From Candidatus Omnitrophota bacterium (GTDB taxonomy: Bacteria; Omnitrophota; Gorgyraeia; Zapsychrales; Fredricksoniimonadaceae), in assembly GCA_002753745.1 (NCBI GenBank), contig PEAR01000008.1, positions 1 through 36,373 on the forward strand: a stretch of DNA of 36,373 bases, given 5' to 3'. The notes under the pieces are model-generated. The model ran no database searches. It was given only the letters and a program-made list of their open reading frames with translations, and was not told the DNA's origin. Below, piece after piece: positions 1 through 36,373 of this stretch. The position numbers were made by a program, and so were the translations under genes. Each line of letters begins with the position of its first letter. Positions within the stretch are counted from its first letter, which is position 1.

Positions 1-185
1 ATGAAGTTTCGAAAGGCTTTGTAAGCTTGTTTGATCTCAGCATAGGTTTTAAGGGTGATACATAGAATTTTGCCCGCCTCACCGGGTATCAGGGGGTAAG
101 GATCAATGGTATCATTCCCACCATTAAAGCCCTGACGAATTGTGAAAAAGCCGGCTTCGGTATAGAATACTCTTATGGAAAACAA
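1..185 (-). CDS. Possible partial protein of unknown function (left edge)
   Basis: An open minus-strand frame runs from a TTG at 185 to the left edge without a stop. The translation looks protein-like (…YTEAGFFTIRQGFNGG… then …EIKQAYKAFRNF) and matches no family I recognise. There is no good ribosome-binding site. The start would overlap the start of the plus-strand gene at 175 by 11 bases. It could be the 5' part of a divergently transcribed gene that continues outside the window, or a chance open frame. Confidence 0.25.
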   Translation of the reverse strand, partial: MFSIRVFYTEAGFFTIRQGFNGGNDTIDPYPLIPGEAGKILCITLKTYAEIKQAYKAFRNF

Positions 186-387
186 AGATAAAAGCTTTCT
201 CGCTGTCTTATGTCTGTCCATCCTGACGATAAGCGCCGTTACGGTCAGCAATATCATCGTCACAACAAGAATTCCTTCTAGCCGGGACAGCGATAAATCA
301 ACCTTCGTCTCAACCAATGAATTAAAAGCGACATTCGCGGCCGCCGGGCTTGCACTGCACCCGGCGAAATACTGGAAGGCCTTATGA
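175..387 (+). CDS. Small membrane-anchor protein, probable detached N-terminus of the radical SAM enzyme
   Basis: This 70-residue protein has a short polar start, one hydrophobic helix at about residues 8-31, and a soluble tail ending in HPAKYWKAL. Its stop overlaps the start of the radical SAM gene in an ATGA, so the two are probably translationally coupled. Many AmmeMemoRadiSam-type enzymes carry an N-terminal leader followed by a segment like xARYYxKL just before the first CxxC pair. The tail of this protein followed by the start of the next reproduces that order. I infer that an ancestral single gene has been split by a -1 frame change, or that a -1 frameshift, programmed or a sequencing error, joins the parts. 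Confidence 0.6.
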   Translation: MENKDKSFLAVLCLSILTISAVTVSNIIVTTRIPSSRDSDKSTFVSTNELKATFAAAGLALHPAKYWKAL

Positions 388-1358
388 TCAACGTCGAATG
401 CACCCTGTGTCCCCGGCACTGCAAACTGGCCCAGGGCCAGCGCGGCGATTGCCGGGTGCGCACGAATGTCGACGGCAAGCTCTTCTCGCTCGCTTATGGC
501 AACCCCTGTGCCGTGCACGTTGACCCGATCGAGAAAAAGCCCGTTTTCCACATGCTCCCCGGGACAACAGCATTCTCCGTCGCCACCGCCGGCTGCAATC
601 TGCATTGCCTGTACTGCCAGAACTGGGAGATCTCCCAAAGTCCTCCGGAGAAAACACGGAATGTGTCCCTGACACCGGAAGAGGTCGTTGCCGATACCAT
701 CAAGGCCGGCTGCCAAAGCATTGCCTACACCTATTCCGAACCGATCGTTTTTTACGAATACACCCTCGATACCTCACGCCTGGCCCGGGCAAAAGGACTG
801 CGCAACATCATCGTTACTGCCGGGTATATTGAACAGGAGCCTTTGCTCGAACTTTGCAAGTCCGTCGACACCGCCAGCGTTAACCTTAAAGGGATCACCG
901 AAGAATTCTACAAAAAGATGTGCCATGCCACACTTAAACCTGTACAGGATGCCATCCTCACCATGAAAAAGAACGGTGTCTGGGTTGAGATCATCAACCT
1001 GGTGATCCCCGCCTGGAATGACAGCGACCGCGATATCCGCGCCCTGGCCCGCTGGGTCAAGGAAAACTGCGGCCGGGAGACGCCATTGCATCTCTCCCGT
1101 TTCTGGCCCATGCACAAGCTCCAGAACCTGCCACCGACGCCAATTGAAACACTCTCGCGCGCCTGGGAGATCTCCCATGCCGAAGGACTTGATCATGTTT
1201 ATGTCGGAAATATTCCTGAGCATCCCGGTAACAACACGCAATGCCCGTCATGTCAAAAGATCATCATCAAACGTTACGGGTACGAAATCCTGGAGAACCA
1301 CCTGAACATGGGCAAATGCGAATACTGCGGGATCTCGATCCCGGGGATATGGAGCTAA
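384..1358 (+). CDS. amrS: AmmeMemoRadiSam system radical SAM enzyme
   Basis: A 324-residue radical SAM protein of the PflA-like family that co-occurs with AMMECR1 and MEMO proteins in other genomes. The 4Fe-4S motif is CNLHCLYC (Cys71, 75, 78), within the family-typical run ATAGCNLHCLYCQNWEISQ. An N-terminal Cys group lies at Cys6, 9, 13 and 23, and the block NPCAVHVDPIEKKPVFH is diagnostic. Two C-terminal CxxC pairs (CPSC and CEYC) suggest a further metal site. The substrate of the system is not established. The start overlaps the stop of the upstream anchor ORF (ATGA). No AMMECR1 gene is present in this window. The only LigB/MEMO-fold protein, at 17563, is of the YgiD type. Confidence 0.9.
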   Translation: MINVECTLCPRHCKLAQGQRGDCRVRTNVDGKLFSLAYGNPCAVHVDPIEKKPVFHMLPGTTAFSVATAGCNLHCLYCQNWEISQSPPEKTRNVSLTPEEVVADTIKAGCQSIAYTYSEPIVFYEYTLDTSRLARAKGLRNIIVTAGYIEQEPLLELCKSVDTASVNLKGITEEFYKKMCHATLKPVQDAILTMKKNGVWVEIINLVIPAWNDSDRDIRALARWVKENCGRETPLHLSRFWPMHKLQNLPPTPIETLSRAWEISHAEGLDHVYVGNIPEHPGNNTQCPSCQKIIIKRYGYEILENHLNMGKCEYCGISIPGIWS

Positions 1359-1513
1359 AAAAATGAACCGGCATGGTCATCACCAACAATGCTATGATCA
1401 ATCAGCCCGACCCCGCGATCTGCCCCGGCGGCAACCCCATCCATAACCGCCAATAACGGATACAACCTATGATCAGGAAAAAAATGATCTGTGAGCAGGC
1501 GCATAAAACTCCT

Positions 1514-1547
1514 AAAAAAAAGCGCGGGGCTTTAACCCCGCGCTTTT
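1514..1547. terminator. Bidirectional rho-independent terminator
   Basis: AGCGCGGGG at 1521-1529 pairs perfectly with CCCCGCGCT at 1536-1544 around a 6-base loop. An A run lies on the left and a T run on the right, so it can act on both strands. It sits between the convergent ends of the radical SAM gene and the channel gene. The rest of 1359-1573 shows nothing I can support. Confidence 0.85.
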
Positions 1548-1573
1548 ATTGATCCAGGAAAAATCAGTGAACA

Positions 1574-2257
1574 TTATTTATTGATATTCTGCTTGTTAAA
1601 GAAATCCCAAAGGATCTTCGCCGCCAGATCCTTGCCGCCAAGGCCAAACGACAGCGCCAGCGCCAGGCAGATCGCCGCAAAAAAGATCTGGAACGTCGTG
1701 GTCACAAAGAAGGACGCAATATTGAGCTCTTCGAGTACCACCACCGTCGTAAAGACCAGGATCGCTCCTTTGGCCACGCTGCCCAACAGTTCCGCACGGG
1801 CCAGTCCGGCATCCGCCGCCGCTGCTTTAATAACACCCGAGATCAGGTTAGCCAAAAACATCCCCACGATCAGCACGAACACCGCTGAAATGACATTGGG
1901 GATATACGAGGAAACCTTGACCAGCAACGTTGCTGCGACATTAAGCCCGATCGCATCAACGGTCGTTGCAAAAACAACGATCATTCCTGCCCAATATACC
2001 GCCGAAACCAAAAGCGCCGTCGGAGATAATGGGACATTGCCTTTACTGAGAAGATCTGTCAAACCGATCTTGGCCGAGAAATCATTGAACTTTATGCCTT
2101 CCAGAGCCTTCTGAACAAGACCGCTGACGATCTTCGCAATGATCCAGCCCGCCAGGAGGATAACAAGCGCACCGAACAGCACCGGAACAAATCCCCCCAC
2201 CTTGTTAAGCATCGTTTTTACTGGTTCGAGTATGATCTGATTCCATCCTGTCATCAT
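1574..2257 (-). CDS. Mechanosensitive-channel-like membrane protein (TM helix repeat)
   Basis: This 227-residue integral membrane protein has about five hydrophobic helices. Two copies of a helix pair, FVPVLFGALVILLAGWIIAKI and YIPNVISAVFVLIVGMFLANLI, match the conserved TM-helix repeat found near small-conductance mechanosensitive channels. Such proteins sit in the inner membrane. The soluble beta domain of MscS is missing, so it is better called channel-like than MscS. The C-terminus (FGLGGKDLAAKILWDF) also fits the repeat family. The start is supported by AAAGGAGGG a few bases upstream. A second ATG follows directly, so the protein may begin one codon later. Confidence 0.8.
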   Translation of the reverse strand: MMTGWNQIILEPVKTMLNKVGGFVPVLFGALVILLAGWIIAKIVSGLVQKALEGIKFNDFSAKIGLTDLLSKGNVPLSPTALLVSAVYWAGMIVVFATTVDAIGLNVAATLLVKVSSYIPNVISAVFVLIVGMFLANLISGVIKAAAADAGLARAELLGSVAKGAILVFTTVVVLEELNIASFFVTTTFQIFFAAICLALALSFGLGGKDLAAKILWDFFNKQNINK

Positions 2258-2292
2258 AAAACCCTCCTTTTAAAAGTTTACCAATTTGATCT

Positions 2293-2322
2293 ATTCTACT
2301 ACCCGGCAATGCTCCTGTTCAA
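2293..2322 (-). promoter_or_regulatory. Probable sigma70-type promoter of the channel-like gene
   Basis: On the minus strand, TTGAAC (2317-2322) and TAGAAT (2293-2298) are separated by 18 bases, about 35 bases upstream of the start codon at 2257. Confidence 0.5.
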
Positions 2323-2356
2323 TAAATAAATAAAAGAAAATTGCTGAATAAATAAG

Positions 2357-2384
2357 TTGACAATAAACTTAATTGCGCTATTAT
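2357..2384 (+). promoter_or_regulatory. Consensus sigma70-type promoter for a small RNA
   Basis: A perfect TTGACA (2357-2362) is followed after 16 bases by TATTAT (2379-2384). No convincing plus-strand protein gene follows. A structured stretch ending in a terminator does. Confidence 0.6.
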
Positions 2385-2390
2385 TAAATC

Positions 2391-2535
2391 AGTTCTTTAA
2401 CAGCTTATTTAATCCCTCCTCCCCTGGCTCAGGATCAATGAGCCTAGGAGACATCCGCTTCAATCTCCCTGAGAACGCCCTTGGTTTCTCGAGGGCGCTC
2501 GAAACCCCGTGCTATCCCTTGGCGCGGGGTTTTTT
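2391..2535 (+). ncRNA. Candidate structured small RNA of unknown family
   Basis: About 145 bases lie between a consensus promoter and a plus-strand terminator. Hairpin 1 is built on GGCTCA (2426-2431) and TGAGCC (2439-2444), with flanking CC/GG and CTCC/GGAG pairs. Hairpin 2 pairs CGCCCT with AGGGCG around 2476-2497. The terminator is hairpin 3. The gene downstream is convergent, so this is more likely a trans-acting RNA than a leader. It does not show the SRP RNA tetraloop region, and I could not match it to 6S RNA. The 64-aa ORF overlapping it (2357-2551) has no credible ribosome-binding site and is probably not a gene. Confidence 0.5.
2502..2535 (+). terminator. Rho-independent terminator
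   Basis: AAACCCCG at 2502-2509 pairs with CGGGGTTT at 2525-2532, followed by a T run to 2535. The U tract is clear only on the plus strand, so it ends the candidate small RNA and not the convergent minus-strand gene. Confidence 0.75.
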
Positions 2536-3004
2536 ATTGTTCTGTGGATGATCGCACAGCCCATCGAGCAGACACAAACGCCCACCGGGCAAAAATAAAC
2601 CCCGTGTACGGGGCAGCCATAATAAGAAGAGCAATCGGCCATTCTTTTCGCGCAAAGAAATTAAGGAACCATAAAGGGTAAACGATAACTAATGACCAGA
2701 AGATAAAAAGCAGAACAAACAGCGTCCATTCATCAGCGAATCTTTTCTGGGTTTCAGACGTAAAAAACACATTCGAAACCAGGTATGCCCAACGCAATGA
2801 CCGGAACAACAAAAATAACAGGCGGCCTGCCAGATAGACCAGATATAGCCCAAACATCACGACAAAATTCTGCCAAAACAGTCCCTTGTCTTCAAAAGAT
2901 CTGGTGAATAACAAAGGAATAGCCATCGCGGCAGCCCAAAAAAAACCCACGATAAGGAACATCAGCCACTCAAACGCCAGAAACTTGCGCCATTTTTCAT
3001 TCAT
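2534..3004 (-). CDS. Four-helix integral membrane protein, unknown function
   Basis: A very hydrophobic protein of 156 residues with four predicted membrane helices in two pairs, rich in Trp and Phe and with few charged residues outside the loops. The segment between the pairs (SETQKRFADEW) is polar. I do not recognise the family. I chose the ATG at 3004 because AGGGG lies 9 bases upstream. A TTG three codons earlier would also give an open frame. It stands alone between the small RNA and the polyamine operon, and its 3' end touches the small-RNA terminator. Confidence 0.65.
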   Translation of the reverse strand: MNEKWRKFLAFEWLMFLIVGFFWAAAMAIPLLFTRSFEDKGLFWQNFVVMFGLYLVYLAGRLLFLLFRSLRWAYLVSNVFFTSETQKRFADEWTLFVLLFIFWSLVIVYPLWFLNFFARKEWPIALLIMAAPYTGFIFARWAFVSARWAVRSSTEQ

Positions 3005-3068
3005 TCGTAACAACCCCTGTATTAACTTATTATTTTATCTTATAAGATGGGGGAAAAATATCAACATC

Positions 3069-4826
3069 TTAATAGGCCGTTCGAATCCTGCTCCACTCCT
3101 CCCGTAAAGGAAATAATGGGTGAAATAGAGAATTGACATCTTCGATATCAACAGCTTCCGAAAACCGCTCCTGCCCGGATAAACCAAGACGCACACGCTC
3201 ATCAGTCATTACTCTTAACCCGGGGACATCCAGGGGCATCGGCTCTAAAGAGCGAAGCTGCGGCGACGCCATAATGAAACCGGCGCTTAAAGCCTCCAGA
3301 TACCCCTTTAAGGCCTCGGCATCTCCATCAAGGACCGTCAACGCAGCACGATTATCCTCTTCCAGGCTTGAAAAGAAAGGCCTGACATTGCCAAAACCGG
3401 CAGCGTGAAGCGTACTGGAAAAGATCTTCCAGGAAACTCCCGCCCCTTTCTTGTCACCCTCCATCTCCCGTGAAATGCCAGGCGCATCGAGGACCAGCAT
3501 CCCGTCAGAAAGAAGGGTCTGGCGAGCAAAAGTGTAAAACTCCCGGCTATACAGTTTAGCCAGGTCATAGTCATCAGGATTCGGAAAATCACAAAAGACC
3601 ATATCAAACTTTTCGCGGGTATGACGCACATACTGATACGCATCCCCCGTTATGATCTGTACGCGAGGGTCAAGCAACGAGTGATCATTCAACCGGGACA
3701 AATCCGGGTTAAACTTGAATATCTCAACGACCTTAGGGTCGATATCAACCAGGATCACGCTTTTAACCTGAGAGTATTTCAAGATCTCCCTCAATAATAA
3801 CCCATCCCCCGCCCCAAGGATAAGCACCCGCTGAGGCACCCGCCCCAGGACTGAGACCGGCACATGCGCAAAGGCCTCATGGTAAATACGCTCGTAGGAG
3901 ACCGCGAACTGAAAATCATGATTCAAGAACAAAACCGAACCCTCAAGTTTTTTATTGTCAGCTGCAGCCGGCTTGATGAAGGCCGCCGCCAACCCCCTGG
4001 CTTCGGCTCCGATGTCATCGGCTGTCACCAGGTCAATCACCTGATAAGGTGAGCGCAGGCGTTCAACATGCCCGGTATATTTCCTTGGCTTAAAGAAATC
4101 AACAGACAACGTTTTATCCTGAAAACTAAAATAATACTTCGAGATAAAATAGCCCTCGATCTGCGGCGCAAAAAACAACAACATCGAGAACAAAAGAAGC
4201 AAGGCCGTCAGACGCTTTCTTCCCTCGATGGAACGGAAATGCCGCAGTAACCATAACGCCGCGACGGCGTTCAACCCGGCAACAAGAAAAGCCGCGGTCA
4301 TCACATCCATGACAGGAAGAATAAAAAAGGGAAAGATCAGTCCGGCCAAAAGCGCGCCGGCATAATCCATCAGGAGCACGCGAGCCGTTTTATCAACTGA
4401 ACCGCCGATTGGCTGCTCATCAACCATCGTCAGCAGCAACGGCAGCTCTACCCCCGCGCCGATCCCGACCGCCAAAGCCACCGCAAAGGCCGCCCCGAAA
4501 AAGATCACTTTAGCCAGAAGTTCTTGACCCGCAAGACCACAAAAAAGCGAGGCCAGCGCCGCAGCATGAATCAGGAAGACCGATAATCCTCCGGCGACCG
4601 CGACCCAACATTCCACCCGCCAAAGCCGCTGCCAGGCCGGCCGCCCTTTCTGCCCCCGGCCACTTAAAGCCGCACCCAGGCCCATGCCGCCGATAAAAAT
4701 CCCGACCGCCAATGCATACCAGACCGCGTTATTGACCGCCCATAATGATACGGCACGCGCGATCAATAACTCATACATCAACGCGCATCCTGCCAGAAAA
4801 AAGCTCAGGCCGTAAACCGCAATCAT
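3069..4826 (-). CDS. speE: Membrane-fused spermidine synthase-like aminopropyltransferase
   Basis: A 585-residue fusion. Residues 1-220 form about seven membrane helices with YELLIARAVSLW, GVELPLLL and MDYAGALLAG motifs. Residues 295-480 are the soluble aminopropyltransferase fold, with LGAGDG (338-342, nucleotide pocket), VDIDP (Asp361/Asp363), GDAY (394) and CDFPNPDDYDLAKLYSREFY carrying the likely catalytic Asp413. The family transfers an aminopropyl group from decarboxylated S-adenosylmethionine to an amine. A polar insertion at about residues 268-296 and a C-terminal extension are longer than I expect. The usual DE in the LNGxLQ…DE…YHE block reads YERIYHE, so acceptor specificity may differ. 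The start overlaps the decarboxylase stop by 4 bases. Confidence 0.88.
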   Translation of the reverse strand: MIAVYGLSFFLAGCALMYELLIARAVSLWAVNNAVWYALAVGIFIGGMGLGAALSGRGQKGRPAWQRLWRVECWVAVAGGLSVFLIHAAALASLFCGLAGQELLAKVIFFGAAFAVALAVGIGAGVELPLLLTMVDEQPIGGSVDKTARVLLMDYAGALLAGLIFPFFILPVMDVMTAAFLVAGLNAVAALWLLRHFRSIEGRKRLTALLLLFSMLLFFAPQIEGYFISKYYFSFQDKTLSVDFFKPRKYTGHVERLRSPYQVIDLVTADDIGAEARGLAAAFIKPAAADNKKLEGSVLFLNHDFQFAVSYERIYHEAFAHVPVSVLGRVPQRVLILGAGDGLLLREILKYSQVKSVILVDIDPKVVEIFKFNPDLSRLNDHSLLDPRVQIITGDAYQYVRHTREKFDMVFCDFPNPDDYDLAKLYSREFYTFARQTLLSDGMLVLDAPGISREMEGDKKGAGVSWKIFSSTLHAAGFGNVRPFFSSLEEDNRAALTVLDGDAEALKGYLEALSAGFIMASPQLRSLEPMPLDVPGLRVMTDERVRLGLSGQERFSEAVDIEDVNSLFHPLFPLREEWSRIRTAY

Positions 4827-5191
4827 GATGTTTCCTCACTAAAACCGCGGGTAAGAATTCGCATCTCAACACGCGCCGCCTGTAAGACACCGTTCAAATG
4901 ATCGATCGCTTTATCAGGGAACATCTCGCCGCATGTCAAAATATCAAAAGCCGCGTAACCCGATTCCGGCCAGGTATGGATCGAGAAGTGCGACTCCGCG
5001 ATAAAGATCATCCCGGTAACGCCCTGCGGTTCAAACTGATGGAAATAAGACTCCAGGACCGTTGCCCCGCTTAAACGCGCCGCCTCGAGAAGGGGCCCGC
5101 GGATATCATCAACATACCTCAGCCTCTCACCCGGACACCCAATAAATTCCACCAGATAATGTTTGCCGAAAGAATATTGTTTGGCTGCCAT
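4823..5191 (-). CDS. speH: S-adenosylmethionine decarboxylase proenzyme
   Basis: A 122-residue prokaryotic-type enzyme that makes decarboxylated S-adenosylmethionine, the aminopropyl donor for the transferase encoded just downstream. The motif ESHFSIHTWPESGYAAFDIL carries the Glu66/Ser67 autocleavage site, whose serine becomes the pyruvoyl group. His72 and Cys87 lie at the spacing known for the Thermotoga-type enzyme. Length is normal. Its stop overlaps the next start in ATGA, and its own start overlaps the end of the membrane paralogue upstream by one base (5191). This is a tightly coupled operon. Confidence 0.95.
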   Translation of the reverse strand: MAAKQYSFGKHYLVEFIGCPGERLRYVDDIRGPLLEAARLSGATVLESYFHQFEPQGVTGMIFIAESHFSIHTWPESGYAAFDILTCGEMFPDKAIDHLNGVLQAARVEMRILTRGFSEETS

Positions 5192-5865
5192 CAGTTCCCC
5201 TGCCTTAAGTACACCGCCAATAAATTGTTTTCCAGCTGCCCGCTTACCAGAAAAAGCGCCAATACAGCGCCGACAAGAAGCAGGGCCGCCAGAATCGCCG
5301 GCTCGCGCTGCTTGGCGAAATCTTCATCATCATGCCCGGCTATAAAAACGGCCGCCAGGACATTTAACAAAACAACCGCCATCGTTGACCGCACCAGACC
5401 CAGCCATGAATAAAACAAAAAAACGAAAGCGATCGTGCCGGCAAAAGCGCCGGCATAATCAACGGCGATGATCCGATGACGCGAAGGCCCGCTCCGTCGA
5501 TCCGACATGACCAGAATCAACGGCAGTTCAAGCCCGGTCAGAAAACCGATCAATGAGACCAGCGCATAAGCCCAAACGACAACCAGCCAGGTCGGTGTGC
5601 CAAACCCCGACAACAGAAAAAGGCTGATGACACCCCCCAACCCGGACAAAGCCAGAAGGATCTGTGCCTGCCATAAGACCAGCGCCGGACGACGCATGTC
5701 AATACGGCCGGTCACCAAAGCACCAATTCCCATGGTAAACATATAAAGGCCAATGGTCGTGCTGTAGCGTAATACTGTATTATCCAAAAAAGCCGACAAA
5801 CCCTGAGCGAGAAGAAGCTCATAGGACAAACTGCAGAAAGCAAGGATGAACTTAAGCAGGAGCAT
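5191..5865 (-). CDS. Stand-alone paralogue of the aminopropyltransferase membrane domain
   Basis: A 224-residue protein of about seven membrane helices with no soluble catalytic domain. It is collinear with the N-terminal half of the fused aminopropyltransferase at 3069. Shared landmarks are YELLLAQGLSAF against YELLIARAVSLW, TGLELPLIL against AGVELPLLL, and VDYAGAFAGTIAF against MDYAGALLAGLIF. It ends shortly after the last helix, so it is either a truncated paralogue or a dedicated membrane partner. It lies directly after the ABC ATPase gene (TAG and ATG adjoin) and before the decarboxylase. A role in moving or channelling a polyamine is inference from context. Confidence 0.8.
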   Translation of the reverse strand: MLLLKFILAFCSLSYELLLAQGLSAFLDNTVLRYSTTIGLYMFTMGIGALVTGRIDMRRPALVLWQAQILLALSGLGGVISLFLLSGFGTPTWLVVVWAYALVSLIGFLTGLELPLILVMSDRRSGPSRHRIIAVDYAGAFAGTIAFVFLFYSWLGLVRSTMAVVLLNVLAAVFIAGHDDEDFAKQREPAILAALLLVGAVLALFLVSGQLENNLLAVYLRQGN

Positions 5866-6618
5866 CTAAACCAGAACCTCTTTTAAAATTTTTGGGGACA
5901 ACCCGAAACATTTGGCCAGCATGCCCGGCTGAAAAGCGCTCTCCCGGGAACCCTGGAATAAAACCCGGCCTTCCTTAAGCAGCAGGCCCTTGGTAAAAAA
6001 CGGAAGAATATCTTCGCGATGATGAGTAACCATGATCATCTGAGGAGCATCCTGACACCGGGAAAGTTTTAACAAAAAAGCGTACATGTCCAGCCGGGCG
6101 CCGATATCAAGCAGCGAGAACGGTTCATCAAGGATAAGGATGCTCGGCGCATGCACCAGCGCGCGTGCCAGCACGGCCTTTAGCTGCTGACCGGAAGAAA
6201 GCGTGCCGAACTCCTGTCTGGCAAGTTTTTCACAACCAAAAAACTTTAACTGCCGGCGCACCGCCGCAGCCACCCGGGACGTCTTTTGCCCGTAATGCCC
6301 CACCGATCCGTCAAAGCCTGACGCCACCACATCCTCGAAAGGAACTTCGGCTGCCATCCGGCGAAAGACCCAGGGCGACACAAACCCCACGCGCGTGCGC
6401 AATTCCAGCAAATTCACCCGTCCGAATGTCTCCCCAAGCACGGCAACGCTGCCCCGCTGCGGCCACACATACCCAGCCAGAAGCTCCATCAACGTCGTCT
6501 TGCCTGAGCCATTCCCGCCCATGACAAACCAGTGCTCCCCGGCGCACGTCGACCATTTAATCCCTTTAAGGATATCTTTCCCGCCCTTACGGACAACAAC
6601 ATTCTGCAGATTGACCAT
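5866..6618 (-). CDS. ABC transporter ATP-binding protein
   Basis: A 250-residue ABC ATPase with Walker A GGNGSGKTT (34-42), signature LSSGQQ, Walker B ILILDEPF, D-loop SLLD and switch histidine THH. The whole is close to single-domain ModF/PhrA-type ATPases. It starts the polyamine operon and ends where the membrane paralogue begins. No classical ABC permease or binding protein is encoded nearby, so its partner is unknown. It might energise one of the two seven-helix proteins, or it might act in a distant complex. The Q-loop region reads VGFVSPW where a Q is usual. Confidence 0.85.
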   Translation of the reverse strand: MVNLQNVVVRKGGKDILKGIKWSTCAGEHWFVMGGNGSGKTTLMELLAGYVWPQRGSVAVLGETFGRVNLLELRTRVGFVSPWVFRRMAAEVPFEDVVASGFDGSVGHYGQKTSRVAAAVRRQLKFFGCEKLARQEFGTLSSGQQLKAVLARALVHAPSILILDEPFSLLDIGARLDMYAFLLKLSRCQDAPQMIMVTHHREDILPFFTKGLLLKEGRVLFQGSRESAFQPGMLAKCFGLSPKILKEVLV

Positions 6619-6681
6619 GGGTTAAATATAACATTCCCGCAGCCGAGCGTCTATACCGCAACTCAAAAACATCACAAAGAA

Positions 6682-7278
6682 TTAAGGATTAGCCTCAGGC
6701 CAGGTCTGGTGGAGAAAGCCGGCGCGACCGGAGCCGGTCTTGTAGGCATTATAATGCAGGGAATTCTTTTGATAGTACTTTTGATGATACCCTTCAGCAG
6801 GATAAAATTCTTTAGCCGGAAGAATAGCCGTGACAATAGGCTTCTTAAAACGACGAGATGCGGTCAGCTCTTTGATCGAATTCTCCGCTTCGCGGCGCTG
6901 ATCATCATCATAAACAAAGATGGCCGGACGATACTGCGGCCCCTGGTCGGCGAACTGACCCCCGTTATCCGTAGGGTCGATCGACCGCCAGAAAACACGC
7001 AGCAATTCAGGATAAGACGTCTTTTGGGGATCGAAGACAACCTGAAGCACTTCGTAATGCCCCGTGGTCCCTGACGAAACCTGTTCATAGGTGGGCTGGG
7101 GCAGGTTTCCGCCGGAATAACCAACAGTTGTTGAGATGACCCCGGGGAGTTTATCGTAAGGCGGCTGCATGCACCAGAAGCACCCCCCGGCAAACATCGC
7201 TTTCCTGACTTCAGCAGCATCCGTCGCAGACATAAAAACCCCCATAAAGATAAACAGAAAAAGTAATAAAGTCTTCAT
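6682..7278 (-). CDS. msrA: Exported peptide-methionine (S)-S-oxide reductase
   Basis: A 198-residue MsrA preceded by a signal peptide (MKTLLLFLFIFMGVFMSATDA), so the enzyme should repair methionine-S-sulfoxide in envelope proteins. The catalytic motif GGCFWCMQPPYDKLPGV carries Cys33. GYSGG, the HYEVLQV…DP block and the PAIFVYDDDQ segment are all family-typical. No MsrB domain is fused, and no msrB gene is nearby. The only other Cys is Cys36 in the same motif, so the resolving step probably depends on it or on an external reductant. Sixty-odd bases separate it from the ABC ATPase start. Confidence 0.93.
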   Translation of the reverse strand: MKTLLLFLFIFMGVFMSATDAAEVRKAMFAGGCFWCMQPPYDKLPGVISTTVGYSGGNLPQPTYEQVSSGTTGHYEVLQVVFDPQKTSYPELLRVFWRSIDPTDNGGQFADQGPQYRPAIFVYDDDQRREAENSIKELTASRRFKKPIVTAILPAKEFYPAEGYHQKYYQKNSLHYNAYKTGSGRAGFLHQTWPEANP

Positions 7279-7307
7279 GGTACGTTGTCGCTGCTTGAAC
7301 CGAAACC

Positions 7308-9059
7308 TTACGCTCCGCCCTGGATCACCCGCAGCAATTCCCGGGCCGTTTCTTCAGGGCCTTTATGCTCCCAGCCGGCAAGCCCTAAACGGCTGCGCAT
7401 CTGACCAACAAAAATGTCCTTGTTAAAGAACGCCTCAAAATATCTCTTGGCCAGCGGTTCGTGCAGCTCCTTAAACTGGGCCGGACCGAAAACATTGGCG
7501 TAGTAAGAATGCACCAACCCGGTAGACGTCGTGGTGCCTTTACTCATCGCCGTACCCTCGCGGAATACCGACATGGCCTGATCCGGACTCTTGAACCGCT
7601 CGATGATCGGATGATCATCATCGATCCGGTCATAATTGTTGGCATAAAGCACAAAATCGATCTTGTGCCCTTTGATCACATTATCAAAGGTTGTAACCGG
7701 AATAATGATACGGGCATTAACCTGATTGGCGCTCATGATAATCGCGCGGTCCATCTGGCCCAGCGCATAACCAGGCTGAAGATCGTCCAAACGCAGGAAA
7801 GCCCCGATCTCGGTGCCGTACCCCAGCACATCGCCGTTGTACCCCAAATTAATAGAACCCATATCATCCGCGATAATGATCAGGTCCTGGATCACATTCT
7901 CACCCACAGCACGAAGAGCCTCCAGCGTCTCGGATTTCCCGGCCCCGGTATCGCCGATAAACAGAATGTTACGATCAATATCACCTTTCAGAATAATTCG
8001 CACCATCGCGCCGTGGAACGGCAGACGGCCGCGTTTCATCATGATGACATTGTGCAGGGTAAGCACCATCTTTTTAACATACCCGAAATACCCGAATTCA
8101 GGCTTCAGCGGAATAGCTCCAACGAGAATATCATTTTTCTGGTCATCAAAGAACACCTGACCATGATTAAACCGCGTCAGGGCCGCATCGGGAACGCCGT
8201 AAGCGTAGACCGCATCCGGCCGGCGCTTGAGATCCTCGTCGCTGGCCATCTCGAAAAGATTACACAGCGAATGCCCCAGCTCCGTGAACGCATTATGGAA
8301 ATAGATCAAAATAACCAGTTCACCGACTTTGGCCGGATAACACAACCAATCCTGCGCATTAAAGGAAACCCCTTTGATCGGGCTTTCCCATACCGGCTCG
8401 ATTCGGCCGGTACGCTTGTTCATCGGCGGCTGCAGGATCAGCGGCGGATACAGCAGGATCTGGCGGATCATCGGGACCTTGTTCAGCTCAGCATATTCCG
8501 CCGGTAACGGCACTCCGAACTTAACCGCGATCGTGGAAACCTCACCGCCCGCAGCTACCTGACGGTAAATATGCGGATGCTGACCGGTCACATTTTCCTG
8601 GATATCGCGATACATGCCTCGGATCAAGTTGGTCAAATACCCGATCGTCACGTTGAACGTGCGGTAGGGCTTTTTGTCATGATCCAGATTCGGCTTCTGA
8701 TCTGTAATAATAAAACGATCGAAACTGCGCCAAAAGTTGTAAAGGTATTCGATCAGATCATTCAACAGCAGCGGATTTCTCAACAATACTTCGGCTCCGG
8801 CTGAAGCACAGCGCGCCTGGGCCGCCGGCATTTTGACCAGATACTTCAGCGTCTCAATAAAAATATCGATCTCCGCCGGCCCCACGTCCCGCTTGCCGAA
8901 CACATCCAGCAAAATCGAGTTGCGTTTCACCAGCTTTTTTAATCCCGCGGTCGCCACGCCCTTGAACAGGTCGCTGTCGAGCACCTCGATCTCCGTCGCG
9001 CAGATATTCTCCTGGATCTGCAGGATTATTTTGTTTTCGATCATTTGATAGGACGCCAT
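7308..9059 (-). CDS. HPr kinase/PEP carboxykinase-superfamily P-loop protein
   Basis: A 583-residue protein whose C-terminal half has a P-loop GDTGAGKSE (369-377) followed about 20 residues later by IIIADDM (Asp398-399). This pairing is typical of the HPr kinase/phosphorylase and PEP carboxykinase superfamily. Upstream, PFHGAMV stands where HPr kinase has its active-site His, and further on TTTSTGLVHSYYANVFGPAQF resembles PEPCK-like C-termini. The first 330 residues match nothing I can name. I cannot tell protein kinase from metabolite kinase. It follows the Cys-cluster gene after 2 bases, so the pair is one transcript. Confidence 0.65.
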   Translation of the reverse strand: MASYQMIENKIILQIQENICATEIEVLDSDLFKGVATAGLKKLVKRNSILLDVFGKRDVGPAEIDIFIETLKYLVKMPAAQARCASAGAEVLLRNPLLLNDLIEYLYNFWRSFDRFIITDQKPNLDHDKKPYRTFNVTIGYLTNLIRGMYRDIQENVTGQHPHIYRQVAAGGEVSTIAVKFGVPLPAEYAELNKVPMIRQILLYPPLILQPPMNKRTGRIEPVWESPIKGVSFNAQDWLCYPAKVGELVILIYFHNAFTELGHSLCNLFEMASDEDLKRRPDAVYAYGVPDAALTRFNHGQVFFDDQKNDILVGAIPLKPEFGYFGYVKKMVLTLHNVIMMKRGRLPFHGAMVRIILKGDIDRNILFIGDTGAGKSETLEALRAVGENVIQDLIIIADDMGSINLGYNGDVLGYGTEIGAFLRLDDLQPGYALGQMDRAIIMSANQVNARIIIPVTTFDNVIKGHKIDFVLYANNYDRIDDDHPIIERFKSPDQAMSVFREGTAMSKGTTTSTGLVHSYYANVFGPAQFKELHEPLAKRYFEAFFNKDIFVGQMRSRLGLAGWEHKGPEETARELLRVIQGGA

Positions 9060-9061
9060 AC

Positions 9062-9703
9062 TTAACCTCTTCTCATGGTGTTGAATTTCTGATACACATA
9101 GACCCGCTCAACCGCTTTCTTGAACGCCTGGTTGACCGGCAAACTATCCCGCGTCATGTCGGGGTCAATCCCGGCAACACGCATAACAAAATCCATCATC
9201 AGCGGCGGATGCAGCCGGCCCTTTCCGACTTTATCCAGGACCTGCTCGACCTCCTGAGGCCAGACCTTCTTTAAAACCTTGCACGTTACCAGCCGCAGAT
9301 GCTCATGTTTATCTTTGCTGCCGGCGTACCCGAATAACCGGCATACGAGCGGTCGGAACACATAACTCCGGCAGCAGCCGCGGCTGTTATCCGAACTGTA
9401 AAAAACACAACGGCCTTCAAAATTCATTTCTCTGGCACGATCGTACCACTCATCCGCTTTCCCCAAACGAACAAGATCCCACGCCAGCGGCAGCATCTCC
9501 AGTTCCGTTGCCTCAACATTCGAGCTGAAACAACATTCGCCGCACTGATCCGGACAAGCTAACCCGCAAGAAACTTTAAAACGGACCGCTTCCTTGTCCA
9601 GAGCACGATAAACAGCCATTACCCGACGGATCTTGTCTTTCAGTGACCCCGCCCCGCCAGGCTGAAAGAACTTCCCGAGAAACCCCTGGACGATCCTCAA
9701 CAT
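9062..9703 (-). CDS. YkgJ-type cysteine-cluster protein
   Basis: A 213-residue protein with the spaced Cys pattern of the YkgJ/zinc- or iron-chelating family: CGLACPDQCGECCFSS near residue 48, then RCVFYSSDNSRGCCRSYVFRPLVCRLFGY. These proteins bind a metal, possibly an Fe-S cluster, and their reaction is unknown. It is transcribed directly ahead of the P-loop kinase-like gene with a 2-base gap. This suggests that the metal protein modifies, senses for or is modified by that partner. The C-terminal 90 residues are helical and basic. Length is somewhat above the family core. Confidence 0.75.
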   Translation of the reverse strand: MLRIVQGFLGKFFQPGGAGSLKDKIRRVMAVYRALDKEAVRFKVSCGLACPDQCGECCFSSNVEATELEMLPLAWDLVRLGKADEWYDRAREMNFEGRCVFYSSDNSRGCCRSYVFRPLVCRLFGYAGSKDKHEHLRLVTCKVLKKVWPQEVEQVLDKVGKGRLHPPLMMDFVMRVAGIDPDMTRDSLPVNQAFKKAVERVYVYQKFNTMRRG

Positions 9704-9786
9704 AAACCAAAGCCTCCAGGCTCATAAAAAATCGTAGATATAATATCAATTTAACATCACGGCGCAAGGAAATTTTACCGGCTGCC

Positions 9787-11574
9787 TCAGGGCCTCTGCT
9801 TTGCAGCAGCATTTTGCGCAATGATCCCCATATCCCGTTCGTACTCATACGGTGAAAGACGCCGGGCCTCCCGAGCATACGTTACCGCCTGACCCTGTTC
9901 ACCTAACGCGAGATAAACACGGCTGAGCATAAAATACGGCGCATACTGCCCTGGCTCCCGACGCAGAGCCTCAAGGTAATTCTCCTCTGCCAGCCGCAAA
10001 TGCTGCACTTTCCTGCTGTGGCGATAAACAGCGATCGCCGCTTCTCCCGTCGACAATGGATACGATGCTGACCAGCGGTCGATCAATGACCCCTGAACAA
10101 AAGCCCGCCCCGCCGCATCAATGTTACCCGCCCGATAGGCCATCATCCCCGCATGATAAAATAAAAGACCGCAGCAAAGCAACCCCGCCAGCGCCAACGC
10201 CCCGCCGCACAGGAGAATAGCCATAATAGAAGGAACAGGACGGACCGCGGGACTCTTAGCACCAGAAACCACTGGCTGACACAACGCAGCGAAAACACCC
10301 AGCATCGCCCAGCCATGAACAGCAATGTTAGGCTTGACCAGCGTGAAACTGAATAAATTATCGATAACGAACACCGCCAGTCCCCACACCACAGCCAGGA
10401 CGATGAGCGAAGCATCGCCTTCTTTAAAACGCTCGAGCATTCTTCGCGCTGCCGTAAACAAAATTCCGACAAAGCATAAAATACCGGCAAACCCAAGAAA
10501 TCCGCATTCCACCCACCATTGCAGATATGAATTATGCGCGAAGTTGGTGATCCCGCTCGCCGACGTTACTAACGGCCGGGCCGCAACACCAAAAGTGCCA
10601 TACCCATACCCCTCCAAAGGATGAAGCACCAGCAGCTGCCAGGCCTGGCTGTAATAAGCCATCCGCGGTGATAATGACGACGCAAAATCCTTACGCAGCA
10701 CGACAATCACAAAAAGCGCGATAAACGCTCCGGCCAGTAAAAAAGCCAGCACCTTAAGCCGGGCATCCATTTTAGGCAAAAACCGGCTCATCAGGACCGG
10801 CAGCATCAACACAGTCGCCAGCAGAAAACTTAACCAGCCCAAAAAAGAGAATGTCACCAGCAAACACCCGACCAGCACCACAATGGTCCCGGCCAGCAAC
10901 ACCCGCTGCCAAATCTTCCTGACGAGAAGAACTGACAACAGGGCAAACGGCAGGATCAGGGTCAAATAACCGGCCAGCGAATTCGGCCACCCCAAAAATG
11001 ACGTTACCCGACGGCTCAGAATAATATAATATAGACTGTTGTTATATTGGGCGATACTGGCATCCCCCGGCTGCGCCTGTCGGGCGGATAAAACAAAGAA
11101 CTCTTTAATACCAAAGATCGAAGAAACCAACGCACACCCGAGAATAAAATATAAAAACCATTTTATCTTCCGGAGATCCGTCAGCGAATTCGCCAGAACA
11201 TAGAACATCGCCAGGCTTCCCACCAGGGGAAGCCAGACACGAATGCTTAAGGAGAAATCCAGCGTATACAACAACGACAAGCTTGAAGCGGCTAACATCA
11301 GTCCCAAAGGCCACTCAAAACCCGTTGGCGCCAGCCTAACTCGCCCGGCCAGGGCAAAGCAGGCAAAAGCCGCTCCGCCTCCCAGCTGCAGTGCCGCTAC
11401 GATAAGATTGCTCAAATCCTCTTTTACCAGCGTATCCGCACCAGGAAGAAATTTCCAGATCACCAGCCGAAGCAGAACCACGACCGCCGCGCCGACCGCA
11501 AAGCCCATGCTCACATCAGCACAATGCGGTTTATGTGATCCCCCATGAAATGCAGACGGTTGTTTGTTTGACAT
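9787..11574 (-). CDS. O-antigen ligase/polymerase family protein with TPR tail
   Basis: A 595-residue inner-membrane protein with 12 or so helices across residues 20-480. The large periplasmic loop contains SPRMAYYSQAWQLLVLHPLEGYGYGTFG and NFAHNSYLQWWVECGFLGF, the signature of Wzy/WaaL-type glycan ligases and polymerases. The last 110 residues form TPR-like helices (LRLAEENYLEALRREP, APYFMLSRVYLALGEQGQAV), as in several O-linked glycan transferases. It probably transfers or polymerises a surface polysaccharide. It is alone on the transcript, and the rest of the pathway is not in the window. Its start codon lies inside the promoter of the divergent gene at 11608. Confidence 0.85.
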   Translation of the reverse strand: MSNKQPSAFHGGSHKPHCADVSMGFAVGAAVVVLLRLVIWKFLPGADTLVKEDLSNLIVAALQLGGGAAFACFALAGRVRLAPTGFEWPLGLMLAASSLSLLYTLDFSLSIRVWLPLVGSLAMFYVLANSLTDLRKIKWFLYFILGCALVSSIFGIKEFFVLSARQAQPGDASIAQYNNSLYYIILSRRVTSFLGWPNSLAGYLTLILPFALLSVLLVRKIWQRVLLAGTIVVLVGCLLVTFSFLGWLSFLLATVLMLPVLMSRFLPKMDARLKVLAFLLAGAFIALFVIVVLRKDFASSLSPRMAYYSQAWQLLVLHPLEGYGYGTFGVAARPLVTSASGITNFAHNSYLQWWVECGFLGFAGILCFVGILFTAARRMLERFKEGDASLIVLAVVWGLAVFVIDNLFSFTLVKPNIAVHGWAMLGVFAALCQPVVSGAKSPAVRPVPSIMAILLCGGALALAGLLCCGLLFYHAGMMAYRAGNIDAAGRAFVQGSLIDRWSASYPLSTGEAAIAVYRHSRKVQHLRLAEENYLEALRREPGQYAPYFMLSRVYLALGEQGQAVTYAREARRLSPYEYERDMGIIAQNAAAKQRP

Positions 11575-11595
11575 GTTAATATCTCAGGCTAGAAT
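11568..11595 (+). promoter_or_regulatory. Promoter for a probably leaderless message
   Basis: TTGACA (11568-11573), a 16-base spacer and TAGAAT (11590-11595) predict transcription starting near 11602, only about six bases before the ATG at 11608. There is no Shine-Dalgarno sequence. The -35 box overlaps the start codon of the divergent ligase gene. Confidence 0.55.
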
Positions 11596-11607
11596 ACCAT
11601 TAACGCT

Positions 11608-12216
11608 ATGATCAATGCCGACCTTATCAACCCACGCTCACTGTCAGAAACCGTCCGTAACGACACGGTCACCGAACTATGGATGCGTTATGTCTGTCTT
11701 TCGCCCCACATTCGCCGGATTATTTCCAAAAACTCTTCGCAAACACCGGCCATATACGCCCGTTATGCCCGTTATACCGTTCTATCCCTTATCGCACTAT
11801 GCGCCGCCCTTGCCTACGCGATAACGGTCTTTATTTACCACGCCCTGCCCGCTGTCACCGGCATCATTATTTCTTTTGGATTTCTTTTCTGGAGCGAATA
11901 CCGGGGAAAAGAGTGTCTGGCCGCGATCACCCGGGAACTGGTTACCACTCTTTATGCCGATGAACCGCCCAAAGGTACGCTTATTCAGTTTGGCGAAGAC
12001 CTGGCCCGAAAATATCAGGTCACGTCCTTTATTGATTTCCACACCCGGCTTGACACGTTCATGAAACGCTTCTTCATCGGGCTTTACCTGATCTCGGTGC
12101 TTATTTACATCAACACCAACTGGACCGTCCTCTTCAGCCTGTTAGCGGCTTTCTTCATCTGGCCGCTCTTTTTAAAACCGGTCCGGACCACAAAAGCCCT
12201 ACTTCATCTTGCCTGA
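11608..12216 (+). CDS. Membrane protein of unknown function
   Basis: A 202-residue protein with a hydrophilic N-terminus of about 52 residues, two membrane helices (residues 53-95), a polar middle (YRGKECLAAITRELVTTLYADEPPKGTLIQFGEDLA) and two more helices at 150-190. I do not recognise the family. It is the only plus-strand gene between 1358 and 21279 and runs convergently into the radical SAM gene at 12238. The start lacks a ribosome-binding site, but a good promoter places the transcript start almost at the ATG. A start further in is possible but no better supported. Confidence 0.65.
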   Translation: MINADLINPRSLSETVRNDTVTELWMRYVCLSPHIRRIISKNSSQTPAIYARYARYTVLSLIALCAALAYAITVFIYHALPAVTGIIISFGFLFWSEYRGKECLAAITRELVTTLYADEPPKGTLIQFGEDLARKYQVTSFIDFHTRLDTFMKRFFIGLYLISVLIYINTNWTVLFSLLAAFFIWPLFLKPVRTTKALLHLA

Positions 12217-12237
12217 CGCGCCGACCGCCGGATAAAC

Positions 12238-14172
12238 CTAACGGATTGAACTCCAGCACCCGAACAGAAATAACAGCAAAACGAAGAACCCAAACCTGGA
12301 CGTCGTCATAAAAAACAAAGAGAAAATAAGCGTAAAGCAGTTCTTTAATAAAAAGGGATCTTTCAAAACAGGATGAGAACACACCAGTTTGTGCCCGCTG
12401 CAATTATTCCAGTTAAGATTAACGAACCGGTCCTGTTTAACGATATCATCATAATAAGCTGATCCGGGGATCGGCGACATGTAGGCCAGTGCCGAAACAT
12501 GCGGGGACAGCTGATGAGAAAACCACCACAGATCCCACAGATTGCGCCATCCATCGGTCGGAAAACCGAACATGAACTGCGCTTTGATCCTTATCCCGGC
12601 TTTTCTCAATTTGCGCGACAGCGACAGATAATCATTTAACAGCGCAAATTTACCCTTCAGTTTCTCCTTCGTTCCGACGGCGATCTCATAACCGATCATC
12701 AATTCGACACAGCCGCTCTCCTTGAGCAATGCCACCAGGTCATCGTCCTGCGCCACATCGATACTGGCGCAGCCGGACCATCGCACCTTAAGCGGAATCA
12801 TGCGCCGTAAAAGCTCTTTGGTATAGGCCGGCTCCATAAAAATATTCGAATCAAAGAACAACACGCTCTTGGAATAACTGGCGATCCGGTTTAACAAGGC
12901 GATCATATCTTCCAGCGGACGCGGCGCTGTATTAAGGATGGATGAATGTGTACAAAAATAACAGCGGAATTTACAGCCGCGCGTCACCATGAGTGTGTCC
13001 GCTACTACCGACGGCGGTGCTTGAAGCAGCTCCTGATGGAGCCGGCCCAGATCCGCTTCAGAACAACTCCCCTGGAACACCCCGGACAATGTACCCTTTT
13101 CGTAATCCCCAACAATCTTTTCCCACACCCCTTCAGCAGGACCGATCACAACAGCATCGCAGAACTCCAGCGCTTCCTGGGGAAATAACCCAACATGCGG
13201 CCCTCCCATAACGACCGTCGATCCTGCCGCGCGAAACTTCCGGGCGATCCCGTAGGCCAGGGTCGCATTCGATGTGTAGCAGCTGATCGCCACCAAAGCT
13301 CCGGGACAGGCATACTCATCCGCCCACAAAACCCGGTTAAGCTCGATAATGCGATACCTCTTCGGTGTAAACGCCCGCAAAATAATAAAGAACATCGGGT
13401 AAGAACGTAAAACGCTGTACGCGACGGCAAAGAAATGTCCCGGCAAGACCGGATTAATCATGATCAGCGTACGCTGTGGTTCGGCGCCGTCTTCCCCGGC
13501 AGGTTTTCCCCGTGGATCTGCCCCGCGGGCCAGAACAAAAAAACAATAGTAAAGAATGAACGCCTTTATCAGCTCAACCAAAAATGCCAGGGCTCCTTTG
13601 TTAAACGAACCATCAGCCGCCGCTTCGGATGCCCTGTCAATAAAGAACCCCGCGAACGCGATCAACGTAATGATCAGGACATCCAATGGTGACACTGCGG
13701 CCGCTTTCCTACGATCCAGATAACGCAAGCTCTCCAGCACATGCCATGCGACGAACAGACTGACCGCCGGAGTCAAAACGATCCGCCATTGGTCGATCGA
13801 CAGCACATCACTTCCGGTTACCATAAAACACAAAAAGTGAACCAGCTGAGCGGCCAGAAATGATCCGACCACCAGCGGGATAAAGCGGATCCCTTTCCTG
13901 AACGAACTCAACTGCAGCACCATTTCCCGCCCTGTTGCAAAATCCGCCAGAACGGCAAAAACCCCGGCCCACACCACCGTCACAACGAGAATAAAAAAGT
14001 AATGACTTAACATCGACAAAAAGCCGATGCCGTTGATCTTGAAATCCAGGGAACCAAACACCCCAACGTGCAAAAGATAATAAGTAAGAACAACAGGAAG
14101 AATAAAACGAGTCATCAGGCCAAAGGCCTTCTTCAATGTTTGGATCTCATGCCAGGAAGAGAAATTCATCAT
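12238..14172 (-). CDS. Membrane-anchored B12-binding-type radical SAM protein
   Basis: A 644-residue protein with three parts. Residues 20-215 hold about six membrane helices (EMVLQLSSFRKGIRFIPLVV recalls Yip1-like regions, only a resemblance). Residues 235-365 are a Rossmann-like B12-binding-type domain with VVMGGPHVGLFPQEALE. Residues 390-610 are a radical SAM core with TRGCKFRCYFC (Cys400, 404, 407) and a YEIAVG strand. The usual DxHxxG cobalamin-ligand motif is not visible, so cobalamin use is uncertain. Relatives methylate or rearrange lipids and secondary metabolites. The membrane part suggests a lipid or polyisoprenoid substrate. It lies 8 bases after mnmD. Confidence 0.8.
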   Translation of the reverse strand: MMNFSSWHEIQTLKKAFGLMTRFILPVVLTYYLLHVGVFGSLDFKINGIGFLSMLSHYFFILVVTVVWAGVFAVLADFATGREMVLQLSSFRKGIRFIPLVVGSFLAAQLVHFLCFMVTGSDVLSIDQWRIVLTPAVSLFVAWHVLESLRYLDRRKAAAVSPLDVLIITLIAFAGFFIDRASEAAADGSFNKGALAFLVELIKAFILYYCFFVLARGADPRGKPAGEDGAEPQRTLIMINPVLPGHFFAVAYSVLRSYPMFFIILRAFTPKRYRIIELNRVLWADEYACPGALVAISCYTSNATLAYGIARKFRAAGSTVVMGGPHVGLFPQEALEFCDAVVIGPAEGVWEKIVGDYEKGTLSGVFQGSCSEADLGRLHQELLQAPPSVVADTLMVTRGCKFRCYFCTHSSILNTAPRPLEDMIALLNRIASYSKSVLFFDSNIFMEPAYTKELLRRMIPLKVRWSGCASIDVAQDDDLVALLKESGCVELMIGYEIAVGTKEKLKGKFALLNDYLSLSRKLRKAGIRIKAQFMFGFPTDGWRNLWDLWWFSHQLSPHVSALAYMSPIPGSAYYDDIVKQDRFVNLNWNNCSGHKLVCSHPVLKDPFLLKNCFTLIFSLFFMTTSRFGFFVLLLFLFGCWSSIR

Positions 14173-14180
14173 AACCTATT

Positions 14181-14939
14181 CTACTCTTTCTTGAAATGAC
14201 CGGTCAAAACATTCTTCTTTTCACCATGACCGGAAACGCGCTGAACCTCAAACCCCCGGGCCGATAATCCCCGACGGACAAAGCCAGCCACCGTAAAGGT
14301 TGACAGAGTTGTTCCCGGCCGGCTCAGTCGCGCCATCCCCTCAAAAACGCCATCTGACCACATCCGGGGATTCTTCGAAGGGGCAAAACCATCCAGGAAC
14401 CAGGCATCCGCTCCGTTCGGTGCAAGTTTTTGCTCGCTGATCGCTCTTAAAGCCCTGAGCACATCATCAAAAACGATCGTCAGGCGGACACGCCCTTCAC
14501 TTAACAAATATACCCCCATATCAGGCACGGGTTTGTAGACCGCCGCCAATTCTTCCTTATGCGGGGACAAACAGGGCCACAAATCCAGAGCGCGCGCGAT
14601 CTGTTCAGCTGAAAGAGGATACAGCTCAAGTGAAACAAAATTCAGCGACCAGGAACGCGGTGCGCATTCCTCCCACAATTGCCAGGCGCAACAAAAATCC
14701 AATCCGGTGCCAAATCCGGTTTCAATAATAGTAAAGGTTCCCGTAACAAGAGAATCTAACGCCGAAAACCGCTCCCTCAGCCGGTTGCCATGGCAAGCCA
14801 CATACAAAGCTTCTTCATAACCGCTCTCCCGACAGAAATATTTGTCGTCAAACAGGACTGAGTGGGGCATTCCGCAGTCATCCCACATAATTGCGGCCGT
14901 CAGCTGTTCACCAGATGACGGAGCATCATCATTTTTCAT
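14181..14939 (-). CDS. mnmD: tRNA 5-methylaminomethyl-2-thiouridine methyltransferase
   Basis: A 252-residue stand-alone version of the MnmC N-terminal methyltransferase domain, which adds the last methyl group in mnm5s2U at the wobble position of certain tRNAs. Landmarks are DKYFCRESGYEEALYVAC at the N-terminus, the SAM pocket IIETGFGTGLDFCCAW, and the diagnostic DAWFLDGFAPSKNPRMW followed by TLSTFTVAGFVRRGL. The FAD-dependent MnmC half is absent, as in many bacteria where MnmEG supplies the aminomethyl precursor directly. The start overlaps the preceding gene by 4 bases, so the two are coupled. Confidence 0.93.
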   Translation of the reverse strand: MKNDDAPSSGEQLTAAIMWDDCGMPHSVLFDDKYFCRESGYEEALYVACHGNRLRERFSALDSLVTGTFTIIETGFGTGLDFCCAWQLWEECAPRSWSLNFVSLELYPLSAEQIARALDLWPCLSPHKEELAAVYKPVPDMGVYLLSEGRVRLTIVFDDVLRALRAISEQKLAPNGADAWFLDGFAPSKNPRMWSDGVFEGMARLSRPGTTLSTFTVAGFVRRGLSARGFEVQRVSGHGEKKNVLTGHFKKE

Positions 14940-15304
14940 TTAACCTCGGATTTCCAATAAATAAAAATACCAATGAACAGCCCCTCGGCGATCAGTGAGG
15001 CTACGCCGAGCGGTTCAAGCCACGCGTCCGGCTCTGCCGGGATCATCGGCAACCCTACCGTACGGCTGGCAACATACCCCAAAAACGCCCCCGCCGCAAC
15101 GCCTAAGCCCAGCCACCACCCCAACCGATTTTGACGAGAAATATAAAACGCCGCGACTACAGCGCCTGCCGCGTTAGCACAGAAAAGCCAGCCTTTGTAG
15201 GCGGCCTCCTGAAAGCTGTCAGGCGCATTAATTGCGTGGATCAATCCGGTAACAAAAATCAAAGCGATCGCCGCTAATTCAAAAACACTCAATTTCTTTC
15301 CCAT
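14936..15304 (-). CDS. Small four-helix membrane protein, unknown
   Basis: A 122-residue protein with four membrane helices and short loops, beginning MGKKLSVFELAAIALIFVTG. I chose the ATG at 15304 because AAGGGGG lies 6 bases before it. A longer frame from 15328 would place this ribosome-binding site inside the gene. No family recognised. It begins the three-gene operon with mnmD and the membrane radical SAM protein, overlapping mnmD by 4 bases. This is context only and does not establish a function. Confidence 0.7.
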   Translation of the reverse strand: MGKKLSVFELAAIALIFVTGLIHAINAPDSFQEAAYKGWLFCANAAGAVVAAFYISRQNRLGWWLGLGVAAGAFLGYVASRTVGLPMIPAEPDAWLEPLGVASLIAEGLFIGIFIYWKSEVK

Positions 15305-15330
15305 GGAAGACCCCCTTATCGACAACAATG

Positions 15331-15381
15331 AAAAGAATTCCCCTTATTACGGACGCATCACATGATCCGGAATAAGGGGAA
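15331..15381 (-). terminator. Terminator of the HTH-SPFH-miniprotein operon
   Basis: TTCCCCTTATT (15338-15348) and AATAAGGGGAA (15371-15381) form an 11-bp perfect stem, with an inner GGA/TCC pair. On the minus strand it is followed by TTCTTTT. It lies just after the stop at 15400 and before the next gene at 15304. Confidence 0.75.
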
Positions 15382-15399
15382 TAAATTCAGGACAACCTT

Positions 15400-15501
15400 C
15401 TACTTCTGGTCTTTCGTTTTCTGTAGTTCCAGAACCTTAAATAACAAAAAACCGATAATGATCGCCTGCATTAAAACTGCTGTCTCAAGAAATGCTACCA
15501 T
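15400..15501 (-). CDS. 33-residue single-helix membrane miniprotein
   Basis: The ATG at 15501 is preceded by a run of seven G bases (AGGGGGGG) three bases upstream, an unusually strong ribosome-binding site. The product starts MVAFLETAVLMQAIIIGFLL, has one membrane helix and ends in a polar tail (ELQKTKDQK). It begins 11 bases after the stop of the SPFH gene and is followed by a clear terminator, so it is the last gene of that operon. Miniproteins of this shape commonly bind and regulate a larger membrane partner. The SPFH protein is the obvious candidate, by inference. Confidence 0.65.
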   Translation of the reverse strand: MVAFLETAVLMQAIIIGFLLFKVLELQKTKDQK

Positions 15502-15512
15502 ATCCCCCCCTG

Positions 15513-16565
15513 TTATTCCTTACTTGCACCTGAAAACATGCCTTTGAAAATTCCATTAAGGTCCATCAAACTCGTCGAGTTCTGGCCGATCGGTACCGCG
15601 AAAACACGGAACTTATCCGGGATATTCTCCGCGAACTTGAGCGCCACCACGTTTTGTCCACCGCCCAGAGCATCAGCCTGCAATTTCTTCCCTTCCGCAT
15701 CGGCCTTGTAATTAGCCAATTTACCCGCAGCTTCCTGCTCGAGTTTATACCGCTCGGCATCGGCCTCGATCCGGGCAGACTGTGCGCGGCCTTCGGCATC
15801 CTGAATCGCTTTCAGCTTGCCGCCGCGAGCCTCAGCTTCCTGACGCTTGGCCTCTTCTTCCTGAGCAAGAGCGCGATTCTTGTTAATCTCGACCTGCTGG
15901 GCAGCCAGTTTCTTCTGCTCGATCGCACTTTCAAATTCCTTACTGAACGCAAAATGGCGAATAAGCGCATCCTGGATCTGGATCGCCGGGAACTTGGAAA
16001 CCGCACTCTGCAGCCGCTGAGCGATCTCTTTCTGGATGGCATCACGAACCTTACCGCTGTAGATCTCCTCGGCCGCATAACTGCCGATCGTAATACGCGC
16101 CTCAGAACGGATCTGCGGCAACAGAATTTGATCCTCATAATTCGGACCGATCGCCTGGTGCAGTGCAGGAACCTCATTACCCTTAAGCGCATAAAGGATC
16201 GTCAGGTCCACTTTAATGTTCTGGCCGTCATTTGTCTTAAGGTCAAGACTGTAATTATCACTGTCCTCACTCTTCATCACATCGCCCGGAAAAGCACGCG
16301 CCGCTACATGGTAGACCACAATGTCCGTCGACACTTTGTTAAAGACGTGATACCCGACCAGCCGGGGCATTTCCACAACCTTCCCCTGCACCTTATCGAC
16401 CTCGACACCCACCTCGGTGGGCTTGATATCCACAATCCCGACGAACATCCAGAAAAAAAACAAACCCGCGATGAGCGCTGCCAGCAAAAAAGTTGTCCCC
16501 TTGTCCATATTAAAATTCCCCCATCTAAAGTGAAAAAAATCGGATAACATATCCCTCATGATCAT
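15513..16565 (-). CDS. SPFH/prohibitin-family membrane scaffold protein
   Basis: A 350-residue protein with one N-terminal membrane helix (KGTTFLLAALIAGLFFFWMF), an SPFH/Band 7 domain at about residues 45-210, and a long Glu/Ala/Gln/Lys-rich coiled coil (residues 215-300, EQKKLAAQQVEINKNRALAQ…). The family forms large ring or cage oligomers that organise membrane microdomains and control proteases such as FtsH. Two starts are plausible: 16565 after GAGGGGGAG, or the ATG at 16508 (MDKGTTFLL) nine bases after GGGGG. The second gives the more usual short N-terminus. It is expressed with the HTH gene upstream and the miniprotein downstream. Confidence 0.88.
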   Translation of the reverse strand: MIMRDMLSDFFHFRWGNFNMDKGTTFLLAALIAGLFFFWMFVGIVDIKPTEVGVEVDKVQGKVVEMPRLVGYHVFNKVSTDIVVYHVAARAFPGDVMKSEDSDNYSLDLKTNDGQNIKVDLTILYALKGNEVPALHQAIGPNYEDQILLPQIRSEARITIGSYAAEEIYSGKVRDAIQKEIAQRLQSAVSKFPAIQIQDALIRHFAFSKEFESAIEQKKLAAQQVEINKNRALAQEEEAKRQEAEARGGKLKAIQDAEGRAQSARIEADAERYKLEQEAAGKLANYKADAEGKKLQADALGGGQNVVALKFAENIPDKFRVFAVPIGQNSTSLMDLNGIFKGMFSGASKE

Positions 16566-16586
16566 GCTCCCCCTCGTTTAACCGCC

Positions 16587-16931
16587 TTAATCAAGAACCT
16601 CAAGCGCCTTCTGACACGCCTTGTTAACAATCGCCGCAACTTCATCTTTGGTATAACGCCGTTCAGCTCTTTCAGGTTTCGTCTTAATAAAAAGATCTCC
16701 TTTTTCAAGACCGGCCGCGATCAAAAACTCCCCGGCATCCCATTGCAAGTGAGGTGCGATCATTTTAAGCGTCAATAAGGATGGCCAGCGCACCCCTCGT
16801 GTTAATTTTGAAACTTCAGACTCATCAACCCCGCTTAAGATTGACAGATCCCTGGCGGTCATGCTGCGGTTGAACAATTGCGCCCTGATCCACTTGCTGA
16901 ACTTTAACAACTCCTCTTTTCGATCCACCAT
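16587..16931 (-). CDS. XRE-type helix-turn-helix protein
   Basis: A 114-residue protein with a Cro/C1-type HTH at about residues 10-65 (LFNRSMTARDLSILSGVDESEVSKLTRGVRWPSLLTL) and a basic C-terminal tail (KTKPERAERRYTKDEVAAIV). It should bind DNA. Start chosen at the ATG at 16931 with AGGAG 6 bases upstream. A TTG five codons earlier lacks this spacing. It is the first gene of the operon with the SPFH protein, 21 bases upstream, and may control its own transcript. Confidence 0.8.
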   Translation of the reverse strand: MVDRKEELLKFSKWIRAQLFNRSMTARDLSILSGVDESEVSKLTRGVRWPSLLTLKMIAPHLQWDAGEFLIAAGLEKGDLFIKTKPERAERRYTKDEVAAIVNKACQKALEVLD

Positions 16932-17019
16932 GCTGATCTCCTGCAAAAAACGTCTTGCTCAGCCATTCAGGCGTCACGGGAATTACAGGTTGCACCATGA
17001 GCATTCCCTCAACACAGAA

Positions 17020-17454
17020 CTACTTCGACACCGCCGTTGACGCTGGTTGCTGTTGTTTATGCTCTTTGCGCTGCTCGCGGCGCTCTTCGCGCATCCCGCG
17101 CGCTTTTTCTTTGTCCTCCTCAAGTTTCTTGCGAATGACGCGCAGCTGATCTTCAATCGGCTTGGCCTGGACCTGAATTTTCTGAAGCTGTTCCCGCAGC
17201 GGCTTTATTTGCGCCTGAAGCTGCTGGATCTGATCGCGCAACGGCTTGGCCTGAGCCTGAAGAGGCTGCAATTGCGTTCTTAACTGTTCCGCCTGCTGTC
17301 GCAGGGATTGAATTTCCTCACGCAGCCGGGCTCCTTCACCATTCGCTGCATTGCCTATCACAGGACTGCCCGTCGCCGCCTGCTGAGCATGAGCATTAAA
17401 AGCAACTACCAACATCAAACTTAACGCCAGGACAACAACAGATCTCATTGCCAT
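17020..17454 (-). CDS. Exported coiled-coil protein with 14-residue repeats
   Basis: A 144-residue protein with a signal peptide (cleavage likely after NAHA, residue 23). A Gln/Leu/Lys-rich rod of about 80 residues follows, then a very basic, Glu-rich tail (EDKEKARGMREERREQRKEHKQQQ). The rod is made of four to five units of 14 residues with the pattern QLQxLQAQxKPLRD. Two heptads per unit and a Pro in most units are unusual for a coiled coil. It is probably periplasmic. GGAGAAG stands four bases before the start. A TATAAT lies on the minus strand near 17514. No catalytic motif is visible. Confidence 0.75.
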   Translation of the reverse strand: MAMRSVVVLALSLMLVVAFNAHAQQAATGSPVIGNAANGEGARLREEIQSLRQQAEQLRTQLQPLQAQAKPLRDQIQQLQAQIKPLREQLQKIQVQAKPIEDQLRVIRKKLEEDKEKARGMREERREQRKEHKQQQPASTAVSK

Positions 17455-17562
17455 AAAACTTCTCCATTTCTATTTTTAGTGATCACTCACCGTATGTATT
17501 GATTGTCCGCTATTATACACCGATTCCCCAAGAATAGTTTTGTAATGTAAAATCTTCTCTCC

Positions 17563-18345
17563 TTAAGAAAATGCAACCATTCGCATAGACATGCTGGCGT
17601 TCTGGATACCCTCAAAAGGGAAACTCAGTTTGTCATCCTGATGGCTTGCGCCAACAACATATAATAGCGGCGTGTAATGTTCTTCGGTCGGTAATGAAAG
17701 CCTTGCCGCCTTTTGATCAACCCTCGAGGGATCTGTCAGCAGCCCGATATCATGCGCCTGCAGCGCGGCCTTGATCCCGTCATCAAACGTAACGGCCCAA
17801 TCATACGGCCTGGCATTAGTATCGGGGTCATATGCCCCGAGATTATGGACAATGTTCCCGCTGCCTAAGATCAAAACTCCCTGAGCCCTTAGCGGCGCCA
17901 GTAATCTGCCAATAGCATAATGCCCCTCCATGGAAAGGTCTTTGTCCAGGCTGACCTGAAATACAGGGACATCTGCTTTTGGATAAAGATGCGTCAAGAT
18001 CGCCCAGGCTCCGTGATCCAGCCCCCAGGCCGATGTTGCCTGCGCCTGTACCCTTTTAAGCTCTCTGATCGTCTCCTGCGCTATTGCAACCGCCCCCGGC
18101 GCCGGATAATCATATTCATTGAGTTGTTTCGGGAACCCGTAAAAATCATGGATCGTTGCCGGCGTCTCGTTTACCAGAACCTGCGTGCCCGCTGTTTCCC
18201 AATGCGCAGAAATACACAGCACCGCCTGAGGCCGCGGCAGCTGTCCTCCCAGCTCTTTTAAGCGTCGGGTGAACGCATTGTCTTCGATAGCGTTTATCGG
18301 CGAGCCATGTCCAACGAATAAAACAGGCATTATTGTCTTTTTCAT
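17563..18345 (-). CDS. ygiD: YgiD/DODA-type extradiol dioxygenase (LigB fold)
   Basis: A 260-residue member of the LigB superfamily close to E. coli YgiD and plant DOPA 4,5-dioxygenase. These are metal-dependent enzymes that open catechol-type rings next to the diol. Visible landmarks are FVGHGSPINA (His14), CISAHWET (His47), HDFYGFP, WGLDHGAWAIL and GSGNIVHNL, which supply the metal and active-site histidines. Length is typical. The gene stands alone on the minus strand. The physiological substrate in bacteria is unclear. The fold is shared with MEMO, but the motifs are those of YgiD and not of the AmmeMemoRadiSam partner. Confidence 0.9.
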   Translation of the reverse strand: MKKTIMPVLFVGHGSPINAIEDNAFTRRLKELGGQLPRPQAVLCISAHWETAGTQVLVNETPATIHDFYGFPKQLNEYDYPAPGAVAIAQETIRELKRVQAQATSAWGLDHGAWAILTHLYPKADVPVFQVSLDKDLSMEGHYAIGRLLAPLRAQGVLILGSGNIVHNLGAYDPDTNARPYDWAVTFDDGIKAALQAHDIGLLTDPSRVDQKAARLSLPTEEHYTPLLYVVGASHQDDKLSFPFEGIQNASMSMRMVAFS

Positions 18346-18379
18346 AACACACCCTCTGTTAATTCTTGAGCCCTAACCT

Positions 18380-18408
18380 AAAAACGCCCTTCCATCCGGA
18401 AAAGGCGT
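18380..18408 (-). terminator. Rho-independent terminator
   Basis: On the minus strand, a 10-pair stem (ACGCC…GGCGT, with inner T/A and G·T pairs) has a 5-base loop and is followed by TTTTT. It ends the transcript carrying the barrel protein and the 45-residue exported protein. Confidence 0.7.
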
Positions 18409-18480
18409 CTTTATGGCATTAAATCATGTCGTCTTGATCAGCTGAAGGCAACCTCTCCGCCAATCACGGCACTTACTTTT

Positions 18481-18618
18481 CTATCTCGACAACCCCACCG
18501 AAACCCGGGATTCCTGAGCCGTTCCCTGGATAGCAGCTTTACCAACAGCAGCCATCGCTCCTGTTGCCAGGCCAAAAAACAAAAAAGCTGAAATCGACAT
18601 CTGTAAAAGCACTCTCAT
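18481..18618 (-). CDS. 45-residue exported small protein
   Basis: The product has a clear signal peptide (MRVLLQMSISAFLFFGLATG then AMAA) and a mature part of only about 21 residues rich in Gly, Ala, Gln and Ser, ending VSVGLSR. AAAGGG stands 5 bases before the ATG. It starts 44 bases after the stop of the outer-membrane barrel gene and before the shared terminator, so it belongs to that transcript. It is too short for family recognition. It could be an accessory peptide of the barrel protein, or a decayed gene remnant. Confidence 0.5.
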   Translation of the reverse strand: MRVLLQMSISAFLFFGLATGAMAAVGKAAIQGTAQESRVSVGLSR

Positions 18619-18662
18619 TGAACCCTTTTACAGATTCGTCGCCCTCCTAACCCGGCCTTTCA

Positions 18663-19895
18663 TTAAAACTGAACGCCCATTCTTAAACCAGCGATCGCCG
18701 TCACGCTCTGCGGATCCCAAAGAGGTTTGTACGCTGACTTGTCGGCATTAACCGAGACGTAATCACCTCCCGAAGTAAGATCAAATGAATGCGCTTGTTC
18801 AGGCTCGGTTTTTCTTAAATACCAAAGTTTCAAATAGGGCTCGGTGAAAATATTAAAATGATCATATTTCCTGATGATCTTCATCGACGTCCGGAAACCA
18901 AACCCTCCCTTAAGCCTGGAACTGGCTTTGCGCGGCACAAGATTCAAAGGAGCGTTAGTATTCGCATCATGATATTGAGTGAACGTTCCGGGGATCTCAT
19001 TGAGGGCATAATCCACCGATCCTGCAACCACAAGATCGCCTTCCAGTTTCAGGCCTAAATCCCATTTTTCATTGAGTTTCGTCAATGATTCAACGCCGAC
19101 GGGAACGTAATAAATGCTGGTCTTTGTTGTGTACTGCGCATAATCATTGACAAAATAATCCACCCACCCTCCCGCATTATCCGAGAACATGCGGTACCCA
19201 AACCCGATATACGGGGTTAAGAGCGTGGAATCATTCAACACATAATCATAACCAAACAGAAAACGCGCATCCAGCTCCCGGGCATCAAATCCCTGTTTCT
19301 TGCCTGTTACATAAGAAGAATAATCAACCTGTCCGATCGATCCTTCAGCTTCCACCCTTACAAAATTCGGATACGGCGTTTTCTTCCAGATATCGCTCCA
19401 GGAACGCAAAGGCTCAAATGTATTCCAGGTGTACGCCCCGTAAAACCCGTACAATCCGCCTGTTTTCTTGACCTTATTTGATTCCGAGTACTTCTCGGAA
19501 TAATAATCCGGCCAGTTGTCAGCGGTTTTGTATAAGTATGAGGCCATCTGAAAGGCCAGTTCTGCCCGATGCTGACGATCATGCGTGGTCTTTTGCGGGA
19601 CGACAGGCTGCATGAACACATCATTGTCTTCCTTTACGGAATTCTCAGGGAACGGATGGGGATCTGACGACGCAAAAAAACGTTTTTCTTTTGCGAAAAA
19701 GTCATTCTCCGATTCCTTAAATAAATCGCGCTCGTTAGAATCCATCGGTTGGCCAGAAGCCAATGCTTCTGACGGAGCTTCAGCATTGGCCAGGGCATTG
19801 TTGATGATCGATTCACGACCCCCATCACCGGAAGCAACCGCCAGGACCGGCAAACAAAAAAATAATGTTAAAAAAAATGCCATGAGTTTTTTCAA
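18663..19895 (-). CDS. Outer-membrane beta-barrel protein, unknown function
   Basis: About 410 residues. A signal peptide (KKLMAFFLTLFFCLPVLAVA) is followed by a polar, disordered stretch of about 100 residues. Then come alternating amphipathic strands rich in Tyr, Trp and Gly (LYGFYGAYTWNTFEP, GYDYVLNDSTLLTPYIGFGY), ending in …GLRMGVQF. A terminal Phe is the usual barrel assembly signal, so it should sit in the outer membrane. I chose the TTG at 19895, with AAGGG 8 bases upstream. An upstream TTG (19937) lacks a ribosome-binding site, and the ATG at 19883 would shorten the signal peptide. Family not recognised. Confidence 0.75.
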   Translation of the reverse strand: MKKLMAFFLTLFFCLPVLAVASGDGGRESIINNALANAEAPSEALASGQPMDSNERDLFKESENDFFAKEKRFFASSDPHPFPENSVKEDNDVFMQPVVPQKTTHDRQHRAELAFQMASYLYKTADNWPDYYSEKYSESNKVKKTGGLYGFYGAYTWNTFEPLRSWSDIWKKTPYPNFVRVEAEGSIGQVDYSSYVTGKKQGFDARELDARFLFGYDYVLNDSTLLTPYIGFGYRMFSDNAGGWVDYFVNDYAQYTTKTSIYYVPVGVESLTKLNEKWDLGLKLEGDLVVAGSVDYALNEIPGTFTQYHDANTNAPLNLVPRKASSRLKGGFGFRTSMKIIRKYDHFNIFTEPYLKLWYLRKTEPEQAHSFDLTSGGDYVSVNADKSAYKPLWDPQSVTAIAGLRMGVQF

Positions 19896-20065
19896 AGCAC
19901 GCGCCCTTTCGGTAAGATATTTCACCCGATTAAACAAAACAACACATCAGCAAACACACCAGCTATTTACATCTTATTGTTGTTTTGTTGATATGACAAA
20001 TGTTATTGGCTATTTTTTAAATGCGTTGATTTTACATCTAAGGAAGAGTAAATAGTGCGACGCGG

Positions 20066-20650
20066 TCACGTCAAGCGGTCGATCTCGGCCTGCAGTTGTG
20101 CCCTGATCCTGCTGGAAGGTTTTTTCAACAAAGCCAGCGCTTTCTTGTACGCATTTAAAGCCTCAGGCAATCGCCCCTGCTCTTCATAAGCGTCTGCCAT
20201 GTTTTCCCAGGTGACCACACGCCCTGGCTCCAACAACAGCGCTTGCTCAAAACACGCCAGTGCCTGAGATGTCTTGCCGATCTTGTTTAAAAACCAGCCC
20301 TTATTGTGATGAATCGTCGCATAATCCGGTTCGACTGCTATGCCCTGATCAAAAATATCAAGCACGCCCTCGAGGCGGCCCATTTCAACCATGCACAAGG
20401 CTATATCATTATAGGCCGCGCCGTCTGATGGATTGAATACCAAAGCCTGTTCCAGCATAACGATCGCCTCGGTAAACATCCCTTCAATGATCGCCTCCTG
20501 AGCGCGAAAATACATCACCTCACCCGGGATCTCATCCTGTTGAGCTCGCTGCAAGCCTTCGGCAACCAGGCTCCGAGACTTACCTAGATCATCAAATGTG
20601 ATCGCCTCATCAAGTTCTCGACGCAATCTTGTGAACCCGGGATCATTCAT
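20066..20650 (-). CDS. TPR-repeat protein
   Basis: A 194-residue soluble protein made almost wholly of tetratricopeptide repeats, about four to five units from residue 35 to 180. Examples are AEAIVMLEQALVFNPSDGAA-like, WFLNKIGKTSQALACFEQAL and MADAYEEQGRLPEALNAYKK. No signal peptide or catalytic domain is visible. TPR proteins serve as protein-binding scaffolds, and the partner cannot be read from the sequence. It starts 18 bases after the stop of the bacteriohemerythrin gene, so the two are probably co-transcribed. Confidence 0.85.
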   Translation of the reverse strand: MNDPGFTRLRRELDEAITFDDLGKSRSLVAEGLQRAQQDEIPGEVMYFRAQEAIIEGMFTEAIVMLEQALVFNPSDGAAYNDIALCMVEMGRLEGVLDIFDQGIAVEPDYATIHHNKGWFLNKIGKTSQALACFEQALLLEPGRVVTWENMADAYEEQGRLPEALNAYKKALALLKKPSSRIRAQLQAEIDRLT

Positions 20651-20668
20651 GGCCAGCGTCCCTGCTCA

Positions 20669-21076
20669 TTATATGATCCCTTTTTTATTCAGAAAAACGC
20701 ATAATTTATGATCAACAATCAAAATATGATTTTGCAGCCAGACCATTAAAAAATACAACATCTCATCGGCCGCGTTCATATCATCCGTCTCGAACGCGAC
20801 TTTAAAATATTCGATCTTGTTCTTAAAGAACGCATGATCTTCCTGGTGCTCCTCAGCATATTCGAAGGCATGCCTGGTCATCAGGCTTTCTTCCGTCTTA
20901 AAGTGAAAATACGCATAATCGGACAATTCGTTAATAAGCCCGAGCCAGCTATCTTTAGCCGGCGCGCCCTTTGTGATGAACGTATTCAAACGATTCAAAA
21001 TGTCGACTAACTGATGATGCTGGTCATCGATTTCCTTAACGTTAAGGTTATATGTGTCCAACCATTCAAATATCAT
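20669..21076 (-). CDS. Bacteriohemerythrin
   Basis: A 135-residue single-domain hemerythrin that binds oxygen at a non-heme diiron centre. The ligand set is visible: the His20-21 region in VKEIDDQHHQL, His58/Glu62 in HFKTEE, His77/His81 in EEHQEDH, and His117/Asp122 in NHILIVDH. Length and order are typical. Such proteins store, deliver or sense oxygen, common in microaerophilic or anaerobic bacteria. The start has GGGAGG upstream. It is the first gene of a two-gene unit with the TPR protein. Confidence 0.93.
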   Translation of the reverse strand: MIFEWLDTYNLNVKEIDDQHHQLVDILNRLNTFITKGAPAKDSWLGLINELSDYAYFHFKTEESLMTRHAFEYAEEHQEDHAFFKNKIEYFKVAFETDDMNAADEMLYFLMVWLQNHILIVDHKLCVFLNKKGII

Positions 21077-21120
21077 AAGCGCCTCCCCATTCCCTTATTT
21101 ACATTGCTTGTCCTTTGATC

Positions 21121-21150
21121 ATTATACGCGCAATACAGGACTCTTGACAG
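21121..21150 (-). promoter_or_regulatory. Probable promoter of the bacteriohemerythrin gene
   Basis: On the minus strand, CTGTCA (21145-21150) is followed after 18 bases by a perfect TATAAT (21121-21126), about 45 bases before the start codon. The interval up to 21278 also holds the upstream region of the divergent prfC gene. An isolated TTGACA at 21144 has no well-spaced -10 box. Confidence 0.5.
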
Positions 21151-21278
21151 ATCTTAGTCATAATATATAGTTGCATCCATGCTTACAATGATATCAAAAC
21201 CAAGCGTTCTAACTTTTCGTCTTACGCCTCCGTAAAAGAGCTCATCACCTAATTTGAACCAAAAAACAACAGGCAATC

Positions 21279-22907
21279 ATGGCATTGGACATTAAAGAAC
21301 AAATTCAGCAGGAATCAGCACGCCGCAGGACCTTTGCGATCATTTCGCACCCTGACGCGGGGAAAACCACGCTCACGGAAAAACTGCTGCTCTACGGCGG
21401 AGCGCTGGACCTGGCCGGCTCGGTAACAGCGAAAAAAAAACAGCGCGAAACGGCTTCCGACTGGATGGAACTCGAAAAAAAACGCGGCATCTCTATTTCT
21501 TCGACCGTCCTCCAGTTCGACTATGAAAATTTCCGCCTGAATTTGCTGGACACACCCGGCCATAAAGATTTCTCGGAAGACACCTACCGGGTGCTCATGG
21601 CGGTGGATGCGGTCATCATGGTGATCGATGCCGGTAAAGGGATCGAGGGCCAGACCCGAAAATTATTTGAGATCTGCCGCAAGCGCGGCATTCCCATCTT
21701 CACATTCATGAACAAGCTCGACCGGCCGTCCATGTCGCCTTTGGAGTTGATCGACCAGCTGGAGAAAGTCCTTAAGATCCACGCTTTCCCCGTCAACTGG
21801 CCGCTGGGCAATGGGCCGGACTTCAAAGGGATCTTCGACCGGATCAATAACCAGGTCCACCTGTTTGAACGCGTTGCTGCCGGCGCCTATAAAGCGCCGG
21901 TGTCTGTTCACGACCTGCTGGACCCGTTCGTTAAAAGCATCCTGCATGATGATATCTATGCACAGGTCATTGAAGAACTGCAAATGCTCGATATTGCCCA
22001 GGAAGGGTTTAACGCGCAGGCGGTCTTGCGGGGAGAGACAACCCCCGTATTCTTCGGCAGCGCCGCCAATAATTTCGGCGTCGAATTTCTTTTAAAAGGC
22101 TTCCTGGAGCATTCCACCGCCCCAACGCCCCGCACGGCTAAAAGCGGCGTGATCCCGCTCGACCACCCGGACTTCTCGGCATTTATTTTTAAGGTCCAGT
22201 CCAACATGAATCCCCAGCACCGGGACCGCATTGTTTTTGCCCGGATCTGCTCCGGAAGATTCTACCGGGATATGAAAGTCTTCCACCATCGCACTGATCG
22301 CGAGATCAGGCTTTCGGACTCATTTAAACTTTTCGGCCGCGACCGTGAGATTATCGCTGAAGCCTATCCTGGCGATATCCTGGGCTTTGTGACCAAACTT
22401 GATTACCGTATCGGGGATACTATCAGCACCGATCCCCAACTTTTCTTTGACGAGATCCCGCGCTTTGCGCCGGAGTGTTTTGCCTACCTTCATAATTCGG
22501 CAGCCTCAACGTTCAAGCCGTTCCGCAAAGGGCTGGAACACCTGCTGGCGGAAGATATCGTGCAGACTTTTACCATGCTGAATTCTTTCGGCACCACCCC
22601 CTTGCTGGGAGCGGTGGGCCCCCTGCAGTTCGAAGTGCTTCAGTATCGCCTGAAAGATGAATACGGCGGAGATTCTCGCCTGGAAATGCTCCCGTGGAAA
22701 ATATTGAGATGGGTGGCGGAACCGCACAATAACGAAGACGCTTTAAAAGAAACAAAATCAAATGAGGTGGCCTTCGCCCGGGACAACCAGGGACGCATCG
22801 TCATCCTTTTCCAGAGCGAATGGGCGCTCAGCTATTACTCGCGTAAATTTCCAACCATTGAACTGCTGTCCTCGCCGTTATCAATAAAAACAGACGGTGC
22901 CAAATAA
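21279..22907 (+). CDS. prfC: Peptide chain release factor 3
   Basis: A 542-residue GTPase that recycles release factors 1 and 2 from the ribosome. GTP-binding motifs are SHPDAGKTT (G1), RGISIS (G2), DTPGHKDFSEDTYR (G3) and MNKLDR (G4). The RF3-typical start IQQESARRRTFAIISHP and later blocks GPLQFEVLQYRLKDEYG and RWVAEP confirm RF3 against EF-G. It is slightly longer than the E. coli enzyme. A weak AGG lies before the ATG. One base separates its stop from the ATG of the methyltransferase, a translation-linked pair. Confidence 0.97.
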   Translation: MALDIKEQIQQESARRRTFAIISHPDAGKTTLTEKLLLYGGALDLAGSVTAKKKQRETASDWMELEKKRGISISSTVLQFDYENFRLNLLDTPGHKDFSEDTYRVLMAVDAVIMVIDAGKGIEGQTRKLFEICRKRGIPIFTFMNKLDRPSMSPLELIDQLEKVLKIHAFPVNWPLGNGPDFKGIFDRINNQVHLFERVAAGAYKAPVSVHDLLDPFVKSILHDDIYAQVIEELQMLDIAQEGFNAQAVLRGETTPVFFGSAANNFGVEFLLKGFLEHSTAPTPRTAKSGVIPLDHPDFSAFIFKVQSNMNPQHRDRIVFARICSGRFYRDMKVFHHRTDREIRLSDSFKLFGRDREIIAEAYPGDILGFVTKLDYRIGDTISTDPQLFFDEIPRFAPECFAYLHNSAASTFKPFRKGLEHLLAEDIVQTFTMLNSFGTTPLLGAVGPLQFEVLQYRLKDEYGGDSRLEMLPWKILRWVAEPHNNEDALKETKSNEVAFARDNQGRIVILFQSEWALSYYSRKFPTIELLSSPLSIKTDGAK

Positions 22908-22908
22908 T

Positions 22909-23874
22909 ATGGATACGGCCAATGTCCAGGACCTGCTGGAAAAAGCGCTCCTCAAGCGCCTGCCGCTTAAAGGCGTTACCAACGCCCTGCGCCTGGTCAA
23001 CGGCTACGGCGATGGCATGGAAGGCCTGATCCTGGAACAGTACAACCGGCATTTTGTGGTCTCGATCCTTGAGACTGAATGGCATCAGCACTGCCAAACG
23101 ATCCTCGATTTTGTTAAAACCCGTCTGAACGCGGAATATTTTATTGTTAAGGACCGCACAGCCTCCGCCTCGTCTGAACCCGGCGCTTTTCGCTCGGCCG
23201 TCTGGTTAAACAACGGCTCCTCACAGACGATCGTGGAAGAAAACAACCTCAAATTCAGCGTTGATCTTAACGACACCCTCAACAGCGGCTTATTCCTCGA
23301 TATGCGCAGCAACCGGGCCGCCGTGGCGGTGCTGGCGCACAGTCGCAAGGTCCTTAACTGTTTCGCTTATACCTGCTCATTCGGAGTCCACTGCCGGGCG
23401 TCGGGCGCCGCCAGCGTGGTCAATGTGGATGTCGGCCGCAAATGCCTGGAGCGCGGACGACAAAATTATGAATTAAATAATATCCCGGCAGAAAAGAATG
23501 AATTTATCCGAGCGGACGCGGTGCAATACCTCGAACGCGCTGCCAAAAAAGATAACCGTTTCGACATGATCATCCTGGATCCGCCCTCTTTCGCCCGTCA
23601 TGAAGGCAATACCTTCAGCGTCAAGAAAGACCTGGCGCCTTTGGTCGCTTCTGCCATGAATGTATTAAATCCGGGTGGAGTCATTTTTGTCGCGACCAAC
23701 TACAGCTTAATGTCTCACGACGGCCTTTGCGATATGGTCAGTGAAGCCGCCGGAGAAAGGCAGCTTCAAAAGATGGAACGATTCGGACAGGATATTGATT
23801 TCCCCGGCAGCGGCCTGATGCAGGAAAGCTACCTGGTCGCGGTGCTGGCCTTGATGAAAAACATACCGTCTTAA
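22909..23874 (+). CDS. RlmI-like class I SAM-dependent RNA methyltransferase, PUA-less
   Basis: About 321 residues, related to the RlmI/RlmK-like rRNA methyltransferases. Landmarks are LRLVNGYGDGMEGLILEQY, NSGLFLDMRSNR, the SAM pocket VLNCFAYTCSFGVHC, and the catalytic-loop motif ILDPPSFARHEG. The N-terminal PUA domain of E. coli RlmI is missing, so target specificity is uncertain. ATG at 22909 is preferred. A GTG at 22897 would overlap prfC. The last 298 bases plus the adjacent 35 bases of the convergent MFS gene are duplicated at 31413-31745. Confidence 0.85.
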   Translation: MDTANVQDLLEKALLKRLPLKGVTNALRLVNGYGDGMEGLILEQYNRHFVVSILETEWHQHCQTILDFVKTRLNAEYFIVKDRTASASSEPGAFRSAVWLNNGSSQTIVEENNLKFSVDLNDTLNSGLFLDMRSNRAAVAVLAHSRKVLNCFAYTCSFGVHCRASGAASVVNVDVGRKCLERGRQNYELNNIPAEKNEFIRADAVQYLERAAKKDNRFDMIILDPPSFARHEGNTFSVKKDLAPLVASAMNVLNPGGVIFVATNYSLMSHDGLCDMVSEAAGERQLQKMERFGQDIDFPGSGLMQESYLVAVLALMKNIPS

Positions 23875-23909
23875 TTCCTGCTGACATTCATATCAAGCTT
23901 GCTGTCGCG
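23577..23909. repeat. 333-bp direct repeat, left copy
   Basis: Contains the 3' end of the intact methyltransferase and the last 39 bases of the original convergent MFS gene end. It matches 31413-31745 with four mismatches, all within the first 54 bases (offsets 13, 22, 28 and 54). The remaining 279 bases are identical. Homology begins at GGATCC and ends at GCTGTCGCG in both copies. Confidence 0.97.
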
Positions 23910-24062
23910 GATATCTTTTACGGTGCTTCTCTAATCGTGCATTATCCCGGATTTTGCACGCTTCTCGTAATAGCGTCGAGATAATGCGCACTTCGATGGG
24001 CTCTCTGACTTCATATGATCAATGATAAACGGCTGTTTTTCTAACACTCGCACATCAGCGAC

Positions 24063-24095
24063 ATTCGGTCACTATTCGGTCACTATTCGGTCACC
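24063..24095. repeat. Three tandem 11-bp units
   Basis: ATTCGGTCACT occurs at 24063, 24074 and (last base C) 24085. The array overlaps the final codons of the truncated ATPase on the minus strand, and each unit repeats its V-T-E-stop end. Confidence 0.9.
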
Positions 24096-24625
24096 AAAAC
24101 ATAATAGATATTGCGGCTGCCACCTACGCGCCGGAATACGCGCTGGCTTATAAGGTCGTTAATCTCTTTCTTGGCATAGGTCTCGCCGATCTCATTGATC
24201 TGACAATAAAGAGCCTTCGTGATCTTGCCGTTCTGGTTGACATACTCAACAGCCTTCTTCTGGCGGTCATTGAGATCAAGGGCATGGGACTTAATATCGT
24301 CGATCACCTTGTCGAACCCTTTGCCTGGGCCAGTCAAAACAACTTCAAACCCGCCAGAATTGTTATCAAAGACCGGATCCGGAAGTTTCTCATCGCGCAT
24401 TTCGTCAACGATCCTGTTCGTCCCGCGACCCCAGCGCTCAATGTACTTGATCAAGTACAACCTACTCGCCAGGAATTGATTCCTCGGCAGGGACCGGTGC
24501 TTACCCTTTAACTGCTCCGGCCGGATCTCCTTGGGCAGCTCACCGGGATTCCATATCTCGATCCGGTCGTCGTAAATGGCCAACTGGATGTCCCCGTTCA
24601 TCGTGTAGTCCCGGTGCGCCCTGTG
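24083..24625 (-). pseudogene. Truncated AlbA_2/HATPase_c_4-type regulator
   Basis: Corresponds to the C-terminal part of RecG-like ATP-binding regulators. AHRDYTMNGDIQLAIYDDRIEIWNPGEL is the family-typical ATPase block, RWGRGTNRI follows, and a winged-helix end (NGKITKALYCQINEIGETYAKKEINDLI) completes it. The expected N-terminal AlbA_2 (Schlafen-like) DNA-binding domain is missing. Similarity starts near 24620, and the region upstream runs straight into the 3' end of the giant gene. It has an ATG at 24601 and could still be translated as 172 residues. The frame upstream stays open to the stop of the giant gene, in the same frame. Confidence 0.7.
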
Positions 24626-24679
24626 GAAGTGAAGAAATTCAATTTTACAACCTAATGAACGAAAGCCACTACCCCAAAA

Positions 24680-27600
24680 TCACCCCAGCTTTGAAACACC
24701 AGGCTGTTGTAACTCGGAGAATACTGGCATCTGTGAAGGCGTAACAGGTGCGATTTCCAGAATGATCGGAGCCAACCCCTGCAAATTAAACAATGCAGGA
24801 TCCTGAGCCTCAACTGGCAAAGGAATGCCGTCACCATCACGTTTGATTTCCATGTCGAGGTGCTTTTCATTCAAATCGATACCACCGGGGTTCTCAACGG
24901 CGGCTCCAGCCTGATCTTGTCCTTGATCAATAGCCCTATCTAACTGATCGGCCTGAGAAAAGTCCTTCTGCGCTCCGTCAGTTGATCCAGAGTTGCCACG
25001 ATCAAATAAAGCCTGACCAGTGGCAAAAAAACGCATGATGTTCAACAGCTCAACCGGAATTTTAACTTGTTCTTTCTCAATAATATGAAAGAACCATAAC
25101 AATCTCTGGCCAACGCTGCTTGTTGATTGCGTAATCTTATTTGCAAGTTCATCCCTCATCTTATCACTTACCGTACCTCCAAGCCGTTGAACAATGTCTT
25201 CCAAGACATCTTGTTGACCATCTCGAATAGCGGTCATTAACTTCCCAAGCAGTTTTCGATTCACTTTGGAAATTGAGAACGACGCGCCTGCGTCGATCAA
25301 AACAACACGAACACGTCCATTTTTACCTTTTTGTACAAGAATATTCCCTAAATGTGGATCTCCGTGATAAAAGCCTTCATAAAATATTTCACGCAATAAC
25401 TCATTGGCCACTGCCAGCTCAATATCCGCCAGATCTAGCCCCGCTTCAAGCACCTTCTCAACATTTGACAACTTTACGCCGTCAACGTACTCCATCTCGA
25501 TCAGAGAATTATTAAAAACTTCATATATTTGCGGCACATAAAATTCATAATCACCCTTAACCTCCCCTGATCGAATATCACCAAATAATTGGCGCAAGGA
25601 GAACTCCTTGATGTTTTTTAATACCGACGATTGAACACGCGTGCCGAGCTCCGTTGTATTCTTCCCTTCCTGTGGAAAATTCAATTCCAGAACAAAACTC
25701 TCTTCGATCTGATCAATAAAACTGTCAGGTACGAATATCCCCTTGGCAAGAAGTGCTTTCTTCAAATCATCATCAAAAACATCCTTTAAGAACTTAACCC
25801 CCGACTCGATCGTTTTCTCGACCTCGGGTCGCATCACTTTAAGAGCAACTACTTTCCCGTCAGTCCTGACTGCCCGGTAGACCCCGGCAATCTTAGCGCT
25901 TCCAAGAGGTTCTTCTATACTTTTATACCTGCCAGAAAGACCGAATTTTTCAACCATATCGAAAACAACGCCTTTATCCATCCTCCTGGCACCATCCTGA
26001 ACCTGCGATAATTCATCACGCATGGTCTTACTAACCCATAATGACCGCGAAAGCACTTGTGCAATCTGACGGCCTTCTAACCCAAGAGACTCCAAAAACA
26101 TCCGCACGGCACGTGCCTCCTGCCTTTCAGGCGTCATGTTCGGCTCATTGCGCTCCATTTCACCGCGCTGCAATGATAAAGTCCAAACCAGAGACAGAAA
26201 AATCTCTTCCCGTCTCGAGAGATCTGCCTTTTCAAAAACCTTATCGAAAACCTTTCTTAAAATAATCTTGTTTGAACCTTCCTTGATCAAAAAATCAAAC
26301 ATGCCTCCCAATAGGCTTTCCATCGCCGTGCCATCATTAAAAATTCCTTTTTCACCATATAAAAATGGCTCCAACGCCTCCCGCTGGGATGACTGTCCAG
26401 CTATTGAATAATATTTACTCTGTTTGCGTCCAAAATCCGTGCGAAAACTTTCCACGCTAACATGAAAATCGTATTCAAAGTTAACAAGAAAAACCGGCTT
26501 GTCGTTAGTAATCCCCATCAACCACAACAAAAAACCTACCTTATCCACCGGATTCTTCTCTTTAATGAACAAATGAAGAATATCCTGACCTAAAGCTGCC
26601 CGCTGATTCTTGCGGTCGTCCATACTTTCCACTTTGCGAAACGGATCAAGATACAAATCTCGAACCTCCTGATATTCTTTATCCGTCTTTGCCAAAAACT
26701 GCGCTGTTTCAGACAAAATATCGTCTTTAACAAGGCTTGGCATATCAAAAAACCGGTTGATAATCTTAAGCACCTCGCTCAAAGGCTGTTCAAACAGATT
26801 CGGATTCTCCGTTCGATACTGATCAAGTGCACTTAACGCCAGCTTTTCCCTTAATTCCTGATTATAAATCATGGACAGAAACTTCTCGGTTTCCTCAACC
26901 GTGATCGCAGAACCTTCAGCTTGAATAGCTCTCTTGATCCATTTATCTTTTGCCGGTGAAGCACGAGGATAATATTTTTCAATCAGGCTCCTCTTGTCAG
27001 GCAATGACATTGTTGTAGAATCAATAATATTTTTTAACTCACCATCAAATAACTGACTGAAGAAAACATTCATTTGTGCTTGAGGGCCTCCCGGCACAGC
27101 AACCGAAACATCCTCATAGTCCTGAATTTCCCGGCCATGTTCCGCCCGAACAACCTCTGCATCTTCTTCATACCGTTCGCGACCTCCTGACAAAACGCTC
27201 ACCCATAAACCACGATTTTCGCTCTCCTTATCCTTATCATGAACGATAGCGGGCAAGATTCTCATCACATGAGTCAGCACATAAGTCCGTTGATCGGGCG
27301 ATAACGCCGCTAGATGCTGTTGTATCTTTTTTAGATCAAACATCTCTTCGGGATCTTGAACGCGATAGGCAGTTTGTTGAACAAGAATCTTTTCAACGAA
27401 CAGCCTATGTAAAATAAAATTACGTACTATTGACGGTGGCAACGCTTTTACCACCATATCAACCGCATCTTCATATGTTCGAGGCAAACGAGCGATAAAC
27501 TCAAAACGCTTGATAAAATTTTCTGAATTCTGATCTGAATAAAACATGCCACCAATTTCTCGAAAACGTACGATATTATAAGGACGTGAATAGCCAGGGT

Positions 27601-30067
27601 CACCAGGGTCATAATTTCTTGCCACCTCTCTTGGCATAATATTGCCCCAGGGACCTTGCCTAATATCACCATTATCAGCAACCTCTCCAGAAAATGACTG
27701 CAGTCTCAAATCATGTCCAATCTCTATAAAAAATGCTTGCAAAAAAAGAGGCGTCATCAAATTCGAGAAAGCCTCGTCCTGTTGTTCCACCGTCACGTCT
27801 TTATCAACCAGTCGCTGTTTAATAAAATCTCGGTAATATTCAACAAACGCTTTAATAATTAAAATGTCTTTATCGTTTGCCTTGGTAATTTTACCAAACA
27901 AAGCCTCATTCAAGTCGCCATTATCGGGAATTCCTCCTAAAACAAGCACATAAAGCAATGGCTTAAAATCTCGGGACACCTCGCCAAGCAAAGGCCGCAA
28001 GGCTTCTGGTGTATGTTCGATAAGCACTCGATCGTAATCGTCACCCGAAAACATTTTCGCCTGATCCTTACTCCACCTCAAATAATCCAACACTCCTCCA
28101 TCGCCATTTATATGTTCATTTGATAACTTTCTTAATATCTGCTGCTGAACCGAAATAATATCATTCACTGTCAGAATGCCAGGATCCTGGCTTATTTGCT
28201 TCATCACATCATCACCATAACCACTATCGATCAACTGCTGTAAATATCCGACTACGGTGTTTTCCGAAAACACCGAATGGCCTGTATTGAAAAAACTTCC
28301 CAAGTCTTCTCGCAACACGGCTTTTCGTAATTCGTCCTTTCCTTTCTTACCAAAAACCCAATCAACAAGAACTTCTTTCGCAGGCAGCGAGCAATTTCGC
28401 GCCATATGTAATATGTCAGTCACAATCAAAGCCTGCGAATAGCGTTTTTCCTTCTTATCTGGCCTCTGCCCATAAAAGTTTTCCAGAATCCCAAGCATTA
28501 ATCGAACATCTTCTGGAGTCATTTCAGAAACATAGCGAGGAGAATGAAGGATTAAAGACAACGCCTCTGCCATTGGTATTGTCAACCAAAAGGATCTTGA
28601 GCTTTGACTCCATCGAGTCAACGGCAACAAACTTGCTCTAACTTCCGACCAATTAAGATGACCGCTGTTCAGCTTTCCGATCAACAATCTATAAAAACCA
28701 TCCACAAATCTTTTTTGATAAATGGCAAACCGATGATTTTCATCTAATGGCTTATTTACCGGGTCTTCTGCAATAGTCTCATTAAAGCGCCTTAACACAG
28801 CTTCAGCTTTTTTATGCTTGCCAGTTTTTTGTAAAAGGTCGACATTAATATGGCTATTCCCAAGATCTGGGGCGTCAAATAAATCCAAGACACCTCGAAC
28901 CGTCTCAGCAGAAAGTTGCCCACCCAACCGCGCGAAAACATCAAAATCATCCTGCCTTAAATTCAGAACTATATAAATCTGATCCCGAATAAACTCATAA
29001 AAAACACGTTTGGCTTCATCTTCACCAGCAAACTCTCTCAACTTTTGCTCAAAGATCGGCTGAACCTGATTTTGTGCGGCCTTCTCCGTTGCTGACAGCT
29101 GATCAAAACCGATCAACATGGCAAATTGAAGTTCATCAATATTCCTTGCACTCTGCAATAAAGCAATCAAACCTGTCGAAGTATTCACTGAAATTACTTG
29201 CTCCTGATACTCTCGGAAGCTTGTTCTTTGCTGCGCGGCTCTAACGGCAACCAAAGGTAAAGCTGTATTCCCTTGATTCAACCAGTGATGCATCTTTACA
29301 TTGTTTTCCACTTTTCTTAAGCGCTCTTCGATCTGGGGATGAGATCCCCAAAAAGAATCCGCCATATCTCGTTTCTCCAAATAATGAACAATGGCCCGCA
29401 AAGCATACGGGGCTGACCCAACTGAAAAATTACTCCTATCTGATAATCCCAACGCCAAAAGATCGCTCTGATATTCTCTTGCCCTGTCCTGGACATGATC
29501 ATCAATCAAACTTGTCTCTTCGTCGACCCGTCCGTCATCAATTTCCCGCCGAAATTGCATAACATGCTGAATTTCATGATCGATCACGAACGCTAACGCA
29601 TCACGCGTTTCATCATCTACATTACTATCAAGTGCATATTCACTAAAGGCGGCTATTAACCCTGTATTGACAACAATCACATTATAGTGCTTAACAACAT
29701 ACGCATTGGGTTCTCTATTATCGGCAAGATAAAAATGAAACTCCTGCGGATTTAATCCTTGGGCGATTAGAGAACGGTCAATAATACCGCGCACTTCTTC
29801 ATACAATGGCTGAAACCGCACGAAGTCTTCCTGCCCCGGAGCAATAAAGCGGTCTGTAAAATCCTTCCGCTTCAGAAACTTTTCTTTCCGCTCGGCATTT
29901 CGGATATATTCGTTCTGCGATTTTAAGGGGTTTCCCGCAATAGTCTTCCCAACGCGCCCCCCCTTACGAATGCCTGAGCTTTCTGGACTCAAATTATTAC
30001 CTTTAGATAACCCGAGAAAACCCAAGGTGGCTCGCATGGCCGCTTTAATATTTGTCGTCAACCGCAC
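24680..30067 (-). CDS. Giant M48 metalloprotease - ABC1 kinase fusion protein
   Basis: 1795 residues as read from a GTG at 30067. Residues 85-260 are an M48-type zinc protease: HEIQHVMQF (His164, Glu165, His168), REYQSD (Glu198) and SHPQIEERL. A long, mostly helical middle of about 1,100 residues has no recognised domain. Residues 1390-1640 are an ABC1/UbiB-type kinase: PLGSAKIAGVYRAV, VALKVMRPEVE (Lys1410), ELNFPQEGKN, IEMEYVDGVKL, FYHGDPHLGNILV (from 1568) and LIDAG (Asp1592). The KxGQ motif of UbiB is not seen. The last 100 residues are low complexity. No ribosome-binding site precedes the GTG, and the frame is continuous with the gene upstream except for one TAG, so this is probably the distal part of one gene. 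Confidence 0.85.
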   Translation of the reverse strand: MRLTTNIKAAMRATLGFLGLSKGNNLSPESSGIRKGGRVGKTIAGNPLKSQNEYIRNAERKEKFLKRKDFTDRFIAPGQEDFVRFQPLYEEVRGIIDRSLIAQGLNPQEFHFYLADNREPNAYVVKHYNVIVVNTGLIAAFSEYALDSNVDDETRDALAFVIDHEIQHVMQFRREIDDGRVDEETSLIDDHVQDRAREYQSDLLALGLSDRSNFSVGSAPYALRAIVHYLEKRDMADSFWGSHPQIEERLRKVENNVKMHHWLNQGNTALPLVAVRAAQQRTSFREYQEQVISVNTSTGLIALLQSARNIDELQFAMLIGFDQLSATEKAAQNQVQPIFEQKLREFAGEDEAKRVFYEFIRDQIYIVLNLRQDDFDVFARLGGQLSAETVRGVLDLFDAPDLGNSHINVDLLQKTGKHKKAEAVLRRFNETIAEDPVNKPLDENHRFAIYQKRFVDGFYRLLIGKLNSGHLNWSEVRASLLPLTRWSQSSRSFWLTIPMAEALSLILHSPRYVSEMTPEDVRLMLGILENFYGQRPDKKEKRYSQALIVTDILHMARNCSLPAKEVLVDWVFGKKGKDELRKAVLREDLGSFFNTGHSVFSENTVVGYLQQLIDSGYGDDVMKQISQDPGILTVNDIISVQQQILRKLSNEHINGDGGVLDYLRWSKDQAKMFSGDDYDRVLIEHTPEALRPLLGEVSRDFKPLLYVLVLGGIPDNGDLNEALFGKITKANDKDILIIKAFVEYYRDFIKQRLVDKDVTVEQQDEAFSNLMTPLFLQAFFIEIGHDLRLQSFSGEVADNGDIRQGPWGNIMPREVARNYDPGDPGYSRPYNIVRFREIGGMFYSDQNSENFIKRFEFIARLPRTYEDAVDMVVKALPPSIVRNFILHRLFVEKILVQQTAYRVQDPEEMFDLKKIQQHLAALSPDQRTYVLTHVMRILPAIVHDKDKESENRGLWVSVLSGGRERYEEDAEVVRAEHGREIQDYEDVSVAVPGGPQAQMNVFFSQLFDGELKNIIDSTTMSLPDKRSLIEKYYPRASPAKDKWIKRAIQAEGSAITVEETEKFLSMIYNQELREKLALSALDQYRTENPNLFEQPLSEVLKIINRFFDMPSLVKDDILSETAQFLAKTDKEYQEVRDLYLDPFRKVESMDDRKNQRAALGQDILHLFIKEKNPVDKVGFLLWLMGITNDKPVFLVNFEYDFHVSVESFRTDFGRKQSKYYSIAGQSSQREALEPFLYGEKGIFNDGTAMESLLGGMFDFLIKEGSNKIILRKVFDKVFEKADLSRREEIFLSLVWTLSLQRGEMERNEPNMTPERQEARAVRMFLESLGLEGRQIAQVLSRSLWVSKTMRDELSQVQDGARRMDKGVVFDMVEKFGLSGRYKSIEEPLGSAKIAGVYRAVRTDGKVVALKVMRPEVEKTIESGVKFLKDVFDDDLKKALLAKGIFVPDSFIDQIEESFVLELNFPQEGKNTTELGTRVQSSVLKNIKEFSLRQLFGDIRSGEVKGDYEFYVPQIYEVFNNSLIEMEYVDGVKLSNVEKVLEAGLDLADIELAVANELLREIFYEGFYHGDPHLGNILVQKGKNGRVRVVLIDAGASFSISKVNRKLLGKLMTAIRDGQQDVLEDIVQRLGGTVSDKMRDELANKITQSTSSVGQRLLWFFHIIEKEQVKIPVELLNIMRFFATGQALFDRGNSGSTDGAQKDFSQADQLDRAIDQGQDQAGAAVENPGGIDLNEKHLDMEIKRDGDGIPLPVEAQDPALFNLQGLAPIILEIAPVTPSQMPVFSELQQPGVSKLG

Positions 30068-30121
30068 GTCAACTCGATCTAGGTCTTTGTTGTGCGCAAC
30101 TGCAAAATCAACAGCCTCGCT

Positions 30122-31183
30122 CTAGGCCGCGTCTGATATCATTCCTTCAGCCCAAGCCTTTGCTCCACCCGAGAAATATTTCCTCGGGATGACCTCCTGA
30201 GTCAATGGGTCTTGCTCTTCCTTGATAAAGTTAAACACACCCTTTTTGTACGCCTCAAGATATTGCTGATAAATCCGCTCCTTCGCCTGCGGATCGTCAA
30301 GCTCAACTCCAGCCACCTTTGACTTGTTAGCATAAACCTGCCCCAAAATGCTTTTCTTTAGCGCTTTCTTAAACCATGTTGCCATCAGCATCGAGCTGTA
30401 AACCTGACGTAAAAGAGCAAAATTCTCACCCTCATTCACTTCCTTTTCAAGAGCCGGAATAACGATCTCACGAACTACCGTCTTGGAAAGCTCCTGGGTT
30501 TCTTTCTGCGCCGCAGCTTCTGGCCGGGACTCACCATGCGATTTCTCTAGCGCAAAATAATCACTTTCCAACATGACTTTCAAGTGACTCTTGATGGCCA
30601 AAGCCGTGTCGAACTTTTCATAAATAACAGCTTTGTCCGGCACAATCCAAACCTTGTTGAATGTATCCAACGGAATATCCGTTGTGCCGTACTTTTCGAA
30701 AGCCATCTGATAAACTTTCTGCCAGAATTTCTTGCCAACCTCACCCTCTGGATAAATCAACGACGACGTGATCTGCTTCAAAACATAATCCTGCGCCAAA
30801 AGGTCGCGCCCCATTTCAGTCAGTGAGAAATTATCAGGAATAATGCGATCAGCCTCGTAAGGAGACAGGTTGACCCACATGTCGGTGTTGGGAACGGTCA
30901 ACGAAACAAGAAAATATTTGAGGAGCTTTTGATACTCTGACTTCTTTACATCATCTGTTAGAGGAGTTTTCCCGCGACTGATAATAAAATTGAACCGGAA
31001 CGGATCTTTTGGGCTAACCTGAACCCCAACCATTAAAGCAGGCTCAAACTTTGCGCTTAAAGGAATCATCTGCCCAGGCGCAGGTAAAATAAGACTCTGA
31101 GCATAGGCAAACGCCACGCTAGAGCAAAAAAACGCAACGAGCGTCACACCAGAAATAACCCTCTTAAAGAATTTCAAATCCAT
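30122..31183 (-). CDS. Exported N-terminal module of the giant protein
   Basis: 353 residues beginning with a signal peptide (MDLKFFKRVISGVTLVAFFC, likely cleavage after AYA at 28). LPAPGQMIPLSAKFEPALMVG and DPFRFNFIISRGK follow, a module I associate with the start of very large Omnitrophota proteins. The rest is helical with no catalytic motif visible. It ends at a TAG (30122-30124). The next 18 codons and the 1795-residue ORF continue in exactly the same frame, and the amino acids just after the TAG (SEAVDFAVAHNKDLDRVDV) look like normal protein. It could be a complete small exported protein, but I favour an interrupted gene. GGCAGGGA precedes the ATG. Confidence 0.75.
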   Translation of the reverse strand: MDLKFFKRVISGVTLVAFFCSSVAFAYAQSLILPAPGQMIPLSAKFEPALMVGVQVSPKDPFRFNFIISRGKTPLTDDVKKSEYQKLLKYFLVSLTVPNTDMWVNLSPYEADRIIPDNFSLTEMGRDLLAQDYVLKQITSSLIYPEGEVGKKFWQKVYQMAFEKYGTTDIPLDTFNKVWIVPDKAVIYEKFDTALAIKSHLKVMLESDYFALEKSHGESRPEAAAQKETQELSKTVVREIVIPALEKEVNEGENFALLRQVYSSMLMATWFKKALKKSILGQVYANKSKVAGVELDDPQAKERIYQQYLEAYKKGVFNFIKEEQDPLTQEVIPRKYFSGGAKAWAEGMISDAA

Positions 31184-31273
31184 TCCCTGCCCTTTCTTAA
31201 CGCAGCCACCACGCCACTAAAGGAAGTATAATACATAAATATAAGAAATAAGGGCAGTTAGGGCATATTCCGG

Positions 31274-31285
31274 GAAAACGTTTTC
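31274..31285. promoter_or_regulatory. Palindromic operator-like site
   Basis: GAAAACGTTTTC is a perfect 12-bp palindrome with a central CG, as in operators of LacI-family repressors. It is also part of a GGGAAAAC/GTTTTCCC inverted repeat (31272-31297). It lies 90 bases upstream of the start of the giant gene, where TATACT (31225-31230, minus strand) is the only promoter-like element. Confidence 0.4.
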
Positions 31286-31308
31286 ACTGGTTTTCCCTAA
31301 CTCTCTAT

Positions 31309-31710
31309 ATGAGTTCAACTTTTAAGCTTAATTATAGGGCGCAATTTGAAAAAATACTGCCTCGAGGACTTGACAGCACAACAATTCCAGCAGATTTTCC
31401 TTTAATTCTTACGGATCCGCCCTCGTTCGCCCGCCATGAGGGCAATACCTTCAGCGTCAAGAAAGCCCTGGCGCCTTTGGTCGCTTCTGCCATGAATGTA
31501 TTAAATCCGGGTGGAGTCATTTTTGTCGCGACCAACTACAGCTTAATGTCTCACGACGGCCTTTGCGATATGGTCAGTGAAGCCGCCGGAGAAAGGCAGC
31601 TTCAAAAGATGGAACGATTCGGACAGGATATTGATTTCCCCGGCAGCGGCCTGATGCAGGAAAGCTACCTGGTCGCGGTGCTGGCCTTGATGAAAAACAT
31701 ACCGTCTTAA
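31309..31710 (+). pseudogene. Duplicated C-terminal fragment of the RlmI-like methyltransferase
   Basis: From 31413 the sequence repeats the 3' end of the methyltransferase at 22909, so residues 36-133 of this ORF equal its C-terminus, from the DPPSF motif onward. The first 35 residues differ. Without the SAM-binding half it cannot be an active methyltransferase. The ATG at 31309 has no good ribosome-binding site. Its stop overlaps the stop of the convergent MFS gene by four bases, exactly as the intact copy must once have done. Confidence 0.85.
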
Positions 31711-31745
31711 TTCCTGCTGACATTCATATCAAGCTTGCTGTCGCG
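31413..31745. repeat. 333-bp direct repeat, right copy
   Basis: Second copy of 23577-23909, containing the methyltransferase 3' end and the last 39 bases of the intact MFS gene. Three of its four differences from the left copy are silent third-position changes, and the fourth changes Asp to Ala. Confidence 0.97.
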
Positions 31746-33095
31746 AGTCTCTTTGGAAATGACAAGAGCGATCAAGGTCAGTGACGCCAGCGCCGCAAGA
31801 TAGATCCCGACGGACCCAACCCCGTGACTCCTGACCAGCCAAACAGCAACAAAAGGCGTTAAGGCCGCCCCGAGAATAGAGGACACATTATAGGAAATCC
31901 CGGAACCGGTGTAACGCACGTTGGTTGGAAAAAGCTCAGGCAGGACCGCCGACATAGGGCCGAAACTGAGGCCCATCAATGCCATCCCGATACACAAAAA
32001 TAACAGCATTAATCCACGGTTTGCACCATCCCCCGTACCCATGATCACGGGATCAAGAAAAAACCTGAATGAAAGTCCGAAAATAATGATCGCCGAGGTC
32101 ACAACCAAAAGAACACAGCGCCGGCCCAGCTTGTCCGCGAGCCATCCCGAAAGAGGCACCATCCCGGCGAAAAAAAGGACGGACACAAGCTGCAGTACCA
32201 GGAAGCTGCGATACCCGATCCCCAGAAAACCAGATCCTGTCTTGCCAATAGCGTAAGACAGGATCCAGGTGGTCATCAGATAAAAAAGGCCATACGTGGC
32301 CAGCATAATAAAGGTACCCAAAACCAGTTCCTTGAAATGCTTTCTGAAGACCACCGTCAAAGGCACCTTAAGCTTCTCCCCGCGCTCCATGGCCCGGGCA
32401 AAAACCGGCGTCTCTTCAAGCTTGAAACGCACATACAAACCCACGGCCACCATCAAGAAAGAAGCCAGAAACGGGATCCGCCATCCCCAGACGAGAAAAT
32501 TGCTTTGTACCTGGGCTTGGGCCGAATCATAGTTAAATAAAACGGTCAGCAACAAAAAGAAGCCATTCGCCAGGATGAACCCGAACGGCGCTCCCAACTG
32601 GGGCCACATCGCGGCCCAGGCTCTTTTTCCGTCTTTGGCCGTTTCTGTTGCCAACAGCGCCGCCCCCGACCACTCGCCGCCCAGCCCGAGCCCCTGGCAA
32701 AAACGCAAGATCGTCAGCAATGCAGGCGCCAGTAAACCAATCTGCACTACGGTCGGCAAAAGGCCGATCAGAAATGTAGCAACCCCCATAGTCAGCAGCG
32801 AACCTACCAGCGTGGCCTTGCGTCCAATCCGGTCACCAAAATGGCCGAAAAGAACCGAGCCCACCGGCCGCGCCACAAAGGCGACGCCAAAGGTCGCCAT
32901 CGAGGCCAAGAGCGCCGCACCAGCATCACTTTTGGGGAAAAAAAGAAGCGGGAAGACCGAAACCGCCGCCGTCGCGTAGATATAAAAATCGTAGAACTCA
33001 ATGGTCGTGCCGACCATACTGGCGATGATGATGCGCTGATGCGCTACGTTATCCCGAAGATTTATCTCTGAATCTCTCAGTATAATGTCGGACAA
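31707..33095 (-). CDS. MHS-family MFS transporter (metabolite:H+ symporter)
   Basis: A 462-residue, 12-helix inner-membrane transporter. VGTTIEFYDFYIYATAAVSV at the N-terminus, FGHFGDRIGRKATL between helices 2 and 3, and LRFCQGLGLGGEWSGAALLA place it in the metabolite:H+ symporter group with ShiA, KgtP and ProP. The substrate is a small organic acid or osmolyte, not resolved here. It uses a TTG start at 33095 with GAGGAGG five bases upstream. The 3' end lies in the right 333-bp repeat, and the last 13 codons are also present at 23872-23909. Confidence 0.92.
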   Translation of the reverse strand: MSDIILRDSEINLRDNVAHQRIIIASMVGTTIEFYDFYIYATAAVSVFPLLFFPKSDAGAALLASMATFGVAFVARPVGSVLFGHFGDRIGRKATLVGSLLTMGVATFLIGLLPTVVQIGLLAPALLTILRFCQGLGLGGEWSGAALLATETAKDGKRAWAAMWPQLGAPFGFILANGFFLLLTVLFNYDSAQAQVQSNFLVWGWRIPFLASFLMVAVGLYVRFKLEETPVFARAMERGEKLKVPLTVVFRKHFKELVLGTFIMLATYGLFYLMTTWILSYAIGKTGSGFLGIGYRSFLVLQLVSVLFFAGMVPLSGWLADKLGRRCVLLVVTSAIIIFGLSFRFFLDPVIMGTGDGANRGLMLLFLCIGMALMGLSFGPMSAVLPELFPTNVRYTGSGISYNVSSILGAALTPFVAVWLVRSHGVGSVGIYLAALASLTLIALVISKETRDSKLDMNVSRN

Positions 33096-33261
33096 AACTT
33101 CCTCCTCAATAATTTACCAATCAGGCCCTTAAAATCTAAAATTGATTCGACTTTACGCAACAATCAAATTAACCGACTTTCCCTATCAAGATCGTATTAT
33201 CCGTTTTAAAAACGCCAACGACCATGCAAATATCAGACTTGTAACAGATTGTCTCTGCTCG

Positions 33262-33933
33262 CTAAACGTTTCTGTTTAACCCGCAATCTCCTTTGAACAA
33301 CTCAAGACCGGTCTTATCAATTAAAGCTCCGAGACGTTCCATGGGCTTGCCTTTCTTCTGGTAGAACTGCACGATCTTTTCAATTATCTCAACCGCGCGG
33401 TCATCGCTGACATTATCCGCGATCTTCACGGCGATCCGCGGTTTTCCGCCGGCCGCTCCGCCCGCATAAACTGCATACCCCTTACGCGATGCCACCAGGC
33501 CAATATCTTTTACCTGCGGTTCTGAACAGCAGCGACCGCAACCGGAGACAGAAATGATCAGCTTGAACGGAACATCAACCCCTGCGAACTTCTTGTCAAG
33601 CTTCAAGGCCAATGAAAATGAATCCTGAAGATTGTTATCACATGTATACCCGCCCGCGCAAACCTTGACCGGACGGATCGCAAAGCCTGCGATGCTGAAG
33701 GTTGACAGTCCGAGTTTCGCACGGCACGCGTCGTTCTCTTTCGGGTCCGTGATATTGCCGATCGTGATCTCACCGCTCAGCTTGATCTTGCTGTTCGGGA
33801 ACATCTCACAGGCATCAGCGATCTTACGGAGATCGGCCGGGGTCATCACGCCGCCCGGAAAATGCGGGCAAATAAACTTATGACTTTCCTTTTCGATCTG
33901 ATGTTTCAGCACATTCTCTATAATGATATTCAT
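33262..33933 (-). CDS. Small sulfite/nitrite reductase-like siroheme-4Fe-4S protein
   Basis: 223 residues with one ferredoxin-like half domain and the 4Fe-4S/siroheme domain. Cluster ligands are Cys92, Cys98, Cys132 and Cys136 in VCAGGYTCDNN and SGCGRCCSEPQ, the C-x5-C…C-x3-C arrangement of the superfamily. The length is close to the low-molecular-weight assimilatory-type sulfite reductases of sulfate reducers and methanogens. Whether it reduces sulfite, nitrite or something else cannot be told. It may be expressed with the cupin gene, 42 bases upstream. Confidence 0.8.
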   Translation of the reverse strand: MNIIIENVLKHQIEKESHKFICPHFPGGVMTPADLRKIADACEMFPNSKIKLSGEITIGNITDPKENDACRAKLGLSTFSIAGFAIRPVKVCAGGYTCDNNLQDSFSLALKLDKKFAGVDVPFKLIISVSGCGRCCSEPQVKDIGLVASRKGYAVYAGGAAGGKPRIAVKIADNVSDDRAVEIIEKIVQFYQKKGKPMERLGALIDKTGLELFKGDCGLNRNV

Positions 33934-33975
33934 TCTACCCCTTTGATCATATAGCCCCTCTGAACAAGGTCATGG

Positions 33976-34311
33976 TTAGAATGCAGAAACAGCAACTTTA
34001 ATCATAACCAGCATCATCTTAAAGCGCTTGATCGCTTTTAAGGCATGCGGCTTGTTCGCAGGCATAATGATCATATCCCCGGCTTTTAGCGCCGATGGTT
34101 TCCCGTCAATGGTGATCTCTACCCGGCCATCAACAACATAAACCAACGCATCAAAAGGCGCCGTATGTTCACTTAACCCCTGCCCTTCATCAAAGGCAAA
34201 GACCGTGACTGTTCCTTCTTTCTTTTTGATGACCTCTTTACTGACCACCGCACCATCCTGATAGTTGACCAGAGCGGATAATTCCTGAACTTGACCGATA
34301 AGATTTGTCAT
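33976..34311 (-). CDS. Cupin-domain protein
   Basis: A 111-residue single-domain cupin with the two conserved motifs: EGQGLSEHTAPFDALVYVVDG and AGDMIIMPANKPHALKA. It supplies His and Glu-type ligands for one metal. Such small cupins are often binding or sensor proteins of unknown ligand. I chose the ATG at 34311 with AAGGTGG four bases upstream. A longer frame from 34374 lacks a ribosome-binding site. It is followed after 42 bases by the siroheme reductase-like gene. Confidence 0.85.
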   Translation of the reverse strand: MTNLIGQVQELSALVNYQDGAVVSKEVIKKKEGTVTVFAFDEGQGLSEHTAPFDALVYVVDGRVEITIDGKPSALKAGDMIIMPANKPHALKAIKRFKMMLVMIKVAVSAF

Positions 34312-34557
34312 TTTTCCACCTTCATCTCCTGATTTACTGAATATTAGCCCAGGATGCATCCAACGCGGCAACACATCCCGACATCGCTACGATTCTTTAA
34401 TATACCGCTGTTAGGAAAAACATAAAGACAAAGATGGTGCAGCATGAACAGATCCTAAGCGGGCTTGACTTCCAACAATAGAAAAGGAGCTACCCGTCAA
34501 GTACAGATAACTCCTAATGAATCAGCGTAGAAAAACAGGGAATGACTCAGATCACTA

Positions 34558-34722
34558 CTAAAAACCCTTCGCGCGCAACGCATCGCTAACAGCCTGCCGC
34601 TGCGGTGTCATCAACTTAAGATTAAAAGCCTGCCGGCGGGCCATGCTTTTCAATTTCTCGATAGCAGGGACAGCCATATACATTTTCAAACGTTCTACAT
34701 CAATCCCGCTTTTTTGACGCAT
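34558..34722 (-). CDS. 54-residue partner protein of the nucleotidyltransferase
   Basis: A small helical protein starting MRQKSGIDVERLKMYMAVPA and ending in SDALRAKGF. Its start lies inside the 3' end of the nucleotidyltransferase gene (23-base overlap), so it is translated as a coupled second gene. In many genomes, nucleotidyltransferases of this kind are followed by a short gene encoding a 40-80 residue helical protein with a xVPxxxKLxWLEE-like segment, in the manner of a toxin-antitoxin pair. The stretch VPAIEKLKSMARRQAF fits that place, but the match is loose. Confidence 0.55.
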   Translation of the reverse strand: MRQKSGIDVERLKMYMAVPAIEKLKSMARRQAFNLKLMTPQRQAVSDALRAKGF

Positions 34723-35236
34723 GTCGTTTAATCCTTACAATTGCCTCAAGGGCTTCAATGTCAATCTTGTCTGTTTTACGGCCAGCTTTTTTCTTCATCC
34801 GGATCAGGTCAGGGATCGAGATCAACGATATCACCGTATCCCCGGCCTTTATTTCGTCACGCCGACGATAAGCCTGATCAAAATCAATGTCATCTACGAT
34901 CAAAATGTCCACATGCTCAAACTCAAGCGCTGGATTATAAACACTAAAGACGAGCATGTTCTTTTCCTCAATCCAGACTCGCCGTTTCTCTGGATCTGCA
35001 AAATCATCCAAAGAAACAGGCAGTCTCGGCTTAAAACCAATCACCTTGATCGCCTTAACCAGCCGTTTTACATCGGCGGTCTTAAGTGAAACCATAATAT
35101 CAAGATCCCCCGTTGAACGATCATACCCATGCAAATTTACGGCCATGCCGCCAACGACAAGATACGGGACTTTGGCGCGATATAATTCTCTTAGCAGTTT
35201 CTCACAATAAAACATTAATCCCCCTTTAGCAAACAT
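34700..35236 (-). CDS. MNT/AbiEii-like nucleotidyltransferase
   Basis: Up to 178 residues. The nucleotidyltransferase motif VGGMAVNLHGYDRSTGDLDI contains the GG and D-x-D residues that bind metal and nucleotide. The third acidic residue is likely in EHVDILIVDD. The C-terminus (ISIPDLIRMKKKAGRKTDKIDI) is typical of this family. It is usually found in mobile or defence-like two-gene cassettes. The start may be the ATG at 35215 (MFYCEKLLRE), where AAAGGGGG lies four bases upstream, instead of 35236. The next, overlapping gene is its probable partner. Confidence 0.8.
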   Translation of the reverse strand: MFAKGGLMFYCEKLLRELYRAKVPYLVVGGMAVNLHGYDRSTGDLDIMVSLKTADVKRLVKAIKVIGFKPRLPVSLDDFADPEKRRVWIEEKNMLVFSVYNPALEFEHVDILIVDDIDFDQAYRRRDEIKAGDTVISLISIPDLIRMKKKAGRKTDKIDIEALEAIVRIKRHASKKRD

Positions 35237-35389
35237 CCTGCAAAGCTTTTAAAAATAATTATAGCTCTTCTACAATATCTTGCCCACAAGTATCAACAGA
35301 AATACCACTGACAATCCATAAATCACAAAGGATTAAATGGCCTGAATCTCCCTTCGGTGGCCGCTTTTTAGTGGCAAAGCAATACCGGC

Positions 35390-35444
35390 AAAAACACGAA
35401 CGCCGCAAGCCGTTCTGTACGGGCAACTTGCGGCGTGTGTTTTT
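35390..35444. terminator. Long inverted repeat, terminator-like
   Basis: An 18-pair arm (AAAAACAC, a 2-base bulge, ACGCCGCAAG at 35390-35409) matches 35427-35444 and encloses a smaller CCGT/ACGG hairpin. It has A residues to the left and a T run to the right. It could terminate transcripts on both strands or be a relic of a mobile-element end. Confidence 0.5.
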
Positions 35445-35663
35445 AAACGGTGGACCCGACTGCGACCAATTCGAACCGCAGCCGAGATCGTGGCCAAGAT
35501 CATTGTTGAACCTGACATGCACATTCCAGCATATCAAAAACTTTCGACGAAGATCCGTGAACTGCGTGCCCTGGGCATGTCATTTCAAGCTATTGGCAAA
35601 AGCCTTGGCATCGATGGAAAGACTGCCATTAAAGCCTGGCGCTACCCTAGGCAGTTAACATGA
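35445..35663 (+). pseudogene. Remnant of a recombinase-like protein with a C-terminal HTH
   Basis: The plus-strand frame reads FKRWTRLRPIRTAAEIVAKI and then a clear helix-turn-helix, KIRELRALGMSFQAIGKSLG followed by IDGKTAIKAWR, before a TGA at 35661. I recognise this pattern from C-termini of serine-recombinase-like or transposase-associated proteins. There is no usable start codon with a ribosome-binding site, and upstream the frame runs through the long inverted repeat, so I treat it as a decayed fragment. The rest of 35237-35444 shows no other gene. Confidence 0.4.
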
Positions 35664-36373
35664 ACAAACGCCAGGCAGGAACAACATAACGCCCCTCACC
35701 CATCACTTGAACTTCATCCCCCTTGGAAAGGACCTGATAATACGGAACCTTAAGTGCCCGAGCGAATTTCGTCGCGTGTGAAAGAATATCTGTTTCCTTG
35801 GTCTTGGCCTCAAACAAGGCAAACGGCTTACGGTCTTTGACAACAAGAAAGTCGATCTCTTCCTTGTTCTTGTTACGCACATAACGCAAATCAAAATCCC
35901 CCAGGCCAAGCTCATTGAACCGGAATATCATCCTAAGCAGCATGACCGCTAGCATATTCTCAAAACGATAGGATTCATTTTCAACAAAGGTCCAATCATA
36001 GAAATAATACTTCTCTTCTTTCTTAATGGCACGCGCCACATGGTCGGTCCACGGTTTTATAGAGAACACAAGATAGATCTTCTTAAATGCATCAAGCCAT
36101 TGCGTGACAGTTTTATGGTGAACGCCCAGATCCTCCCGCAAAGAATTGACGCTCATCGGCGCCCCGATCCGCTCCGGTAATAAAAGCAATAGATGCTCAA
36201 CTCCGCGAATATCTTGAATACGAGTCAGATCCCGAATGTCTTCACGCGTTAAAAGAGACGCGTAGTCCTTGCGCCAACGCAAAGAAAACCCGGCATCCGC
36301 CTTAATAAATGGTTCTGGAAAACCGCCATATGTCAGCAAACGGGAGAACGCCTTCTTACAATGAGCCTCATCA
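35647..36373 (-). CDS. AAA+ ATPase with DUF4143 domain, C-terminal part
   Basis: The frame is open to the right edge, so the N-terminal AAA+ domain with the P-loop lies outside the window. What is seen (about 241 residues) is LLTYGGFPEPFIKADAGFSL, a winged-helix segment (APMSVNSLREDLGVHHKTVTQWLDAF) and a DUF4143/nuclease-like end (RNKNKEEIDFLVVKDRKPFALFEAKTKE). The end has the E-x-D-F-(x)n-E-x-K pattern of PD-(D/E)XK-type folds. These proteins are common in accessory regions of bacteria and archaea, and their role is unknown. An internal ATG at 36339 is not the true start. Confidence 0.85.
   Translation of the reverse strand, partial: DEAHCKKAFSRLLTYGGFPEPFIKADAGFSLRWRKDYASLLTREDIRDLTRIQDIRGVEHLLLLLPERIGAPMSVNSLREDLGVHHKTVTQWLDAFKKIYLVFSIKPWTDHVARAIKKEEKYYFYDWTFVENESYRFENMLAVMLLRMIFRFNELGLGDFDLRYVRNKNKEEIDFLVVKDRKPFALFEAKTKETDILSHATKFARALKVPYYQVLSKGDEVQVMGEGRYVVPAWRLFMLTA

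What the first reader, a model, noticed from the sequence alone, without database searches (positions are those of the whole stretch)
24680..30067. Zinc protease and ABC1-type kinase on one very large polypeptide
The M48 motifs (HEIQH, REYQSD, SHPQIEER) at the N-terminus and a near-complete set of ABC1/UbiB kinase motifs at residues 1390-1640 are joined by about 1,100 helical residues. ABC1 kinases normally act inside the cell on quinone or lipid metabolism, while the upstream module has a signal peptide. I know of no described protein with this pairing and size. It may be an envelope protein-quality or predation-type factor. The function is conjecture.
Basis: partly seen in the sequence, partly recalled or inferred. 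Interest (0 to 1): 0.8.

Follow-up and report, generated by a model that had tools for sequence, protein, structure and literature searches.

The report
Exported zinc-protease and kinase polyprotein
A bacterium of the little-known phylum Omnitrophota encodes a huge, probably exported protein that joins a zinc protease to an atypical kinase, and it is one of about 45-50 proteins in the same genome that share the same two ends while carrying almost entirely unrelated enzymes in the middle.

Summary
ORF 24680-30067(-) carries an M48 protease (Pfam E=9e-10) and an ABC1/UbiB kinase (E=2e-37) with catalytic residues intact, joined by an all-helical ~1,100-residue region. The same order occurs in single uninterrupted ORFs of 2,178-4,393 aa in seven other proteins from five families of the class, so it is not an assembly error.

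The upstream ORF 30122-31183 is in frame, separated by one TAG; relatives have sense codons there. The protein is really signal peptide, ~310-aa N-module, protease, helical scaffold, kinase, ~55-aa C-module (~2,167 aa).

The end modules match no Pfam family or PDB sequence. They bracket 45-50 ORFs in this 2.5-Mb genome, 7% of it. The cargos are nearly all unrelated; between congeners only 1 of 20 is shared. Cargo is cysteine-depleted (0.18% versus 1.3%), which supports export. Ends and cargo have different histories, so the gene is a mosaic.

My reading: a phylum-specific polymorphic set of exported enzymes, this one a protease-kinase, probably acting in or on other cells. Export and bracketing are well supported; the target is inference. 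The copy in this genome may be a recent pseudogene (TAG).

The parts
31094..31183 (-). Sec-type signal peptide (MDLKFFKRVISGVTLVAFFCSSVAFAYAQ), N-terminus of the full protein
   Evidence: Hydrophobic core and AYA-Q site; the same pattern in nearly all siblings. No dedicated signal-peptide predictor was available.
30164..31093 (-). Conserved N-module, about 310 aa, ending YFSGG
   Evidence: 47 ORFs in own genome; 137 of 384 phylum genomes; no Pfam, NCBIfam or PDB match
30122..30124 (-). In-frame TAG that splits the gene in this genome
   Evidence: Same frame on both sides; sense codons (Gln, Glu) in congeners G002 and G001
24683..30121 (-). Open frame (1,813 codons) with the cargo and C-module; called ORF 24680-30067 from GTG
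29165..29914 (-). M48 zinc-protease domain (HEIQH, EYQSD, HP motifs)
   Evidence: Pfam PF01435 E=9.4e-10; catalytic residues invariant in 8 homologues; PDB 3c37 and BepA
25919..29200 (-). About 1,090-residue all-helical, alpha-solenoid-like region
   Evidence: AlphaFold2 model with helices only, pLDDT 64.6; generic HEAT/ARM-type Foldseek hits with TM 0.1-0.2
25211..25930 (-). ABC1/UbiB-like kinase domain
   Evidence: Pfam PF03109 E=2.3e-37; PDB COQ8A, 5yjz, 7cy2
24740..24892 (-). Conserved C-module (GGIDL...KRDGDGIPLP...GLAPIILEI)
   Evidence: 41 ORFs in own genome, at the extreme C-terminus; no PDB match

Best explanation
The protein is one member of a lineage-wide set of exported, bracketed proteins in Omnitrophota. 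Each has a Sec signal peptide, a constant N-module of about 310 aa, a variable cysteine-poor cargo and a constant C-module of about 55 aa. The constant ends take the protein out of the cell or onto its surface, and the cargo does the work. Here the cargo is an M48 zinc protease, a long helical scaffold and a UbiB-like kinase. I propose that it acts on or inside other cells (prey or host), where ATP is available: the protease cleaves target protein (or the polyprotein itself), the scaffold binds partners, and the kinase phosphorylates a protein or lipid. Shown: domains, conservation, bracket, cargo variability, mosaic ancestry, cysteine depletion. Inferred: export route, delivery into another cell, substrates. 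In this genome the gene carries an in-frame TAG and may currently be inactive.
For: Both domains and their catalytic residues. Same order in single ORFs of seven other proteins from five families. Shared N- and C-modules on 45-50 ORFs. Cargos almost all unrelated within the genome, and 1 of 20 shared with congener G003, against 4 of 5 ordinary proteins. Ends and cargo of the same gene have different histories: 4-fold-site change 23-26% at the ends, 62-72% in the cargo, 68% in RF3. Cysteine 0.18% of cargo versus 1.33% in other window genes, p=9e-40; 0.10% in G003; in the radical-SAM member three of four cysteines are the cluster motif. No free-standing ABC1 in this genome and one in 32 family genomes, so a quinone housekeeping role is unlikely. 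Predatory or parasitic lifestyle proposed for the phylum (PMC10066038).
Against: No experiment. No translocation machine was identified, and how a Sec-exported protein of this size would enter another cell is unknown. No recognised toxin domain in this protein. The window copy is split by a TAG and its cargo sits on a long branch, so it may be decaying. The N-module could not be modelled well.
Confidence: 0.5

Rival explanations
1. The protein is exported but stays in the producer's own envelope as a large protein-quality or outer-membrane-assembly factor: the M48 domain works like BepA, and the kinase domain is a regulatory or nucleotide-binding module.
For: Nearest M48 structures include the periplasmic protease BepA. 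Signal peptide and cysteine depletion fit any extracytoplasmic site. UbiB-type domains can bind nucleotide without clear kinase activity (PMC4718504).
Against: An envelope housekeeping factor should be conserved among congeners; this one is absent from G003 and broken in G001. Sibling cargos include enzymes that need ATP, SAM, PLP or an FeS cluster.
Confidence: 0.25
2. The proteins are not exported: the hydrophobic N-terminus is a membrane anchor with the cargo facing the cytoplasm, as large membrane-tethered multi-enzymes.
For: Cargo enzymes are of cytosolic type and need cytosolic cofactors.
Against: AxA-type cleavage sites in nearly all members and strong cysteine depletion of the cargo, neither of which this predicts.
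Confidence: 0.12
3. In this particular genome the gene is a pseudogene: a nonsense TAG separates the exported N-module from the protease-kinase part, which is no longer made or no longer exported. This can be true together with the best explanation.
For: TAG in a codon that is sense in congeners; cargo branch several times longer than that of G002; another sibling also interrupted by TAG; the orthologue in G001 is broken by an IS630-type transposase.
Against: 1,813 codons without a further stop, and all catalytic residues kept. A consensus error in the assembly cannot be excluded.
Confidence: 0.4
4. Assembly or annotation artefact that joined two unrelated genes.
For: The genome is a 240-contig draft.
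Against: Same order in one frame in independent genomes from different studies.
Confidence: 0.02

Closest known systems
UbiB/COQ8 (ABC1, ADCK) atypical kinases
   Same: Pfam ABC1 fold and catalytic residues; nearest PDB sequences are COQ8A and UbiB-like proteins
   Different: Part of an exported polyprotein; KxGQ and the A-rich loop altered; far below the NCBIfam UbiB equivalog cut-off (141 versus 487.55 bits); no free-standing copy in this genome
M48 peptidases of the BepA type
   Same: HExxH, Glu ligand and HP motif; extracytoplasmic; structures 3c37 and BepA are nearest
   Different: BepA is a shorter protein in PDB (up to 492 aa chains) with TPRs (own knowledge); here the protease is joined to a helical scaffold and a kinase
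Polymorphic toxin systems (PMC3482391)
   Same: Constant trafficking parts with highly variable effector parts, spread by recombination
   Different: Variable part lies between two constant ends rather than at the C-terminus; cargos are mostly metabolic-type enzymes; no immunity gene identified
Giant multidomain proteins of Omnitrophota (PMC10066038, PMC12419801)
   Same: Same phylum, very long ORFs, mixed enzymatic domains including peptidases, methylases and histidine-kinase parts
   Different: Those reports do not describe, in the passages I could read, the shared N- and C-modules, cargo turnover, cysteine depletion or the M48-ABC1 pairing
Type IX secretion cargo (C-terminal sorting domain)
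   Same: Signal peptide at the start and a conserved C-terminal domain on many unrelated cargos
   Different: C-module has no Pfam or PDB sequence match; SprA_N not found, but that control did not ring
Plastoglobule ABC1 kinases and M48 protease (PMC3635846)
   Same: An M48 protease and ABC1 kinases occur together in one lipid-associated compartment
   Different: Separate proteins, in plastids; an analogy only

Membership tests
M48 peptidase (Pfam PF01435) | Profile match and HExxH + Glu + HP motifs | tested here: met
M48 peptidase (Pfam PF01435) | Zinc-dependent proteolysis | not testable with these tools
   Needs a biochemical assay
ABC1 superfamily (Pfam PF03109) | Profile match and kinase catalytic Lys, Asp, Asn, Asp | tested here: met
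UbiB/COQ8 proper | KxGQ motif and Ala-rich (AAAS) loop (PMC4718504) | tested here: not met
   QIAQ and GSAK in the window; the more distant homologues G302, G192a and G192b keep KxGQ
UbiB/COQ8 proper | NCBIfam UbiB equivalog cut-off | tested here: not met
   141 bits versus 487.55
Polymorphic toxin system | Constant trafficking module with variable effector | tested here: met
   but the variable part is internal
Polymorphic toxin system | Cognate immunity gene next door | tested here: not met
   Neighbours are an MFS transporter, a RecG-C-like ATPase domain and translation/methyltransferase genes; no dedicated search was made
Type IX secretion cargo | C-terminal sorting domain of a known family | tested here: not met
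   No Pfam match at the C-terminus and no PDB match of the C-module profile
Type IX secretion cargo | SprA translocon in the genome | tested here: inconclusive
   No SprA_N match in an incomplete genome, and the control rang nowhere

The most novel reading that the evidence does not exclude
A previously undescribed delivery system in Omnitrophota: two constant terminal modules export interchangeable, cysteine-purged cargos (kinases, radical-SAM and PLP enzymes among them) into other cells. The repertoire is nearly species-specific and is built by recombination of ends and cargos. The M48-ABC1 protein is one such cargo, a delivered protease-kinase derived from the UbiB fold with its restraining motifs altered.
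Probability: 0.4. Interest if true: 0.92.

Novelty: categorically new. Interest (0 to 1): 0.8.

Why it matters
Omnitrophota are widespread, uncultured and suspected predators or parasites whose giant proteins are described as poorly understood. Constant ends with interchangeable cargo give many of those proteins a common grammar: anyone can list the members from any genome, ask what the two modules do, and read the cargo as a candidate set of exported enzymes. It would also be a new setting for the UbiB kinase fold, outside quinone metabolism, and an unusual case of cytosolic-type enzymes apparently adapted to life outside the cell by cysteine loss.

Tried and rejected
Assembly error or chance fusion: rejected by independent genomes. 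'Cargo was swapped into conserved ends', as first read from synonymous divergence: revised after the RF3 control showed that genome background is itself saturated (0.68), so it is the ends that are unusually similar between window and G002; ends and cargo still have different histories. TAG recoded as sense: not supported, since TAG ends ordinary window genes, though a second sibling is also split by TAG. N-module structure: model too poor (pLDDT 56, five sequences) and no fold match. Middle region: only generic solenoid matches, TM 0.1-0.2. First genome-contig query of eight divergent rows had no stretch conserved enough. No relatives in viral contigs. No Rfam match in the window; promoter and terminator scans near chance level. 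Literature searches found no description of the modules or of the pairing; preprints and most subscription journals are not in that library.

Full report
OBSERVATION. The reported ORF (24680-30067, minus strand, 1,795 aa, GTG start) is real. Pfam places ABC1 at aa 1380-1619 (E=2.3e-37) and Peptidase_M48 at aa 91-170 plus a second stretch (E=9.4e-10), both above curated cut-offs. A profile of eight homologues hits COQ8A/ADCK3 and UbiB-like structures with its C-terminal part and M48 structures (3c37, BepA) with its N-terminal part. Catalytic positions of both enzymes are invariant. The roughly 1,090 residues between them are predicted to be helix only (pLDDT 64.6). Foldseek returns generic HEAT/ARM solenoids with TM 0.1-0.2, so 'alpha-solenoid-like' is as far as this goes.

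THE GENE IS LONGER THAN REPORTED. ORF 30122-31183 lies directly upstream in the same frame; one TAG (30122-30124) separates them. In congeners G002 and G001 that codon is a sense codon. The G002 frame runs straight through from the N-module to the C-module (2,178 aa; its contig begins inside the N-module). The natural protein is therefore about 2,167 aa: signal peptide, N-module, M48, helical scaffold, kinase, C-module. The TAG in this genome may be a real nonsense mutation or a consensus error; TAG is an ordinary stop in other window genes. A second bracketed gene in this genome (contig C93) is also split by an in-frame TAG, with an open frame on to a C-module. I have no explanation for the coincidence beyond chance or shared decay.

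THE FUSION IS CONSERVED. A search of 384 genomes of the class gave matches in 13. Pfam confirms M48 followed by ABC1 in single ORFs of G002 (2,178 aa), G056 (2,400), G303 (2,774), G049 (3,272), G192 (3,558 and 3,109) and G302 (4,393), from five families. Named records with the gene are two Omnitrophota/Omnitrophica genomes, one labelled Elulimicrobium and one labelled Elusimicrobia. The distribution is patchy: congener G003 has no match, and in G001 the gene is interrupted by a transposase that resembles IS630 (family name from my reading of the sequence).

A BRACKETED FAMILY. The N-module (about 310 aa after the signal peptide, ending YFSGG) and the C-module (about 55 aa, GGIDL...) recur across the genome: 47 ORFs have the N-module and 41 the C-module, and ORFs intact at both ends nearly always have both. 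Two pairs are halves of one gene on different contigs, so I estimate 45-50 genes; the ORFs sum to 7.3% of the 2.54-Mb assembly. N-modules are about 42-66% identical to the window's. Neither module has a Pfam or PDB sequence match; the N-module has no NCBIfam match. Across the phylum the N-module is found in 137 of 384 genomes. In some M48-ABC1 proteins of other families the N-terminal part differs (G303 35% identical, L118 unrelated).

CARGO IS UNRELATED FROM GENE TO GENE. Recognised cargos here: serine acetyltransferase plus a cystathionine-synthase-type PLP enzyme, trypsin-like protease, B12/radical SAM, GH26, SNF2 helicase plus methyltransferase, PPDK, TPR, starch-synthase-like, ThiS, subtilase, GNAT, response regulator and a second ABC1; most cargos have no Pfam match. 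In G003: two amino-acid dehydrogenases in one protein, methyltransferases, HATPase, starch-synthase-like, DUF1861. Among 49 cargo pieces in this genome only two genuine homologous pairs are detectable. Of 20 bracketed ORFs read in G003, all have the N-module (48-78% identical to the best copy here) and 19 the C-module, but only one cargo matches any cargo here. As a control, 4 of 5 ordinary window proteins are found in G003 at 30-85% identity. The window assembly is 86% complete, so some matches may be missed.

ENDS AND CARGO HAVE DIFFERENT HISTORIES. Between window and G002 the N-module is 97% identical with 23% of comparable 4-fold sites changed, and the C-module region 91% with 26%; the cargo is 35-71% identical with 62-72% changed. 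Genome background, judged from RF3, is 79% identity and 68% changed. So the ends have been shared or homogenised more recently than the genomes diverged, and the cargo has not. Conversely, the G002 cargo is 65-83% identical to that of G056 and G303 from another family, whose N-modules are only 56% and 35% identical to that of G002. The gene is a mosaic. This was tested for one gene and one control gene.

EXPORT. Nearly all members begin with a hydrophobic segment and an AxA-type site. Cysteine is 0.18% of cargo (72 of 41,138) against 1.33% in 27 other window genes (108 of 8,090), Fisher p=9e-40. Leaving out the four most cysteine-rich window proteins still leaves about 0.9% (my arithmetic). 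G003 cargos have 0.10%. The cysteine-biosynthesis-type cargo has none. The B12/radical-SAM member has four cysteines in 967 aa, three of them the CxxxCxxC cluster motif. Dispensable cysteines have been lost and the catalytic ones kept, which suggests a working enzyme in a place where free cysteine is costly.

THE KINASE. This genome has only two ABC1 domains, both in ORFs that end with the C-module. Among 32 genomes of the family only G015 has a classical UbiB-sized protein (565 aa frame); the other matches lie in frames of 904-2,831 aa or in the broken G001 copy. Quinone housekeeping is therefore unlikely. The UbiB KxGQ motif reads QxAQ in the window and its near relatives, and the A-rich loop begins with Gly. 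In ADCK3 these elements restrain catalysis (PMC4718504). The residue that switches nucleotide preference there (A339) is still Ala here by my alignment, so greater activity is only a suggestion.

MECHANISM. Most likely the constant ends export the protein and the cargo acts away from the producer's cytoplasm. Enzymes that need ATP, SAM, PLP or an FeS cluster make sense outside the producer mainly if they reach another cytoplasm, and Omnitrophota have been proposed to be predators or parasites (PMC10066038). A role in the producer's own envelope is the main rival. Shown: domains, conservation, bracket, variability, mosaicism, cysteine depletion. Inferred: translocation route, target cell, substrates.

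NOVELTY. Giant multidomain proteins in Omnitrophota are known (PMC10066038; PMC12419801 lists histidine-kinase, methylase and peptidase domains). I found no description of the two modules, the cargo variability or the M48-ABC1 pairing in the library I could search, which lacks preprints and most subscription journals. 'Categorically new' refers to the two modules and the bracket, not to the protease and kinase folds, which are known.

Noticed in passing
L144 (G000 contig C93:4100-7364), frame from locus base 336: A second bracketed gene of the same genome is split by an in-frame TAG, with an open frame on both sides and a C-module at the end. Two TAG-split siblings may be chance, decay or something about TAG.
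   Followed up: partly
L017 (G001:C39) 1234-2338: In G001 the orthologue of the window gene is interrupted by a transposase ORF (IS630-like by eye), with much of the middle missing.
   Followed up: no
L115 (G000:C27) 1-3342: A second ABC1-bearing ORF with a C-module in the same genome, about 26-28% identical to the window kinase; cut by the contig start.
   Followed up: partly
L034, L035, L038, L031 N-termini: Giant proteins of other families begin with other recurrent-looking N-terminal sequences (e.g. 'IHIQDAH' and 'FRPLHLRSLSYDS'), so several bracket types may exist in the phylum.
   Followed up: no
L081 538-3438: Bracketed protein with B12-binding and radical-SAM domains and only four cysteines in 967 aa, three in the CxxxCxxC motif.
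   Followed up: partly
L079 582-5843: Bracketed protein joining serine acetyltransferase and a cystathionine-synthase-type PLP enzyme, with no cysteine in 1,754 aa.
   Followed up: partly
G000 contig C91 (L085, L086): Five bracketed genes lie on this one contig, several adjacent, which suggests clusters where cargo could be exchanged.
   Followed up: no
L116 and L118 record titles: Records with this gene are labelled Elulimicrobium (Patescibacteria in NCBI taxonomy) and Elusimicrobia, at odds with the Omnitrophota labels of their relatives.
   Followed up: partly
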